Source: a virus. From it: a stretch of DNA of 64,000 nucleotides. Of the stretch, positions 1 through 64,000 are shown piece after piece. Within the stretch, counting starts at the first letter, position 1, and every line of letters begins with the position of its first letter. A model generated the notes under the pieces. That model saw only the letters and a program-made list of their open reading frames with translations, had not been told where the DNA came from and did not search any database. The stretch is from IMG/VR virus record IMGVR_UViG_3300025809_000014, positions 33,656-97,655 of that record; one strand, 5' to 3'. Made by a program: the position numbers and the translations under genes.

Positions 1-770
1 AAGTCTTCCAGCTGTGGTTCAACATCACCATTCTTTATCCTGATAGGATTAGAAATAGATCGATTGAACTGACTAACTACTACTGGTGAGTGACCATAGA
101 AGTCACGTGCATAACGTAACTCATCACTCATCTTGTCAATAGCTGCTTTCTTTGTTGGTTGGTCCCTAGTAGTCTTTAATAAACCAATATGATCTAACAC
201 TACAATAGTTATCTCACTAGGGTCATTAGGTATGTATACCTTATTGTATTTGTCTTGCTGTATTATCTCACCACGCTCTAGTGCATAAGCTTTTAGCTCT
301 TTAGCAATACCTACAGGATTCTCTGGCCCATCAATGATTGTAACCACATCTTCAAGCTTTGTCATATAGTCTTCATACATAAGAAACAGATCATGCTCAT
401 CCTTAGTCATCTTCTCTGTCCAACCAAGTAATTTGTTAACAGGTATAATTATACCCTGATCTAAAAATATCTTACGAGATGTCCACTTTGCAAGCTTGTA
501 GGTTCTACTACGCTCCATAGATCTGTACCACACTTTAATCTTTATACCAGACTTCTGTCCTTCTTCAGACATGGCCCAGTCTACAGGATTAAGTACAAAT
601 GCATCATCAATGAAGCTAGTCTTACCTGAACCAGTCAATCCACCAATTAAATAGTACATTGACTTTCTAATGCCAACATACCTATTGAGCCTGTCAAAGC
701 CCATAGGTATACCACCATTTCTTCCGTCAAGGCCCTTCTGGACCTCTTCTTTTAGTAACTTAAAACTCAT
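1..770 (-). CDS. DnaB-like replicative helicase/RecA-fold ATPase (C-terminus beyond the edge)
   Basis: The gene starts at 770 and runs leftwards off the window, so only the first 256 residues are visible. Near residue 45 is a clear Walker A motif, GGLTGSGKTS, and near residue 195 a Walker-B-like strand, ITIVVLDHIGLL, followed by VVVSQFNRS, the usual order in the RecA-fold domain of DnaB-type (SF4) helicases. The N-terminal primase-binding domain of cellular DnaB is missing, because only about 30 residues precede the ATPase core. It would unwind DNA at the replication fork. Its ATG overlaps the stop of the upstream membrane microprotein (TAATG), so the two are translationally coupled. It shares its operon with the DNA polymerase at 2370-4328. 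Fold assignment is confident; a RadA/KaiC-like RecA ATPase is the alternative. Confidence 0.8.
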   Translation of the reverse strand, partial: MSFKLLKEEVQKGLDGRNGGIPMGFDRLNRYVGIRKSMYYLIGGLTGSGKTSFIDDAFVLNPVDWAMSEEGQKSGIKIKVWYRSMERSRTYKLAKWTSRKIFLDQGIIIPVNKLLGWTEKMTKDEHDLFLMYEDYMTKLEDVVTIIDGPENPVGIAKELKAYALERGEIIQQDKYNKVYIPNDPSEITIVVLDHIGLLKTTRDQPTKKAAIDKMSDELRYARDFYGHSPVVVSQFNRSISNPIRIKNGDVEPQLED

Positions 771-886
771 TAGTATCTTAAATCGTTATCAAAGTCATCT
801 TTATCTTCTGGCCAGATGAATCCACCTATCCACATCATTAATCTAGCTACTACTATCCATAGTATTACACTTAATATTATTTTCAT
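770..886 (-). CDS. 38-residue single-pass membrane microprotein
   Basis: This reading frame of 38 codons begins MKIILSVILWIVVARLMMW, one strongly hydrophobic helix at residues 3-24, and ends in an acidic tail (PEDKDDFDND). The stop overlaps the start of the helicase gene as TAATG, and its 5' part overlaps the preceding 56-residue gene by 44 bases in another frame. Such tight coupling supports it as a real gene. It could anchor or modulate the replication proteins at the membrane, which is inference only. No family is recognised. Confidence 0.5.
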   Translation of the reverse strand: MKIILSVILWIVVARLMMWIGGFIWPEDKDDFDNDLRY

Positions 887-1013
887 CTTTATAGTTTTTA
901 TTGTTTGCTAATTCTTTTAGTTTATCAAAAGCGTTGGTCATTCTTTTATCATCTGAATAATAATTGCTTTTAATCTTTTTCATCCACTCGTTAAATTCTG
1001 CTGTGTTTTCCAT
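843..1013 (-). CDS. Small hydrophilic protein, 56 residues
   Basis: The frame starts at 1013, three bases after the stop of the 209-residue gene, and runs to a TAG at 843-845. The N-terminal 40 residues (MENTAEFNEWMKKIKSNYYS and onwards) are charged and predicted helical. The last 15 or so residues are encoded where the membrane microprotein overlaps in another frame. No domain or family is recognised. Placement between two coupled genes with only a 3-base gap is the main support; the C-terminal portion may simply be a read-through tail. Confidence 0.5.
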   Translation of the reverse strand: MENTAEFNEWMKKIKSNYYSDDKRMTNAFDKLKELANNKNYKDENNIKCNTMDSSS

Positions 1014-1016
1014 AAT

Positions 1017-1646
1017 TTAAATATCTGTTGGACCTCCTGAATTTACATCTACATCATCCTGATCTTTATTTTGCTCCATGAGCTCTATAAAACTTTCAAA
1101 TGTACGTTGATTCAAATAGGGAATAGAACCCTGCATAAAACTCATTATATTTTTTCTCTCACGTATTGAGCGTTCAGCTTTTTGTTTTACCTCATACTTT
1201 AGAGCATCTGTTAGTTGTTTTGCAGTGAATTCTCCTTCTTCTATAATAGTTTTAAACTTCCTTCTACATTCTTCTTTACCTCTACGTAATGATCTAGTTC
1301 CTTTGAACTGCTTACCATTAATAGTAAATGAATCTGTAGGAGGGTATTGTTTCCACCACTCTTCAAAGTCCGTTGTTATTGGTTTACGTTTTATTATCTT
1401 TTTAGCATTCTCATCAGTAACAAACTTTAGTAAATCTTTACCAATAGCTGTTATCTTTTCTTCATCCTTAGTTATTAATCCCTTTCTTATTAAGCTTTGA
1501 TACAGAGCAGCAATTTTCATACTATCCTCATATAAAGGTTGTACGTCATACTGCTCTTCTATCAATTTAAGCAAATAAATCAGATCAAGATTATAACTTT
1601 TTTTGATGAGTTCTTTGAATACTTGTGGGCTTATGTGCATTCTCAT
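1017..1646 (-). CDS. Replication protein with a helicase-loader/initiator-like C-terminal motif
   Basis: The N-terminal 75 residues look like a helix-rich, winged-helix-like domain (ALYQSLIRKGLITKDEEKI then AIGKDLLKF). From about residue 93 it reads FEEWWKQYPP, then a basic patch (SLRRGKEECRRKF), then SIPYLNQRTFESF. Phage replication initiators and helicase loaders commonly carry FxxFWxxYP, then K and A residues, then a late 'P-x-x-[YW]-LNQxRW'; this protein has that same order. It lies two small genes upstream of the DnaB-like helicase, as a loader would. The start at 1646 overlaps the end of the preceding gene by 56 bases; a second ATG lies two codons in. The role is inferred from the motif and the neighbours, not from a family match. 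Confidence 0.55.
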   Translation of the reverse strand: MRMHISPQVFKELIKKSYNLDLIYLLKLIEEQYDVQPLYEDSMKIAALYQSLIRKGLITKDEEKITAIGKDLLKFVTDENAKKIIKRKPITTDFEEWWKQYPPTDSFTINGKQFKGTRSLRRGKEECRRKFKTIIEEGEFTAKQLTDALKYEVKQKAERSIRERKNIMSFMQGSIPYLNQRTFESFIELMEQNKDQDDVDVNSGGPTDI

Positions 1647-1818
1647 CTTTTACTGGTTTTTCTACTACTATAGTAGCAGGTTTCTTTCTCTTTTTCTGTT
1701 GTTCGTATTCCCACTCTTGCCATTCTGCTTCCATTATATACTGCTTATGCAGTGTATCAAACCCTTCTTCAGCAAAACGTGATGCATGTTCCCAGTCTTC
1801 ATTGATTAACTTAGACAT
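1591..1818 (-). CDS. Hypothetical charged protein, 75 residues
   Basis: I choose the start at 1818 (MSKLINEDWEHASRFAEEGF). A longer frame extends upstream to 2049, but that extension lies on top of the well-supported AT-hook gene in another frame. The chosen ATG overlaps the end of that gene by 8 bases, typical of this operon. The protein is an acidic, aromatic helical segment (EWQEWEYEQQKKRKKP) followed by a basic, probably disordered tail. Its 3' end overlaps the start of the helicase-loader-like gene by 56 bases. No family is recognised. Confidence 0.5.
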   Translation of the reverse strand: MSKLINEDWEHASRFAEEGFDTLHKQYIMEAEWQEWEYEQQKKRKKPATIVVEKPVKDENAHKPTSIQRTHQKKL

Positions 1819-2077
1819 TCTTCTTAGTTTTTGGCTTGTTCTTAGAACCTTTTGGTCTACCTCTACCTCTTTTAGGTTTCTTACCACCTTCCCAGGCTTC
1901 ATTAACTTTAGGTGTGCTCTTATCATCACCCACATACTCACCTTTCTTATTACGAGCTCTCTTTGGCTCTTCAAAAGGATCTGGTTCTGCTTTAAAGATT
2001 TGATAAACTGTGAATAAGATACCCACGATAATAACTGTTGCCCATACATAGGCTGATGTACTTAAATTTAACTCCAT
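1811..2077 (-). CDS. Membrane-anchored AT-hook protein, 88 residues
   Basis: Residues about 9-28 (AYVWATVIIVGILFTVYQIF) form one membrane-spanning helix. A charged linker follows, and residues 69-88 hold RGRGRPKGSKNKPK, a textbook AT-hook core (GRP flanked by basic residues) that binds the minor groove of AT-rich DNA. Combining a membrane anchor and an AT-hook in one short protein suggests it tethers the AT-rich phage genome or the replisome to the membrane. That role is inferred; helix and hook are seen directly. It sits in the replication operon downstream of the polymerase gene. Confidence 0.65.
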   Translation of the reverse strand: MELNLSTSAYVWATVIIVGILFTVYQIFKAEPDPFEEPKRARNKKGEYVGDDKSTPKVNEAWEGGKKPKRGRGRPKGSKNKPKTKKNV

Positions 2078-2101
2078 TTTTCTGGTTTTTAATTATTAAT
2101 A

Positions 2102-2365
2102 TTAATTTTTGATTCTAAGGCCAAATTGACTGTGAAACCAATTTAGATTTTCTATTGCTTTATTTGTATTAAACTTGAAGACTTTCTTCATAGTTTTAAT
2201 TGCATATTTATTAAACTCTTCACGTTGTTTAGATGTCATGGTCCAGTTAAAGTACCACTTATCATCATCTAACGTGTCTACTAGTCGCTTACCAACTATA
2301 TCTAGTTGATATTCAATAAGGTGCTTCATGACATTACCTCTATTGATAGTTGCTTTTTTTTTCAT
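2102..2365 (-). CDS. Hypothetical protein, 87 residues
   Basis: The protein starts MKKKATINRGNVMKHLIEYQ and is basic, helical and soluble, with no signal peptide or cysteine. It is translated immediately after the DNA polymerase gene (4-base gap), so it is very likely a real operon member. The pattern WTMTSKQREEFNKYAIKTMK suggests an amphipathic helix pair. I do not recognise the family. A role as a replication accessory factor is possible from position only. Confidence 0.6.
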   Translation of the reverse strand: MKKKATINRGNVMKHLIEYQLDIVGKRLVDTLDDDKWYFNWTMTSKQREEFNKYAIKTMKKVFKFNTNKAIENLNWFHSQFGLRIKN

Positions 2366-2369
2366 TTAC

Positions 2370-4328
2370 TTAAAATAGATTTAATTGATTAGGCACTACT
2401 GTATTTTTCTTGCGCTTTCCCTTAGTAAGAATCTTTACTATCATACTTTCTGCTTGATCTATATAGTATTTGTAGTTTATATTATCTACTGAAGAACCTT
2501 TCTCTAGATAATTACAAACGTGACACACCCATTCACCAGCTTCCACCTGACTTCTCTTAGCAGCCTTGCTATCAGAGTTGTGCTTCTTTACCTTGTAAAC
2601 CTTCTCACCAACTTTAGCTACATAGTACCTAATTAGTTTATTATACTTATTTGTAGTATTATTCACCTTATCAATACCTTCGTAATGAAAGTCTCTAGAT
2701 GCTTTCTTCCTGATACAGAAATCATACAAATTCTTATGATTCATAATAGTATCTTTAACAGGAGTACCGTGCACATAGTACTGCTCAAGAGCAATGGGAA
2801 CTATTCTAGCAGACTTGTTCTTGTGTAGTTCAAAGTCTGTAAGAAAGTCCCCCTTTTTCTTGACATAACCATCAGGCATGATGGCCAGGTAGTCATTAAC
2901 AGTGGAAAACAAGATCTTTGTATAGTCTGTACGTTCTAGTACATACTGTGTGGTCTTACACCACCAGTCATTGATCTCATGCATCTTAGGAATCAAGTCT
3001 TTTCTCACTTTAACTGTTACACCGTCTGTGTTAGCAGATATAATCTTGATATCATTAAGCTCATACTTCTCAATAAGCATCATTAGACTAAACTCACCAG
3101 TTATAGTGGTGAACATAGTTAACTGCCTATCATATATCCATGAGTTCATGTCAGATGATTTACCGTACACAGAATTGACTGCAAGTTTAAGTGCTCCTAC
3201 AATTCCTTTAATCCTCCTGTCACCCTTAGCTTGTGGTTTAAGCTCTAGTCGTTTCTCAAACATACGTTTGTATCCATTCAAGAACTCTTTACCCAGGTGA
3301 GCAGGATATTTCTCATTGTTAATTATTATAGCAGGATAATAGCTAGCTACATCCCAATCTATAATCTCATGATCTTCATCTTCTTCAAACACTTCTGGTT
3401 TGTTTTCTGTATGAAGACCGCCTTTCATAAAAGAATACACATTATCATAGAAATGCACGTGCTCTTTGAAGTTATCCATGAGTCCTAGCTTACGCTTCTT
3501 AACACTGCTTAACAGGTCTTGTAGCTGCTTGGTCTCAAACTTAACGTAGTGAGCAATACAATTCTTCATATTGATACTCTTCCTAAAATATCCTTTACGT
3601 GGAAGCTCACGTATATCTATACCCCTTTCTTGACAGTAATACTTCTTGATGATCTCATCACCAATCTTACTATCAGAGTAATTAAGACAGCTTATACCAA
3701 ACTCCTCTTCTATATCTCTACGAAGCTGCACTTGATTGTTACCCTTGTATAATGGGTGCTCTGTCTCACCTATGGTAATCTTATAGAACTCATAAGTTGC
3801 ATCAACATCATTAAAACAATACTGCAATGACAAGAACACTTCATCCTTGGTCATGTTTGTCTTAGTGTGATGTATAGGCATCTCTTCAATGTTCTCAAGA
3901 TCCATTTCAAACTCTAACCTCTTCAGGCTAACACGTCTGTTCTTATTGTCATAGTGGTGTATCTTAAACAAATCCATTTGCTTTAGAGAAAGCTCGTGCT
4001 CTCTGTACTCTGCAAACACATCATAATTAGCATCATGTATGACATCTTGGGCCTTCTGTGCAATCTTAGCACATATCTCTAGTCCAGTTAAATCATGCCA
4101 ATGCTCATAGTTTCTAAGAATCCACTCAACAACCTGACTGTCAAAGCGTAGATTATTATAACCTACCCAATACACATCCTTGTTATCTTCAGTGTACTTA
4201 ACAAATGCATCAAGCTGATTCTGCCACTTACTAACTGTAAAGCTCTTAGGTGTGCTCTCAGGCTTCATGCATACAACTATAAAGCATTCCTGCATAGTTT
4301 CTATGTCATATATAATTACATCATTCAT
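2370..4328 (-). CDS. DNA polymerase, family B, with 3'-5' exonuclease
   Basis: All canonical motifs are visible. Exonuclease: Exo I YDIET (D8, E10), Exo II NNLRFD (58-63), Exo III YCFND (Y170, D174). Polymerase: motif A DVASYYP (D326), motif B KLAVNSVYG (K381 to G389), motif C NTDG (433-436). Motif C has Asn where most family B enzymes have the first Asp of DTD, but keeps the second Asp, the one that ligands metal. At 652 residues it is short for the family. The last residues are QLNLF, matching the bacterial beta-clamp-binding consensus QL(S/D)LF, so the enzyme probably uses the host DnaN clamp. A CxxC pair (HVCNYL region) lies near residue 605. Its start overlaps the upstream membrane protein by 8 bases. 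Confidence 0.92.
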   Translation of the reverse strand: MNDVIIYDIETMQECFIVVCMKPESTPKSFTVSKWQNQLDAFVKYTEDNKDVYWVGYNNLRFDSQVVEWILRNYEHWHDLTGLEICAKIAQKAQDVIHDANYDVFAEYREHELSLKQMDLFKIHHYDNKNRRVSLKRLEFEMDLENIEEMPIHHTKTNMTKDEVFLSLQYCFNDVDATYEFYKITIGETEHPLYKGNNQVQLRRDIEEEFGISCLNYSDSKIGDEIIKKYYCQERGIDIRELPRKGYFRKSINMKNCIAHYVKFETKQLQDLLSSVKKRKLGLMDNFKEHVHFYDNVYSFMKGGLHTENKPEVFEEDEDHEIIDWDVASYYPAIIINNEKYPAHLGKEFLNGYKRMFEKRLELKPQAKGDRRIKGIVGALKLAVNSVYGKSSDMNSWIYDRQLTMFTTITGEFSLMMLIEKYELNDIKIISANTDGVTVKVRKDLIPKMHEINDWWCKTTQYVLERTDYTKILFSTVNDYLAIMPDGYVKKKGDFLTDFELHKNKSARIVPIALEQYYVHGTPVKDTIMNHKNLYDFCIRKKASRDFHYEGIDKVNNTTNKYNKLIRYYVAKVGEKVYKVKKHNSDSKAAKRSQVEAGEWVCHVCNYLEKGSSVDNINYKYYIDQAESMIVKILTKGKRKKNTVVPNQLNLF

Positions 4329-4518
4329 TCTCTGTCTTTTTTAAATCTTTCCACTCTAAATAAAATCCAATTGCTACAATAACATTCATGCCTACACTAC
4401 TGAGTATTTCGTATAGGTCATGAAAGTTATGTATAGACAAATGCACATGTCCAACCACCCAGAAAGGTATAGCCAAGTTGCCTGCTACCCATCTAATTAA
4501 AAAGGTTATAAACTTCAT
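4321..4518 (-). CDS. Small membrane protein, 65 residues
   Basis: The protein has two hydrophobic stretches, residues about 5-28 (TFLIRWVAGNLAIPFWVVGH) and about 41-53 (VGMNVIVAIGFYL), and a charged C-terminus (WKDLKKTENE). It is probably inserted in the inner membrane as a hairpin. The stop lies within the start of the DNA polymerase gene (8-base overlap), so the two are co-translated. No family is recognised. Confidence 0.6.
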   Translation of the reverse strand: MKFITFLIRWVAGNLAIPFWVVGHVHLSIHNFHDLYEILSSVGMNVIVAIGFYLEWKDLKKTENE

Positions 4519-4562
4519 ACTAAGTTATTGGTGAGCTTACAAAAGTAATCAATTTAATGAGA

Positions 4563-5138
4563 TTACCAAATAGAAAATCCACCAGAATTTCTAAGAAAGT
4601 TAATAAACTCCTTAATCATCCACAATGGTGTACCGTGTGAAGGATAGTAGACATTACCATCATTACTAACAACACTAGTAAACATAATTGTACCATAAGG
4701 ATAATCTTCGTTAAGTTTATCTGTTAAGTCATCATCAAGTAAACCTTGACTTCCTGATTGACTCCAAGAATTCATGTTACAATAGATTTGATCGTCAGGA
4801 TCTTTTAAATTATCTTCTTCATCAACAACTTTTTCTAGTGCATCTGCCATAGCATTACACTCTTGCCAGTTTTCTAACCCCAATCCATCATTACCCATCC
4901 ATGAATCAAAGTCAAAATTGAGTTCATATTGTTCTGCTGCATGTTTACATAACATAACTATTGGTCTCCAAGACCACCAATTACTTCTAAAGTAATAACC
5001 AGGATTCTTATCTTCCCACTTTTCTAGTGCATCCCAGTACTCTTTCTTTTGATCTTCAGTAATACTATCATCACTGTAATCAATCTCAGGCCTTTTACCT
5101 GTTAACTTTGGCGATTTGCCATAAATATCTACTCCCAT
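4563..5138 (-). CDS. Conserved phage-type hypothetical protein (MGVDIYG family)
   Basis: The opening MGVDIYGKSP and the central YYFRSNWWSWRPIVMLC resemble a family of small phage proteins that begin 'MG(V/L)DIYG' and carry a YFR-N-W-WRP signature; their function is unknown. The protein is acidic and rich in Trp and Asp, with no membrane segment. It lies 3 bases from the zinc-ribbon microprotein upstream. The resemblance is from memory of the family pattern; I infer no activity. Confidence 0.65.
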   Translation of the reverse strand: MGVDIYGKSPKLTGKRPEIDYSDDSITEDQKKEYWDALEKWEDKNPGYYFRSNWWSWRPIVMLCKHAAEQYELNFDFDSWMGNDGLGLENWQECNAMADALEKVVDEEDNLKDPDDQIYCNMNSWSQSGSQGLLDDDLTDKLNEDYPYGTIMFTSVVSNDGNVYYPSHGTPLWMIKEFINFLRNSGGFSIW

Positions 5139-5140
5139 AA

Positions 5141-5245
5141 TTATTCTTCGTTTTCTTCGTTAAACTCTGCATGCTCTTTACAATCAGAGCATCTGTCTGT
5201 GTCATACCACCTTGATGCGCCACAGCAATTACTTAATTCTTCCAT
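5141..5245 (-). CDS. Zinc-knuckle microprotein, 34 residues
   Basis: A 34-codon frame opens with MEELSNCCGASRWYDTDRCS and continues with DCKEH. It therefore has a CC pair and a CxxC pair, the arrangement of many tiny phage zinc ribbons (CCGA, then D-x-D-x-CxxC). It fits exactly between two genes with 2-base gaps on either side. It is probably a protein-protein or nucleic-acid interaction module; the function is unknown. Confidence 0.6.
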   Translation of the reverse strand: MEELSNCCGASRWYDTDRCSDCKEHAEFNEENEE

Positions 5246-5247
5246 AA

Positions 5248-5709
5248 TTATTCTTCTTCTAAATATAATTCATCATCGTTATCATCTAAAAACTTCATTA
5301 TAACCTTACCATCATCTAGTACAGGTACAGTGAGTCCTTGTTCGTATTCATCTTCATCAACAAATACTTCAAGTAATCCATCAAACTCTCTCATTATAAA
5401 GTTCATCTCTTTGACACCAAAGTCTATAAGATTAACTGATACATCACCTGGATCAAACAGACCTATCTCTTCAGGTGTTGATACAACTTTACCGTCTAAG
5501 TCTAATAAATATGGATAAACAGGAAATCCGTTCTCCATGTACATTATTTCTGGTGTAACTTGCTCGTGTATTGATTCTTCAGTAAGCTCAAATACTTCTA
5601 CGTGCTCTCTTTCTTCACTACCAGGATACAAATGATTCATGAACAGCATACCTGCTCTTAACTCTTCTGCATCATAGTGACGAAAGTGTAGTTCTACAGC
5701 CACAAACAT
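5248..5709 (-). CDS. Hypothetical acidic protein, 153 residues
   Basis: The protein is strongly acidic, particularly at the C-terminus (FLDDNDDELYLEEE), and predicted alpha/beta with no membrane segment or recognised motif. Acidic phage early proteins are often DNA mimics or host-enzyme inhibitors, but nothing here shows that directly. The start codon overlaps the stop of the upstream zinc-ribbon gene (positions 5707-5711), showing co-translation. Confidence 0.6.
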   Translation of the reverse strand: MFVAVELHFRHYDAEELRAGMLFMNHLYPGSEEREHVEVFELTEESIHEQVTPEIMYMENGFPVYPYLLDLDGKVVSTPEEIGLFDPGDVSVNLIDFGVKEMNFIMREFDGLLEVFVDEDEYEQGLTVPVLDDGKVIMKFLDDNDDELYLEEE

Positions 5710-5882
5710 TAGACAAATCTTACACTACTACCATGTTTAGTGAACTTTGTGCCACAATTGTCACATGATCCCTCATTAGTAATAAAATTAAACTTAATAC
5801 CCCCTTTAAAACACGCTGGGCACATAACGTGAGGCTGCTTGTTGCTAGCCATTTCATCTGGTAATCTTTTTTGTCCTTCCAT
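5709..5882 (-). CDS. Zinc-ribbon microprotein, 57 residues
   Basis: The 57-codon frame carries MCPACFKGG near residue 20 and CDNCGTKF near residue 40: two CxxC knuckles about 18 residues apart, a standard zinc ribbon. It starts at 5882, 3 bases after the preceding gene, and its stop overlaps the next start. Zinc ribbons of this size usually bind nucleic acid or RNA polymerase; the partner here is not known. Confidence 0.65.
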   Translation of the reverse strand: MEGQKRLPDEMASNKQPHVMCPACFKGGIKFNFITNEGSCDNCGTKFTKHGSSVRFV

Positions 5883-5884
5883 TT

Positions 5885-6253
5885 TTATCTATTTAATAGT
5901 TCTTTTCTCTTTATTAATTCACTCTCAACACACTTTGGACATCTGCTTACATTATCATATGCCCATTTTAAGTATTGTAGTGGTATATCTCTCATTGGTA
6001 CATTCTTATGTTTACCAAAGTTTAATGTTTTACCATCTTCTGTTTTAGATTTGTGTACAACAGATCTATATCTTTTTGATCCACCTAATGTAAATTTAAG
6101 CTTCTTACCTCTTTCAGTAATCACTTCTTCTTTTTTCCTAATACTTCTAGTAACTAAAGAATAAGGTATATTGAAGTAACTAGCTGCTAGATTCTTAGAA
6201 TGAAATGACTGTCCAGTGTTCCATTCTATTACACTTATATTTAAAGGAGACAT
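5885..6253 (-). CDS. NUMOD1-like / DUF3820-like fusion with a CxxC knuckle, 122 residues
   Basis: The N-terminal 45 residues (VIEWNTGQSFHSKNLAASYF then NIPYSLVTRSI) match the pattern of NUMOD1 DNA-binding helices found beside homing endonucleases: a 'D/NTG-x-x-F-x-S' strand, then 'AA-x-YF-x-I-x-x-S-x-V'. Residues about 77-100 (FGKHKNVPMRDIPLQYLKWA) match the DUF3820-type motif GKHKGxPxxxIPxxYLxW, often appended to exonucleases. A CPKC knuckle follows. I see no nuclease catalytic motif. This is probably a DNA-binding regulator assembled from two known small modules; the combination is unusual. Confidence 0.55.
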   Translation of the reverse strand: MSPLNISVIEWNTGQSFHSKNLAASYFNIPYSLVTRSIRKKEEVITERGKKLKFTLGGSKRYRSVVHKSKTEDGKTLNFGKHKNVPMRDIPLQYLKWAYDNVSRCPKCVESELIKRKELLNR

Positions 6254-6474
6254 ACCTCAACCCATCCTTTCTCAGAGTGGTTTGCATCTGCAACATAACC
6301 ATCATCTTTTAGTTGTTGTTCTAATTCTAAAGCTGCTTTCCATAGCCCTGGTTCAGGTATCTCATCATGTTCATCATCATAATAAACATCACCACGACAC
6401 TGATAGAATCTATCATCTGGTCCTTGATCTATAAATTCAAACTCATAACCTTTTACTCTTCTGTAACTTTCCAT
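6241..6474 (-). CDS. Hypothetical protein, 77 residues
   Basis: This small acidic soluble protein opens MESYRRVKGYEFEFIDQGPD. Its 3' end overlaps the next gene's start by 13 bases, consistent with the operon pattern. The FYQCRGDVYYDDEHDEIPEP segment is rich in acidic and aromatic residues. No family is recognised. Confidence 0.55.
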   Translation of the reverse strand: MESYRRVKGYEFEFIDQGPDDRFYQCRGDVYYDDEHDEIPEPGLWKAALELEQQLKDDGYVADANHSEKGWVEVCLL

Positions 6475-6481
6475 TTTTTAT

Positions 6482-6631
6482 CTATGTTTTTAATATTTCA
6501 TAAGTTATCATACCAAGCATGAGGATTAGCATAAATATAATAATATATAAACACCCACTTGCATTACGTTGGTAATGTTCTCTTGTTCTTCCTTGACTTT
6601 CCATGAAGTCCCATTCTTTATGTCTACTCAT
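6482..6631 (-). CDS. Single-pass membrane microprotein, 49 residues
   Basis: The protein has a charged N-terminal half (MSRHKEWDFMESQGRTREHY) followed by one hydrophobic helix (CLYIIIFMLILMLGMITYEI). Its ATG overlaps the TGA of the upstream 47-residue gene as ATGA, a strong coding signal. It is likely a C-terminally anchored inner-membrane protein. No family is recognised. Confidence 0.6.
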   Translation of the reverse strand: MSRHKEWDFMESQGRTREHYQRNASGCLYIIIFMLILMLGMITYEILKT

Positions 6632-6771
6632 CTCTTAAAAAGTTTACGTTTAACTCTGCTCCACCACGTAATGTGTAAGTATTCAGCTTCTGTGAATACA
6701 TGTACATGGTTCTTTTTGTCTATAATACAGTGTAATCCTGTTGGAAGTACTATATGTCTTTTAATAATCAT
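6628..6771 (-). CDS. Hypothetical basic microprotein, 47 residues
   Basis: The frame begins MIIKRHIVLPTGLHCIIDKK and ends in a basic tail (WWSRVKRKLFKR). It overlaps the upstream gene by 11 bases and the downstream one by 4 (ATGA). Both linkages argue for expression. It may be a small nucleic-acid- or membrane-surface-binding protein, but no function can be assigned. Confidence 0.55.
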   Translation of the reverse strand: MIIKRHIVLPTGLHCIIDKKNHVHVFTEAEYLHITWWSRVKRKLFKR

Positions 6772-7009
6772 GCTCGTAGTATTTATTTAAGATTAATCTT
6801 TCTATCTCTCCTATTGTATCATAATGTAGAATGCCAATGATATCTTGGCCTCCACATGATATAATATGTGATTCAAACTCTGCAGGTGCTCCTGGATAAC
6901 CAGCCATATCTGCGTCATACATCACTTGCTTCTCCTCTGGTGCATAAAAACCAGTGACATTGAGTACAACATTGTCATACTCAATCTCATGTGTGGTTCC
7001 ATTAGCCAT
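6761..7009 (-). CDS. Hypothetical protein, 82 residues
   Basis: This acidic soluble protein contains VMYDADMAGYPGAPAEFE, a pattern I associate with small conserved phage proteins of unknown function. It is preceded by a 1-base gap from the 48-residue membrane protein gene and overlaps the next gene. No catalytic motif is seen. Confidence 0.6.
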   Translation of the reverse strand: MANGTTHEIEYDNVVLNVTGFYAPEEKQVMYDADMAGYPGAPAEFESHIISCGGQDIIGILHYDTIGEIERLILNKYYEHDY

Positions 7010-7010
7010 A

Positions 7011-7157
7011 TCAATAGCCTATTTGTTCTAGCGCTTCATCTTCTGCTTCTACTGTATACATAGTATTAGCAATGTTGCACATAAATAGCACTCCAAACAT
7101 GAATGCTGCTTTTCTAAATCTGTAAAACTCCGTGGGTGTTAATTTAATTTTTCTCAT
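7011..7157 (-). CDS. Membrane microprotein, 48 residues
   Basis: A basic N-terminus (MRKIKLTPTEFYRFRK) is followed by a hydrophobic helix (AAFMFGVLFMCNIANTMYTV) and an acidic tail. The topology would be N-in, single pass. It is the first gene downstream of the structured non-coding region (7193-7464) on this strand, so its expression may depend on that element. No family is recognised. Confidence 0.55.
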   Translation of the reverse strand: MRKIKLTPTEFYRFRKAAFMFGVLFMCNIANTMYTVEAEDEALEQIGY

Positions 7158-7192
7158 TTTGTATTTATTAATGGTTCAACTTATTTATTAAT

Positions 7193-7464
7193 TAATAACA
7201 ATCATTCAGGTTTTAACGCATAACCTTATTCCCCTGATATACTTTGCTCACTCAACCTCATACTTCGTGAGGTATCTACCCTTGTTCTACAAGTGAGTTT
7301 ATCATTGTTATTATAATATACTTAGAGTGCTTATCCATTGTTGGCTGACACTATTTCAGAATAGTCAGTGGTATTGCTTGACTCATTTCTCTAAGTATAA
7401 GAACTATCATCTGCTCTCCTGCAGCGTTGAGGTTATCTAGAAACCAAGATTGTTAGTCTAGTTC
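7193..7464. ncRNA. Candidate structured non-coding RNA: three tandem stem-closed domains
   Basis: Three adjoining segments are each closed by a perfect inverted repeat. Domain A: 7193-7202 pairs with 7304-7313 (10 bp) and encloses a stem 7206-7210/7233-7237, a stem 7247-7252/7292-7297, and hairpins 7255-7260/7268-7273 and 7281-7285/7289-7293. Domain B: 7317-7327 pairs with 7389-7399 (11 bp) around a hairpin 7345-7355/7360-7368. Domain C: 7401-7406 pairs with 7459-7464 (6 bp) around 7411-7414/7421-7424 and 7431-7434/7442-7445. No reading frame fills 7160-7457. The transcribed strand is probably minus, as for the flanking genes. It is not a canonical tRNA. The function is unknown; a phage RNA or a leader regulating downstream genes are options. 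Confidence 0.5.
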
Positions 7465-7592
7465 TTTTTCTCTTTCTCTTTCTTTGCTTCTTCATAACAC
7501 TGTTGACAAGTATGAACCTCGTCACAAGTGCATGTTAGCTCAGGAGATATCTTATAGAGCTCCCAAGCAAACTGTGCATCTTCAAAGAACAT
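7458..7592 (-). CDS. Cysteine-rich microprotein, 44 residues
   Basis: The frame begins MFFEDAQFAWELYKISPELT and continues with CTC, then CQQC, a probable zinc knuckle, then a Lys/Glu-rich tail. The start overlaps the stop of the upstream 95-residue gene as TAATG. The tail explains the pyrimidine-rich tract seen on the plus strand at 7461-7490. No family is recognised. Confidence 0.55.
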   Translation of the reverse strand: MFFEDAQFAWELYKISPELTCTCDEVHTCQQCYEEAKKEKEKKN

Positions 7593-7879
7593 TAGCACCA
7601 GTCTTTATAAGTGCAAAGAGTTCTCATTGATATATTTGGATACATTAGTTTGATTTCATCTAATGTTCTATCATCAACGTTAACTAATTCAATTTCATAA
7701 CTATCATTAGTACTAATATCATTAAAGGTTATAGAACCTAACTTATTAGTCAAGAAGTTCATAATTCCCTGATGAATAAGATCAGCTATATGAAAAGCTT
7801 TGAAGTGATCTCCTTCTGCTCTATCCATGTATGTATGTGGATATACTTTAATTGTATTTATCATAATGTTGTAGTACAA
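7592..7879 (-). CDS. Hypothetical protein, 95 residues
   Basis: This soluble mixed alpha/beta protein has possible starts at 7879 (MYYNIM) or at an internal Met six codons in (MINTIKVYPH). I see no motif beyond a C-terminal Cys pair. It is the first gene to the left of the proposed origin region. The function is unknown. Confidence 0.55.
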   Translation of the reverse strand: MYYNIMINTIKVYPHTYMDRAEGDHFKAFHIADLIHQGIMNFLTNKLGSITFNDISTNDSYEIELVNVDDRTLDEIKLMYPNISMRTLCTYKDWC

Positions 7880-7951
7880 TGCTCTTCAGCTTTAGAGCTC
7901 CCTAACTTAATATAAGCATAGAGAGAAAGTTATTAGGTGTTAGTATAAGTG

Positions 7952-8110
7952 TAGCATGTTAATGCTATATTTATTTATTATACTATGAGGATTATAAGAG
8001 GTGGTAAAAAGTGGATAAAAGTGGATACTGTGTACACGTCCGTTCTGTTACATACACAAAACACACGTAAGTTTACGTTTTTTAAGGCCCACCCTTGCTT
8101 ATTCCCACCC
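7952..8110. other. Candidate origin of replication (non-coding 7880-8160)
   Basis: This gap has no reading frame and stacks origin-like signals. They are an inverted repeat TAGCAT/ATGCTA (7952-7957/7962-7967), then an AT-only stretch to about 7985, then three 10-bp direct repeats at 8001-8030. A GTGTACAC palindrome (8030-8037) and an ACGTAA-gt-TTACGT inverted repeat (8065-8078) follow. On the minus strand a GGGTGGG-N9-GGGTGGG motif (8088-8110) could form a G-quadruplex. The middle repeat reads TTATCCACT on the other strand, one base from the DnaA box TTATCCACA. It sits close to the divergence of the two transcription arms. Origin function is inferred. Confidence 0.45.
8001..8030 (+). repeat. 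Three 10-bp direct repeats (iteron/DnaA-box-like)
   Basis: Consecutive decamers GTGGTAAAAA, GTGGATAAAA and GTGGATACTG repeat with an exact 10-bp period, one helical turn, so bound proteins would line up on one face. The middle copy with the preceding A is AGTGGATAA, the complement of a DnaA box with one mismatch. Such arrays are typical initiator-binding sites. Confidence 0.55.
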
Positions 8111-8116
8111 TATATA

Positions 8117-8144
8117 TAAAAGAGAGAGCTGTTACACTCTCTCC
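8117..8144 (-). terminator. Rho-independent terminator after the 8161-8571 gene
   Basis: On the minus strand, GAGAGAG pairs with CTCTCTC (8137-8143 with 8122-8128; 8-base loop) and is followed by TTTTATATATA. It lies 17 bases past the stop of the 8161-8571 gene, giving that gene its own transcript. Confidence 0.65.
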
Positions 8145-8160
8145 TTTTAAGGATTGTTGC

Positions 8161-8571
8161 TTAGAAAGCAACCAAATCAGATGGTTCAAATGTTTCAGGC
8201 ACGTACTCAGCAACTTCAGTGATTGCACCTGCATTGATTAAGCCTTGACCATCAGGCATTGCTATCATTGCTAATACTAATCCTGCATTAGCGTACTCTT
8301 CTCCAACAACATGCTCAATGATTGGAAAGCCTGCAAGTTGTGACATTGTAATGGTCTTGTTTCTTACACCACTACCAACTGCAGGTGAGCAGTTAATACC
8401 AAAGCTTGTACCATCAGGTCTTTCTAATACAACGTGCAAACGCTTAGTCGGATGGTTAAAGTTGTTCTTCGTAAAGTTAATTGTTGCACCAGGCCCTGCA
8501 ATCTTTGCTACTGTTCCTAATACTTTTCTTTCTACAGCAGTTCTCTGCTCAAATTTAATTAAGTTTTCCAT
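8161..8571 (-). CDS. Hypothetical early protein, 136 residues, with its own terminator
   Basis: The first leftward gene is separated from the rest of the operon by the terminator at 8117-8144 and the origin-like gap, which suggests strong independent expression. The protein (MENLIKFEQRTAVERKVLGT onwards) looks like a compact beta-rich domain. It has basic segments (NFNHPTKRLHVVLERPDGTS) and an acidic C-terminal tail (EYVPETFEPSDLVAF). That layout, a beta fold with an acidic tail and high expression next to an origin, fits a single-stranded DNA-binding protein, but this is only an idea and no OB-fold signature is evident. No cysteines pair and no membrane segment is present apart from a mildly hydrophobic AGLVLAMIAM. 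Confidence 0.65.
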   Translation of the reverse strand: MENLIKFEQRTAVERKVLGTVAKIAGPGATINFTKNNFNHPTKRLHVVLERPDGTSFGINCSPAVGSGVRNKTITMSQLAGFPIIEHVVGEEYANAGLVLAMIAMPDGQGLINAGAITEVAEYVPETFEPSDLVAF

Positions 8572-8607
8572 TTTGTTTCTGTTTTTAATGGATTAATATT
8601 TGTCATA

Positions 8608-8763
8608 GGGGGCTACCCCAATGCTCCAATTTTTACGTGGGGTCTCTGAGGGGGAGGGGTCTCCTATGTTACACACACGATGGGGTGGGGCGTTTTTAAA
8701 AAAAAGTTTTCAGAAAATTTGGTTGGCATCACAAAAATGTTATACCTTTGGAGGGTGGGTGGG
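8608..8763 (+). other. G-run cluster in the divergent intergenic region (8572-8910)
   Basis: This stretch of an otherwise AT-rich genome has runs of 3-5 G on the plus strand at 8608, 8639, 8650, 8656, 8682, 8687, 8753, 8757 and 8761. Four-tract sets such as 8650-8690 could fold into G-quadruplexes. GGGGTCTC is directly repeated at 8639-8646 and 8656-8663. The rest of the gap holds the promoter element at 8869 and no convincing gene. It may regulate the divergent early and late transcription units or take part in replication. Confidence 0.5.
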
Positions 8764-8868
8764 TTTAGTTAATACCACTTATAAAGTTCCAAGAAAGGAA
8801 AAAAAGAAATGTTAGACATAATATAGCATTGAAAAACAAAGAGATGTAGAACATTAAAATATTTATTG

Positions 8869-8876
8869 TATATTTG
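8869..8876 (+). promoter_or_regulatory. Bacteroidota-type -7 promoter element
   Basis: TATATTTG matches the Bacteroidota -7 consensus TAnnTTTG exactly and lies 35 bases before the first rightward gene. I do not see a clear -33 TTTG at the usual spacing, so activation by a phage factor or recognition by a phage polymerase is possible. Confidence 0.45.
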
Positions 8877-8910
8877 TGATGTACATATGTATAATAAGAA
8901 TAACTAAATC

Positions 8911-9369
8911 ATGGAAGAAAGAAAGATAGTCATACAAAAGCTACAGAAAAGCTTAAGTGATGAATATGCTATAGCTCAAAAGTATTATTCTATACTATCA
9001 GCTATAAACAATCTTGGTCTTACTAAACGTGAGATTGAGTTAGTAGCATTTACAGCTGTCAAGGGTACAATATCTTATGCTAATGCAAGAACACAATTTT
9101 GTGATAAGTACAAAACAACAACAGCAACAATCAATAACATTGTATCTAAGCTCAAGAAGATAGGTATATTTGTAAAGGAGTCAGGTAAGGTGAAGGTTAA
9201 TCCCATCATCGTTTTAGACTTCAAAAAAAATTTAAACTTAGTAGTAAAGATAGTGCACTATGAAGAAACCGAAAGACATGACACTCAGAGAGTGGATAGT
9301 AAGGAAGATGTCAACAAAGGTGGTGATATCAGAAAGAGTGATAAACCAAGTGATAACACACCAATTTGA
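8911..9369 (+). CDS. Winged-helix/HTH DNA-binding protein, 152 residues
   Basis: Residues about 36-95 form a helix-turn-helix pattern: LTKREIELVAF, then a segment with TTTATINNIVSKLKKIGIFV followed by a strand pair (ESGKVKVNPII). This is the order of a winged helix that reads DNA and switches on the wing. The last 35 residues (ERHDTQRVDSKEDVNKGGDI onwards) are polar and disordered, and are encoded where the next gene overlaps by 110 bases. As the first gene of the rightward arm it is a good candidate regulator of early-to-late transcription. No named family is claimed. Confidence 0.65.
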   Translation: MEERKIVIQKLQKSLSDEYAIAQKYYSILSAINNLGLTKREIELVAFTAVKGTISYANARTQFCDKYKTTTATINNIVSKLKKIGIFVKESGKVKVNPIIVLDFKKNLNLVVKIVHYEETERHDTQRVDSKEDVNKGGDIRKSDKPSDNTPI

Positions 9370-9625
9370 TGGTCTTCATGATGCTTTAAAAACAAACAAT
9401 AGTGTAGAACTTTCTGGGTTTGGTAAGTTTTTATTCAATAAGAAGAAAGCAAAGAAACATGTAAGTAAACTTGAAAAGATTAAACTTGGATACGAAAAGG
9501 TGATAGCAGATGAGAGCACCCCAGAAAAAAAATTAAATTTTATAAAGAGTAAACTAAGTAGACTAAACCTAACATTGATGTCATTAAAACCAAAACTAGA
9601 TGATCAAGATAAAGGAAATATATGA
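9260..9625 (+). CDS. HU/IHF-like nucleoid protein
   Basis: ISERVINQVITHQFDGLHDA followed by NSVELSGFGKFLFNKKKAKK is the HU/IHF signature: two helices, then the 'S-V-E-L-x-G-F-G-x-F' strand leading to the DNA-binding arm. The ProGly arm tip of canonical HU is absent; a long helical extension (KLEKIKLGYEKVIADESTPE) follows instead. IHF-like genes next to the structural block are a crAss-like hallmark. It would bend or compact DNA for packaging or regulation. The start at 9260 creates a 110-base overlap with the upstream gene; an alternative ATG at 9278 (MTLREW) shortens it slightly. Confidence 0.75.
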   Translation: MKKPKDMTLREWIVRKMSTKVVISERVINQVITHQFDGLHDALKTNNSVELSGFGKFLFNKKKAKKHVSKLEKIKLGYEKVIADESTPEKKLNFIKSKLSRLNLTLMSLKPKLDDQDKGNI

Positions 9626-9899
9626 AGGTTGGAGAAATAACCTTTTACCTCCAGAGAAACTAAAGGAGCAGATAGCTGTGGTGAGTGCAGATCGCCTAGC
9701 AATATGTAATGAATGCGAAAATCATTCTAAGAATCACTCCAATATACGACCAGATGCACACTGTATGGCTTGTGGTTGTACACTCTCTGCAAAGAGTAAA
9801 TGTTTATCATGCTCTTGCCCTATCGAAAAATGGAAAGCTGTATTAACAGAGAATGAAGAACACGAATATAACAAACATGAAGCATCTAAAGTTAAATAA
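9600..9899 (+). CDS. Zinc-binding protein with three CxxC knuckles, 99 residues
   Basis: RLAICNECENH, then CMACGCTLSAKSKCLSCSCP, then IEKWK. The spacing (CxxC, CxxCGC, CxxCxCP-x-x-KW) is that of a small phage zinc-ribbon family I have seen beside structural genes of Bacteroidota phages. An N-terminal helix (KIKEIYEGWRNNLLPPEKLK) precedes it. It overlaps the HU/IHF gene by 26 bases. The function is unknown; it probably binds DNA or a partner protein. Confidence 0.7.
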   Translation: MIKIKEIYEGWRNNLLPPEKLKEQIAVVSADRLAICNECENHSKNHSNIRPDAHCMACGCTLSAKSKCLSCSCPIEKWKAVLTENEEHEYNKHEASKVK

Positions 9900-10149
9900 A
9901 ATACCAGTGACATCACTTATTCATGTACTAACTAAGTTATATGAAGAAGGAGCAGACTTTATTGATATAGAAGGAGAACCAAGAGAGGATTCAGAAAATG
10001 ATGTAATAAAAGTTACAGTTAGACCTGAATATTATGATGGTGAATCAAAAACAGAAGAAACAGATCCAGAATATTTATTTACAGAAGTTAAACCACCTGA
10101 GGAAGATATAAACCCTATATCTGATGAAGACATAAATGATCTGATATAA
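9877..10149 (+). CDS. Hypothetical acidic protein, about 90 residues
   Basis: I place the start at 9877 (MKHLKLNKIPVTSLIHVLTK) because it follows an A-rich leader typical of these genes; a longer version starts at 9853. After an N-terminal helix the protein is a short beta region (FIDIEGEPREDSENDVIKVT) and a long acidic tail. The tail may be disordered. No family is recognised. Confidence 0.6.
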   Translation: MKHLKLNKIPVTSLIHVLTKLYEEGADFIDIEGEPREDSENDVIKVTVRPEYYDGESKTEETDPEYLFTEVKPPEEDINPISDEDINDLI

Positions 10150-10151
10150 AC

Positions 10152-10433
10152 ATGAGTGCAACATATTACCACAAAATAACTAAATTACTAGCAGAACTTA
10201 AAAGAGATCATCCCTCTCTAAGTCTAGGAAAACACTTAGCTACATCATTCGATGGTCTAGAAACTAAGTATTTATGGGGATTAACAGATAAGAACCTATA
10301 TCACACATTACAAAAATATCAAATTAGTATAGATATGGATGTACCTCATGATGAGTCTGAGATAGATAAGATACTACGAGATGGTATGAGAATCAGTAAC
10401 ATTCATGAATTAAATGACGATGATGGATACTAA
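10152..10433 (+). CDS. Hypothetical protein, 93 residues
   Basis: This soluble helical protein (MSATYYHKITKLLAELKRDH onwards) ends in an acidic tail, IHELNDDDGY. It follows the previous gene after 2 bases and precedes the terminase genes. Small proteins of this kind upstream of terminase are common in crAss-like genomes, without known function. Confidence 0.6.
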   Translation: MSATYYHKITKLLAELKRDHPSLSLGKHLATSFDGLETKYLWGLTDKNLYHTLQKYQISIDMDVPHDESEIDKILRDGMRISNIHELNDDDGY

Positions 10434-10486
10434 TAGTAATCTCATCTTCATATATTGGGAAGATGGGTGGAATGAACAAAATACAA

Positions 10487-10819
10487 ATGGCAAAGAAAAC
10501 TACATACATAAACGCTGAGCTTGATTGGGCAGAACAACAACTACTTTCTTGGAAAGAGTATGTTGATGCTAATCCATTACATAAGCTTGAAGATAGGGTG
10601 AAATACAAAGAAACATCAAATGGAGGACAAATTCCAATGGTTGTTGCAAGTATTGAGTCCCAAGGTAAATTTGTTCAAGATACAATGAAAAACTACCTAT
10701 CTCTATTAGAACAAGTTGATAAACTACGTGAGAAAGAAGAAAAGAAGAAAATAGAAACAAGAGGTGGTCAAGAATTAGGATCTATGGCTGAAGAGTTTAT
10801 CAAGAGTAGAAAAGAATGA
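10487..10819 (+). CDS. Putative small terminase subunit
   Basis: The gene directly precedes the large terminase and overlaps its ATG by 4 bases (ATGA). The protein is about 110 residues, mostly helical, with a C-terminal coiled-coil segment (LLEQVDKLREKEEKKKIETR) that could drive ring oligomerisation. An N-terminal DNA-binding HTH is not obvious. I chose the ATG at 10487 (MAKKTTYINAELDW), which follows an A-rich leader; ATGs at 10463 and 10472 are alternatives. Assignment rests on position, size and coiled coil, so TerS is only likely. Confidence 0.5.
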   Translation: MAKKTTYINAELDWAEQQLLSWKEYVDANPLHKLEDRVKYKETSNGGQIPMVVASIESQGKFVQDTMKNYLSLLEQVDKLREKEEKKKIETRGGQELGSMAEEFIKSRKE

Positions 10820-12837
10820 AACTAAAAAGCATAGACTATAAGGATTGGATGATTAATCAGAAAAGAATTCCTGATAAAGATTCTGAAGAATACAAACCTT
10901 TCTATGACTTTCATAAAGAGTTATGTATGAACGGATGTATGATGGATGGTACATATATAAACCCATTCCTATACTGGCACTTAAATGCTTGGCATACAGA
11001 AGTTGATATTATAGATGAATATGGTAGAATCAATCAGAAGTATGCTAACCCACTACTTAGAGATAATGAATGGTTAGTAACTAATGAAATAGATAGAGCC
11101 CATAAAGAAAAGAAAGGATTAGTAATACTAGGAATTAGACGTTTTGCTAAATCTGTAATAGAAGCAAGTTATATTGCTCAAGGTGCAACCTTTGATGAAA
11201 ACTCTCAGAATATTATTGCAGGACTAAACGCACCTGATATTAAACTTATTACTGATAAGATTGATAAAGGTTTAAACTTTTTACCTAAAGCTTGGAGGTG
11301 GCAGAGAGTAGAAGATAACTGGAAAAATCAAGTTACCTTAGGAATTAAAACTAGAGGTGGTGAAAGAATTCCATTTTCACAAATACTTGTTCGTAACTTA
11401 GATGATGGTAACAATGAAGAGGCTATTGCAGGTACAAAACCTAGAAGACTAATCATTGATGAAATAGGTAAAGGATCTTTTCTTCGTGGACTACAAGCTG
11501 CAATACCTGGATTTACAACACCATTTGGATGGGGATGTAGTCCTATACTTACAGGAACAGGTGGAGATATGAAAAAGTTCATGGATGCAAAATCTTTAAT
11601 GTTTGATGTAGATAACTTTAACTTTCTTACATACAATAATGCAAAAGATAATAAACGTATACACGGATTATTCATCTCACATAAATATAGAATGGAAGCT
11701 AAAGAGGATTCAACTCTTGGAGCTTTTTTAGATAAGCCTAAATCATCTGAACTGCACAATGTAGAGATGATGGTATCTAATGAAGAACTAGCTAATAAAG
11801 TTACTAATGAAAACTTAGAAAGATTAAAAAAGGCTGGAGATAGACTAGCTTATCTAAAAGAAAAGATGTACTATCCACAAGAGGTAGATGATATATTCTT
11901 AAATGAAGACACAAACATCTTTGATATAGAAGCAGCTAAACGTCAGAAGCATAGATTAATAGAAGGTGAAAGAACAGGAACTCCTGTTATATTATATGAT
12001 GATGGTGAAGGTGTAAAGCATGATTTTACAGATAAGCGCCCTATTCTTAACTTTCCATTGAAGCATACAGATTTAAAAGATGCTCCTGTAATTATTTATG
12101 AATTTCCTGTAGATGATCCACCTTATGGCCTATATGTTGCAGGTATTGACCCTTATAGACAGGGTAAATCAGCATATAGTTCATCATTAGGATCAGTATA
12201 CATATATAAACGTATGCATGCTATATCTGGTGAGAAATACCAAGATATGTTTGTAGCTAGTTATTGTGCACGTCCAGATAAGAAAGAAACCTGGGAAAAT
12301 CAAGCACGATACTTAATAAAATATTACAATGCAAGAGCATTGTGTGAAAATGATGAAATATCATTTATAGATCACATGATAAGTAAAGGAGATGCTCAAT
12401 ATTTGGAAAGACAACCTACATGGTTAAAAGAAATAGTACCAAACACTACCGTAAGACGTGATTATGGTATACATAGATCATCTGAAAAGATTAGAGACTT
12501 CTTACATGGTTGTCTCAAGAAGTACACAGAAGAAATTGTACACTCTGAGACTAACGAAGATGGTGAGGTTGTTTCTCAAATTAAAGGTATGGCTAAAGTG
12601 TTAGATCCTGTACTACTAGAAGAAATGATACAGTATAATGAATCAGGTAACTTTGACCGAATCATTGCAGCTGAGTTAGCAATTGCGCTAGCTATGAAAC
12701 TAGATCCCATTCTTGGAAAAGCAGGGGAACAACAGGATGTAAGATTAACATCTATGGTCAACCGAAACAAAAAAAATAAACTATTTACACAATCCAGAGG
12801 GTTGTTTAATAGAAAGAAAAATAAACTTTTTTCATAA
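10816..12837 (+). CDS. terL: Large terminase subunit (TerL)
   Basis: This is the DNA-packaging motor ATPase and headful nuclease. ATPase domain: a divergent Walker A, GIRRFAKS (106-113), Walker B RLIIDEIG (D215, E216) and coupling motif TGTGG (246-250). Nuclease domain of RNase H fold: GIDPY (D445), CENDE (E511) and FDRIIAAE (D614) supply the three acidic metal ligands. At 673 residues it is a typical crAss-like length. It overlaps the upstream gene by ATGA and the portal gene by one base (TAATG). Confidence 0.93.
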   Translation: MKLKSIDYKDWMINQKRIPDKDSEEYKPFYDFHKELCMNGCMMDGTYINPFLYWHLNAWHTEVDIIDEYGRINQKYANPLLRDNEWLVTNEIDRAHKEKKGLVILGIRRFAKSVIEASYIAQGATFDENSQNIIAGLNAPDIKLITDKIDKGLNFLPKAWRWQRVEDNWKNQVTLGIKTRGGERIPFSQILVRNLDDGNNEEAIAGTKPRRLIIDEIGKGSFLRGLQAAIPGFTTPFGWGCSPILTGTGGDMKKFMDAKSLMFDVDNFNFLTYNNAKDNKRIHGLFISHKYRMEAKEDSTLGAFLDKPKSSELHNVEMMVSNEELANKVTNENLERLKKAGDRLAYLKEKMYYPQEVDDIFLNEDTNIFDIEAAKRQKHRLIEGERTGTPVILYDDGEGVKHDFTDKRPILNFPLKHTDLKDAPVIIYEFPVDDPPYGLYVAGIDPYRQGKSAYSSSLGSVYIYKRMHAISGEKYQDMFVASYCARPDKKETWENQARYLIKYYNARALCENDEISFIDHMISKGDAQYLERQPTWLKEIVPNTTVRRDYGIHRSSEKIRDFLHGCLKKYTEEIVHSETNEDGEVVSQIKGMAKVLDPVLLEEMIQYNESGNFDRIIAAELAIALAMKLDPILGKAGEQQDVRLTSMVNRNKKNKLFTQSRGLFNRKKNKLFS

Positions 12838-15422
12838 TGGCAATTATAAGATATACAAAAGAAGACAATGTCAAGTATGCTTACCTAAACATCTTTCCTG
12901 ACCAGTTTAAAACTGAGAAGCAGAAGAAAGATGATAGTTGGGTAAAGAATACTATGGATTACTTTGCAAATAAGGCATATTCAGAATATGTAAAAAATAG
13001 AGACACATTTGTAAAGAACTATGATCTCATGAAAGGAATATTAAGAAAAGAAGATTTCTTAATTGATGAGCCAGAGGTTAAAAGTTTTACAGATATGTTA
13101 GAGAAAGATATAGATCTTCCTGCATATGTAAAACATTATTCAATCATTACTACTCCTGTAAACGAACTAGTGGGTGAGATATCAAAACGCCCTGATTCAT
13201 TTAGAGTGAAAGCATTTGATGATGACAGTCAAGCCCAAGAGTTACAGTTTAAAACAGATACATTACAAGCTTATATAATCAATCAAGTTAAACAGCAAGT
13301 GATGGCAAAAGCTTCCATAAGTGGTCAAGAAGTATCTATGGAAGATATTGAGGCAATCACTATGGAGCAAGTAAAAGATCAGCTAGATAGTTACACATCT
13401 GTTGCTGAAAAGTGGGCTAATCACACACTTACATCAAATAAAGCAGACTTTAACGTAAAAGAAATGTCAGAGGATGCTTTTAGAGATTTACTAATATCTG
13501 CAAGAGAGTTTTATCACATATATGAAGATAACTCTAAACTTGGATTTAACATAGAAGTGGCTAACCCAAAGAACACTTGGTTTCTTACAACACCAGATAA
13601 AAAATATATATCAGATCCAACAGGAAGATCACAAGGAGCATATGCTGCAGGTACTGTTGAGGTTATGGAAATCTCAGAAATCATTGAAGCTTTTCCAGAT
13701 CTAACTAAAGAAGAGATTGATCATTTAAGAAGTTCATTACAAGACTATGGACTAATTGATGTACAAGAGTCAAACCTTGGTAATCCAAGTGTTGATCCTG
13801 GAATAGATTCTATAAACTATGATACATATGATCCATTAATCTTACAGACACGTATGATTATTGAGTCAGAGATGAAAGAGAACAACGATGGATTGCAGGA
13901 CTTTTTAGGTCTTACATCTAATGTGTCTTCATTTGGATACAAGTATGTTGTTGTAAGAAGCTATTGGATATCTAAAAGAAAAATAGGTAAACTTATTTAT
14001 ATAGACGAATTAGGTAATGAACAATCAACTCTTGTAGATGAAACATACAAGTCAGGTGATATGCCTACACAAATATCTCTAGAATGGGGATGGGTTAACC
14101 AATGGTATCAAGGAACTAAGATTGGTCCAGATATTTATCATGTTAAACCATATAAACTTCTAAACTATTGCCCAATTATAGGTACTACGTATGAAGTAAA
14201 GAACACAGAGGCACGATCTCTAGTAGATCTAATGAAACCCTTCCAAGTTATTTATAACGTCTGTATGAATCAATTATACAAGCTTCTAGAAAAAGAAGTT
14301 GGTAAGGTTCAATTAATGTCACTTAGACATATCCCTGTTCCTAAAGATGGAGATGCACAAGATGCACTTGATATTTGGGAAATGGAAGCTCGTGAACGTG
14401 GTGTTGTATTTGTTGATGACAGTCCAGAGAATCTTAAGAGTCCAAGTTCATTTAATCAATTTACATCTTTAGATCTTACAAGAACACAAGAGATACAAGC
14501 TCGTTATACACTAGCACAACAAATGAAGGTAGAATGCTGGGAACTGATTGGTATGTCTAAACAACGTATGGGATCAGTGGCTGCATCAGAAACAGCTACA
14601 GGTACAAGAACAGCAATGCAACAAAGTTATTCTCAGACAGAGCCTCTATTTATTGCTCATGAGTATGTGTTGGGTCAACTATACCAATCTATTATTGATG
14701 CATCTTTATATGTTGAAAGTTCTAAACCAGAATCTACCCTGTCATATATAACAAACGAAGGAGAATCTGCATTTGTTCAAGTGAATGGATCAGAGTTAAA
14801 ACTTCGTGACTTAAAAGTGTTCTTAACTAATAGACCTGAGGATACTCAAATGTTTAATGAACTTAGACAACTATCTCAAGCTATTATTCAGAACGGTGGC
14901 ACACTTTATGATGTAATCGAGCTTTACAGTACTAAGTCTATGAGAGATATGAAGAAAACTTTCAAGGATCTTAGAGATAGACAAGTACAACAGCAGCAAC
15001 AACAGATGGAGTTGCAACAAAAACAACAAGAGCAACAAGGTCAAATTGCACAAGCTCAAATGCAAGAAGCTGCTAGAATGACTCAAGAGAAACAAGCTAA
15101 TGAAAACTTACAAAACGAACTAGATCGTGTGAACAAAAAAGAGATTGCAATGATAAATGCAATGTCTAAAGAAGGTGGAGCAAGTGCTGATCTTGATGAC
15201 TCAGGTACACCAGATTCACTAGAGATAGAGAAATTAGCATCTCAACAATCTAAAGCTCAAAAAGATTATGAAAGTAAAATGGCTGATATAAATTCAAAAA
15301 ATACTTTAGCTCAGCAAAAGTTACAGATTGAAAGAGAGAAAATAAAATTAGCTCGTGACAATCAAGCAAATGATCTTGCTGTAGCAAAAGAAAATGCAAA
15401 AGGTAGAAATAAGAAAAACTAA
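12837..15422 (+). CDS. Portal protein
   Basis: The 861-residue protein directly after TerL is in the portal position and near the size of crAss-like portals. The central region (residues about 395-520: KYVVVRSYWISKRKIGKLIY, later LLNYCPIIGTTYEVKNTEAR and PFQVIYNVCMNQLYKLLEKE) has the stem-clip-wing style of large portals. The C-terminal 150 residues are a Gln-rich coiled coil (QQQQQQMELQQKQQEQQGQI) that may form the barrel. It would form the dodecameric gate for DNA and the attachment point for the tail. Confidence 0.85.
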   Translation: MAIIRYTKEDNVKYAYLNIFPDQFKTEKQKKDDSWVKNTMDYFANKAYSEYVKNRDTFVKNYDLMKGILRKEDFLIDEPEVKSFTDMLEKDIDLPAYVKHYSIITTPVNELVGEISKRPDSFRVKAFDDDSQAQELQFKTDTLQAYIINQVKQQVMAKASISGQEVSMEDIEAITMEQVKDQLDSYTSVAEKWANHTLTSNKADFNVKEMSEDAFRDLLISAREFYHIYEDNSKLGFNIEVANPKNTWFLTTPDKKYISDPTGRSQGAYAAGTVEVMEISEIIEAFPDLTKEEIDHLRSSLQDYGLIDVQESNLGNPSVDPGIDSINYDTYDPLILQTRMIIESEMKENNDGLQDFLGLTSNVSSFGYKYVVVRSYWISKRKIGKLIYIDELGNEQSTLVDETYKSGDMPTQISLEWGWVNQWYQGTKIGPDIYHVKPYKLLNYCPIIGTTYEVKNTEARSLVDLMKPFQVIYNVCMNQLYKLLEKEVGKVQLMSLRHIPVPKDGDAQDALDIWEMEARERGVVFVDDSPENLKSPSSFNQFTSLDLTRTQEIQARYTLAQQMKVECWELIGMSKQRMGSVAASETATGTRTAMQQSYSQTEPLFIAHEYVLGQLYQSIIDASLYVESSKPESTLSYITNEGESAFVQVNGSELKLRDLKVFLTNRPEDTQMFNELRQLSQAIIQNGGTLYDVIELYSTKSMRDMKKTFKDLRDRQVQQQQQQMELQQKQQEQQGQIAQAQMQEAARMTQEKQANENLQNELDRVNKKEIAMINAMSKEGGASADLDDSGTPDSLEIEKLASQQSKAQKDYESKMADINSKNTLAQQKLQIEREKIKLARDNQANDLAVAKENAKGRNKKN

Positions 15423-15473
15423 TTAATTAAATTAGGAGAGTAGAAAATATTAATGCTATATTATCTAGAAAAG

Positions 15474-15500
15474 TTGTAAGAAAGGATAAAATATACTTTG
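15474..15500 (+). promoter_or_regulatory. Possible promoter before the scaffold/capsid genes
   Basis: In the 143-base gap after the portal gene a TTG (15474-15476) is followed after 15 bases by TATACTTTG, close to the Bacteroidota -7 element TAnnTTTG. The match and spacing are imperfect. A promoter here would boost scaffold and capsid expression. Confidence 0.25.
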
Positions 15501-15565
15501 ATATTAGATACTCTTAGCTTAGTTTTACATAAGTAAACCAAATACATAACAAAATACAACTACAT

Positions 15566-16852
15566 ATGTCTGATAATTTAGATAAACTCGGTGATTTCGG
15601 TATTCAAGATACTGTTGAAGCTGGTGCAGGAGATACTCAATTATTGAATGATCTACTTGCTCCAGAAACTGCTTCAGGTGACCCTGATGATGTTGAACCT
15701 ATAGTGAATGAAATAGATTCTCCAAAACAGGAAGTAAACAATGATCCCCCAAGAGGTAAAGATATCACACCACCAAAAAGTGCGGATGGTAAAACTGATG
15801 AAGAAAAACAAACAGGAGAATCTTTAATAGCTGACTTTTTAAGTGATGTTCCAGAAGAGGAAGAGGCTGAGAAAGAAGTTACTTCTAAAAAAGAAACAAA
15901 AGCAAAAGATACACCTGTTGAGGAAGATGTTGAAGAAGATCTTGAAGAAGAGGAACCTAAAGAAGGAAATCAATTCACTGCATTAGCTAATGATTTATTT
16001 AACTTGGGAGTCTTTACAAAAGAGAACGAGGAAGAAGTATCAATAAATACTCCAGAAGAATTTCTAGAAAGATTTACTGCTGAAAAGAAAAAAGGAGCAT
16101 CTGAGATAGTTCAAAACTTCATTGGTCAATTTGGAGAAGATTACCAACAAGCCTTTGAATCTATCTTTGTAAAAGGTGTAGATCCTAAAGAGTATTTCGG
16201 AACATACAATCAAATTGTAAGTTTTACTGAAATGGATTTATCTAAAGAAAATAATCAAGTATCAATAATGAAACAAGCATTAGCTGATCAAGGATTTGAA
16301 CCAGAAGACATAGGTAAAGAAATTGAAAGATTACAAAATTACGGTGATTTAGAAGCCGTATCTACAAGACATCATAAGGTGTTAGTAAAGAAAGAAGCTA
16401 AAAAGCTTCAACAACTAGATAAAGAAGCTGAACAGGTTGAGCAACAAAAAGTTGCTATTAAGAGCCAATATGTAAATAATGTTCAGACTATTTTAAATGA
16501 TAAGCTAAAAGAAAAAGAGTTTGATGGTATTCCAATCAACCCTAACTTAGCAAACGAACTACAAGACTTCCTATTAGTAGACAAGTGGAAAACTCCTGCT
16601 GGAGAAAATCTCACTGACTTTGATCGTGCTATCTTAGATTTGAAAAGACCTGAGAATCATGAAATGAAAGTAAAGGTGGGGCTTTTGATGAAGATTTTAG
16701 AAAAAGATCCTACCCTAACTACTATACAGAGAACTGGTGTGACTAAAAAGTCCAATCAGTTATTTGGGGAAGTAGCTAGGCAAGTAACTAGGAGCAAGTC
16801 AGCTTCTAAGACTTCAAACAAAAAGACCAAACCTAATTCATGGTTTTTATAA
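15566..16852 (+). CDS. Putative capsid scaffold protein
   Basis: The protein lies between portal and major capsid protein, where crAss-like phages carry a conserved assembly protein. The first 135 residues are extremely acidic and low-complexity (VPEEEEAEKEVTSKKETKAK, then EEDVEEDLEEEEPKEG). A helical region and coiled coil follow at about 270-315 (KKEAKKLQQLDKEAEQVEQQ), then a basic C-terminus (TRSKSASKTSNKKTKPNSWF). An acidic, helical body with a basic C-terminal capsid-binding tail is the classic scaffold layout. No protease signature is seen in it. Confidence 0.6.
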   Translation: MSDNLDKLGDFGIQDTVEAGAGDTQLLNDLLAPETASGDPDDVEPIVNEIDSPKQEVNNDPPRGKDITPPKSADGKTDEEKQTGESLIADFLSDVPEEEEAEKEVTSKKETKAKDTPVEEDVEEDLEEEEPKEGNQFTALANDLFNLGVFTKENEEEVSINTPEEFLERFTAEKKKGASEIVQNFIGQFGEDYQQAFESIFVKGVDPKEYFGTYNQIVSFTEMDLSKENNQVSIMKQALADQGFEPEDIGKEIERLQNYGDLEAVSTRHHKVLVKKEAKKLQQLDKEAEQVEQQKVAIKSQYVNNVQTILNDKLKEKEFDGIPINPNLANELQDFLLVDKWKTPAGENLTDFDRAILDLKRPENHEMKVKVGLLMKILEKDPTLTTIQRTGVTKKSNQLFGEVARQVTRSKSASKTSNKKTKPNSWFL

Positions 16853-16878
16853 TAATTTAATAATTTAAAACGAATAAA

Positions 16879-18432
16879 ATGGCAATTCAAACAATCCCAG
16901 GTCTAACTGGTTTTACTTATGCACGAGTAGCTTCTATGGATAAGCGTGCTGTAGGAAAACTAACAGACGCAAATCACTTAGAGTCTTTCCACTCTACTGA
17001 GCCTGCGGACTATGATAAAAAGATTATCAGTCTGTATACTCAATCTTCATTGTATAGCAATGATTTCCTTGACATGATCAACAAAAGCACTCCTTATTAT
17101 ATTGATAATAATAGTGATGCTTGGAAATGGAAAATCGCTGTACCTTACAAATTCCCAAAAATCATTGATATTCCTGATTCAACAGCTGCTATGGCTAAAC
17201 CAGGTATTGATGGTCAAGAGTTTCAGTTAATACTTGATACTAACGAATTCTCTAAAAATGCTATTATATCTGTAGGAACACGTCAGTATGGACCACGTTT
17301 CTACGTAATTAAAGATCCACAGCCTTGGAATGCTGGATTTATTTACACATTTACTTTAGTAAGTGACAACCCAACTGTAGATTTTGTAAGCTCTACTTTC
17401 TTATCTACTGGTATCGAATTAGAATTAGTTGATGCTGCAATTGGAGAGTTTGACCAAGATTTATTAGGACTTCCAAGATTGGGCGAAGAGATCACTATGT
17501 TTGAATCATTAGGTTCTGCATATGGATACGAGCACAAAATTACTGAATGGGCTGATGACAAAATGTTACGTGATTCTTCAGGTAAAGCATTAGACATCTT
17601 AGTATATGCTCCACAAAGACGTAATCAACTACCTTTAACAAGAAATGATGTTAAATGGGAGCCTTTCGTTGAGTTCTGGATGCGTAAGTCTATGATAGAG
17701 TTGAAAGTTAAGAGAATGATCTGGGCTAAGCCTGGAACAGTTAAGACTAACGGTTCTAAACAAGAATTAAAAAGAACTTCTGCTGGTGTATACCACAGAA
17801 TGAGAAATAACGGAAACTTAGTACAATATAATAGAGGTGAGTTCTCTGCAAACTTGATTCGTTCAGTATTTGGAGACTTATTCTATAGAAGAGTAGACGT
17901 TAAAGATCGTAGAGTTAAAATGTATACTAATGAGGCTGGATTCGATGTATTCCAACAAGCTCTTAAAGATGATGCACTTAACTCTGGATTAACATTTATG
18001 GCTGATTCTGGAAACAGATACATGCAAGGAGAAGGACAGTCTATTACTTATAACTTTGCATTTGATGCAATGGTTACTCGTGAGACTGGACGTGTAGAAC
18101 TTGTTCACTTAAAAGAACTAGATTTGCCACAAACTAATCTAGAATTCGGACAAAACAAGAAGTCTACTCCTGTATTCATGGTATTTGATGTTTCTCCTCA
18201 GTCTGATGGATCAATGATCAACAACATCCGTGAGGTACGTATGAAGGGTGCACCTTCTATGACTTGGGGTTATATTGATGGAACTCGTCACCACTTAGGT
18301 TTTGCTAAGTCTCAAGGTATGAGCTCTGCTAATAAATTCCCAGGATACGAAATCTGGATGAAAGATCGTTGTGATGTATTCATCGAGGATTTATCTAGAA
18401 CTGTACTTATCGAAGAGATTCCACAGTTCTAA
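16879..18432 (+). CDS. Major capsid protein
   Basis: The 517-residue protein is third after terminase and portal, the fixed crAss-like capsid position, and has the expected HK97-fold length. The N-terminus (MAIQTIPGLTGFTYARVASM) and the segment with YDKKIISLYTQSSLYSNDFL agree with the family as I know it. Codon use is more even than in the neighbours, with many C-ending codons (AAC, TTC, TAC), as expected for the most highly expressed virion gene. The leader AAAACGAATAAA-ATG has no Shine-Dalgarno. The gene is followed by three strong hairpins, the first of which probably ends or protects its transcript. Confidence 0.93.
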   Translation: MAIQTIPGLTGFTYARVASMDKRAVGKLTDANHLESFHSTEPADYDKKIISLYTQSSLYSNDFLDMINKSTPYYIDNNSDAWKWKIAVPYKFPKIIDIPDSTAAMAKPGIDGQEFQLILDTNEFSKNAIISVGTRQYGPRFYVIKDPQPWNAGFIYTFTLVSDNPTVDFVSSTFLSTGIELELVDAAIGEFDQDLLGLPRLGEEITMFESLGSAYGYEHKITEWADDKMLRDSSGKALDILVYAPQRRNQLPLTRNDVKWEPFVEFWMRKSMIELKVKRMIWAKPGTVKTNGSKQELKRTSAGVYHRMRNNGNLVQYNRGEFSANLIRSVFGDLFYRRVDVKDRRVKMYTNEAGFDVFQQALKDDALNSGLTFMADSGNRYMQGEGQSITYNFAFDAMVTRETGRVELVHLKELDLPQTNLEFGQNKKSTPVFMVFDVSPQSDGSMINNIREVRMKGAPSMTWGYIDGTRHHLGFAKSQGMSSANKFPGYEIWMKDRCDVFIEDLSRTVLIEEIPQF

Positions 18433-18444
18433 AAAAAGAGATAT

Positions 18445-18470
18445 AAAGTTGACTGTCCCTAGTCAACTTT
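18445..18470 (+). terminator. Strong hairpin just after the capsid gene
   Basis: AAAGTTGACT (18445-18454) pairs perfectly with AGTCAACTTT (18461-18470) across a 6-base loop and is followed by TTCTC. A 10-bp stem 12 bases past the stop fits a terminator or an mRNA 3'-end stabiliser. The following T-run is short, so termination may be partial. Confidence 0.55.
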
Positions 18471-18475
18471 TCTCA

Positions 18476-18577
18476 GAGAAGAGTCCCCTCATCCCACACT
18501 GTCCCTCCTCAGAGGGGATATTCTTCTCGATATAAGAATGCTGAATTAAGTTTCTACCTGTTCAATCAGAGCATTCT
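18476..18577 (+). other. Two further stable hairpins downstream of the capsid gene
   Basis: GAGAAGA-g-TCCCCTC (18476-18490) pairs with GAGGGGA-tat-TCTTCTC (18512-18528), 14 bp with a small internal loop. AGAATGCT (18535-18542) then pairs with AGCATTCT (18570-18577). With the preceding hairpin this makes three consecutive structures in a 181-base gap, more than a simple terminator needs; they may be RNA-processing or stability elements. Confidence 0.5.
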
Positions 18578-18613
18578 ACAAATAAATAAACCAAAAACTA
18601 ATTAAACTACATT

Positions 18614-19582
18614 ATGGGTAAAATAGGAAAAGTTTCTACTATCAAGAAACAATACAATAGTTCTCAATTGCAAACTATGGATAGTAATCTTGCTCAACAA
18701 GGTATGACAAGAATTCCTGGAACAGGAGTTTTTAAGTATCCTTATAAAGAGTTAGACGGTAAATACAGAACAGGGCTAGACCCTACTGCTGGATACATTA
18801 AACGTATTCAAGATCCTACTGAACAAGAACTAGAAATTGAGCGTGTTACAGAACTTAGAGATAAATTACAAGCAGTTTTAGGAGATATTGACTTAGGACC
18901 AAGAGCTAAATTCTGGAACTATGCATTATCTACAGGAGTAAATGATACAATACATGTACAACCTGTAAAACTTTTAGATGGAGATAACTTCTACGATCTA
19001 ACACAACCTCTTCAAGAGCTAGCTTTTGCATGGTTGAGAGTGCATCCAACGGTTGCATCTTCTTATCAAGCATGGGAAAGAGGTGAGTTTCCTGCAGACA
19101 CACAATTCTATATTGTTAATGATGATATTGAAAATGCAATTGTCTACAAGAAAAAACAGCTTATTAACAAAGCTATTATCAAGTTTGACTCAATGAGTCC
19201 TGAAAAGAAAAAGAAAGTTTCAAGACTACTTGGGCTTCCTGTAACTGATGAGACAAAAGAAGAAGTTGTATATAACCAAGTTGATAACATGTTGAAACAA
19301 TCTGAAGTTAAGTCTGGAAGCTTTAAAGGGTTAAATCCTGTAGAAGTATTTAACAGATTTGCTGATATGAAAGAAAATTTACTCCATATTAAAGATTTAA
19401 TTAAACAAGCTATTCAACATTCAATTTACAGAGTTAAACCGAGTGGAAAAATCTATGAAGGTGAATACGAAGTAGCAATGGATGAAGAAGAATTATTAAA
19501 ATATTTGGTAGATGAAGATCACCAAGAAGACTTAATAGTTCTAGAAAAAAAGTTGAAAACAAAGAAACTAGCTTCTGTATAA
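18614..19582 (+). CDS. Conserved crAss-like head protein downstream of the capsid gene
   Basis: The 322-residue protein lies in the position of a conserved crAss-like structural protein after the capsid gene. The N-terminal 60 residues are extended (TRIPGTGVFKYPYKELDGKY), the centre is mixed (KFWNYALSTGVNDTIHVQPV), and the C-terminus is helical and acidic (VAMDEEELLKYLVDEDHQED). It may be a head-completion or capsid-associated protein. Family identity is inferred from gene order; no enzymatic motif is seen. Confidence 0.6.
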   Translation: MGKIGKVSTIKKQYNSSQLQTMDSNLAQQGMTRIPGTGVFKYPYKELDGKYRTGLDPTAGYIKRIQDPTEQELEIERVTELRDKLQAVLGDIDLGPRAKFWNYALSTGVNDTIHVQPVKLLDGDNFYDLTQPLQELAFAWLRVHPTVASSYQAWERGEFPADTQFYIVNDDIENAIVYKKKQLINKAIIKFDSMSPEKKKKVSRLLGLPVTDETKEEVVYNQVDNMLKQSEVKSGSFKGLNPVEVFNRFADMKENLLHIKDLIKQAIQHSIYRVKPSGKIYEGEYEVAMDEEELLKYLVDEDHQEDLIVLEKKLKTKKLASV

Positions 19583-19609
19583 GAGGCTAGTTTTAAAACT
19601 CTTTTATAA

Positions 19610-20341
19610 ATGATACCAGTAGATAGTTTATTATACAAAATAGACCAAAAACTAAATAAACTATCAACTAACGAGCATCAGCAAATTCAACTTGAAGATA
19701 AGATCTTAGCTTTGAATGAGGCTCAGATTAAGTTGATAAAACAAAAAGTTGATGGTTTTGCAATCCCTAACAAACTAGGGTTTGATGCTTTTAAAAAAAG
19801 GTACGAAGATTTACAAAATTTAGTTATAGATTTTACAAATCAACCGCTATCTTTAACAGAAACTAATACCGAACTACATCAATGGGATGCTGATTTAACT
19901 TCACTAAAACCTGAATACATGTTTTATGTTGATAGTTATGTATTGGCTGATAAAGGTAAATGCAAAGATCGTAAGATATGGATTAACAAGGACTTAAGTA
20001 AACATGGAGACTTATCTCTCTTACTTAATAATGATCACTACAAGCCTAGCTTTGAGTATCAAGAAACGTTAAATGCAATATCATCTAACACTATTAGTAT
20101 ATATACTGATGGTACATTTACTCCCAATGATATTTACATAATGTATATGAGATATCCTGTGTATATTAACAAAACAGGTTATGTCATGATGGATGGAAAT
20201 CCATCTACTAATCAAGATTGTGAGCTTGCCTCATATCTAGAAGACGAGCTTTTAGATTTGACAGTTCAAAATCTTGCAATGTATACTGAAAACGCTAGTG
20301 CGGTGCAAAGTGCACAATTCAGAATACAAACTAATGAATAA
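19610..20341 (+). CDS. Putative head-tail connector/ring protein
   Basis: The 243-residue protein has a helical N-terminal coiled coil (residues 1-55: LLYKIDQKLNKLSTNEHQQI) and a beta-rich middle with NDIYIMYMRYPVYINKTGYV. It ends in a helical C-terminus containing YLEDELLDLTVQNLAMYTEN. The last pattern resembles the terminal helix of connector and ring subunits that stack under portals. It follows the previous gene after 27 bases. Assignment is by layout and position. Confidence 0.5.
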   Translation: MIPVDSLLYKIDQKLNKLSTNEHQQIQLEDKILALNEAQIKLIKQKVDGFAIPNKLGFDAFKKRYEDLQNLVIDFTNQPLSLTETNTELHQWDADLTSLKPEYMFYVDSYVLADKGKCKDRKIWINKDLSKHGDLSLLLNNDHYKPSFEYQETLNAISSNTISIYTDGTFTPNDIYIMYMRYPVYINKTGYVMMDGNPSTNQDCELASYLEDELLDLTVQNLAMYTENASAVQSAQFRIQTNE

Positions 20342-20371
20342 AAATTAATTATTAACCTTAAATCATAAACA

Positions 20372-21514
20372 ATGGCTGATTTTTCATTAACCACGTTATT
20401 CGTGGTGCCAGTAGGGCAAACTGCTGTCCCTAGCTCTGGTTCGACTCAAGATTTAACTGCAGGAACTGTAGGAATCTTTGATCAAAATTATGCAACTGTA
20501 ACTGCTGCTGCTGGAGCAAATCCTGCTAGTGATGCAAAGTACATTTACATCGCTCAAGGTAGAGCAAACACTTATTTACAAGGATCTAAAAGATCTGACA
20601 AGATTAAAGGATGCCCAACAGCTGGTGCTTCCTGCAATTCAAATGTAACAGAATGGTACAAAGTATCAGGTTGTGCTACTGCTGCTAATCAAATTACTGA
20701 TGTAACAGACTTCAAAGTACAATGTGGTGAAATCGTAACTTTAACATTACGTGCTCACTCTTCTTACATTGATACACTATACTTCAATGGATTTACACGT
20801 TCTGTAACTGTAAATGCTCCATGTTGTGAATGTGGTGGTGATGTATGTACTGATGTAGATGTTAACGCATTAATCAACTCTCTAATTGTTAAATTACAAC
20901 AAGAGGCTCCTGGAGATAATCCAGACAACGTTTCTTTCAACTCTTTCTTTACTTTTGAAAATGTTGGTGGAACTAAACTTAGAATCGAAGGTAAACCATT
21001 AACTAAATATGGTCAACCTTGTGATGTTGCTGCATTCCCATTCGAGTATGACAGAATGTACTTCAGTACTTTTGTATACGATGGACCAGCTACAACTGCT
21101 GATTTTATTGTTGCTGACGCTTGTAATATCGTTGCTAACTCTGCTGTAGTCCAAAAAGCATCTTATGCTTCTGGAGGATCTGAAGAATTCAAGCAATTAG
21201 AAAAGAACTTCTACAGCTACCAAGCTGGATATTTAAAGTCACTATATAGAATGGGTGGCTACAATGAGAACTTTGAATCTTATGTGACTGATGGAGTTGT
21301 TTACGATAGCTACTACATTAGATTTAACCAATTAGATAAGGCAGCTTATCAATGGGGAGATTACATCATGCAAGACTCAACTGTAATCATTGCTGTACCT
21401 AATGCTGACACAAGTGGAATTGCTGCTCTTATTGAGCCAATCCTAGAAGATGCTTTAGGACTTGTTGATGATGACAACACTTGTATTACAACTACGACTA
21501 CTGCTGCTGCTTAA
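20372..21514 (+). CDS. Highly expressed virion protein with a Thr-rich C-terminus
   Basis: This 380-residue protein has C-ending codon preference like the capsid gene and is followed by the strongest terminator in the window, so it is probably a very abundant virion protein. It contains a Cys-rich patch (VNAPCCECGGDVCTDVDVNA), an N-terminal beta domain and a C-terminal domain with EFKQLEKNFYSYQAGYLKSL. The end is TTTTTAAA, a short version of the poly-threonine tracts in the fibre genes downstream. It could be a capsid-decoration, head-fibre or tail-tube protein; sequence alone does not decide. Confidence 0.6.
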   Translation: MADFSLTTLFVVPVGQTAVPSSGSTQDLTAGTVGIFDQNYATVTAAAGANPASDAKYIYIAQGRANTYLQGSKRSDKIKGCPTAGASCNSNVTEWYKVSGCATAANQITDVTDFKVQCGEIVTLTLRAHSSYIDTLYFNGFTRSVTVNAPCCECGGDVCTDVDVNALINSLIVKLQQEAPGDNPDNVSFNSFFTFENVGGTKLRIEGKPLTKYGQPCDVAAFPFEYDRMYFSTFVYDGPATTADFIVADACNIVANSAVVQKASYASGGSEEFKQLEKNFYSYQAGYLKSLYRMGGYNENFESYVTDGVVYDSYYIRFNQLDKAAYQWGDYIMQDSTVIIAVPNADTSGIAALIEPILEDALGLVDDDNTCITTTTTAAA

Positions 21515-21553
21515 ACAGCGTCAGAAGTAGGGATAGAACATTAACATAAACCT

Positions 21554-21599
21554 ATGCCAGAGGTGAGAGGATTATCTCATATCCTCTGGCATTTTTTTT
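21554..21599 (+). terminator. Rho-independent terminator
   Basis: ATGCCAGAGG (21554-21563) pairs with CCTCTGGCAT (21583-21592), extended inside by TGAGA/TCTCA (21564-21568/21575-21579), and is followed by eight T. It ends the capsid/virion-protein transcription block and separates it from the adhesin region. Confidence 0.9.
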
Positions 21600-21610
21600 A
21601 AAACAATAGT

Positions 21611-22183
21611 ATGGCAGCCACATTACAATTAGATATTATAGTACCTCCTACCTATAGTACTTCATTGCTTGCTGTTACAGATGCATCTGTCTATCCAGAC
21701 AGCCCACCAATTGTATCAGCTCCAACAATTGAGATAGAAATACCAAATTTTGGTAAACAGATATTACCTTTTCTACCATTAGAAACTAATATCTTTGGAT
21801 CAGACACTTTAGGAATAACTGAAGATGGCTGCAAACAAGCATTACCTGATGGTATATATAAATTAAAATATTCAATAGCTCCAGCATATGTAAACTATGT
21901 TGAGAAGACTATTATGCGTGTTGACAAATTACAGGAGAAATTTGACAGTGCATTTTTAAAACTTGATATGATGGAGTGCGATAGTGCTCTTAAAACTCAA
22001 GCTAGTGTAAATTTAAACACAATAAACTTTTTTATTCAAGGAGCAATTTCTTTAGCAAATAATTGTGCTGAGCAAGATGCTCTTAAGTTATATACAAAAG
22101 CAAGCAACATGCTTGATCAATTTATAAAAACCAATTGTGGTTGTACTGGTAACGGTAACAATTACATAATAAACTTTAGATAA
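21611..22183 (+). CDS. Virion-associated protein, 190 residues
   Basis: The first 100 residues are a beta domain with proline-rich strands (LDIIVPPTYSTSLLAVTDAS, then APTIEIEIPNFGKQILPF). The remainder is helical with spaced cysteines (LKLDMMECDSALKTQASVNL, then FIKTNCGCTGNGNNYI). Proteins of this build occur beside fibre genes in Bacteroidota phages and may serve as fibre adaptors. No motif gives a definite role. Confidence 0.55.
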   Translation: MAATLQLDIIVPPTYSTSLLAVTDASVYPDSPPIVSAPTIEIEIPNFGKQILPFLPLETNIFGSDTLGITEDGCKQALPDGIYKLKYSIAPAYVNYVEKTIMRVDKLQEKFDSAFLKLDMMECDSALKTQASVNLNTINFFIQGAISLANNCAEQDALKLYTKASNMLDQFIKTNCGCTGNGNNYIINFR

Positions 22184-22185
22184 AA

Positions 22186-22347
22186 ATGGCCCAGTGTGCA
22201 AATTGTGGTGCAAAGGTAGGATGTGGATGTCAGTTAACTAACGGTCTATGTGCTCATTGTAATGGTAATTCTAAAAAGGAAGTAACAACATCAACTTATG
22301 TTAACACCCAGATTAACAAACTGTCAGGACTGTCACAAGATACCTGA
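22186..22347 (+). CDS. Zinc-ribbon microprotein, 53 residues
   Basis: The 53-codon frame starts 2 bases after the previous stop. It reads MAQCANCGAKVGCGCQLTNG and continues with LCAHCNGNSKK: CxxC, CxC and CxxC knuckles, enough for one or two zinc ions. The tail is Thr/Ser-rich. It overlaps the next gene by 50 bases. The two genes together may make a disulfide- or zinc-stabilised fibre base. Confidence 0.6.
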   Translation: MAQCANCGAKVGCGCQLTNGLCAHCNGNSKKEVTTSTYVNTQINKLSGLSQDT

Positions 22348-24217
22348 TTTACTTAGACAGATAGACTGTAAGATAGCAGAGCTTGCTAACGGTGCATACA
22401 ATAATGTTGTATTCATGTTAGGTGATTGTGTTCCTGCTACTACAATTGTTCAGTTACTAGCATATAAACGTATATTAACGTTTAAATACTGCAATCCTCA
22501 TTATGGAGGATGTTCGTCTGTCAATGATATTGCTGGTAAAGTTATTCGTTTAACATCTGGATGTGTTGCTAAATGTAACGAACCTACAGTATGTGAAATA
22601 ACAACATGCCCTATACCTATAGTACCAAACCCAACAACTACAACAACTACTACTTCTCCAATAATTTGTGAGTTTAGTGGAAATATAATTTGTATTCCAC
22701 CAACAACCACTACAACTACTACTACTATATTACCAGATTGTAGAGTTGAAGGATGTTTCCAAATTAGAGAGATCCCACCTCCACCTCAATGTGATGCACC
22801 TTTTAATACAAATTTACCAGAAGGTTTCCCTGATGGTATAACAGGTAACGGTACAAAAGTATTATCTAATGGTGTTCAATTAACTACAACTTATACAGGA
22901 CCAACAATTTCACCTTTTTTATTAACAGATCCTGGAACAGAGGAGTTATGTGATGGAGTATTGATTAATACATATAATGATACTGACAAGACTCAGCTAC
23001 CTCTAATAATAGGAGGATCTATAGTTTTAGAATTTGACCCACCTGTAGTTTCTGTAGCACTTGTTAGTACTGGATACGGATACAGTAGTTTATTAGGTGA
23101 GGTAGAAACTATAACTGTAGAGTCTTTAGATCCTATTATAGGTGAAACATTACTTAGCTGTAGCTTAAATGAAGCTAATGCTACATACGAAACAACTCAA
23201 GTTAATGAAAATCAAATTAACTTAACAGGTGTACAAATTAGCCCAAGTTTACAAACTGGTATTACTGTTATTACACCAGAAGCAGGAGGTATATCTAGAT
23301 TAGTATTAACTAACACTACAAGTCTTCCATTAGCTGGTGTAGCATTTGATTTATATGCATGTGGTGGAGTAGCTCCAACAACTACAACCACTACAACTGT
23401 TATTCCACCAGGTCCTGAGTGTACAGAGGGGCTGGATGTAGCATTTGTAATTGATTATACTGCATCTATGACTAGTGTAATTGAAAATGTAAAATCAGGA
23501 GTAGCAGGTATTGTAAATGCTATTTATACTCAGTCAGGTGCTGGTGGGTATAGATTAGCTCTAACTACTAGTGATCAATATTTTGATACAATAGATCCAT
23601 ATTATGGAAATTGTTTTGATTATTTACAATTACCATTATCTCAAAGATTAATAGAAGGACCTTTTCCAACAGCAGCACCAAATTCTATTGACACAAACAT
23701 AGTAAGTACTGCTTGGGAAAAATTTAGTGATAATAATCAAGCAACATTTAATGCACAACTTCAAAAATTAAATGAAGGTGTAGATGGTAATTGTATACAA
23801 ATAGGAGAGGGTGCAGCTGGTCCAGAACCTTGTGATTATGTTTCCAAATTAATTATAGAATCAGATTTTGTAGGAGCATTTAGACCAACTGCTGCAAAGC
23901 GTATTATTATATTAACTGATCAATTTCCAGGAAGCACTAGAGATTATTTTGACGTAGTTACTTGGCAAGGTATACAAGATCTAATTACACATGCTAATGC
24001 AAATGGAATTAAATATTTTGTTTTAGGTATGGGTGTTAATTTGGTTGGTGGTCCATATCCAAATACTAATCAAAGTGTTGCTGGTATATATCCATGGAGA
24101 GAGTTAGCAGAACAAACTGGTGGAGATTGGAGCTTTGATGCAACTTCAGAAGAAATACAACAGCAAATAGTAGCTGGATGTGAGACAACTACAACTACAA
24201 CCACAAATCAAAACTAA
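22298..24217 (+). CDS. Modular adhesin with von Willebrand factor A domain, 639 residues
   Basis: Domains in order: a Cys-rich N-terminal domain (1-107, NCQDCHKIPDLL, later VVFMLGDC); Thr linkers at 113-119, 136-143 and 361-367; a beta domain (about 170-355, EGFPDGITGNGTKVLSNGVQ) shared with the next gene; then a vWA domain (about 378-630). The vWA MIDAS is DYTAS (D386, T388, S390; canonical DxSxS with Thr for the first Ser), and RIIILTDQFPG gives the second metal site. The C-terminus is another Thr tract. vWA domains bind protein ligands through a metal ion, so this is a likely receptor-binding or fibre-assembly protein displayed on the virion. Confidence 0.75.
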   Translation: MLTPRLTNCQDCHKIPDLLRQIDCKIAELANGAYNNVVFMLGDCVPATTIVQLLAYKRILTFKYCNPHYGGCSSVNDIAGKVIRLTSGCVAKCNEPTVCEITTCPIPIVPNPTTTTTTTSPIICEFSGNIICIPPTTTTTTTTILPDCRVEGCFQIREIPPPPQCDAPFNTNLPEGFPDGITGNGTKVLSNGVQLTTTYTGPTISPFLLTDPGTEELCDGVLINTYNDTDKTQLPLIIGGSIVLEFDPPVVSVALVSTGYGYSSLLGEVETITVESLDPIIGETLLSCSLNEANATYETTQVNENQINLTGVQISPSLQTGITVITPEAGGISRLVLTNTTSLPLAGVAFDLYACGGVAPTTTTTTTVIPPGPECTEGLDVAFVIDYTASMTSVIENVKSGVAGIVNAIYTQSGAGGYRLALTTSDQYFDTIDPYYGNCFDYLQLPLSQRLIEGPFPTAAPNSIDTNIVSTAWEKFSDNNQATFNAQLQKLNEGVDGNCIQIGEGAAGPEPCDYVSKLIIESDFVGAFRPTAAKRIIILTDQFPGSTRDYFDVVTWQGIQDLITHANANGIKYFVLGMGVNLVGGPYPNTNQSVAGIYPWRELAEQTGGDWSFDATSEEIQQQIVAGCETTTTTTTNQN

Positions 24218-24226
24218 GTAAAGAAA

Positions 24227-27200
24227 ATGATAATATTTATAACATTAAGTTTCGCAGGTGCAGAGTCAGGTCCTTTTGATCTGTACTCTGATGTTGATGG
24301 TTTTACTACACCATTTGCACAAAATGTAAGCAAGGCTGACCTTTTATTAGGTTATGAAGCCGTAGCTCCTGATGGAACAACAACTGTTAGATTGTTAGAT
24401 TTAGGTGCAGACTGTGCACCCTTTACAACAGATATATACAACTGTGCTACACCAAATTGTGATTTCTCTGGAGAGATTAATTGTATAATACCAGACTGTA
24501 ACTTTAGTGGAACAATTGTTTGCCCTGCGCCAGAAACTACAACCACCACTACTACTGGATATCCAGGATTCTCACCATGTACTTGGTCAACTTATGGAGG
24601 TAACCCTGGAGAAATAGCTGTATACGACTTTAATACTGGTTCATCAACCGTGGTGTTAGTACCTAATGATTTTACAACCACTTCAGGAATAAACAGACCT
24701 ATCTGTTCTACATCAAGTAAGTTATGGTTAGCTGGCTATCCTGCATCTTCTACAACTTGTGGTAATATTAATATAACTAAACCAGAAGGTTTCCCTAATG
24801 CTGTAACAGGAAATGGAACAAAAACATTATCTAATGGTGTAGTGTTAACTACAACATATACTGGTCCTGCTCCAATATATGATTCACAACCAGGAAATTG
24901 GGAGGTATGTGATGGATTTTACCTAAATCGGACAAATACTAGTACAAGTGCAAGTTTCTCATTAAAAGTTAATGGAGAATTGACTATGGAGTTTGATCCT
25001 CCTATAAACTGTATTCAATTTATATCTAGTGCATGGGGTTATAGTGGAGATCCAAAAACAGAAGGTGATATGGAGATTGTATCTGTAACCAGTGCGTCTT
25101 CTATTATAGGTGAGCAGATTATGCAATGTACTAGAGGTAATGATCCTGAAGACATTCCTACATACCAAACAATACAGATAAGTCCAAATCAAGTTAACAT
25201 GCAAGGTTATCAGGAGTTTGAAAATTCGTCTTTTCAAGTTGGATCAACTAGAATTATATCAGAAGAGAACGGTATTTCAAAATTAGTACTTACTAATATA
25301 TCTCCAACAAATGTGAGGGGAGTAATTATTGATTTCTATGTAGACGATATTTCGGTTACAAATAATCCTACTGGACTTCAATATATTAGAGAATGGGATA
25401 TAGATACATCTGGTGCTACACCAACTCTATCTTTTGTTAGAGAAATATCTATTGACGTAGATAATCTATCTAACCAAGGTATATGGGGAAGTGAAATAAC
25501 TGCAATAGCTACAACTACTGACAATAATACATTACTTGCAGGATTTGGTGCAAGAGATAATGGCGAAACTAGTATGGGTGTTTACTCATGGGATATTTCT
25601 ACATCTGGTAATATTTTACTAAATGAAAGTAATAAAATAGATAAAGCATCTGTAAGTTTTGGTAATACGTTTGGAATTATAACAGAGCTTACAGGAATGT
25701 TTATCACTAATGATGACAATGTTATTCTTTCTGCTAGATACTACGAAGATGAAAGTCCTAATAATGCAGCAAACCGTGTAAGACAATATGAAGGACTAGA
25801 CTTAAGTTCTTGGACATCATCATCACCTGTTATTAATTTACAACAGCGTGGTGTTCCTGAATTTACCACTGCGTGGACTAGTACAAGTAAAGCTATGCCT
25901 GTATGGGGCGTAAATGGATTATTACAGGTAATTCAACCAGAAACACTTCAAGTATATAACATTGATCAAATAGGACCATACAATGCTACACTGTCAGGTA
26001 CAGTGGCTGATGATACTGTTTGGATACACACATCAACTGGTTGTGCAAATGTTAATATTCAGTATGATGATTGTGAAGGAGCTACGTGGATACCTGCATT
26101 AACTGAACAAATTGAAGATGAGTGGGTATATACAGGACCTGCTACTTTTACATATGCAGGAGTTGAGGTTACAGCTAGTGCCACTCAAGATAATATGAGA
26201 TTACAATCAGGTGATACTATAGGAGGTATACCACAAGAAGGATGTAGTGGAATATCTAACCCATCTGCAAATAATGTATTAACAACTCTTAAAGGTTTTG
26301 ATTTTACTATTACGTTAAGTTTTTCACAGCCTGTTAATAATATTCCTATTAGAGCTGCTGTACTTAATAGTCAACCTGACTTAAGTTCTGGAGATGTTTA
26401 TACATTTGACACAAACACAGGAACACCTACTGTATCAATTAGTACTGGATGTAATGTTCAAGTGCAAGGAAATAAAATAGGTGGAGGTGTACCAGATTAC
26501 AATACTGAAGGTGACGGAGAGTTTATTGTATCGTCTGATGAAAACTATACAATTTTAACTATATCTGGTGATGCACCAACTGGAGGACCATTATTATTAG
26601 GTTGTTTAGAAGTTGAAAAAAACTGTACATGGGCAACACCTTTTAGAGGAAGTGCTGGAGCTGATACAGTGTTTATATATAACCCACTAGCTAATACATA
26701 TTTACCACAATCTCTTTCAAATGGGTTTGGTAGTGTATTTGACTATCTCAGAGGAAATTTTAGCTCAGAGAATATTTTGTTTTTTGCAAAAAAAGATGGA
26801 TCTGATCTTCGTATAAAAAGATATAATATAGGACAAGGTTTAACATACATTGATGAGATAGTAGTAACTGCTCCTTCTGGTGAACAATTTTCAGCACCAG
26901 TTACATGTGCGATAGATGATAATACTCTTTTATTAAATACAACCCAAGGAACTCTAGGGTACGTTGGTAAAATATATAAACTAGTAATAAATTCAGACGG
27001 TACAACTACACTAACATTCTTATTTACTTTAGAAAGTGAGAGACCTTATTGGACATCTCCGATATTTTCAAATAATAAAATAATATATCAGAGACTAGAT
27101 ACTCAAGATATTGGCGATCCACGTTATATAGTTCAAAGGGATTACGCTACCTTAGATATAGAACTTGAAATAAATGTAACATACTTAGACATTGGTGGAT

Positions 27201-27535
27201 CATCACCAGATGGGTATCTTATTCAGAACACTACCCAGTCTATGTTTTTCTATGAGGATAAAATGTACATACTTGTAAGTGGTATTAAATTATATGAAAT
27301 AGATACAACTTTCCCTTACAATACTACATTAATAAATGAAAACACAGAATTCTTTGGTCCAGGAGAATTTAATAATCAATATTTAAGAGCTTGGAGTAAT
27401 TCAGGTGAATGTAGTTCAAACCTATCTTTCATTCCAACAAATGAAACTACAACAACTACCACTAGTGTAACAACGCTACCACCAAATGCTCCAAATACAA
27501 TATGGATAAAGTTTAACCCTGTAACTCCAGCATAG
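24227..27535 (+). CDS. Modular receptor-binding fibre protein, 1102 residues
   Basis: The N-terminal module (1-66) contains GPFDLYSDVDGFTTPF, a unit repeated in five other genes here. Cys-paired strands (CDFSGEINC, CNFSGTIVC) follow, then a Thr linker (104-110), and the 190-residue domain shared with the vWA protein (about 182-372; KPEGFPNAVTGNGTKTLSNG). A long repetitive beta region (380-1070) has segments like TDNNTLLAGFG and IDDNTLLLNT, suggesting one or two beta-propellers. It ends with a Thr tract and a short tail. The layout fits a host-surface-binding fibre assembled from swappable modules. The start lies 10 bases after the previous stop. Confidence 0.65.
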   Translation: MIIFITLSFAGAESGPFDLYSDVDGFTTPFAQNVSKADLLLGYEAVAPDGTTTVRLLDLGADCAPFTTDIYNCATPNCDFSGEINCIIPDCNFSGTIVCPAPETTTTTTTGYPGFSPCTWSTYGGNPGEIAVYDFNTGSSTVVLVPNDFTTTSGINRPICSTSSKLWLAGYPASSTTCGNINITKPEGFPNAVTGNGTKTLSNGVVLTTTYTGPAPIYDSQPGNWEVCDGFYLNRTNTSTSASFSLKVNGELTMEFDPPINCIQFISSAWGYSGDPKTEGDMEIVSVTSASSIIGEQIMQCTRGNDPEDIPTYQTIQISPNQVNMQGYQEFENSSFQVGSTRIISEENGISKLVLTNISPTNVRGVIIDFYVDDISVTNNPTGLQYIREWDIDTSGATPTLSFVREISIDVDNLSNQGIWGSEITAIATTTDNNTLLAGFGARDNGETSMGVYSWDISTSGNILLNESNKIDKASVSFGNTFGIITELTGMFITNDDNVILSARYYEDESPNNAANRVRQYEGLDLSSWTSSSPVINLQQRGVPEFTTAWTSTSKAMPVWGVNGLLQVIQPETLQVYNIDQIGPYNATLSGTVADDTVWIHTSTGCANVNIQYDDCEGATWIPALTEQIEDEWVYTGPATFTYAGVEVTASATQDNMRLQSGDTIGGIPQEGCSGISNPSANNVLTTLKGFDFTITLSFSQPVNNIPIRAAVLNSQPDLSSGDVYTFDTNTGTPTVSISTGCNVQVQGNKIGGGVPDYNTEGDGEFIVSSDENYTILTISGDAPTGGPLLLGCLEVEKNCTWATPFRGSAGADTVFIYNPLANTYLPQSLSNGFGSVFDYLRGNFSSENILFFAKKDGSDLRIKRYNIGQGLTYIDEIVVTAPSGEQFSAPVTCAIDDNTLLLNTTQGTLGYVGKIYKLVINSDGTTTLTFLFTLESERPYWTSPIFSNNKIIYQRLDTQDIGDPRYIVQRDYATLDIELEINVTYLDIGGSSPDGYLIQNTTQSMFFYEDKMYILVSGIKLYEIDTTFPYNTTLINENTEFFGPGEFNNQYLRAWSNSGECSSNLSFIPTNETTTTTTSVTTLPPNAPNTIWIKFNPVTPA

Positions 27536-27542
27536 ATAATTT

Positions 27543-28865
27543 ATGAAAGCAACACAAAAAATAAAAGATAAGTTAAGGGAGATTCGTAGATCAAATCCAG
27601 GTCTTACTTCTGTCTGGTATGGTTATAAATCATCTAATGGAATTAACACAGGAGAGTTAAGTGTTGTATGTGGTGTTGAAAAGAAAAAACCTCTTTCAGA
27701 ATTATCTGACGATGAGATTATTCCAACTGAAGTTAAAGTTGGAAGTCAGTCTATTAAAACAGATATTGTGGAAATAGGTAAACCAGAGCTACTAGGTACT
27801 TGTAATTCTGCATGTGGTGAAAACGCAGGATCAGCATCAATACCTAACAGATCATATACAAGACCTGTTAAAGGTGGTTTATCTATAAGTAGTAATAACA
27901 CTAACACAAGTGTAGGTACATTTGGATTAGTTGTAAAAGATGTTGCTACAGGAGCCATATTAGGACTTAGTAATAATCATGTTACAATTGCAGATGCATT
28001 TTATACAGACTCTAGAGATTTATCTGGAGTGATACAAAATGATTATGACCCAACAAATAACATATACCAAGGAACTGAAGGAACTGTTGCTGGAGGTAGT
28101 TGGGCAGAATACTTTACCTCAGCAAATATAATTGGAAGAGGTGTAAGATATGTTCCTGTACACCCAAAGAGTTCAGGATTAGTAAATAATGTAGATGCTG
28201 CATTATTTTCATTAACCGAAAATTCTATAGATCTTAATGAAAGCTTCAAACAAGTAGGATTAGATTCAGTTATAACAAGTAATCTTGCTTTTGCTACAAC
28301 TTCGGAGATAGACAATGCTCTTGCAAGTAATCCAGAATTATATAGTTCAGGAAGAACAACAGGTCCTAAAGGTGGAGCTAGTTGTCCCATGAGAATTTTT
28401 ACAACAACAGGAGGATTCCCTATTTCATATAAAAGACAAGGAGTAAACACTCAGATTGAAATGGAAGATATTATAGGATATTTTAAACCTCCTTTAGAAG
28501 ATCCTACATCACAAGATCCAAGTGAACTTTGTTGTAATCCAGTAAGGGGTGGAGATTCAGGATCTGCTTTAATTGCTAATATAGGAGGAACTATAAAAGT
28601 GATTGGACTAGTTTTTGCTGGAGGTGGATCAGGATGTGATGGTGGACCAAATTCATATCAAGTTGGATGGGCTTGTAGAATAGATGAAGTAGCTAACCAA
28701 TTAGGAATCACTAGTCTTGATGCAGGTGACAAACTTACTATTGTAAATAACGCCTCAATAGAGTATGTAACTCAAATTGGAGGAAGTGATCAAATAAATA
28801 AAGAATGTGACGGAGCAACTTATTGGCAAGTTGGTCTAACGGACACATTAAATAACCCTTGTTAA
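27543..28865 (+). CDS. Trypsin-like serine protease (virion-associated)
   Basis: The catalytic triad is readable: GLSNNHV (H146), NNVDAALF (D218) and VRGGDSGSALI (nucleophile S339, oxyanion glycine before it). This is the chymotrypsin/trypsin fold order H-D-S with normal spacing. The N-terminal 110 residues (KIKDKLREIRRSNPGLTSVW, then CGVEKKKPLSELSDDEIIPT) resemble the front half of bacterial Nal1/trypsin-like proteins. No signal peptide is present, consistent with packaging into the particle. It sits in the middle of the fibre cluster. It may mature fibre proteins or cut host surface proteins during adsorption. Confidence 0.85.
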   Translation: MKATQKIKDKLREIRRSNPGLTSVWYGYKSSNGINTGELSVVCGVEKKKPLSELSDDEIIPTEVKVGSQSIKTDIVEIGKPELLGTCNSACGENAGSASIPNRSYTRPVKGGLSISSNNTNTSVGTFGLVVKDVATGAILGLSNNHVTIADAFYTDSRDLSGVIQNDYDPTNNIYQGTEGTVAGGSWAEYFTSANIIGRGVRYVPVHPKSSGLVNNVDAALFSLTENSIDLNESFKQVGLDSVITSNLAFATTSEIDNALASNPELYSSGRTTGPKGGASCPMRIFTTTGGFPISYKRQGVNTQIEMEDIIGYFKPPLEDPTSQDPSELCCNPVRGGDSGSALIANIGGTIKVIGLVFAGGGSGCDGGPNSYQVGWACRIDEVANQLGITSLDAGDKLTIVNNASIEYVTQIGGSDQINKECDGATYWQVGLTDTLNNPC

Positions 28866-28878
28866 AATATAAAATATC

Positions 28879-29979
28879 ATGTCAAATAATTGCTCAAATT
28901 GCTATAACGGATGTACTCAGATATGCTCAGATAAATGCGTTAAATATACAGGGGTAGATGTCCCTGTTCTAGGAATAAAAAATGGAGACTCTCTGTCTTA
29001 TGTGGAGCAGTCAATAATAGGTTTTCTAACTTCAACACTTGATGGTACAGGAATATTTCCTGTAGTACCACAGACAGATATATGTCCAAGTTTACAAGCA
29101 GAACTAGACGATTGTAATCCCCTTTCATTAAATAATTACTTAACAGGAATCGTAAAGTTTTTATGTAGTTTAGAAGAACAAATTTCAGGAGAAGGAGGAG
29201 AAACACCCTTACCAGCCTATGACCTAGATTGTATAACTATACCAACCACAGATACAAGTGACACGTTTGCAGTATTACAAAGTGTGATATATAAGGTGTG
29301 TACAGTGGCTGAGCAACTTAATGATTTTATAACTTTTGTTGAAAACACTTATGTTAGAATTTCAGATATAAATACGTATATTGAAAACTATATACAAAAT
29401 GATCCAGGTCAACAACTTATTGCTAATAGGATGGTTCCATTTTCAATTGTTGCTGCTACTGGAGGTGCTGCATTTCTTAACAACTTTAATGCTTCTGGTG
29501 CTGGTATAGGTGAATGGGAAAGTATATATTTGTGTAATGGTGAAAATGGAACTCCTGATTTAAGAGGTAGAGTACTAGTTGGAACTAGTGATGGAAGCAT
29601 GGGTGGTGCAGCAATGGATGTAACTGTAGATCCTGCTCAACCTGATAACCCAACTTATACAATATCAACTGCAATAGGTAATAATGGTATAGTTTTGACT
29701 CAAGGACAAATTCCTTCACACATACACGATGTTACTCTTGGACAATCAACACCTACAATAACCCCTACAGGATGGGCAGCAGGACCTTACCTTGGTGATA
29801 GTATACCAGGTGGTGGAGGATTTGATGGTGGAAATAATGCCTTTAGACAAAGACAGTTTAATGCAAATCCCCTTCCTCCACATACACATAGTGTTACTCT
29901 TGATCCTACAGGTGGTGGACAATCACATAGTAACTATCAACCTGGACGTGGAGTATATTATATAATTTACATACCTTAA
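28879..29979 (+). CDS. Tail fibre with phage tail-collar domain, 366 residues
   Basis: A Cys-rich N-terminus (CSNCYNGCTQICSDKC) is followed by a helical adaptor (about 45-180). From about residue 186 a tail-collar domain follows: WESIYLCNGENGTPDLRGRV, then IPSHIHDVTLG, and a C-terminus of HTHSV...SHSN-x-QPG and YYIIYIP. The His-x-His pairs are the metal ligands of collar-type fibres such as T4 gp12. It would bind host surface polysaccharide or a receptor at the tip of the tail. Confidence 0.8.
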   Translation: MSNNCSNCYNGCTQICSDKCVKYTGVDVPVLGIKNGDSLSYVEQSIIGFLTSTLDGTGIFPVVPQTDICPSLQAELDDCNPLSLNNYLTGIVKFLCSLEEQISGEGGETPLPAYDLDCITIPTTDTSDTFAVLQSVIYKVCTVAEQLNDFITFVENTYVRISDINTYIENYIQNDPGQQLIANRMVPFSIVAATGGAAFLNNFNASGAGIGEWESIYLCNGENGTPDLRGRVLVGTSDGSMGGAAMDVTVDPAQPDNPTYTISTAIGNNGIVLTQGQIPSHIHDVTLGQSTPTITPTGWAAGPYLGDSIPGGGGFDGGNNAFRQRQFNANPLPPHTHSVTLDPTGGGQSHSNYQPGRGVYYIIYIP

Positions 29980-29990
29980 AACAAAATAAA

Positions 29991-30317
29991 ATGGCATATC
30001 TACCTGTAAACCCTTGCTGCACTGATGTAGTTTTAAATAACCCTTGTGGATGCACAAGTACATGTAATCAATGTACTAACTCCTGTGGAACAAATGGTAC
30101 TGTATCGAGCACAGTTGTGTACGATGGTCCAACTCTTCCAGGATCTGGTGTAGAAGCTTGTGACACAATCAATGTAGCATTATCAAAAATAGACTCTGTT
30201 CTTGTCGAGTTAAAGAGTCAAGTTGCAACTAACACTAGTGACATTGCTTCTATTAAAGAACAGATAATAAACATTAACTCACAAATAACAAACATTAATA
30301 ACAACTGTTGTTCATAA
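29991..30317 (+). CDS. Cys-rich trimeric coiled-coil fibre adaptor, 108 residues
   Basis: The first 35 residues hold about ten cysteines (CGCTSTCNQCTNSCG). A linker with VVYDGPTLPGSGVEACDTIN follows, then a heptad-repeat coiled coil (SKIDSVLVELKSQVATNTSD and further) ending CCS. This looks like a covalently cross-linked trimeric shaft that joins fibres. The stop overlaps the next start (TAATG). Confidence 0.6.
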   Translation: MAYLPVNPCCTDVVLNNPCGCTSTCNQCTNSCGTNGTVSSTVVYDGPTLPGSGVEACDTINVALSKIDSVLVELKSQVATNTSDIASIKEQIININSQITNINNNCCS

Positions 30318-30574
30318 TGATGACCGTACTACTAACCATATCCCAAATAGGATTTGATAATTCTCAATTTGACTTATACTCAGATCTAGATAATTTCACT
30401 ACCCCTTTTGAAACAGATGTATCAGACACTGACTTGTTAAATGGATACACTAGTTCTCTAGTTCCAGATTACACAAACATTGTACGAGTGCAGGCTTTAG
30501 GTAAGTGCGTCAATTATTTGGATATAGTTTTAGAAAATATAACAACAACAACAACAACAACTTTAATTCCTTAA
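30317..30574 (+). CDS. GPFDLYSD-module protein, 85 residues
   Basis: The start at 30317 is chosen because it forms a TAATG overlap with the preceding stop; an upstream ATG exists at 30308. The protein is one copy of the small module (QFDLYSDLDNFTTPFETDVS, then the strand IVRVQALGKC) followed by a short Thr tract (TTTTTTT). It may be a fibre cap or the front end of a swapped module. Confidence 0.6.
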   Translation: MMTVLLTISQIGFDNSQFDLYSDLDNFTTPFETDVSDTDLLNGYTSSLVPDYTNIVRVQALGKCVNYLDIVLENITTTTTTTLIP

Positions 30575-30577
30575 ACC

Positions 30578-31837
30578 ATGTTAATACAAATAACCATAAC
30601 CATTCCACCTGGAGGCGCTGCTGGACCTTTTGACTTATATTCAGATGCGGACGGATTTACAACTCCATTTGAAACACAAGTCCCAGCTGTAGATTTAGTA
30701 GCTGGATATACAGTTACACTTCCTATGGGAGCAACCATTATACGAGTTTGCTCTGTTGGTACATGTGAAAATTGTATTGACTTACCAACTAATTGTCCAA
30801 CAACTACTACTACAACAACTGTTGCACCAACTACCACAACAACAACAACGGTAGCCACAACAACTACAAGTACTACAGTAGCTCCGACAACAACTACAAC
30901 AACAACTGCAGCAACAACTACAACAACTACAACTGTTGCACCTACTACTACTACAACTACAACAGTTGCACCTACAACAACAACTACTACTACAGCAGCT
31001 ACTACAACAACAACTACTACTGGAAATCCTGAAAAGTTAAGTTGGGAACTTACAACTACTACAGCTTCTGAAATATTTGCTGTAGGTATGCAAATACTTG
31101 TAAATGATGTTGTTCAGGTTCAGGAAAGTATTGATGGAGCTAATTATCCATTGACAGGTGAGATTTTGGTTGGTACAGGAGCAACAGTAAAAGTTATAGT
31201 TACAAATCAAAAGACTGGAATACATACTTTCCAAAACAGAGCAACATTACAAGGTCTTGGATCACCAGTTGTAATCTTAAGTGATACTCAATCTGCAACT
31301 AATTCACATGTATCGAATGTAACATTTACTAAAGCTGGAATTACAGAAGATCTTGAGGTCATTGGTAATATTATAGTAAATACAACAACTACTAGTACTA
31401 CAACAATTATAGAAACAACAACTACTAGTACAACCACTGCAGCTCCAACAACAACTACCACTACGACTAGTGCTGTAGGAGCTTGTGATTTAGGTACTAT
31501 AACAGCAACTGCACCTTCTCAAACTACTACAACTACTAGTACAGTAGGTGGGTTGACACAAGGACTGTTGAGTCCATTTGGACAATCAAGCAGTACTTCT
31601 GCATGTACACAATCGATGACATATGATGTTTGGGTAACAAACGTTAATTCAAATGGTTCACCAACTACTAGTTCTGTCGTTTATCAAAATGCGTCAGGTA
31701 CTACTGTTTTTCAAGGAGCAACAGCAGCACCTTGGCACATCTATGAAATGTCAGCTGCAGGTGCAAGTGGAGCATATTCATTTGAGATAGATGGAAATGG
31801 TAATGTTGGAGGACCAATTACCATATGTACAATATAA
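30578..31837 (+). CDS. Modular adhesin with long poly-threonine stalk, 419 residues
   Basis: Module 1-68 carries GPFDLYSDADGFTTPFETQV and ends GTCENC. Residues 75-148 are a stalk of eight units of about ten residues, each seven Thr (one Ser substitution) plus VAP, VAT or AAT. Two beta domains follow (about 150-265 and 310-419), separated by more Thr tracts. The stalk is probably extended and could be glycosylated. The second domain, with the repeated YQNASGTTVFQGATAAP pattern, resembles a small lectin-like sandwich, but no family is recognised. Confidence 0.65.
   Translation: MLIQITITIPPGGAAGPFDLYSDADGFTTPFETQVPAVDLVAGYTVTLPMGATIIRVCSVGTCENCIDLPTNCPTTTTTTTVAPTTTTTTTVATTTTSTTVAPTTTTTTTAATTTTTTTVAPTTTTTTTVAPTTTTTTTAATTTTTTTGNPEKLSWELTTTTASEIFAVGMQILVNDVVQVQESIDGANYPLTGEILVGTGATVKVIVTNQKTGIHTFQNRATLQGLGSPVVILSDTQSATNSHVSNVTFTKAGITEDLEVIGNIIVNTTTTSTTTIIETTTTSTTTAAPTTTTTTTSAVGACDLGTITATAPSQTTTTTSTVGGLTQGLLSPFGQSSSTSACTQSMTYDVWVTNVNSNGSPTTSSVVYQNASGTTVFQGATAAPWHIYEMSAAGASGAYSFEIDGNGNVGGPITICTI
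30800..31021 (+). repeat. 30-bp-period poly-Thr coding repeat
   Basis: The stretch encodes eight units of Thr7 plus a Val/Ala/Pro triplet. Codons ACA, ACT, ACC and ACG are mixed irregularly, so the DNA is not a perfect microsatellite although the protein repeat is regular. That suggests selection on the protein. Confidence 0.75.
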
Positions 31838-31863
31838 TTTATAAATTTTAAAAACAATATAAT

Positions 31864-32100
31864 ATGGCCTTTACCGTAAATGTAAAAATAACAGCACCCC
31901 ATGGAGCCGATTCAGGACCTTGTGATATATATCAAAATGGTGACTTTTACCAAACTCCTGTAGCTACTGGTGTATCAATGTCATCTCTCATAGCACCAGC
32001 TGGTGTTGATGTAGGAGTTAATGCTAGCACAACAATTTTAAGAGTTCAGAATACTGGAACGTGTACAAACTTTGAGAATGTTGCAATCCTATTTTCATAA
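31864..32100 (+). CDS. Diverged GPFDLYSD-module protein, 78 residues
   Basis: A single small domain with GPCDIYQNGDFYQTPVATGV and, at the end, TTILRVQNTGTCTNF, the same beginning and end as the other modules but without a Thr tract. It may be the stand-alone ancestor or a capping subunit. The gene follows a short A-rich leader. Confidence 0.6.
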   Translation: MAFTVNVKITAPHGADSGPCDIYQNGDFYQTPVATGVSMSSLIAPAGVDVGVNASTTILRVQNTGTCTNFENVAILFS

Positions 32101-32106
32101 TATAAT

Positions 32107-32334
32107 ATGACAGCTTTAATAAAAATAGATACAATAGGTAAAGATCTTCATTTGTTTAATCTCTATTCTGACATAAATAACTTTACAGCTCCATTTGCAA
32201 CAAATGTAACTAGAGCTGAACTGTTAGGTACAGTTAAGGTAGATGGTTATCCAACTGATCAATTACCTGATCTAGCAACAGTTGTTAGAGTTATGGCAAT
32301 TGATGAAGGAATATTCCTAGATATTAATGTATAA
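32107..32334 (+). CDS. GPFDLYSD-module protein, 75 residues
   Basis: Another single-domain copy (HLFNLYSDINNFTAPFATNV, later TVVRVMAIDEG), in which GPF is replaced by LF. It is the last gene of the adhesin region and is followed by a terminator. Its function is unknown, presumably the same as its paralogues. Confidence 0.6.
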   Translation: MTALIKIDTIGKDLHLFNLYSDINNFTAPFATNVTRAELLGTVKVDGYPTDQLPDLATVVRVMAIDEGIFLDINV

Positions 32335-32340
32335 AAAAGT

Positions 32341-32399
32341 CTTGTTTTGTTGGTTTTACAAGGCTTCTCCTAGGGTTATTAGTAGCCCTGGGAGTTTTT
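32341..32399 (+). terminator. Tandem-hairpin terminator closing the adhesin region
   Basis: CTTGT (32341-32345) pairs with ACAAG (32358-32362). CTCC-T-AGGG (32367-32375) then pairs with CCCT-G-GGAG (32386-32394), with one G-U, followed by TTTTTATTT. The second hairpin with its T-run is a good Rho-independent terminator. Confidence 0.8.
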
Positions 32400-32447
32400 A
32401 TTTATAACTAAGTTGATTATAAATAATAACCTGGTTTAGTAAATTTA

Positions 32448-32480
32448 TTTGTAATATCCAAAATAAATTTTATATATTTA
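32448..32480 (+). promoter_or_regulatory. Bacteroidota-type promoter candidate
   Basis: TTTG (32448-32451) is followed after 21 bases by TATATTTA (32473-32480), one base from the -7 consensus TAnnTTTG. It lies between the terminator and the start of the next gene at 32509, an appropriate place to restart transcription. Confidence 0.4.
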
Positions 32481-32508
32481 CAATATTTTTTAACTAAAGC
32501 ACAATTAA

Positions 32509-33750
32509 ATGTCGTACAATGAGAAATTACTCAGACAGCTAGAGGGACTACTGGGCTGGAAGAAAAGTAAAAAGTTTTATGCTGAGAAGCTAAATATAAC
32601 AGAAGATGAAGTAGATGAACTAATTAAAGAAATAAGAAGCAGAGATAAAGATGAAGGAGAAACGTTTCTAAGAACATCAAACACAACAGAAACCTTTGAA
32701 TCACTAAAGAAGGTTAATAATGAGAAGGGGACTATGGAGAGTACAATTACTCTTGATTACGAACCCAAAGATTACTTGGAGCTAGCAAAGCTTCATAAAA
32801 TAGACTTAGACAAATACATAATTACAAACTATTGGTCTAAAGTGCTTCCAAGTGGAAAGTTTACTTCCTCAATATTTTCAAAGAGGAAGACACCAACAGA
32901 TTACACAGCTGAGGATTTCAGCAAGTTCCTAGAGAACTATAAATCAAATTACATTCCAATCCCCTCACCAGAGAGAACTAAGAATAGAGATGTTACAGAT
33001 GTTGAAATATCTCTATCTGATTATCATTTAGCAAAACGATATGTTGATGGTGATAACAATCCTGCAGTAAGAGTAAGAAGATTTTTTGAAGTGGCTCAAA
33101 ATTTGATGCACAAGGTAAGATCTGTTTATGATGTAGATAAGGTAGTATTTCCAATATCTAATGATTTTTTTCATACAGATAACTATCAAAACTCAACAAC
33201 AAACGGAACACCACAAGACACTATATTAGATTATTCTTCTGAGTATGAGTTAGGTTTTGCAATACTTGTAGATACTATCAAGATGTTAAAAGCAAACTCT
33301 AATCATGTAGAAGTTATATTAGTGCAAGGTAATCACGATAGAACAAAGTCTTTCTATCTAGCACATGCATTAGATATATACTTTACAGATGAAAAGAATA
33401 TAAGCTTTATAAGAGATGAAGGATTAATAAAAGCAACTGTAGTTGGTGAAACATTTATAGGTTACCATCATGGGAACTGTAAGATAGATCAACTACCACT
33501 ATTGTTTGCTACCCATCCAAAGTATGCATCTATGTTTGGAAATGCTAAATACAGAGAAGTCCATACAGGTGATAAACATCATTACATGGCTAAAGAAATA
33601 AAAGGGGTTAGAATACAACAAATGCCTAGTTTATCTGGTACAGATAGATGGCATAAAGATAACAACTTTGTACATAGTGTACGAGCTGCTCTTGCTTTAG
33701 TTTATGATGATAAGCTTGGTAAAGTGGCTGAATTTGAAGAAAGAATATAA
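32509..33750 (+). CDS. Metallophosphoesterase with N-terminal HTH
   Basis: Calcineurin-like phosphoesterase motifs are in order: SLSDYHLAK (D-x-H), ISNDFFHTD (N-D-x-x-H, where most have GD), VQGNHDR (GNHD) and a late H-x-x-x-H region (HTGDKHH). The N-terminal 45 residues (LEGLLGWKKSKKFYAEKLNI) form a helix-turn-helix-like domain. Similar enzymes occur in many Bacteroidota phages; Mre11/SbcD-type nuclease or a phosphatase are both possible. It starts a new transcription unit before the tail connector genes. Confidence 0.8.
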   Translation: MSYNEKLLRQLEGLLGWKKSKKFYAEKLNITEDEVDELIKEIRSRDKDEGETFLRTSNTTETFESLKKVNNEKGTMESTITLDYEPKDYLELAKLHKIDLDKYIITNYWSKVLPSGKFTSSIFSKRKTPTDYTAEDFSKFLENYKSNYIPIPSPERTKNRDVTDVEISLSDYHLAKRYVDGDNNPAVRVRRFFEVAQNLMHKVRSVYDVDKVVFPISNDFFHTDNYQNSTTNGTPQDTILDYSSEYELGFAILVDTIKMLKANSNHVEVILVQGNHDRTKSFYLAHALDIYFTDEKNISFIRDEGLIKATVVGETFIGYHHGNCKIDQLPLLFATHPKYASMFGNAKYREVHTGDKHHYMAKEIKGVRIQQMPSLSGTDRWHKDNNFVHSVRAALALVYDDKLGKVAEFEERI

Positions 33751-33752
33751 TT

Positions 33753-34478
33753 ATGGCAACATTAAGAAAATTGGTTTCAGATGTGCGATCTACGCATAAG
33801 ATTTTATCAACTGATGCGCTTATTACAGACAGAGCAATTGCTTCTGAAATAAGAAATAATGCCTTGACGTTAATTAAAAGAGAAACCAATGTAAGGAAAT
33901 TATGGGCGAGTGATACTCTCTTTACTACCATTCCTTGTTTAGAGATGGTAGAAGTTCCTATTTCAGAATGTTGTGAATATGCTGACCCTTGCACTGTAGC
34001 AAGAACTAAATTTAAACTACCTAGAATATCAGAAGGTAATTATCAATACGTAATTCAAGGTGTTTATTCTATAAACGCTATGGGAGGGAAAGGTACTAAA
34101 TTAAAAGAAATAACAATAAATAGATATTTAAATATACTAAAACTTAGAATAATTAAAAAGGACAGTTATTTTTGGATATCTAACGGTTACTTATATGTAA
34201 GTAATCCATTATTAAAATCAATAAGGTTGGCAGCATTGTTTGAAGAAGATGTACCTAATGAAATAATGTATCCAGATTGTGATTGTGGTACAAATTATTC
34301 TATAGATGATTTGTGTAAGAATCCACTAGATAAAGAATACGCACTTCCTGGATACTTAGAGCAGCAAGCTCTTGCAATGACTTCTACAAAACTTTTATCT
34401 ACATACTTTCAAATTAAGACAGATATGAGTAATGAAGGAATAGATGGACAAGCACCAAACGCCCAGCCTACAAACTAA
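33753..34478 (+). CDS. Conserved structural protein, probable connector/ring subunit
   Basis: The N-terminus (TDRAIASEIRNNALTLIKRE) is helical. The middle is beta with VARTKFKLPRISEGNYQYVI, and near the C-terminus is a Cys motif (YPDCDCGTNY) followed by a helix (PGYLEQQALAMTSTKLLSTY). It lies 2 bases from the phosphoesterase gene and 6 from the next. By order it matches the connector proteins of crAss-like phages between the capsid and tail tubular genes. Confidence 0.55.
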   Translation: MATLRKLVSDVRSTHKILSTDALITDRAIASEIRNNALTLIKRETNVRKLWASDTLFTTIPCLEMVEVPISECCEYADPCTVARTKFKLPRISEGNYQYVIQGVYSINAMGGKGTKLKEITINRYLNILKLRIIKKDSYFWISNGYLYVSNPLLKSIRLAALFEEDVPNEIMYPDCDCGTNYSIDDLCKNPLDKEYALPGYLEQQALAMTSTKLLSTYFQIKTDMSNEGIDGQAPNAQPTN

Positions 34479-34484
34479 TAACAA

Positions 34485-34964
34485 ATGGCTAGAGTCTCTG
34501 TTGATTGGAGAAGTGCAAGTAAAGATAACTACAATGATTTCTGTAAGAAACACCCTTTGGTGAATCTGTCTTTTGATGAGTGGAGAAATATATTGTATCA
34601 TTATAATGATACATTTAAACACTATATATTAGAAACAGGAAAGAAAGAAAAGTTAGTAGGTAGCCTTGGGCAATTTTCTATAAATAAAAAGAAAAGAAGA
34701 AAAGTAAAAGGTGTAGATGGTAAAGAGTTTGTTAACTTACCTATTGACTGGCAGAAAACTAAAGAGAAAGGAAAAGTTATATATAACTTTAACTATCACA
34801 CAGAAGGATATTTCTTTGGGTGGATGTGGTTTAAAGAAAGCGCTAGATTTAGAAACTCTGAACTATGGTACTTCAAGCCCTCAAGAATTACCTCAAGATT
34901 ATTATCACACTATATAAAAACTGACGATAAGTACCAACACATGTATCATGAATGGAAAAAATAA
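34485..34964 (+). CDS. Conserved hypothetical protein of the tail region, 159 residues
   Basis: The protein is small, basic and aromatic (LSFDEWRNILYHYNDTFKHY, KGKVIYNFNYHTEGYFFGWM). It is encoded between the connector and tail tubular genes in a gap-free cluster, so it is probably a structural or assembly factor. The many Trp/Tyr/Lys residues suggest an RNA- or DNA-contacting surface, but no domain is recognised. Confidence 0.55.
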   Translation: MARVSVDWRSASKDNYNDFCKKHPLVNLSFDEWRNILYHYNDTFKHYILETGKKEKLVGSLGQFSINKKKRRKVKGVDGKEFVNLPIDWQKTKEKGKVIYNFNYHTEGYFFGWMWFKESARFRNSELWYFKPSRITSRLLSHYIKTDDKYQHMYHEWKK

Positions 34965-34967
34965 GTT

Positions 34968-35942
34968 ATGTCATACTACTATAAATACAATTTTATTTCC
35001 CCAGAGCCTATTTACGCTACTGTAAAAGAAGAACTTAAAAGTTACTTTGATACAGGCGCTGTAGATGATTTACTATTCCCTACTTATCTAGACAAATGTC
35101 TACAAAAGTTAGGCAGGACTACCTATGTCATTAGTGAACAAGTATTATTCATTGAGGACTTTGAAGCTAGGCTCCCAGACAACTTTCATGCTGTTAGAGA
35201 AGCATGGATGTGTGCTGAGATACCAGGAAATCCTTATCCTTCCGCTACGTCATTTTATTCACAAGCAGCTAATGCAACAACTATACAAGTATCTCCATTA
35301 ACTATAGGAGGAACTCCTTGTAATAATCCTAGCTGTCAACACCCAAGTTGTGATGGAACATGTATGCCTGAATTAGTTCAAGCAGTATATAAAACAAATA
35401 ATGAAATAGCTAGATCATATAGACATAGTTATTTATTAAGACCAGGTAACATTTCTACAAGACAACAGTGTGATGTAAGTTACAGAAATGACTGGAACAA
35501 CTTTGCACCACCTGTAAGAGAATTCACTCCTGGATCTTCAACCTATGATTCATTTGATATTAGAGATAATAAGTTTGTAACTAATTTTAGAAATGGTGTA
35601 GTTCACTTATTGTTTTATGCTACAGAATATGACACAACAGGAAATCAATTGGTTCCTGATAATTATCGTATAGCAGAGTATGTTGAATCGTTTCTTAAGT
35701 TCAAAGTCTTTGAAACACTAACTAATCAAACAAATGATGAAACTTTTAACCAACTTCAACAAAAGCTAGCTTATTATAAACAAGAATATAATGAGAAGTA
35801 TATAGAAGCAGAGACTGAAATTAAAAAACAAACTCCTTGGGAGAAACAAAGGAGAATAAAAAAAGACTTGAGTAGGTTCAACAAGTATGAACTTCCAACT
35901 CGTACAAATAGATACGGTACAAGAAGAAGACGCAATAATTAA
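34968..35942 (+). CDS. Putative tail tubular protein
   Basis: The 324-residue protein starts 3 bases after the previous gene and directly precedes the tail stabilisation protein, as in crAss-like phages. The N-terminal helices (TVKEELKSYFDTGAVDDLLF) and the strand FEARLPDNFHAVREAWMCAE recall P22 gp4/T7 gp11-type tubular proteins. A Cys cluster (CNNPSCQHPSCDGTCMPE) is probably a zinc site. The C-terminus is highly basic (RRIKKDLSRFNKYELPTRTN). Confidence 0.65.
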   Translation: MSYYYKYNFISPEPIYATVKEELKSYFDTGAVDDLLFPTYLDKCLQKLGRTTYVISEQVLFIEDFEARLPDNFHAVREAWMCAEIPGNPYPSATSFYSQAANATTIQVSPLTIGGTPCNNPSCQHPSCDGTCMPELVQAVYKTNNEIARSYRHSYLLRPGNISTRQQCDVSYRNDWNNFAPPVREFTPGSSTYDSFDIRDNKFVTNFRNGVVHLLFYATEYDTTGNQLVPDNYRIAEYVESFLKFKVFETLTNQTNDETFNQLQQKLAYYKQEYNEKYIEAETEIKKQTPWEKQRRIKKDLSRFNKYELPTRTNRYGTRRRRNN

Positions 35943-35947
35943 GGATT

Positions 35948-38900
35948 ATGGCTAAACAGCAATCAAAAAAGGATTCTGACAAAACAAAGAAGCAGGGTAA
36001 CATTAGATTAAATCCAAGTGTTGCTAGAACAGGATTAAACCTAGACAGCTCTATTAATCAAGTTGGTCCTGGAAGGCTTACGTATGCTTTAAATGCTGCT
36101 GTAGAAAACTTTGACTCTAGTTCTGTAAACTATCAGAATGAGCCAGGTAATGAGTTGTGTTTAGATTTTCCTTCAGGGTATAAACTTATTGGTTCTCATT
36201 TTATTTCTGAGAAGCGTAAGAATATATTCTTTTTAGCCAACCCAAGTACAGGAGGTAGCGAGATTGGATTTATGGACAATAATGATTGTCAATATCAAAC
36301 ACTTGTAAATGCTCCTTGTCTTAACTTTGATGTAAATCATCCAATTCCTAAAATTGTACATAGAATAACAAACTGTACAACAGAACTCTACTGGACAGAT
36401 GGAGTTAATCCTAGAAGATATTTAGACATAGAAAATATCCCTTATGTGATTACTTTAGAACAAGATGGTAGCGTTTGTAATTCTACAGAAACCGATCAGC
36501 TTGATTGTAATCAGCTTAAACTTCAACCTAACTTTGACATACCTCAATTAATGATCACTCAGATCAGAAATGTAGGTAATTTAACAGCAGGTACATACCA
36601 GTTTGCAATTCAATACTCAGACGCAAGTGGTAATGAACTTACATCATACTATTCTGTAACTAACCCTTTACCTATTGCTGATGAGTTTACAACAACAGTA
36701 AACTTTGATTACCCAGTGGGGAAATCTATTGTTGTAGGTGTATCTAATTTAGATTTATCAGGACAGTTTGAATATTACAACTTAGCCGTAATAAAAACTA
36801 TAAATAACATAACTTCAGTTGAAATTGTTGGTACATATAGTATTGAAGATTCTACAAGAGAAGTAACTTATACAGGAGGAGATCAGTCACCTATACAGCT
36901 TTCTATATCAGATATATTTGAAAAGTTTCCATATTATGATATTGCACAAGATGTTACAGCTGTACAAGATGTTCTTGTTTGGGATAATCTTACATCTATT
37001 GACAGAATTAACTACCAGTCAATTGCAAATCAAATAACACTTGGTTGGGAGACACACAGAATACCAGCAGATGAAAATTATGCAGATGAATTAAACGCTG
37101 TAAATCTTCGTGGATATATGCGTGATGAAGTGTATGCATTTGAAATTGTATTTTTATTGAAGAATGGTAAACAGACAGACGGTTTTCACATTCCAGGAAG
37201 AGAAAGAGGTAATAGCGAATCTTATCCTGATGTAGCTGATTCAGGACCTAATCAAAATAACGATTTTATTGGAGACCCTGACTACTATGCTGGTGATGTA
37301 GGATTTAAACCTTGGTGGAAAATATATAATACAGCTTCTGTAACAGGAGCCTCTCCTGGTCAATCTAGTAATCCAAACTACAAAGGGCCTTGGGAATATG
37401 GTGAGTTTTCATACTGGGAATCAACAGAAACGTATCCTTGTGAGCCAGATGTTTGGGGAGATTTATCTGAACAACCTATCAGACATCACAAGTTTCCAGA
37501 TGTAGCAGTGAGTCCTATTATAGAAAACGGAACAATAGTATATGACAATAATAAAATTGTTCCTACAATGCAGAACGATGCTGTATTTCCTATTGGTGTA
37601 CGATTGGATAATTTGCAGGTATCTACATTAATAGAGAATTCTGGACTAACACAAGATCAGAAAGATGATATTGTTGCCTATAAGATTGTAAGAGCAGATA
37701 GAGGAACTAATAAATCTGTTATTGCAAAAGGTATACTTAGAAACGTAAACAAGTATACTAGGGATGAAGAAGACTACTACTACCCTAATTATCCATATAA
37801 TGATTTATCTTCAGATCCATATGTATTAGCAAACAATAATGCATGGAGTGCTGAGTCTAAACCATACTTGGTATATTTGCAAGCAACGGAACCAGATACA
37901 AGTACTTTTCTTACAATATTACAAGGACTTGAAGTAGTAGTGAATGACAGTGAGGGTGTATTTGAGTACACTAGTGCACTGAATGGTAAAGTGACACAAG
38001 CAGTTATACAAGTAGATGAAGTTGTTGAAATCTGTTCATTAACAAGACCTGTTCCACTTTTAGGTAGGATGGTAATTGGTCCTGGTGATTATGATGTATG
38101 GAGAGTATTTACTGACAATACGTCCATTCCACCTTCATGTGGACACAGGATACGTTGGCAAGATCCATTCACTGATTGGAATGATACACCTTACGTTAGT
38201 GAAGTAGCTAGAACACAATATATGTTTGATAATGGACCTCTAGGTAAATCGAAGAAATATACAGTTATTACTGAAGTGGGAGCACCAGAACCAGAGGTTA
38301 TATATTGTGGTAGAGTTTGGATAGGCTGGTGGGTAGATTGTTGTAGACCTAGACAGACAAAAATGGAGGAAGAAGTGTTTGCTGCTGGAGAAGTTGAAAA
38401 TCCCCCAGGAGTTAAAAAAGGTTCTGATTTTGAAGGAGATAGTACAAGTAATAATGGCTGGTACGGTAGGAGAACAAAAAGTAGAAGATCCTCTTTAGGT
38501 TGTAATGCTGAAAAACCACAACCTTCAATTGGTGAACAAGAAGATGGAGAAATTACATACAGACAAGTATTTAATTCACCAGAAACATCTTTTGGTCAAC
38601 CATTTTTAGGAAGTGTATTAAAGCTTGAGAGTGTAATGTTTGGTGCTGGAAAAGCTCATTGGGTACAAGTTAAAGATAATGCTAACTACAAACTTCTTTC
38701 TAAAGAGGCCCAACAAGATGCATTAGATAGCTCAAAGAAAATGGCTGACTTATCAGATCCACAAAGTTTAGGTGTGATGTTTACGGCATATCAAGCATAT
38801 CTAACTATCTATGTAAATGGTATTACAAGAAAGAATTATGGAATGTCATTTAACTCTAGAGCTAATTATGATTATTCTTATGATATAGCTAATAACACAA

Positions 38901-41900
38901 ATGGAGGAATTAAACAAAGGGATATAGATTTAACTAGATACTTGATACCAGGTGTACAATCATTAGGTCCTAAGGAAGAGTACTCTATAAATAACTGGAA
39001 CAGAGAGACTTCTGTATTTATAAAAACATTAGACGAAAGAGAATTACCTAGCAATGCTACGGTGTCCATTCCTCCTATACCTTTTCCAAGTCAAACACCT
39101 AGTCTACTTAGTGGAGGAGATCCTCTTATAGAAGATAAATCTAGATTTACAATAGGTAATAAAGGTGCATGTGCTACTCCTGAAAAAGAACAAGATCTTA
39201 CAGTAGTATCATATTACGCATCTATGAAAAACATTTTTCCAAATCAATATGGACAAATATATTCATATACTACTATTGATACAGGATATCAAGCACTAAT
39301 ACAAGATAACAAAACTTCTACAATATTTGGTGGAGACACATTTATTTCTAGATTTGCGTTTAAAACCAAACTACCATTCTTTATAGATAATAGAGTGAAT
39401 GCTCCTGATGATAGTGATATATTCTATGATGAGATTGGTAATATTGGATACCCAAGATTTTGGCACTCTTCAAGATCTATATTAGAAGATTATGACTTAG
39501 AGGAGAACGGTGAAATAACTCCTGTAAGAAACTTAATTTCATATAAGGCACACAACTTTGATTGTCCTAATGATCCATCTACTATAGAACCAGGAGGAGG
39601 AGCATATAGAACTTTCTATGATGGGTATATGTATTTATTTGCATACGGTATTCCAAACTTCTACTGTGAAACTACATACAACACAGACTTGCGTCAAGCT
39701 TTTAATAATAAAGAAGGAGACTTCTGGCCTCATGTAAGTTCTGGCATTCCTGATGATTGGTTACAAGAAACAAACGTACCTATTGCACAGGATAACACGT
39801 ATTATTATAATGTGACATATTCTAAACAGAATAAAGAAAATGTATTTTCACATCTACCTCCAGATTGGAAAGATGACTTATGTTACACAGTGTTTCCATT
39901 TAGAGCTATTTATTCAGATGCAGCTATAACAACTGCTGACTCTAGAGTTAATAACTGGTTAGTTTATAGAGCATTATCGTTTCATGACTTTCCACAAAAT
40001 TATGGAAACCTTACATCATTAGATGGTATTCAAAACAAAGCAATCCTTGCACGATTTGAGAATAAATCATTACTATACAATAATCTATTGACTATTGACA
40101 CTAGTAATCCTCAAGCAGCATATATAGGTAACCCTAGATTATTTGATGCATCTCCACCAATTGATTTTGCTGAAACAGATCTTGGTTATGTAGGAAGCCA
40201 GAATAAGTTTTTATTAAAAATACCTCAAGGGCAAATAACTATAGATGCAAAAAGAGGACAAGTATTCTTAGTTTCAGGAACTAAAGTTCAAGATCTTACA
40301 GCGTTTGGTTCTGGTGTAAATAGATTCATGGCAGATCATTTACCTTTTGAAATACTTCAACACTTTCCTAATGTAGATACTGACAATCATTTTAATGGTA
40401 TTGGATTACATGGTGTATATGATAGTAAGTTTGAAAGAGTAATTATTACCAAGCGTGATTATATTCCTCTTCGTAATAATATTCAATATGATGAAGATAC
40501 AGGAGAGTTTTATATTGAAGGTAAAGTTGCGCCTCTTTTTGCACAAGCAGACCCAACATCAAAATTACCAAATAACTGTAGTGGATATATAAGCACAACA
40601 TTTGAAGGAACTCTACTAATTGAATATATTCCTTGTGGGGATGATTTTGTTGAGACTCTTTCGTTTGAGTGTGGAGGTAATAGTTGTGGAGGAATTATAG
40701 TGCCATGTGCTGAACAAATATTATCTACTAATGTAACTCTTATACCACTGGCGAACGGTTGTGGAGAAGAAACAACTACTACTACTACTAGTACATCTTT
40801 AACAACTACTACTACTAGTACATTTCCAACAACAACAACTACTAGTACATCTTCCTCAACTACAACTACAACAACTACAGTACAGGTGACTACCACTACT
40901 ACAACTTTAGAAGAAGTTCCTAGTGATCCTCCAAGACATATTGTATATCTTGTTGAAGATGAAAAATACTTCTGTAATAAATCTTGGACAATCTCTTTTG
41001 ACTTTAATACAAAGAGTTGGATATCTTTTCATTCATATATTCCAAACTTTTATATAGGAGAGAATAACTTCTTTTATTCAGGAACAAATGGATGTTGTAC
41101 AGATAATGGTTTTGGAAATCTTGAAGTTATAGCAGGTGAATTATTACCTCCTACTTTACCAACAACTACTACAACTACTACAAAAACAACATTGTTTCCA
41201 ACAACAACTACTACTAGTACAAAAAGAGAGATTGTCATAGAAAATGGTGAGGTTTCACCTACTTCTTGTGAACTAGTTGGTGGTGTAGGAATAATAACAA
41301 TAACTACTACTACAACAGCTCCATGTTATACTCCGTCAGAGGATTCAATAACTGATAGTTTTTTAGAAGGATATCAAATAGTTGGAGGATCTCCAACAAT
41401 TAGCACAGGTTCAGCAGAAGATGCGTGTAGAGCAATGAATTTAATATCTCCAAACATATTAGGAATTAGTATACAAGTTTCTTATGATAGTTATGGTATA
41501 GGTGAAGCAGTATATGTTTGGGAACCACTAGTTCCATACTGTGAAGGTCTTTCAGAAGGTTGGTATTCTAATACAGAAAATCCCAATAGTGTCTTTTATG
41601 TAGCTTCTAATTCTAGAATTGAACAAATAGAATATTGTGATTCCTGTTTAACTACAATCACTACTGTAGCTCCTCCACCAGAACTAGATGAGTGTTGTGG
41701 ATTTATTTCAGTAACTCCTGATGGCTTATATATAAGTGGAGGTTCTGAAGACTCTACTTCACAAGATGGTTATCCAACTGTTCCAGGGTTTGTATACTCA
41801 GCAACAACAGGTGTTGCTTTTACGTCAAGTAAGTTATGGACTATAGATACAGACATAAAAGAATGGGATATTACACTTTCTCCATTTACAGCAACATTTA

Positions 41901-42625
41901 ATAGAGATATTACTTTTGGAGAAACACCATCTTTTGCAGGTAACATTGCAATAAGTAATACGGCATTATTAGGTGTAGATTCTACTACAGCTCCACAAAA
42001 GATTATAGAAATAAACGTTGAAGCAAATACAGCTGTAATAAATGTACAATTTGAAATACAACTAAACAGAGTTGTGGAAAGTAATTTATTATACACTATA
42101 GAAAATAAGTTAGTTTTAATATCTAAAGACGGACTAGACTACTACATTACACAATTTGATTACTCTAACGGTAATGTTGAATTAGATGTAAGTCTTGGAC
42201 AACTTACTGGACGTATTATGTTATTTGAATGTAACTGTGTAATTAACATTATAGTTGACGGTACATTATACATATTTGATCCAATCCAAGGACTTGTTGA
42301 TGTAACTGAAACAGGTAATCGGCCTGCTCCACCAGGTGAGAGTGAGGTATTTTATAAAACACTGAGCCAATCAGCAGCATATCTAAATTGTGGAATTGAA
42401 AATACAACCACAACAAGTACCAGTACGTCTACCACAACTAGTACCACTACACTTTCACCAACATGTTATGAGTATGAAGTAAGTGGACCGATAGCAACAT
42501 ACTATACAGATTGTTTTGGTCAACAACAAGTAATAAGTTTAGGTAGTGGACAAACACAAATAGTATGTGCAGGTCTAGGAATAATAGGAGCAACATTAAT
42601 AGGACCATGTAACAACCCAGTTTAA
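35948..42625 (+). CDS. Tail stabilisation (muzzle-type) protein with inserted adhesin modules, 2225 residues
   Basis: The opening (RLNPSVARTGLNLDSSINQV, then GRLTYALNAAVENFDS) is the crAss-like stabilisation/muzzle start. The core runs to about residue 1605 and resumes briefly at about 1664-1735 (EKYFCNKSWTISFDFNTKSW). Poly-Thr/Ser linkers at about 1608-1655, 1738-1760, 1785 and 2153-2172 separate extra beta modules; one (about 1920-2150, TSSKLWTIDTDIKEWDITLS) resembles the propeller-like part of the 1102-residue fibre. The expected end of the core seems to be in the next gene. It forms the tail barrel tip and, unusually, carries adhesin domains itself. Confidence 0.8.
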   Translation: MAKQQSKKDSDKTKKQGNIRLNPSVARTGLNLDSSINQVGPGRLTYALNAAVENFDSSSVNYQNEPGNELCLDFPSGYKLIGSHFISEKRKNIFFLANPSTGGSEIGFMDNNDCQYQTLVNAPCLNFDVNHPIPKIVHRITNCTTELYWTDGVNPRRYLDIENIPYVITLEQDGSVCNSTETDQLDCNQLKLQPNFDIPQLMITQIRNVGNLTAGTYQFAIQYSDASGNELTSYYSVTNPLPIADEFTTTVNFDYPVGKSIVVGVSNLDLSGQFEYYNLAVIKTINNITSVEIVGTYSIEDSTREVTYTGGDQSPIQLSISDIFEKFPYYDIAQDVTAVQDVLVWDNLTSIDRINYQSIANQITLGWETHRIPADENYADELNAVNLRGYMRDEVYAFEIVFLLKNGKQTDGFHIPGRERGNSESYPDVADSGPNQNNDFIGDPDYYAGDVGFKPWWKIYNTASVTGASPGQSSNPNYKGPWEYGEFSYWESTETYPCEPDVWGDLSEQPIRHHKFPDVAVSPIIENGTIVYDNNKIVPTMQNDAVFPIGVRLDNLQVSTLIENSGLTQDQKDDIVAYKIVRADRGTNKSVIAKGILRNVNKYTRDEEDYYYPNYPYNDLSSDPYVLANNNAWSAESKPYLVYLQATEPDTSTFLTILQGLEVVVNDSEGVFEYTSALNGKVTQAVIQVDEVVEICSLTRPVPLLGRMVIGPGDYDVWRVFTDNTSIPPSCGHRIRWQDPFTDWNDTPYVSEVARTQYMFDNGPLGKSKKYTVITEVGAPEPEVIYCGRVWIGWWVDCCRPRQTKMEEEVFAAGEVENPPGVKKGSDFEGDSTSNNGWYGRRTKSRRSSLGCNAEKPQPSIGEQEDGEITYRQVFNSPETSFGQPFLGSVLKLESVMFGAGKAHWVQVKDNANYKLLSKEAQQDALDSSKKMADLSDPQSLGVMFTAYQAYLTIYVNGITRKNYGMSFNSRANYDYSYDIANNTNGGIKQRDIDLTRYLIPGVQSLGPKEEYSINNWNRETSVFIKTLDERELPSNATVSIPPIPFPSQTPSLLSGGDPLIEDKSRFTIGNKGACATPEKEQDLTVVSYYASMKNIFPNQYGQIYSYTTIDTGYQALIQDNKTSTIFGGDTFISRFAFKTKLPFFIDNRVNAPDDSDIFYDEIGNIGYPRFWHSSRSILEDYDLEENGEITPVRNLISYKAHNFDCPNDPSTIEPGGGAYRTFYDGYMYLFAYGIPNFYCETTYNTDLRQAFNNKEGDFWPHVSSGIPDDWLQETNVPIAQDNTYYYNVTYSKQNKENVFSHLPPDWKDDLCYTVFPFRAIYSDAAITTADSRVNNWLVYRALSFHDFPQNYGNLTSLDGIQNKAILARFENKSLLYNNLLTIDTSNPQAAYIGNPRLFDASPPIDFAETDLGYVGSQNKFLLKIPQGQITIDAKRGQVFLVSGTKVQDLTAFGSGVNRFMADHLPFEILQHFPNVDTDNHFNGIGLHGVYDSKFERVIITKRDYIPLRNNIQYDEDTGEFYIEGKVAPLFAQADPTSKLPNNCSGYISTTFEGTLLIEYIPCGDDFVETLSFECGGNSCGGIIVPCAEQILSTNVTLIPLANGCGEETTTTTTSTSLTTTTTSTFPTTTTTSTSSSTTTTTTTVQVTTTTTTLEEVPSDPPRHIVYLVEDEKYFCNKSWTISFDFNTKSWISFHSYIPNFYIGENNFFYSGTNGCCTDNGFGNLEVIAGELLPPTLPTTTTTTTKTTLFPTTTTTSTKREIVIENGEVSPTSCELVGGVGIITITTTTTAPCYTPSEDSITDSFLEGYQIVGGSPTISTGSAEDACRAMNLISPNILGISIQVSYDSYGIGEAVYVWEPLVPYCEGLSEGWYSNTENPNSVFYVASNSRIEQIEYCDSCLTTITTVAPPPELDECCGFISVTPDGLYISGGSEDSTSQDGYPTVPGFVYSATTGVAFTSSKLWTIDTDIKEWDITLSPFTATFNRDITFGETPSFAGNIAISNTALLGVDSTTAPQKIIEINVEANTAVINVQFEIQLNRVVESNLLYTIENKLVLISKDGLDYYITQFDYSNGNVELDVSLGQLTGRIMLFECNCVINIIVDGTLYIFDPIQGLVDVTETGNRPAPPGESEVFYKTLSQSAAYLNCGIENTTTTSTSTSTTTSTTTLSPTCYEYEVSGPIATYYTDCFGQQQVISLGSGQTQIVCAGLGIIGATLIGPCNNPV
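40771..40908 (+). repeat. Poly-Thr/Ser coding tract in the stabilisation protein
   Basis: About 46 codons, nearly all Thr with regular Ser (TTTTTSTFPTTTTTSTSSST). They recur at about 41160-41222 and 42400-42450. Mixed synonymous codons argue against recent slippage. They mark the borders of inserted modules. Confidence 0.7.
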
Positions 42626-42626
42626 T

Positions 42627-43490
42627 ATGAAAACAATAGTAATAAAATTAACTTTTTCTGGACCAAATGCAGGCCCATTTGACATACTTACTCAGTTAAA
42701 AGAGGTATTGTTGTCATCTGTGACTAGAGGTCAGTTAATAAATGGAATTACTGTTGATGTTGAAGATGATGCTTCGTCAATTATAATCAGATCAAATGGA
42801 GATTGTGAATTTGAAAAATTTATACCACTTATAGATATTCCTATAGATGAATATCAGGCAGCTACATATAGTCAAGACACCACAGGGTGCTTATGGACAC
42901 ACCTAAAGAATCCACAGATATATAATTATTACTATGGTAATATTGAACCTTACATTATAGAATACCCATTTGCTTATAAATATAATGATGAGATACTTCA
43001 GAATGTAAAAGACTATAGTAAAGTGTATAGATACTTACCTGCAGTATCTGGATCTTTTGATAGTAATAGAAAGGTACAAATAGATGATAAATGGTTTAAC
43101 AAGGCTGTACTATACAACGGTCAACAATCTACAGGATTGTTAGAACTTGTTCCTAAGCCAGAAAATAATCTGTCAGAATATATGCAATATCCTATATTAA
43201 ACAGTGACAGTAAGACTATTACATTTACCAAAAGTGATAACTTTTATCAGTATAACACATTCTGGGCATTACAGAAAAATGAGCAGATACCACTATTTAA
43301 TACATCTTGTAAATCTCTTTCTATTGATAAAATTATTAATCAATCTAATATGGACTATGGTCCTAAATCATTTGGTAAGTCAACCCTTAGAGCTAAAAAC
43401 TTAAAGGTGAGACATATACTTGATGACTCATCAACAACACACATTATAAGTCAGTTTATTGTAACACCATCACAAATATCATATAAGTAA
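42627..43490 (+). CDS. Detached C-terminal part of the stabilisation protein fused to a GPFDLYSD-type module, 287 residues
   Basis: Residues 1-70 are a module copy (GPFDILTQLKEVLLSSVTRG ending SNGDCEFEKF). Residues 85-287 (CLWTHLKNPQIYNYYYGNIE, IEYPFAYKYNDEILQNVKDY, STGLLELVPKPENNLSEYMQ) look like the conserved end of crAss-like stabilisation proteins, which I expect in one chain with the preceding gene. The intervening stop and restart are only 1 base apart. The two products probably associate in the virion. Family resemblance is from memory of the pattern. Confidence 0.6.
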   Translation: MKTIVIKLTFSGPNAGPFDILTQLKEVLLSSVTRGQLINGITVDVEDDASSIIIRSNGDCEFEKFIPLIDIPIDEYQAATYSQDTTGCLWTHLKNPQIYNYYYGNIEPYIIEYPFAYKYNDEILQNVKDYSKVYRYLPAVSGSFDSNRKVQIDDKWFNKAVLYNGQQSTGLLELVPKPENNLSEYMQYPILNSDSKTITFTKSDNFYQYNTFWALQKNEQIPLFNTSCKSLSIDKIINQSNMDYGPKSFGKSTLRAKNLKVRHILDDSSTTHIISQFIVTPSQISYK

Positions 43491-46400
43491 TGGCAAAAGG
43501 TTTAACAGCATCTAAAGCAAAGAAGATACTCGAAGATGGAACAGTTCGAGGTAAAGCGCTTACAGAGAAACAAAAGAAGTTCTTTGGAGCTGTTGCTGGT
43601 GGTGCTACGCCTTTAAAAAAGCTGAACGGTGGTTGGTTAGATAAATTTGGTATGGGAGGAAGCCTTCCAGGTGCATCAGGTATGATGTATGCACGTACGT
43701 CTGGAACATCTCCTGAAGAACCTAAGAGAGCTCAAGATGGAACAGTAATGTATGGTACGCCTGAATATAAAAAAGCATATGAAGAAGGTACATTTGCAGA
43801 TATCCCTAATCAACTAGAGGAAGTGGTAGTTACAGCAGGTGTAGATTATGAAAAATATCCTCTGTATGATAAACTCTCTGCACAACAGAAAGAGTATTTT
43901 AAGGATCCAGGACCTATCGGTAGAGGTGTAAGAAGAGCTGCTCAAACAGATAGAGGATTAGCTGAGGATACAAGAGATATGGTGACAGGTATGTTAGTAA
44001 AACAACCTTTAGCTGCATTACAAGCTCCTCAATCACTTATGGTGGAGGGCATAGAAGCATTAAGAGGTAGAGATGCTAACTTCTTAAATGCCCTTACATT
44101 TGATACACAAAGATTACCATCTCAAACAATGGGGTTTGAAGATAAACCTGGATGGGATCTAGGAGGTTCTTTAAACACTACTATGGATGTAGTAGCAGAT
44201 CCACTAAATATTGTTGGTGTAGGACTTGCAAAAAATGCAATTAAAAAATTTACTACACCTCTTAAGAATATTGGTAAGTACTATAGAAACCCTTTAGGAG
44301 ATGCTTTTAAAATAGGGAATGATAATCCTAGAATACCAACCTTTCTTACTAGAGGTCAGAATCCACCAAATCCACTTAGGAGTAACCCTAAGATGGATGC
44401 GGATAATTTTATGCAATCATGGACAAATCCTAACAATCCAAGTTTTGTGTCTAAGTTTGATGATCAGATATTAAAGCCTTTTCCTATGGCATCAATGAAT
44501 GAGAATTATCTTAAAGTTAAGACAAGAGAACTAAATGTGTTGCAACAACAATTAGATGATTTTGTGGAAGCAACAGGTAGTAATGTTCTTCCTAAAGCAA
44601 AATCTCTTCAAAAAAGTATCGATGCTTTAACCAGTGAAATCAATATGTTCTATCGTCCAATACGTGGTAACCTGGCAAGAAACAACATGAAATCAATACA
44701 GGCTGGCGAGTTTAATACTGTATATAGTACTACAGGAGTCCAACCTGGATCTGGAGGAACATACTTTGTCCCTAGTGCTGATCAACCTATGAACACTTGG
44801 AAATATATGTATCCAAATAAACCAAATACAAGGGGTGTAGGTAATAATAGTGTTGTTAAAATAAGAGAGGTGCCTGTAGGAGCTACTGAGGCTGCTAAAA
44901 CTAAAGCGAGAACAAGCGAAATGTTAACAGGTATACATGAAACTCTTGGTCATGCTAGTAATGCAGGAGGAGCTGCTTTAACTAGACAGACTAACGACTT
45001 AATTAAAAGTGCACTTAAACCCAATCTCAAAATAAAAGAAGGTACAAGTAAATGGGTGACAGATTTTATAGGACCTAAAGCAACTTATAAAGACTGGGCA
45101 AAATATTTACAAGAGCCTACAGAAATGATTGCAAGGGTAATGGAACTTAGAAGACAATACATTAACCCAAAATACTGGGGAACTGGTAAACAATATGATA
45201 TACCAGATAAGTTAATTGACAGAATATTTAGAGATGGACTCTCTGGTAAGTCTAAAGTAAATGCAGACTTCTTTAGAGTTATAGATAAAAAAGGACTTAA
45301 GAAACTAATGAAGGGGTTATATGCTACAATACCAATGGCTGTAGGAGCTGATGGATTATTAGAGTATGAAACTCCTAAATATAAAGATGGTGGTAAAACA
45401 CCTAAAGCTCAAGATGGAATTGGAAAAAAGGTAGCATCTATAGCAAGTCAAATGGAAGCTAATGAAGAAGATGGTGGAAGACCACCGTTAGGTGTAGTAG
45501 ATCACATCAGGGCACTTTTTGATGAAGAAGGTTTATGTAGAGATAATACATGTGTTCAGACAGTAAAAGATTTTTATAGTAAAGCTGGTATAGAGGCTAT
45601 GCCTAAAGATGTTTATAATAATAGAGAGTTTTTAAAGAACTTTAAAGAGTATGGGTTTGAAGAAATATTAGATCAGAAAAATCTTCAACCAGGAGATGTG
45701 TTACAATACTACTATGGTCCAGATAGTGAAGATGTAAAGGAAGATCCATCATATTTAAACTTTCCATATCACATGGGCGTTTATGTAAACCCTGGAGAGT
45801 ACATTGGAGATGGAGATAGTGAAGCTCCTATTCAAAGAAAAAATATGTATACAGGTACTAAGGATGGAAAAGAATATAAGAAGGATCCATTCAGAGCATT
45901 TAGATATACTAGACAAAACAAAAATGGTGGATGGTTATCTAAATATGAGAACGGTGGTGTGATAGAAGATGACAGAGGACAATGGGCACACCCAGGAAAG
46001 GTAACTAAAATAAACTCCAACAATATAACAATGAAGGGTGTTAACTACCCTGTACTTGGAGTATCTGACACTGGTGATAAGAAGATGATGCAACCAGGAA
46101 AAGATTACAAGTTTAATGGTAACTCTGTTACAGAGTACCCTATGGCTCAAGAGGGTGCTGGTGTAAATAAAGAAGGAGTAAAACAATATAAGTGGTTTAA
46201 AAATTACATGAGGTCTCCTAAATATAAAGAGAGATTAAAAAAAGAATTTCCTGATTATAGTGATAATCAAATAGGACAAGAAGTAAAATCTAGATTAGAG
46301 AATGTAATGCAAACACGTGTAGGTTTCTTACCTAGATCTAGTGAGATTTCTACAGGAGTAGGTGACACACAAGGTGTGTACGATGCTGATGAATACCCAG

Positions 46401-47725
46401 GTGCAATTATGTTAAGGCCTGAATATTCTGCAAGTACATCTGATGCTTTATTTAAACCTGGTAATTATTTAAGTGGTTATAACACTATACCATTACATGA
46501 GTGGAGTCATGCAGCTGATGATGGCGGTAATAGAATGCCACAATCTACAACTGATTTAATGCTTTCTAAAATGAAAGAAAATTCTTTAGGTATATCTAAA
46601 GATAAATATTACTATACAAGACCTACAGAGTACTTAGGAAGAATGCAACCTCTTAGATATCTTATGCAACAAGAAGGATTATATGATGCAGGTACACAAG
46701 ACTTTACAAAAGAAGATTTAGAAAAAGCAAAACAAAATAAAACAATAAAGAACAACCAGCACTTTCAAGACTTAATGAAAAATGTTAATTCAGATGAAGA
46801 TTTTATTGAGTTAATGAATAAGGTGGCATCTGTAGATAACTCTAGATCAGAGTACCCTGTGGCACAGGATGGACTTAAAACTAAAGCAGCAACACCAAGC
46901 TTTCCATATATAAACAGAGTTCCTGACACTTCACCTCAAGTTGACTTTTTAAAAGACTGGACAAATTCTACAAGAGGTCAAGAACTATTAAGTAATAGTT
47001 TTGATGGAGATGAAAAAGATATAGAGAAACTAACTTACAAAAGAATAAACAATTTAGATAACGTTGATTTTAGTATAGACGATCATGCTAGTGATTTCTT
47101 AGGTAGATATAATCGTAACAGGCATGACATTAAACTAAACTCTAGTCTTCTAGATACATCAGAACCTAAACTAATAGGTAATCAAGATAAAGATGTAGTA
47201 CTTCATGAGTTGTCACACGCTCAAGATTTCTCACCAGGTGCTGAGTTTAACAGAATAACCATACCTTTTAGTGATCAAAAGCTTATTAATAAATATAGAA
47301 AGAGAACTATTAAGGACACAAAGAAATTAGATGCACCTAGAAACGTTAGAAGAGATATTAAAGATAGGGTAAACTATATAGGTGATCCGACAGAAACTAG
47401 AGCAAGACTTAATTCTATTAGATATTTCTATGAAACTAGTCCAATTGGAAAAGAGGAAGGAATGCCTAGCATCTTTGATTCAGAGGTAACTCCTGACATG
47501 ATGGAAGTGATGAAAGATAATGCACAGTTTAGAGAGTTGCAAGAGGTATATGACGATGAGGAGATACTGGAACTTTTAAATACTGTATCAGATAACAGTA
47601 AGTCTTCTGATCCTTCTAACATGGCATATGCAAAAGAGGGAGAATCTTTGGTAGCCTTAGATCAATTAACTAACTTTACGAACTATAACACACCACAACC
47701 AGGAGGCTGGTTAGACAAATACTAA
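43490..47725 (+). CDS. Multidomain virion peptidase polyprotein (NlpC/P60 plus zincin-like domains), 1411 residues
   Basis: The conserved start is MAKGLTASKAKKILEDGTVR. Domains: N-terminal region with HETLGH (483-488, an atypical HExxxH); an NlpC/P60-like cysteine peptidase at about 670-800 (DNTCVQTVKDFY, C688; LQPGDVLQYY; PYHMGVYV, H761); a small beta domain (GQWAHPGKVTKINSNNITMK) at about 825-885; zincin 2 (HEWSH, H1003-H1007); zincin 3 (HELSH, H1239-H1243). The borders carry recurring motifs: AQDG/AQEG at 81, 640, 886 and 1125, and GGWLDKY-type at 47, 813 and the C-terminus (1405). It is likely packaged and ejected to cut peptidoglycan and proteins. Confidence 0.75.
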   Translation: MAKGLTASKAKKILEDGTVRGKALTEKQKKFFGAVAGGATPLKKLNGGWLDKFGMGGSLPGASGMMYARTSGTSPEEPKRAQDGTVMYGTPEYKKAYEEGTFADIPNQLEEVVVTAGVDYEKYPLYDKLSAQQKEYFKDPGPIGRGVRRAAQTDRGLAEDTRDMVTGMLVKQPLAALQAPQSLMVEGIEALRGRDANFLNALTFDTQRLPSQTMGFEDKPGWDLGGSLNTTMDVVADPLNIVGVGLAKNAIKKFTTPLKNIGKYYRNPLGDAFKIGNDNPRIPTFLTRGQNPPNPLRSNPKMDADNFMQSWTNPNNPSFVSKFDDQILKPFPMASMNENYLKVKTRELNVLQQQLDDFVEATGSNVLPKAKSLQKSIDALTSEINMFYRPIRGNLARNNMKSIQAGEFNTVYSTTGVQPGSGGTYFVPSADQPMNTWKYMYPNKPNTRGVGNNSVVKIREVPVGATEAAKTKARTSEMLTGIHETLGHASNAGGAALTRQTNDLIKSALKPNLKIKEGTSKWVTDFIGPKATYKDWAKYLQEPTEMIARVMELRRQYINPKYWGTGKQYDIPDKLIDRIFRDGLSGKSKVNADFFRVIDKKGLKKLMKGLYATIPMAVGADGLLEYETPKYKDGGKTPKAQDGIGKKVASIASQMEANEEDGGRPPLGVVDHIRALFDEEGLCRDNTCVQTVKDFYSKAGIEAMPKDVYNNREFLKNFKEYGFEEILDQKNLQPGDVLQYYYGPDSEDVKEDPSYLNFPYHMGVYVNPGEYIGDGDSEAPIQRKNMYTGTKDGKEYKKDPFRAFRYTRQNKNGGWLSKYENGGVIEDDRGQWAHPGKVTKINSNNITMKGVNYPVLGVSDTGDKKMMQPGKDYKFNGNSVTEYPMAQEGAGVNKEGVKQYKWFKNYMRSPKYKERLKKEFPDYSDNQIGQEVKSRLENVMQTRVGFLPRSSEISTGVGDTQGVYDADEYPGAIMLRPEYSASTSDALFKPGNYLSGYNTIPLHEWSHAADDGGNRMPQSTTDLMLSKMKENSLGISKDKYYYTRPTEYLGRMQPLRYLMQQEGLYDAGTQDFTKEDLEKAKQNKTIKNNQHFQDLMKNVNSDEDFIELMNKVASVDNSRSEYPVAQDGLKTKAATPSFPYINRVPDTSPQVDFLKDWTNSTRGQELLSNSFDGDEKDIEKLTYKRINNLDNVDFSIDDHASDFLGRYNRNRHDIKLNSSLLDTSEPKLIGNQDKDVVLHELSHAQDFSPGAEFNRITIPFSDQKLINKYRKRTIKDTKKLDAPRNVRRDIKDRVNYIGDPTETRARLNSIRYFYETSPIGKEEGMPSIFDSEVTPDMMEVMKDNAQFRELQEVYDDEEILELLNTVSDNSKSSDPSNMAYAKEGESLVALDQLTNFTNYNTPQPGGWLDKY

Positions 47726-47729
47726 TAAT

Positions 47730-50700
47730 ATGAAAGCTGAATTTTTAAAAATAGCAGGCGTTAAGTCTGAAGCAGAGTTTTACAAGAAGTTTCCTTCTGA
47801 GGAAGCCTTTATGAAAAAGCATGGAAAAGCTGTAAAGAAACTTATGGTTAAGAAAGCTAATATAGGAGCTATGATTTCAAACATAGAAACACCTAAAGGT
47901 AATCGTCCACCTACTCGCATAGATGAAGCTTTCTTGTTTGATACAGTGGCAAAACAAATGGGTCAAAAGAGTTACGATGAGACAATGGAAGATATGAAAA
48001 CTCAAGCTCAACTTTCAGCAGCACAAGAACAGCAGCCTAGTGGTGGTGGTGGTGATGGAATGATGTCAATGTTGCCTCAAATGATGTCAATGTTTAGTGG
48101 TGGTGAAGGTGGTGGTGGAGTTGATCCAAGTATGATTGCAAGTCTTGTTGGTGGAAAGAATGGTACTAAAATTAGCAAAGATAAATTGAAAAAGATAGAA
48201 GGTGAGTTATATAAAGCTTCTAATATGCACAAGAGTCAAGCTGAAAGAATTGGTAAGATGCTTAAAAAGGGTGGTAAGGTTGAGAAGTTTGAACCACACA
48301 TGATGTATGACCCTAAGACTGGTAAAGGATATAAAGCTAATAAACCAGCTGATCATGAAAGAATGGATAAGATGGGGTATACACATAAAGCTCAAGGTGG
48401 TGGTGCTATAGAACCTACATGGGGACAAGGAATTGATTTACCAGCAGGTGAGAATTATAGTTCACCAACTGGTCAATTCTTTGGTATACAAGGAGAAGGT
48501 GCAAGTTTTGGAGATCAGGTGGGTAGTATATTCAATTCTGATGCTGTACAGAATTTTGGTATTCCTATAGTGAGTGATATAATGTCTATATCAGATCAAC
48601 TCAAAGCACAAAAAGAAACATTAGCTAGAGCTAAACAAAACAGAATGTTAAGTGAGCTTACACTTGATGCAGCTAAATCAGAACCTGAAAAAATAGAACG
48701 TGAATATGTACGACCTGAAGATGTTCAGAACACAGGAGAAGAGTTTTTTCCTATTTATGGTGTAGGTACAAATGTACTTGCTAAACATGGTGGTGCATAT
48801 AAAGCTCAAGGTGGTGGTATGTTTAATAATCAAGGTTACACTCCTATAATAAATGTTAATCAACAAAAAGCATTTAAACAAGGTGGTGTATTAGGAAGTA
48901 ATTCTTATTTAGTACCTAAAGCACAAGGTGGATTTGATATGAGTAATGTTTCCTATGGTGGAGGTGGTGCTGGTGGTGGTGGTAAGAAGTTTGGTCAAAT
49001 GATTGGATTATATGAAGGAACTGATGCTGGATCTAATATTGGTGGTACAATAGGTGGAACTATTGGTTCTGCGTTTGGTCCTATAGGATCTGCTGTAGGT
49101 AGTTTTATTGGAACTGGTATTGGTGATTTATTAGACAGAGATGATAGACGAACTAGAATAGAAAATGAAAGAGCTGAGAGAGCTCAAAAAGAACTTTCTT
49201 ATACAGCAATAGCTCCATCAATACAAGCTGGATATGCATCTCATATGGAACAGGGTGGAAGTGTACCTAGTAACCCATCTATGTTAGACACGATGGCTAT
49301 GGGTGGGGATGTTAAAACTACATGGGGTGGAAAGGTTGAAACAGTATCTTATAATCCATATGCTGGTGGTGAGAGCATTGAGTTCAAAGGGAACTCACAT
49401 AATTATCGTGATCCTAAAACAGGACAAACAGGTATAGGTGTTGCTTATGGAAAAGACTCTGTTGCTAATAATGAAACAGTGGTAGAAGTTGAGAATGAAC
49501 CAGCACAACAATTAAAAGACGGTGGAGGTGATGAGAACTTAATTGTATACGGTGATCTTAAAATACCAGAAGAGTATGTAGCAGAGATTAGTGATGATAG
49601 AGCTAAAGGTAAGAAGTTTAAAAACTACGTTAGTGATGTTCTTAACAAGGACGAAGCTAAGATTAATAAGAAAATGGAGAAGGCTGCTAATCTTGGAATG
49701 GAATCAGATACCACTGTATTTGGTCAATTAGAAAGATCTACAGCTGACGCTATACTTAAAGGATCTGATATGAAATTAAAAAATATTGCTGAGAAGAAAA
49801 ATATCTTAGCTGATCTACAGAGTGCATTAAATGAAACATTTGATCAATTTGAGATAAAAGGTAATGAGTTTATTAGTAAGAATAAAATTGTTGAAGATCC
49901 AGAAAGAGCTATGAATAATATGGCTAAATCTGGTATTGAAATTAAACCTGAGAACAGAGGTAAGTTTACAGCGTGGGCTAAAGAACGTGGAATGTCTGTA
50001 TCTGAAGCTGCTAACAAGGTAATGGCTAATAAAGATGATTACAGTGAAGGTGTTGTTGCAATGGCTAACTTTGCTAAGAATGCACGTAAGTTCAAGAAAG
50101 GTCAAGATGGTTTAGAGACTAAAGAATTAGGTGGCAAGGATAAAATACCAAAGACTGATAAGAGTCCAGAGGATTTGATAAAAGAAGGATATGAGAAAGA
50201 TCCAGATAATCCAAATATTTATATAAAAAGAGAGGGTGAGAAAGTAGACGCTGTTGAACTATCTATTAAAGCTCTAGAAAAAGTTCCTAAAGGACAAGGT
50301 AGAGATGAAGAAACTGGACTGTTTGGAAGTGTTACAATGGAACAATTTGAAGCAGCTAAAGAAGCTAATCCTTGGTTTGATTGGGAAAACTTTGATCCTA
50401 AAAATGAAGCTGATGTAAGACGTTATCAAAATGAATTTAACAAAAGAGCTGAAGAAGCTGGTGATGCTACAAGAATACAAGTAGATGGTGACTTTGGAGA
50501 ACAAACATCTAGTGCTAGATTCACTCCAGCAGTGGAAGGTTCAGATCCTGTAGAGGAAAAAGTTCAAGTAGAAACTACTACAGAAACAACTACAGTTGCT
50601 GGAAATCGAATTCCTTTTCCAGTTCTTCCTCCACCAGTAGATACTGAAGGACTTGATCCTAATCAACTACTTGGAGAGTATGCTGCATTATCTTCTAATA

Positions 50701-51524
50701 CATTAGATCCTGTATATGCTCAAACATACCAACCTAATCTGAGAGTTCCTTATGATATCTCTTTACAGGACATGAAGAATGATGTAATTGGGCAAAGTAG
50801 AGTGTTACAAAGAAATGCAACATTACAAGGTAATCCTGCTGCTCTTGCTCTTGCACAGGCTCCTACATACCAAGCGTTAAATCAAATTAATGCTGAAGAG
50901 TTTAGACAAAATCAAGCATTTAAAAATCAAGTATATTCAGAAAATTTAGATACGCTTAATAAATCACGTTTAACTAACTTAGGTATATATGATCAACAAC
51001 AGGATAGACAAGCAGAAGCTGTAGCTAAAACAAAAGCTACTACAATTGCTGCTCTTAATTCTATTTCTAGTAAGTATCAACAAAAACAACTAGAGGGTAG
51101 ATTAAAACAAACGTTTGCAAATCTTTATCCAACCTATGCTTTTGATGATCAATATAGAGCTAGAGTTCAACAATCTGCTATGTTTAACCTTCCAGGTGGA
51201 ACTGTAACAGGTATACCAGGACTTGCAACACCAGGATTTAATCCACTTCTACAACAAATTCCAGGAATGGTTGGAGGGGTTCAAGGACTTATTCAACAAC
51301 AAAGACAATTTCAAGAAGAGCAAAGAAAGAAAATGGAAGAGCAAGGACTTAATCCTGATATTAATTATAAAAAGATGGATAGATATTTAAACAGATCAAA
51401 CAATACAGATGGTATCTATGACTATGTTCCTATAGAACAAGAAGGAGAATTTGCTAAGAAGGGGAAGACAGTTAAAAAGAATCATAAAAATAGTAATATC
51501 CTAAAAAAGCTAAGAGGTTTATAA
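47730..51524 (+). CDS. Internal virion protein with glycine zipper, 1264 residues
   Basis: The helical N-terminus (LKIAGVKSEAEFYKKFPSEE) is followed by a Met/Gly-rich segment and AQGG motifs at 221, 359 and 398. A glycine zipper at about 434-470 (GGTIGGTIGSAFGPIGSAVG) is typical of membrane-inserting segments. A domain with GNSHNYRDPKTGQTGIGVAY follows at about 555, then helical regions. The C-terminal 250 residues are Gln/Ala-rich helices (LQGNPAALALAQAPTYQALN). The zipper suggests it enters the host membrane during genome ejection. It follows the peptidase polyprotein by 4 bases. Confidence 0.6.
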   Translation: MKAEFLKIAGVKSEAEFYKKFPSEEAFMKKHGKAVKKLMVKKANIGAMISNIETPKGNRPPTRIDEAFLFDTVAKQMGQKSYDETMEDMKTQAQLSAAQEQQPSGGGGDGMMSMLPQMMSMFSGGEGGGGVDPSMIASLVGGKNGTKISKDKLKKIEGELYKASNMHKSQAERIGKMLKKGGKVEKFEPHMMYDPKTGKGYKANKPADHERMDKMGYTHKAQGGGAIEPTWGQGIDLPAGENYSSPTGQFFGIQGEGASFGDQVGSIFNSDAVQNFGIPIVSDIMSISDQLKAQKETLARAKQNRMLSELTLDAAKSEPEKIEREYVRPEDVQNTGEEFFPIYGVGTNVLAKHGGAYKAQGGGMFNNQGYTPIINVNQQKAFKQGGVLGSNSYLVPKAQGGFDMSNVSYGGGGAGGGGKKFGQMIGLYEGTDAGSNIGGTIGGTIGSAFGPIGSAVGSFIGTGIGDLLDRDDRRTRIENERAERAQKELSYTAIAPSIQAGYASHMEQGGSVPSNPSMLDTMAMGGDVKTTWGGKVETVSYNPYAGGESIEFKGNSHNYRDPKTGQTGIGVAYGKDSVANNETVVEVENEPAQQLKDGGGDENLIVYGDLKIPEEYVAEISDDRAKGKKFKNYVSDVLNKDEAKINKKMEKAANLGMESDTTVFGQLERSTADAILKGSDMKLKNIAEKKNILADLQSALNETFDQFEIKGNEFISKNKIVEDPERAMNNMAKSGIEIKPENRGKFTAWAKERGMSVSEAANKVMANKDDYSEGVVAMANFAKNARKFKKGQDGLETKELGGKDKIPKTDKSPEDLIKEGYEKDPDNPNIYIKREGEKVDAVELSIKALEKVPKGQGRDEETGLFGSVTMEQFEAAKEANPWFDWENFDPKNEADVRRYQNEFNKRAEEAGDATRIQVDGDFGEQTSSARFTPAVEGSDPVEEKVQVETTTETTTVAGNRIPFPVLPPPVDTEGLDPNQLLGEYAALSSNTLDPVYAQTYQPNLRVPYDISLQDMKNDVIGQSRVLQRNATLQGNPAALALAQAPTYQALNQINAEEFRQNQAFKNQVYSENLDTLNKSRLTNLGIYDQQQDRQAEAVAKTKATTIAALNSISSKYQQKQLEGRLKQTFANLYPTYAFDDQYRARVQQSAMFNLPGGTVTGIPGLATPGFNPLLQQIPGMVGGVQGLIQQQRQFQEEQRKKMEEQGLNPDINYKKMDRYLNRSNNTDGIYDYVPIEQEGEFAKKGKTVKKNHKNSNILKKLRGL

Positions 51525-51604
51525 TTAAATTGATTATAAAACATTACCAAAACCTGTTAGCCATTCTTGGATAATAAAATTAATCACATTACATTTGTTA
51601 AATT

Positions 51605-54226
51605 ATGGCATCGTATAAAGATATAATCCCTACGTTCAACCCTTATATACAACAAGAGCCTGTAGAGGCAATGATGAAAGTTGGTGTATATAAGCAGCAG
51701 CGCTATGATGAAGGGGTAAAAAAAATACAAGAGAGCATAGATAATATTGCTGGTCTTGATGTTGTTAGACCTGAAGATAAGGCACTCTTACAATCAAAAC
51801 TCAATCAAATAGGTGGACAGTTATCATCTGTAGCAGGTGGAGACTTTTCTAATTTTGCTTTAGTTAATTCTGTTAATGGAATGACTAATCAAATAGCAAA
51901 GGATCCAGGTGTAATTAATGCTGTTTCAAATACTGCTAGATATAAAAAAGATTTAACCACTGTAGAAAAACTTAACTCAGAAGGGAAGTGGGCTCCTTCT
52001 AACCAAGCAGCGTTTCAGAAGGATGTAAACAAATGGTTTCAAGGTGGTCAGGATGCTAATTATAATGCTAATGTTTCTCCTTTTGTAAATGTTACAAAAG
52101 ATGCTACTGATATAATAAAAGCTCTAGGAGTAAAAGAAACTGGAAGAGATGTTGCATTTAATGAAAAAGGTCAACTGGTAGATGCAATTACAAGAATTAG
52201 AGTTAAGGGTATTAGTAAAGAAAGAATATCTTCAGCTTTGAAATCTGGACTTAGTCCTCAAGCGTATAGACAATTATCTATTGATGGCCTATATAAATAC
52301 TCTAACACATCTCCTGAGCAATATGTAAATGATGTAAATTCAAGTTACCAATCTACGTTTACTAAATATTCTGAAGAACGAGATAGACTTGTTGCTCTTA
52401 AAAGTTCTGCAGCAAGCCCTAGTGAAAAACAAAGAATTCAAGGTGAAATTGATCAAGTAGATAGTAGTATTGAGTCTATTAAGTCTGAATATGATAGTGT
52501 ATCTCAAGGATTTTCTAATGGAGATGTTGAAGGTTCACAAGCACAGTTATATACAATGAATTGGCTTCAGGACACTTCTAATGCATACGCTACTGAAAGT
52601 GTTATTCAATCATATCAAACTAATCCAATGGCAAGAATGCAAATGGAAAGAGATAAGATGCAACAATCTGCAAGAATTGCACAAGCTAAGTTAGATCAAC
52701 AACAGAGATATAATGATGATAAACTTAACATAGAAAGAAAAAAACTTAAACTACTGCAAAATCCTTATGGTCCAATTGAACTTCCTAAAGGTGAAGAAGC
52801 AACTAATACAGAAGTAATTGCAGCTGCTAAAGCAAATCAAATTGCAGCAGCAAACCTTACTGAAAAAGTTAAGAGTCAATTTATTAATACATTTGGGGTT
52901 GATGAAACAGGGTTTGATGCAGCACTTTCTGCATATCGAACAAAACCTAATTCTGTTTCTTGGGATCAAGCACAAGTTTTAAATCAATATGATGTAGCAC
53001 AAAAAAATAGTATACGTCAATCAAATCTTATTTTACAAGCTGAACAAGAAGCAGAAATAATAGCAGCCTCTAAGTATGATAAATTGATTCCTGAAGATCT
53101 TAAGGATAAGACTATCAACGGAATGAATTATGCTCAAGCTGCTGCACTACTTCAAAGATTTGATTCTAATTATTTTTCTCCAGGAGGGGGTGGTGGTTAT
53201 AGTTCAGTGGCTCCAGTATTTTCAACTTCAATATCCCCTAAATATGGTCAGGAAAAAGCTAAGAAAGATTTTGAGGCTGGATTATTAACTGAAGAAGAGT
53301 ACGGTTTATATGGGGTGTGGGCTGAGACTAAAAGAAGTGATCCAACTATTAGAACTATATATGAAGTAAGCAATAATATAAAAAAAGAAGCATCACGAAT
53401 AGAAGAAGAAAGAAATACTTATTTAAAAGATTTCTACAAAAAAACAATGTCTACAACTTCTCAACAAGCTTATAGGGTGCCTCTTGAGAGTGCAGCACAA
53501 AAAGATCAATTTAGACCAACGCTTAACGCATTAGCTGCAGTGGCTGAGAGAACTGATGGCTTACCAGGTTTTGAGGGAACTGCAGATGATATTAGATTAA
53601 TGGCAAGTAAGCTACAGGGTGCTTTAGTTTATACAGACAGTGCAGGTGATTATCAAATTAATGCTACTAATGAAGCTGGTGAAAGTCTCACTATACCAAT
53701 AACTGGAGATATGTATAGAAGTGTGTTTGGAAGTAGATTTGAAGCTTCTCCAGAGATGACAGCATTTAATCAAAAATACCTACCTCAACTTTTATCTAAC
53801 GTTCCTCCTTTACAACTAGGATTTGACCCTAGAGTAAATGAAAATGTAATTATGAGACCACCTCAAGATTTCTTTACTACATCATTAGATGGGAAATATA
53901 AAACTACAGTAGATAATTCTTCATTAGGTGGACCTTCTGATTTTCCAAGAGTATCTTATTATACAGTGACTGGAAATCTTGTAAGTGATTCAGAGCCAGA
54001 AGCAGCTGAGCAATTCAAACTTCAGTTAAATATATTTGACCCTATTTCAAATAAACAAGTTTTAGAAAACTATTTATTTCCTACTCCTATACTAAAAGAA
54101 AAAGTTGTACCTACATTACAACAGATTACTGATGAAGATATATGGCAATTACTTAATGGTACAAGTAAGAACATGCCTGACTCTGAATTAAAAAAACTGC
54201 AAGAAGCTTCTAAACAAATAGACTAA
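51605..54226 (+). CDS. Internal virion (cargo) protein, 873 residues
   Basis: The start (MASYKDIIPTFNPYIQQEPV) and the next segment (GVYKQQRYDEGVKKIQESID) match a cargo-protein pattern I associate with crAss-like genomes. The body is mostly helical, with a coiled coil around 365-395 (DKMQQSARIAQAKLDQQQRY) and a Gly-rich break near 525. The gene is preceded by an 80-base gap with no obvious promoter. It is probably packed in the capsid beside the RNA polymerase and ejected with DNA. Confidence 0.6.
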   Translation: MASYKDIIPTFNPYIQQEPVEAMMKVGVYKQQRYDEGVKKIQESIDNIAGLDVVRPEDKALLQSKLNQIGGQLSSVAGGDFSNFALVNSVNGMTNQIAKDPGVINAVSNTARYKKDLTTVEKLNSEGKWAPSNQAAFQKDVNKWFQGGQDANYNANVSPFVNVTKDATDIIKALGVKETGRDVAFNEKGQLVDAITRIRVKGISKERISSALKSGLSPQAYRQLSIDGLYKYSNTSPEQYVNDVNSSYQSTFTKYSEERDRLVALKSSAASPSEKQRIQGEIDQVDSSIESIKSEYDSVSQGFSNGDVEGSQAQLYTMNWLQDTSNAYATESVIQSYQTNPMARMQMERDKMQQSARIAQAKLDQQQRYNDDKLNIERKKLKLLQNPYGPIELPKGEEATNTEVIAAAKANQIAAANLTEKVKSQFINTFGVDETGFDAALSAYRTKPNSVSWDQAQVLNQYDVAQKNSIRQSNLILQAEQEAEIIAASKYDKLIPEDLKDKTINGMNYAQAAALLQRFDSNYFSPGGGGGYSSVAPVFSTSISPKYGQEKAKKDFEAGLLTEEEYGLYGVWAETKRSDPTIRTIYEVSNNIKKEASRIEEERNTYLKDFYKKTMSTTSQQAYRVPLESAAQKDQFRPTLNALAAVAERTDGLPGFEGTADDIRLMASKLQGALVYTDSAGDYQINATNEAGESLTIPITGDMYRSVFGSRFEASPEMTAFNQKYLPQLLSNVPPLQLGFDPRVNENVIMRPPQDFFTTSLDGKYKTTVDNSSLGGPSDFPRVSYYTVTGNLVSDSEPEAAEQFKLQLNIFDPISNKQVLENYLFPTPILKEKVVPTLQQITDEDIWQLLNGTSKNMPDSELKKLQEASKQID

Positions 54227-54228
54227 AC

Positions 54229-57200
54229 ATGGAAAAAAATAGTTTACCAAAAGCACAATCTGGAAAAACAGTAATACCTGCTCCAACTCAACTTTCTCCT
54301 CCTAATCCTTTGTTAGATGAACAATTCATGCAACAAAGATTTGGTGGATACAGAGATAATGTTTCTATTCCAAATGCTCCAAGTGTTCCCTATACAAATC
54401 CATATGCTAGTTTTACATCTTCATCTCCTAAGACATCATCTTTAGCTAATCTTATAAAAAATGCTACTACTCCAGGTGATACAAGCGGTGGTGGTAAGAT
54501 AAGAACTCTTGATGAGTATGCAGCTAATGAGAATGGAAGGTATGATTATTTTATGGCTGGAGACTTTGATAATGAAGATGCTGCTGCACAAAATCAAAGC
54601 TTTGGTTCAAAAATGGTAAATGGCGTTAGTAAAGGATTGTTACTTACAGGTACAACATTCTTACAGTCAACTGTAGGACTTGTTAATGGAACATATCAGG
54701 CAATTGCAGATGGTCAGTTTTCTTCGTTTTATGATAATGAATTTAATAGATCTTTAGATGAGATAAATAAATATGCAGAGGATGCATTACCAAACTATTA
54801 CACAGCTGCAGAAAGAGATGCAAATTGGTATTCTCCTACTTATTGGGCTACAGGTAACTTTTTATGGGATGGTGTTATAAAGAACTTAGGATTTGCTGCT
54901 GGTGCTGCTTTATCAGGAGGCGTGTACACTAATGCATTAAAAGCCCTTCCATATACTTCTAGATTATTCTCTATTGGTAAATCTGCAGAAACACTTGCTG
55001 CAACAGAAGCAGGATTAGCAGGTGCAAATAAAGTTGCTGATACATATGGTAAGGTGAGAGCACTGTCTGATAAGTTTCTCTCTAATTATAATACATTAAA
55101 TCCTGCAGGTAGAGCTGTTGTTGCTGGATTATCTACAACTGGTGAAGCTGGTATAGAGGCTTTACATAGTAGTAATGAATTTAGAAAAGAACTAATTGAT
55201 GAACATATAGCAGAATATGGTGTAGAACCAACAGGTGCAGCACTTGAGTCTATTAACGCTGCTGTAGAAGGATCAGGCAATGCTACATTCTTTGCTAATG
55301 TTGGACTTCTTACAGCAACTAACTATATTCAGTTTCCTAAGATATTAGGAAGTACATACAAAGCAGAGAAAGGAATAGTTAATGGAATTGTTAGAGAGAT
55401 AGATGATATTGTTTATGAAGGTGGTAAGTATATAAAACCAAAAGCAAAATACCCAGCTCTTTCTAGATTAAACAAAATAAGACCTTACACATTTTCTGTA
55501 TCAGAAGCATTTGAAGAAGTAAGTCAATATTCCGCTACAGTGGCTACACAAGACTATTATAATAAAGCACGTAATGGTGAAGCTACTAGTTGGTTAAATT
55601 CTATTGGTGTAGGTATTACAGATGGTGCATTTAGTAATGAGGGTGCTAAGAATGCTCTTATTGGTGGAATTTCTGGATCTATAATGTTAGGAAGAAATAG
55701 GTTTAGAAAAGACAGAGCAAGAAGAAAAAATACAGCTCAAGCACTTAAAGATCTTAATAACGCTAACCTATCAGACTTTACAAAAGAAACTATTGATGCT
55801 GTAAATAGAGGAACAGTATTACAAGAAGAAAGAGAACAAGCTGTTAAGAATGGTGATATTTTAAATAGTAAAGATTTAGAAGCTGATTACATTGCTAATT
55901 ATCTTACACCTAGAATTAAGTATGGTAGATATGATTTAGTAAAATCTGACATAAACGAATATAAAAAACTAGCAAGTACAGAAGAAGGTTTTGCACAACT
56001 GCAATCTGAAGGTAAAGCTCTTGAAAGTGATACAAAAGAGGCATACTTAGAAAGACTTGGTCGCTTTGAACAAACCGCAGATAATGTAAAGTCTCTATGG
56101 CAATCACTTAACTTACGTTATTCAGGACAGGTAGATGAAAATGGAAAACCTATATACAGCAATGATGTAATTAATAAGATGTTATATACTGCTACTAAAG
56201 TGGCAGACTATGATCAAAGGATACTAGATATGATGGGTCCTCTTACAGCTGCAGGTATTAATACTTCTGAGGTTATAGAACAGCTTGTGGCTGGTAACTC
56301 AGAAGCGTTTAACGAAGCTGTTGCATCTATTCAAGAGATGGATATTCTTGACGATCAAAAAGAAACACTTGGTAAATCATTAGAAGATATATCAGAACTT
56401 GCATTAAGAAGACAATCATTCTTAAAAGCTTACCAAGATATAAAAGAAAATCCTAGTAACTTCTCAGAAGCTCCAATAGAGGAAGATGCTCCTGTAACAG
56501 GTCCTGCTGAAACTGTTTCAGTTAAAACTAAACAAGGAGATAAAGAGGTTGAACTAAACACTCCATACTTTGTTGGTAAAGGTGTAGATTATGCTAAAGA
56601 TCCTTTAGATGCTCCTGTACCTATTTCTCAATTTGTAGTACAGAAGGTAAATGAAGATGGAACATTAGAAGTAAAAACTGAAAATGGTGAGGTAAAGAAT
56701 GTTTCTGCAGATGTACTTGAAAATTTTAAGATAGGTAAAGTTAGCACTTTGCAAAACAACGAGACAGCTAACTATTATTACAATCATAGAAACGAAATCT
56801 TTGAATTTAACTTTGGTAAAAACTCTGGTGGTAAAAAACCAGGTAGACTTGAATATCAAGATGGTAAACTTTATTTTGTATACTTAACACCAAAAGGTAA
56901 GGTACAAAAAGTACAGGTTAATGGTTCTCACTTTGTTGCACAGAAAGGTTATAACCAAGCTATGGTTACAAAAGTGGGAAGTGTAGAGAATCAACAGCAA
57001 AAAGAAGCTAGAGAACAATTCATGTCTCCAGAACAAATTGCTAGACAAAGAGCCTCACTTGCTAAGAGTAGAGAAGCTAGACTTGAAGTGCTTACACAAT
57101 TAGGTGAAGAGTCTAAAGAGAGTTTAGAAGAAACAAATAAGAAACTTGCACAACAAACTAAAAAGTTAGCTAAGGTAAAAGAAGACTTAGAGAATATAGC

Positions 57201-60200
57201 TAAGATGAAAGAGGCTGGTCCAACTGGTCCTAAGATTAAGCTTAACTTCTCAAAGGCTACAAAGGTGTTTACAAAAGCACTTAATAACCTTACATCTATG
57301 CAAGCTGATATAGAAGCTGAGATAGATAACTTAAATGCTCAGAAAGAAGAACTTGAACTTAACATTTCTTACTTCCAAGACTTTGCTAATCAAATCACTG
57401 ATGCTCCTGAAGACAGTGGGGAGTTCTTAAGAGAACTTAAAAATCAAGTAGCATTATTAGTTGACAATGGTAAAAATTTAAACAATGCTCTGTCTGCAGC
57501 TAAGAAGCTTGCAAAGAGTACAGAGAAAGCTATTAAGTCAGCAGCTAAGTTATTTAGAAAGACACTTAAGAAAACATATTTTGTTGATCAAGATTACTCA
57601 CAGTATCTAAGTGACTTATTAGATCAAGTAGTATCTGGAGAAAACTTACTAGAAACATGGCCTCTATTGAAACAAGAGATGGCCAACTTTGCACTTACTG
57701 TTGACTTGTCAAAAGAAGGAACTATAGATGAAGCTGGTCTTTTAGAATCTATTAATAATGTAAAACAAATAGAGAAAGACTTAGCTGACTTAAGGGCTGA
57801 GTATAAAGCTAGAAAGATTATTACAGATAGATTTCAATCTATCATGGATGAGTATAATGCTCAGAAAGTTCAAGAGGCTGAACTTAAACTTAAACTTAGT
57901 AAGGTTATAGCAACAGCTGATATGTCAGCACCTACAGACTTTTCTAAAACTAGTTCTTTTGAGTCTCAATCTAAGAAGTCACCTGAAATTATATACAGAG
58001 CTACAGTGGCTCCTGAAAGTGCAAGTGATTATTTCAAAGATGAAACTGGAAAAGATCATCAAACTCGAGCTAATCAATTTGGATTAGATCTAGATACATT
58101 TGAAAATAGAGATAATATACGTGCTCTGTTTGTAACATCTAAAACACAAGATCTTAAATTACCAGGTGTGATTGAGCAAATGCTTGATAATGACCCTACA
58201 CTTATTGAGCAATTTAAAGACTCAATGATTGTGATGGTGATGGTTAATGAGAATGGTGAACTAGTTGGTGTAAACGGACAACCTATACCAGAAGGAGCTC
58301 CTTTATTAGACAATGCTATCTACCAAACTATACCTGAGGCTGGATTTAGAGATGGTTCAATGTATAGAGAGGGAACAGCTGAAAATGTAAAAGATGCAAT
58401 TAATAAAGAATATAAAGAACGAAGAGATAACATTCTAAAGCAAACAGCACTAGGTATACCACAAGAGATAGAAGCTTCTTTTGGTATTCCTCAAACTGAT
58501 GACAATGCTAGAACATCTGTAGAAGATGCAGGCCTTGTTGACCAAGATAGTTTAGAAAGAGATTTAGTATTATATGTTCCTACAACTAACACAAATGTTA
58601 GCAAGGGAACCACTACATACAACACACCACTTGGATCTGTATTCTTAGATACACCAACTGGATATGTAAAGCTTAGAAATAGATTACACACAAAGAAAGA
58701 AGCTACAGCAATATATGATGCTATATTAAAGGTTGCTAAGAACTTAATTAATCCTAATGAAGGTGTAACTAGTGATAGTTCTATACGTGCTCTGGAGTTC
58801 TTAAAAGGTGTAACTTATTGGGGTGTACCAACTGACCAGCAAGGTAATAGAAAGGATGCAGGTAATAACAGTGTATTCTTTGAAAAAGTTAAACTTGAAG
58901 AAGGTCCAGTGTCTTTTACAAGAACTGATTTAATTATAGGATCTAAGGGTACAAGGTTTGGATTTACACCTAGCTCATTAGAAGCTAACAAAGAACTTAT
59001 TATTAATGAACTAGAGAACATATATAATAATGTAACTGCGTATAAAACAAAGGACGTTAATAAATCATTTGAACAGATAACATCTATATCTCCAGAAGGA
59101 GAGATTGAGTCTATTACATGGCCTAACTATCAAAGCTATCTTTTATCTAATAAGAATCCTGATGGATCTACAAGAGAAGGTTTTGAACTTCCTCTTTACA
59201 CTAACCTCAAGGAAAAGAAAGATGGTGAGTTTAATAGAGTGGGTGTATATTTCTATGTAACAAATACAACTGATGAGTTTGAAATACCAGAACCAGCAAA
59301 GCAAGCTACCAATATACCTCTTCGTAAAGCTACAAGTTATACACTTGATGGTAACACAATTAATACATACACTTCTCCAAATGGTGCAAAGATTAACTTT
59401 AGAGCTTTTGAAAGTGCAACACTTGAAAACTATGAAGAGAAGATTCAAGTGTTACAGGGTGGTGATTTAACAACTGTTGTAGAAACTATAAAGAAGTCTG
59501 GAAAAGATCCCCAACAGCAAATCAAACAAACTATATATAATGCAATTGCTCCACAACTAACAGAGGTTAGAGCACAGTCTGCATACAAAGAGCAGACAGA
59601 TAAAAGTGGATTGCCAACATTCACTATAGGTGGAGAGGTTGCACCTGCAGCTCCTACTCAACCAGCACAACAAACTAGTGTAGAAACAACTGACGATAAT
59701 GGTATACCAACATTTACTATTGGTGATGATGTAATAGGAACACCTGCTCAACAAACTGAAGCTCAACAAAAGATAGATAGTTTAGAAGATCAAATCAATC
59801 AAGCAATCTCTGATGCTAATTCAGAAGACTTGCGTGTTAAGATTAATCAAGAGATTGATATGTTTGAACCAGAAAACTGGACAGATGTAGAATCTTGGTT
59901 AAAGAAAAACTTTCCTAACGTTCCTGTATTTAGAGTGAAGAACATTATTCAAGCTACTAATGGTAGACAAGCTTGGGGTATGTTTAAGGATGGTGCTATT
60001 TATGTATATGAGAATGCAGAAACTGGTACAGCATACCATGAGGTATTTGAAGCTGTATGGAAAATGTTTACAGGTGCTGAAGAACAAGCTAATATAATTA
60101 ATGAGTTCAAAGCACGTAAAGGAACATTTATAGATAGACCTACAGGTCAAAAAGTTAAATACTCTGAAGCTACACCAGCTCAAATTAAAGAAGAGCTTGC

Positions 60201-63200
60201 AGAACAGTTTAGAGACTTTGTACAAAAGAAACAAGGTGCTAAAGGACTTGGTGCTAGAATTGCTAAACTCTTTAGAGATCTTAAAAGATTTATTGAGAAT
60301 GCTCTACTTGGTAATAAAGCAGAGAGCTTTACAGATGAGTTATTCAAGCGTATAGGTAGTGGGTATTACAAAAAACGTATGCCATATGCTACACAGCTTT
60401 CTATGGCCCAAGAGGGTATTATAGATATAGAGGATGCATTTGCTACATCAGACTCTGAGTTTAGACTTAAGACATTAAATGACAGACAAACATCAGACAC
60501 TGTTCAGGAGATGACATTCTTAATGCTGAATGATTTTATTAAGACAGACAAAAGTTTGTTTACAATAGTAGATAACCTTAATGAGAAAGACTTCTATGAA
60601 AAACTTCTTCCTAGAGTATTAGGTACTATAAGAAGTAAGGAGATAGCTATTAATAATATTATTAATAAAACAGAAAATCTTTCAAAAGAACAGAAGGAAA
60701 GACTCTTAGCTATAGTTGCACAGAATCGTCAGCTAGAAAAAGATGTTGTTGTTGATTGGCCAAGACTTACAGAAAAACATAAGGAGTATATTAAAGCATA
60801 CAACGTTGAGTTTGATGAAAATGATGAAATACAACTTAGTGATGAAGATAGAATTAAAGAGAGCAATAAGTTTGATGCTACTAAGATAGATAGCTTTAGA
60901 AAAGCAAATGCAGCTATAAAGCTATTACTTGCTGCTAATCCTATTGTAGATAAAAATGGTAAAGCTGTTGTGTCTACTATTAATGGTAGACTACTCAACC
61001 CAGTAAGTAAGATGTACATCACATTGATGAACAAGTTACACACTTCTACAAGCCCTGATGATATGTTAAATAGGTTAGCAGACATGGCGGTAAGTGATGC
61101 TACATACAGAACTTTGTATAAGAGATTAACTGGTAAAGACTTTTCTGATGGTGATGTTGATTTTAAAAATATAAAGTCAACAAACAAAATGGATCTCATC
61201 ACAGGAATGTGGAAGACATTTAAGAAGCAAGCTTCAGATGTAAAGAATATATTTATATTTTCAAATGGTGAAGTGGCAGTGGGTGATGCTGCTCTATCTA
61301 GCTCAGCTAACCAACTTAGAAATGACTATGCACGATCTATAGCTGTATTATCAAAATCAGGTAAGAGTTACTTTACATATAATGAAAAGAAAGGTTCATA
61401 TATACCTAATAAAAAGAAGTTAGGAAAAGTTACCTTACGTCTTCCCAGAGACTATACTAAGTTTTTATCAACCCTAGGTATACAGTTTAGTGGTGAAGAA
61501 TATAATAAGTTAGGAAAGAATACACAAAACTTTAAAACTATTGTAGAAGGGATTAAAGAAAGTATTGAGAAAACAGATGAGGTGAAAACTTTCTCTGCAG
61601 TATCTTTAGATATTAATAAACGTCTTTTACAATTAGCTGAATTAAAAACAGCTGTTTCTAATCCAGAATTTAGCAGTACATATTTTAACTTACAGGGAGA
61701 ACGTGTACAAACTTTCCTTGGAGTGAACGCAGCTTCTGAGTTACACAATACACTTGATAATATAAATAATATAAATGAGTTAGCAGGAACACAATATGAG
61801 TACTTACTTAAAGATGTATTTACTCAAGGCTCTACTATTATTAGTAGAATGTTTGATGCTAAAACTGGAAAGAAAAGATCAGGTGCAAACAACCTACTTA
61901 AAGGTGGATACGTTGGAGGTATAATTGATGAGACTAAAGGTAGAATTACACCTTCTGCTAGACTCAGTCAAAAACAAAGAATAGTTCAAGAGTTAAATCT
62001 AAACAGAGAAGGTTATTATCTAAACCTTGTACCAGGAGATGCAGGTATGGAACATATGTTATATATGGGTAATTCAATATCTGCTAATGATCTTGCAAGA
62101 GGATTGGTTGATGTAAACCAAATCTTTAAAGGATACTTCCTATCAGAACTAGAACTAGCTAGAGAAGATCGTCCAGTTGTTAAAGGTAGAGATAGCAAAG
62201 ACTTACGTTTCTTTAAAGGTATTCTTGGTGACAATTTACATAATGAAGTAGTTAGCACTGAGGGAACACCTGAAGAAGTATATGCAATACATGAAACTAA
62301 AATAAACCAAGCTATTGCTAGTTACATTCAGAATGATGTATTTAGAATGCAAGGATATTTAACTAGGTATGGAGTACTTGTTGAAAATGAAACAGGTAAC
62401 AAACTTATATTAGAAAATGTAGGATCACGTAAAGAGTTTGATCCAAGAGAGTTAACAAGAGAAATGACAGCAATGAGTGTTAATTACATGATTGCTAACA
62501 TTGAAGTACACAAAGTTCTTTATTCAGATCCTTACCAATACAAAGATGAGCTGAAGCGTACTAAGAGTTTCCTATCTCCAAGACAAGCTCTTTTTAATAA
62601 TTCACCTAAAGCAAATACAGCACTTAACCAAGTGTGGAATGAAGGCTTTGAAAAGGGTGATATTGGATACACCAACTTCACACAAGACTATATGCGTACA
62701 GCGTCACACAAAGATATTGTAGGTGTTATAGATCTTCCAAACTATGAAGACTACGAAGAAACTGATGGTGGTGGTATTATATCTTTTAAAGCATATCGTA
62801 ACTTTAGAATCAGAGCTGGTGAGTGGAATGAGAATGAAGAAAAGCAATACAGATATGATGTTGCTTATGAAAAGCGTGATAAGAAAATAACACTGTCTAA
62901 AGATGAGGTGGCACTTTTAAAAGAGGGTAATCCTGCAGTACAGAGTGCATACACCTCTTTAAAACCTATTGTATCAGGAGCTAAGCTTGGATACACATAT
63001 AATAATGTTGTACTTGATAAGTATGCATTGTATCCTCTTTCTTATAGAGTGATGAAAGAGCTTGATGCAGGTAATGGAGTTAAGCTTTACAACAAGATGC
63101 AGGATGAGAACATAGATTATATTGTGTTTGATTCTGGTAGAAAGGTGGGAGCTGAATCATCACATGCTACATACAATGAAGATGGAACATTTAATGATGC

Positions 63201-64000
63201 AGAGTATGCAGCTGTAGTGGATGTACCATTTGCTATAATGAGTTTACAGAGTGATGTGCCTTCTAAAGAAGCTGCATTGGTAACACGAGGATCTCAAACT
63301 ACTAAACTTATCACTATGGACTACATGGATAATGGAGTTCCATTTGATTATAAAGATGGTCTTGATAGTTGGATAAAATTATCCCCTGAGCAAAAGATTG
63401 CTAAGTCTCCAATATATAAAGAGATTTTTAACAACGTACGTCTTTTAATAGAAATGACTAACGAAGGGTATCAAATGATGCTAAAGCGTTTAGGTATAAT
63501 AGAACAAGAAGATGGGGCACTTATTGTTAAAGACTTTTCAGAAGCTGCTAAAACAATTCGTGATGAGGTGTTTAGAAGAGAAACTAATGATAACATTAGT
63601 GATGCTGTTTCAGCGTTTTCAGAAGGGGAGGCAGTTCTTGAAGCTACTCCTGCTTATCAGCAAGTTAGAAACATTTTATATTCTATTGTAGATAAACAAA
63701 TTGTTCGTCCTAAAATATCAGGTGGACAAAAGGTACAGATACCTTCAGCACTGTTTGAATCTAATCGTGTAGCTAAGACAAAAATTAATGGCAAGGAAGG
63801 ATATACATCTGACGTTCTTAAGTTCTATGAAGATAAAGATGGTGAACGAGTAATGGAGATTATGGTGGGACGTTGGTTTCAAAGTAATATGTCTGATGCA
63901 GAACTTCTTGACTACTTAAACAATACAGAAGAAGGACAAAAGATATTATCTGGATTAGCTTTCCGTATTCCTACACAGAAACAAAACTCTATTGATGCGA
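54229..64000 (+). CDS. Giant internal virion protein, possibly continuing into virion RNA polymerase (3' end beyond the edge)
   Basis: The frame is open for 3257 codons to the right edge; the ATG is 2 bases after the previous stop. The N-terminus carries LPKAQSGK, the KAQxG motif of the preceding cargo proteins. Hydrophobic stretches lie at about 140-165 and 225-255 (NLGFAAGAALSGG), and a coiled-coil region at about 925-1150. A duplicated PTFTIG motif (about 1792 and 1825) is followed by a zincin-like HEVFE (H1937, E1941), where the second His of HExxH is Glu. The segment VTRGSQTTKLITMDYMDNG near 3020 may belong to an RNA polymerase double-psi barrel, but no DxDxD catalytic loop is seen in the visible part. 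Giant fusions of this type are known in crAss-like phages. Confidence 0.75.
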   Translation, partial: MEKNSLPKAQSGKTVIPAPTQLSPPNPLLDEQFMQQRFGGYRDNVSIPNAPSVPYTNPYASFTSSSPKTSSLANLIKNATTPGDTSGGGKIRTLDEYAANENGRYDYFMAGDFDNEDAAAQNQSFGSKMVNGVSKGLLLTGTTFLQSTVGLVNGTYQAIADGQFSSFYDNEFNRSLDEINKYAEDALPNYYTAAERDANWYSPTYWATGNFLWDGVIKNLGFAAGAALSGGVYTNALKALPYTSRLFSIGKSAETLAATEAGLAGANKVADTYGKVRALSDKFLSNYNTLNPAGRAVVAGLSTTGEAGIEALHSSNEFRKELIDEHIAEYGVEPTGAALESINAAVEGSGNATFFANVGLLTATNYIQFPKILGSTYKAEKGIVNGIVREIDDIVYEGGKYIKPKAKYPALSRLNKIRPYTFSVSEAFEEVSQYSATVATQDYYNKARNGEATSWLNSIGVGITDGAFSNEGAKNALIGGISGSIMLGRNRFRKDRARRKNTAQALKDLNNANLSDFTKETIDAVNRGTVLQEEREQAVKNGDILNSKDLEADYIANYLTPRIKYGRYDLVKSDINEYKKLASTEEGFAQLQSEGKALESDTKEAYLERLGRFEQTADNVKSLWQSLNLRYSGQVDENGKPIYSNDVINKMLYTATKVADYDQRILDMMGPLTAAGINTSEVIEQLVAGNSEAFNEAVASIQEMDILDDQKETLGKSLEDISELALRRQSFLKAYQDIKENPSNFSEAPIEEDAPVTGPAETVSVKTKQGDKEVELNTPYFVGKGVDYAKDPLDAPVPISQFVVQKVNEDGTLEVKTENGEVKNVSADVLENFKIGKVSTLQNNETANYYYNHRNEIFEFNFGKNSGGKKPGRLEYQDGKLYFVYLTPKGKVQKVQVNGSHFVAQKGYNQAMVTKVGSVENQQQKEAREQFMSPEQIARQRASLAKSREARLEVLTQLGEESKESLEETNKKLAQQTKKLAKVKEDLENIAKMKEAGPTGPKIKLNFSKATKVFTKALNNLTSMQADIEAEIDNLNAQKEELELNISYFQDFANQITDAPEDSGEFLRELKNQVALLVDNGKNLNNALSAAKKLAKSTEKAIKSAAKLFRKTLKKTYFVDQDYSQYLSDLLDQVVSGENLLETWPLLKQEMANFALTVDLSKEGTIDEAGLLESINNVKQIEKDLADLRAEYKARKIITDRFQSIMDEYNAQKVQEAELKLKLSKVIATADMSAPTDFSKTSSFESQSKKSPEIIYRATVAPESASDYFKDETGKDHQTRANQFGLDLDTFENRDNIRALFVTSKTQDLKLPGVIEQMLDNDPTLIEQFKDSMIVMVMVNENGELVGVNGQPIPEGAPLLDNAIYQTIPEAGFRDGSMYREGTAENVKDAINKEYKERRDNILKQTALGIPQEIEASFGIPQTDDNARTSVEDAGLVDQDSLERDLVLYVPTTNTNVSKGTTTYNTPLGSVFLDTPTGYVKLRNRLHTKKEATAIYDAILKVAKNLINPNEGVTSDSSIRALEFLKGVTYWGVPTDQQGNRKDAGNNSVFFEKVKLEEGPVSFTRTDLIIGSKGTRFGFTPSSLEANKELIINELENIYNNVTAYKTKDVNKSFEQITSISPEGEIESITWPNYQSYLLSNKNPDGSTREGFELPLYTNLKEKKDGEFNRVGVYFYVTNTTDEFEIPEPAKQATNIPLRKATSYTLDGNTINTYTSPNGAKINFRAFESATLENYEEKIQVLQGGDLTTVVETIKKSGKDPQQQIKQTIYNAIAPQLTEVRAQSAYKEQTDKSGLPTFTIGGEVAPAAPTQPAQQTSVETTDDNGIPTFTIGDDVIGTPAQQTEAQQKIDSLEDQINQAISDANSEDLRVKINQEIDMFEPENWTDVESWLKKNFPNVPVFRVKNIIQATNGRQAWGMFKDGAIYVYENAETGTAYHEVFEAVWKMFTGAEEQANIINEFKARKGTFIDRPTGQKVKYSEATPAQIKEELAEQFRDFVQKKQGAKGLGARIAKLFRDLKRFIENALLGNKAESFTDELFKRIGSGYYKKRMPYATQLSMAQEGIIDIEDAFATSDSEFRLKTLNDRQTSDTVQEMTFLMLNDFIKTDKSLFTIVDNLNEKDFYEKLLPRVLGTIRSKEIAINNIINKTENLSKEQKERLLAIVAQNRQLEKDVVVDWPRLTEKHKEYIKAYNVEFDENDEIQLSDEDRIKESNKFDATKIDSFRKANAAIKLLLAANPIVDKNGKAVVSTINGRLLNPVSKMYITLMNKLHTSTSPDDMLNRLADMAVSDATYRTLYKRLTGKDFSDGDVDFKNIKSTNKMDLITGMWKTFKKQASDVKNIFIFSNGEVAVGDAALSSSANQLRNDYARSIAVLSKSGKSYFTYNEKKGSYIPNKKKLGKVTLRLPRDYTKFLSTLGIQFSGEEYNKLGKNTQNFKTIVEGIKESIEKTDEVKTFSAVSLDINKRLLQLAELKTAVSNPEFSSTYFNLQGERVQTFLGVNAASELHNTLDNINNINELAGTQYEYLLKDVFTQGSTIISRMFDAKTGKKRSGANNLLKGGYVGGIIDETKGRITPSARLSQKQRIVQELNLNREGYYLNLVPGDAGMEHMLYMGNSISANDLARGLVDVNQIFKGYFLSELELAREDRPVVKGRDSKDLRFFKGILGDNLHNEVVSTEGTPEEVYAIHETKINQAIASYIQNDVFRMQGYLTRYGVLVENETGNKLILENVGSRKEFDPRELTREMTAMSVNYMIANIEVHKVLYSDPYQYKDELKRTKSFLSPRQALFNNSPKANTALNQVWNEGFEKGDIGYTNFTQDYMRTASHKDIVGVIDLPNYEDYEETDGGGIISFKAYRNFRIRAGEWNENEEKQYRYDVAYEKRDKKITLSKDEVALLKEGNPAVQSAYTSLKPIVSGAKLGYTYNNVVLDKYALYPLSYRVMKELDAGNGVKLYNKMQDENIDYIVFDSGRKVGAESSHATYNEDGTFNDAEYAAVVDVPFAIMSLQSDVPSKEAALVTRGSQTTKLITMDYMDNGVPFDYKDGLDSWIKLSPEQKIAKSPIYKEIFNNVRLLIEMTNEGYQMMLKRLGIIEQEDGALIVKDFSEAAKTIRDEVFRRETNDNISDAVSAFSEGEAVLEATPAYQQVRNILYSIVDKQIVRPKISGGQKVQIPSALFESNRVAKTKINGKEGYTSDVLKFYEDKDGERVMEIMVGRWFQSNMSDAELLDYLNNTEEGQKILSGLAFRIPTQKQNSIDA

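Follow-up and report, generated by a model that had tools for sequence, protein, structure and literature searches.

A gap of nearly 300 bases in the early operon of a crAss-like phage contains three independent and mutually unrelated structured elements, here called A, D and C, which are gained, lost and swapped singly by related phages. The sequence analysed, referred to below as the window, comprises 64,000 nucleotides (positions 33656-97655) of a 97.7 kb virus record (G000). Its terminase (10816-12837) is 39% identical to that of its closest cultured relative, Leptolyngbya phage Lbo-JY46 (PP438436.1), 32% to those of the Cellulophaga phages phi17:2 and phi4:1, and 27% to that of cr10_1, a member of the Crassvirales, and on these identities the phage is crAss-like in the broad sense. 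In PP438436.1, a phage of the cyanobacterium Leptolyngbya, a tRNA array lies immediately upstream of the terminase gene.

Left of approximately 8.57 kb the main genes are on the minus strand and form the early operon. The gap holding the elements (7158-7457) lies between two mechanically called minus-strand ORFs: an upstream ORF of 46 aa (7458-7598), whose last codons and stop codon are overlapped by the 5' arm of element A, and a downstream ORF of 48 aa (7011-7157, orf48), which served as the syntenic reference gene in many relatives. The initial annotation placed this gap in a genome with almost no spare DNA; its length of nearly 300 bases is correct, while the second statement holds only in part, as the early operon has another long gap at roughly 7880-8160, before a 95-aa ORF.

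On the minus strand, three adjacent segments are each closed by a perfect stem: C (7193-7313) by 10 bp (TAATAACAAT/ATTGTTATTA), D (7317-7399) by 11 bp (TATACTTAGAG/CTCTAAGTATA), and A (7399-7466) by 8 bp (AAGAACTA/TAGTTCTT). This agrees with the three domains first recognized, including the lengths of the first two stems and the gap of 3 bases between C and D, except that the third stem had been given as 6 bp and the second gap as 1 base, where we find 8 bp and 0 bases. In this AT-rich sequence, stems of 10 bp or longer are common by chance: the window has 12, against 9.8 +/- 3.1 in dinucleotide shuffles. A pair of such stems at most 10 bases apart occurs 0.017 times per shuffled window, and one such pair was observed. 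The folding energy of the whole gap on the minus strand has a z-score of -1.4, and the separate domains have z-scores of -3.2 (C), -2.7 (D) and -0.6 (A). By itself the MFE z-score is too weak as evidence, and the comparative data are decisive: the closing stems of related copies carry the compensatory changes that mark a structured RNA motif, in support of a structured RNA on the operon strand of the early region. We are highly confident that the gap contains three stem-closed structured elements, which form its largest part.

Eighty related loci were obtained by a DNA polymerase search, and a blastn search of the gap against them matched the domains separately, at differing spacings. In arm-swap tests between copies, which ignore shared ancestry, none of 2000 shuffles paired as well as the copies' own arms for A or for D, and 9 of 2000 did so for C.

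Element D (83 nt) is closed by P1 (7399-7389/7327-7317), which is followed by a stretch (7388-7369) containing the invariant strand AUGAGUCAAGCAAUACCA, by P2 (CUGAC-UAU, 7368-7361, with AUA-gu-GUCAG, 7354-7345), by P3 (7344-7335), and by the strand AUAAGCA (7334-7328). Across 16 distinct copies, 256 of the 256 pair cells of P1 and P2 are paired, with compensatory exchange at five positions (positions 1-3 of P1, 3 and 5 of P2), and the joining strands hardly vary. P3 keeps a CC/GG base, beyond which the copies differ in length, from a very small loop up to inserts of about 76 nt. The helix formed by the operon strand is more stable than that of the opposite strand in all 13 copies compared, owing to G-U pairs, which points to an RNA made from the operon strand; the same comparison does not discriminate between the strands for A or C. 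Element D recurs in about 30 other viral contigs; an exact-core scan of IMG/VR found it in 19 contigs and looser scans added more, and a model search of whole records gave one strong match in each of 20 out of 47 records and otherwise essentially none. The window copy matches those of the carriers at 46-48 of 49 bases, with the terminases of many carriers being about 30% identical to that of the window; exact-core retrieval partly inflates core identity, and the looser scans and model searches gave few intermediates.

Element A (68 nt) reads as a three-way junction in which P1 (AAGAACUA, 7466-7459, with UAGUUCUU, 7406-7399) encloses the conserved strand AACAAUC (7454-7448), P2 (GGUU, 7445-7442, with AACC, 7434-7431), the strand CAACG with its conserved AACG (7428-7425), and P3 (CUGC, 7424-7421, with GCAG, 7414-7411), whose ARGAGA loop is AGGAGA in the window (7420-7415). 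P1 differs among phages yet pairs in each of them, be it as AAGAACUA/UAGUUCUU, AAGGGCU/GGCCCUU, AAAGUAACC/GGUUACUUU or GGGCAUAGAA/UUCUAUGCUU, and P2 likewise varies in sequence with its pairing kept. MAFFT alignments of A were discarded because they misplaced P1, so that pairing was judged by segments and by the arm-swap tests. The element recurs in about 25 other viral contigs; an exact-core scan of IMG/VR returned 26, one of which (L099) is probably a chance match, located in GC-rich sequence unlike that around the other copies. In model searches of whole records, 16 of 49 contained A; among these matches are weak tandem and permuted forms in which the exact core is retained.

In the permuted form, found in a very distant phage (L109), the strands of A are rearranged such that P2 is the open stem and P1 is capped; from this single copy we take it to be a circularly permuted A. 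It lies in the middle of a string of three abutting stem-closed domains on the plus strand (652-729, 731-791 and 792-881, with stems of 11, 11 and 14 bp and gaps of 1 and 0 bases), a layout like that of the window, and the outer two domains are further uncatalogued elements. Two tandem copies of A inside one closing stem (AAAACGAAA/UUUCGUUUU) are present at L096:10848-10979 (minus strand) and L101:4867-4998 (plus strand); their strands would also permit two interlocked copies with a common P2.

Element C (121 nt) has P1 at 7313-7304/7202-7193, an inner stem CUCAC/GUGAG, and the conserved strands GGGUAGAUACC and AAUAAGGUUAUGCGUUAAAACCUGAAUG; its consensus fold contains two compensated pairs. 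It recurs in about 12 other viral contigs (11 from the exact-core scan of IMG/VR, extended by a looser scan), and model searches of whole records gave strong matches in 10 of 49 and otherwise essentially none.

Among the records searched, A, D and C occur together in this phage only. Ahead of the syntenic orf48, five states are found among the relatives (A-D-C, A-D, C, A or no element), and in other relatives A or A-D is located downstream of orf48. One relative (L097) is near-identical to the window through A, D and the orf48 leader, with exactly domain C missing, and D is present in L034 and absent at the same site in L035 and L114; many records being fragments, absence in a single record is weak evidence. 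The empty sites of C and D have near-identical flanks and short A+T direct repeats at the joints, and two further loci look, from their sequence, like scars of a lost C (L010) and of a lost A (L018). Each element precedes many unrelated ORFs. Most copies end 15-50 nt ahead of a start codon; the elements usually lie between ORFs, with about 30-60 nt from the last of them to an ATG. The pool also includes small protein genes that travel, since a small ORF beginning MENH shares 97-98% identity between L012/L008 and L123/L125, with the terminase of the L123 phage being about 30% identical to that of the window.

The initial annotation could name no family resembling the region, and database searches bear this out. 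With Rfam 15 covariance models, nothing in the window reached the gathering score, and region 6900-8100 gave five matches at E up to 10, none of them over the three domains; the same models found only one distant tRNA on 18 carrier loci. At A, C and D neither ARAGORN nor Rfam detected a tRNA or tmRNA. In GenBank phages nothing convincing was found for D and nothing beyond chance for the elements, plasmids gave no convincing D, and a model search found no copies in Cellulophaga phi17:2_18 or cr10_1. Weak model matches in Lbo-JY46 were rejected as chance, those to A and D falling inside annotated CDS. The open-access literature contains no description of the elements.

Three other identities were considered and set aside. 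A coding role is not favoured, as almost every base of the cores is close to invariant and the length changes of P3 in D are not multiples of three. Mimicry of a host RNA found no counterpart, the A-core and D-core patterns being unmatched in bacterial and archaeal genome contigs except for one D. This copy, the only D in the genome collection, lies on a 114.7 kb contig (L190, WLWP01000004.1) of a MAG named Pseudomonadales; the contig holds a phage terminase and is probably a phage contig binned with a bacterium. A Y RNA with a Ro60 partner was suggested by the TROVE early protein of crAss001 (PMC10136315); the TROVE domain (PF05731) is absent from 46 records in a search whose control worked, a result that applies to phage-encoded and not to host-encoded Ro.

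The reading we favour, at somewhat less than an even chance, is that A, D and C are horizontally exchanged accessory RNAs acting in trans. The elements would be made as part of the early minus-strand transcript and possibly be processed out of the mRNA. Each is a compact junction of several helices with a near-invariant core, and its own terminal stem closes it off, so that its folding need not depend on its neighbours. The elements behave like accessory cassettes, swapped among diverged crAss-like phages and inserted singly between early genes; their invariant cores may serve as binding surfaces for a host component, each RNA acting early in infection as a decoy, inhibitor or guide. With gene contexts so varied and five states ahead of orf48, a regulator of one particular gene is less likely and action in trans more so. 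Against action in trans weigh the position of most copies 15-50 nt ahead of a start codon, as expected of a cis leader, the lack of the A or D core in host RNAs and bacterial genomes apart from the one binned D, and, for A and C, helix energies that do not distinguish the strands. The elements resemble phage tRNA arrays with accessory small RNAs, in which small RNA genes also stand in series and are acquired or dropped singly, but A, C and D are not tRNAs, and no member of the array described here matches a known RNA.

A second possibility, which we take seriously without preferring it, is that the elements are cis-acting leaders of early ORFs, that is, ligand or protein aptamers or structures that stabilize or insulate the mRNA, the tandem modules being composite leaders. 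The usual spacing of 30-60 nt to a start codon leaves room for a cis role, and the aptamer-like invariant cores in three-way junctions, together with the position of the tandem A copies of L096 and L101 in the leader of an ORF, are consistent with it. Riboswitches, tandem aptamers and leader RNAs indeed share with the elements a junction, an invariant core, a variable closing stem, a frequent location before a start codon and, at times, a tandem arrangement. They differ from A, C and D, which lack a constant downstream gene or pathway, a recognized expression platform (nothing terminator-like is seen in the leader of orf48 in the window) and an Rfam match; the downstream genes are unrelated, and the same gene, orf48, stands behind different sets of elements or none, with A behind it elsewhere.

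It is improbable, though worth weighing, that the elements are catalytic RNAs, self-cleaving or of another kind, with a role in processing the early transcript. They are small junctions with invariant unpaired strands, and the permuted A of L109 keeps a ribozyme under consideration, as hammerhead ribozymes are known in circularly permuted forms. Against this, the permuted form was found only once, a cleavage site cannot be pointed to, and no known self-cleaving ribozyme class in Rfam matches over the domains at E up to 10. The HDV-like theta ribozymes of gut phages (PMC10879173) and hammerhead variants (PMC3088659) are also small conserved RNA motifs in phages, from which the elements differ in having no tRNA neighbour in the window and no recognized nested double pseudoknot.

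Elements acting at the DNA level, such as miniature mobile elements bounded by inverted repeats, sites of recombination or origin structures, would account for the precise presence or absence between near-identical flanks, the A+T repeats at the joints and the spread over diverged phages. We nevertheless consider them very unlikely: a mobile element would conserve its terminal inverted repeats in all copies, whereas here the terminal repeats vary and covary around an invariant interior, opposite to what transposon ends show; moreover, there is one copy per genome, and the G-U pairs of D favour the operon strand in every copy compared.

The proposal of the initial annotation, a single tandem three-domain ornate RNA, is scarcely tenable despite the serial arrangement of three closed domains only 3 and 0 bases apart, because neither order nor membership is conserved, the domains recur alone or in other combinations, and C is cleanly missing in L097. 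The likeness to large ornate phage RNAs that had been seen in the layout does not extend to size: GOLLD, ROOL and OLE, likewise non-coding structured RNAs from bacteria and phages whose function is known in part or not at all, are each one large RNA that assembles into multimers (PMC12286853), whereas A, D and C are units of 68, 83 and 121 nt, mutually unrelated and exchanged separately.

Finding new structured RNA motifs is familiar; what is unusual here is for several motifs, unrelated to each other, to behave like interchangeable cassettes. Returning to action in trans, we suggest more tentatively that crAss-like phages of environmental samples share a pool of exchangeable RNA modules, comprising A, C, D and probably the elements B, E, F described below and others, that act as trans-acting, RNA-only accessory effectors in early infection; such a pool would be the RNA counterpart of exchangeable anti-defence proteins. 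The three uncatalogued RNA families, with their strong comparative support, come from a phage group known mainly through its proteins, and they suggest that RNAs, besides proteins, are exchanged among the early accessory regions of crAss-like phages. Each element is short and self-contained, and related phages having or lacking it occur in nature, so that cis and trans functions are directly testable.

Further candidate elements were noted in relatives. Element B, closed by CUCUCAUCC...UGAGAGUU with a conserved CAAGGAUUGCAACCUUG, is found on the plus strand at L008:5829, L012:5778, L016:5823 and L072:2637, often after C and ahead of a small ORF. Element E (UUUGCCU...UGGACAUCAGGCU...GAUAACCAAC; L035:47 and L114:8402 on the plus strand, L111:1384 and L169:1338 on the minus strand) is closed by UUGACAC/GUGUCAA or, in other phages, by UUGAUAC/GUAUCAA, and is nested within B, as if plugged in, at L016:5861 and L072:2690 (both plus strand). 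Element F (UCCUCUAUAGGAUAAUAG.CAUAGUACCCGCAAUAUUG) lies next to D or C in 11 distinct places, among them L117:2464 and L084:6239 on the plus strand and L119:587, L123:909 and L124:7184 on the minus strand.

The second long gap of the early operon contains, at about 7980-8060 on the minus strand and ahead of a likely promoter, repeats of the type TATCCACTTT / TTTTACCACC, similar to sequences present in L016, L084 and L189; this may be an origin or promoter region. The short motif GCUGNAGAGCAUNGUACU, which resembles P3 of element A, is located at 7890 (minus strand) in the window and in 15 other distinct places in relatives, where it lies about 10-15 nt ahead of the start codons of numerous small early ORFs that are unrelated to each other and is perhaps a shared translation leader.
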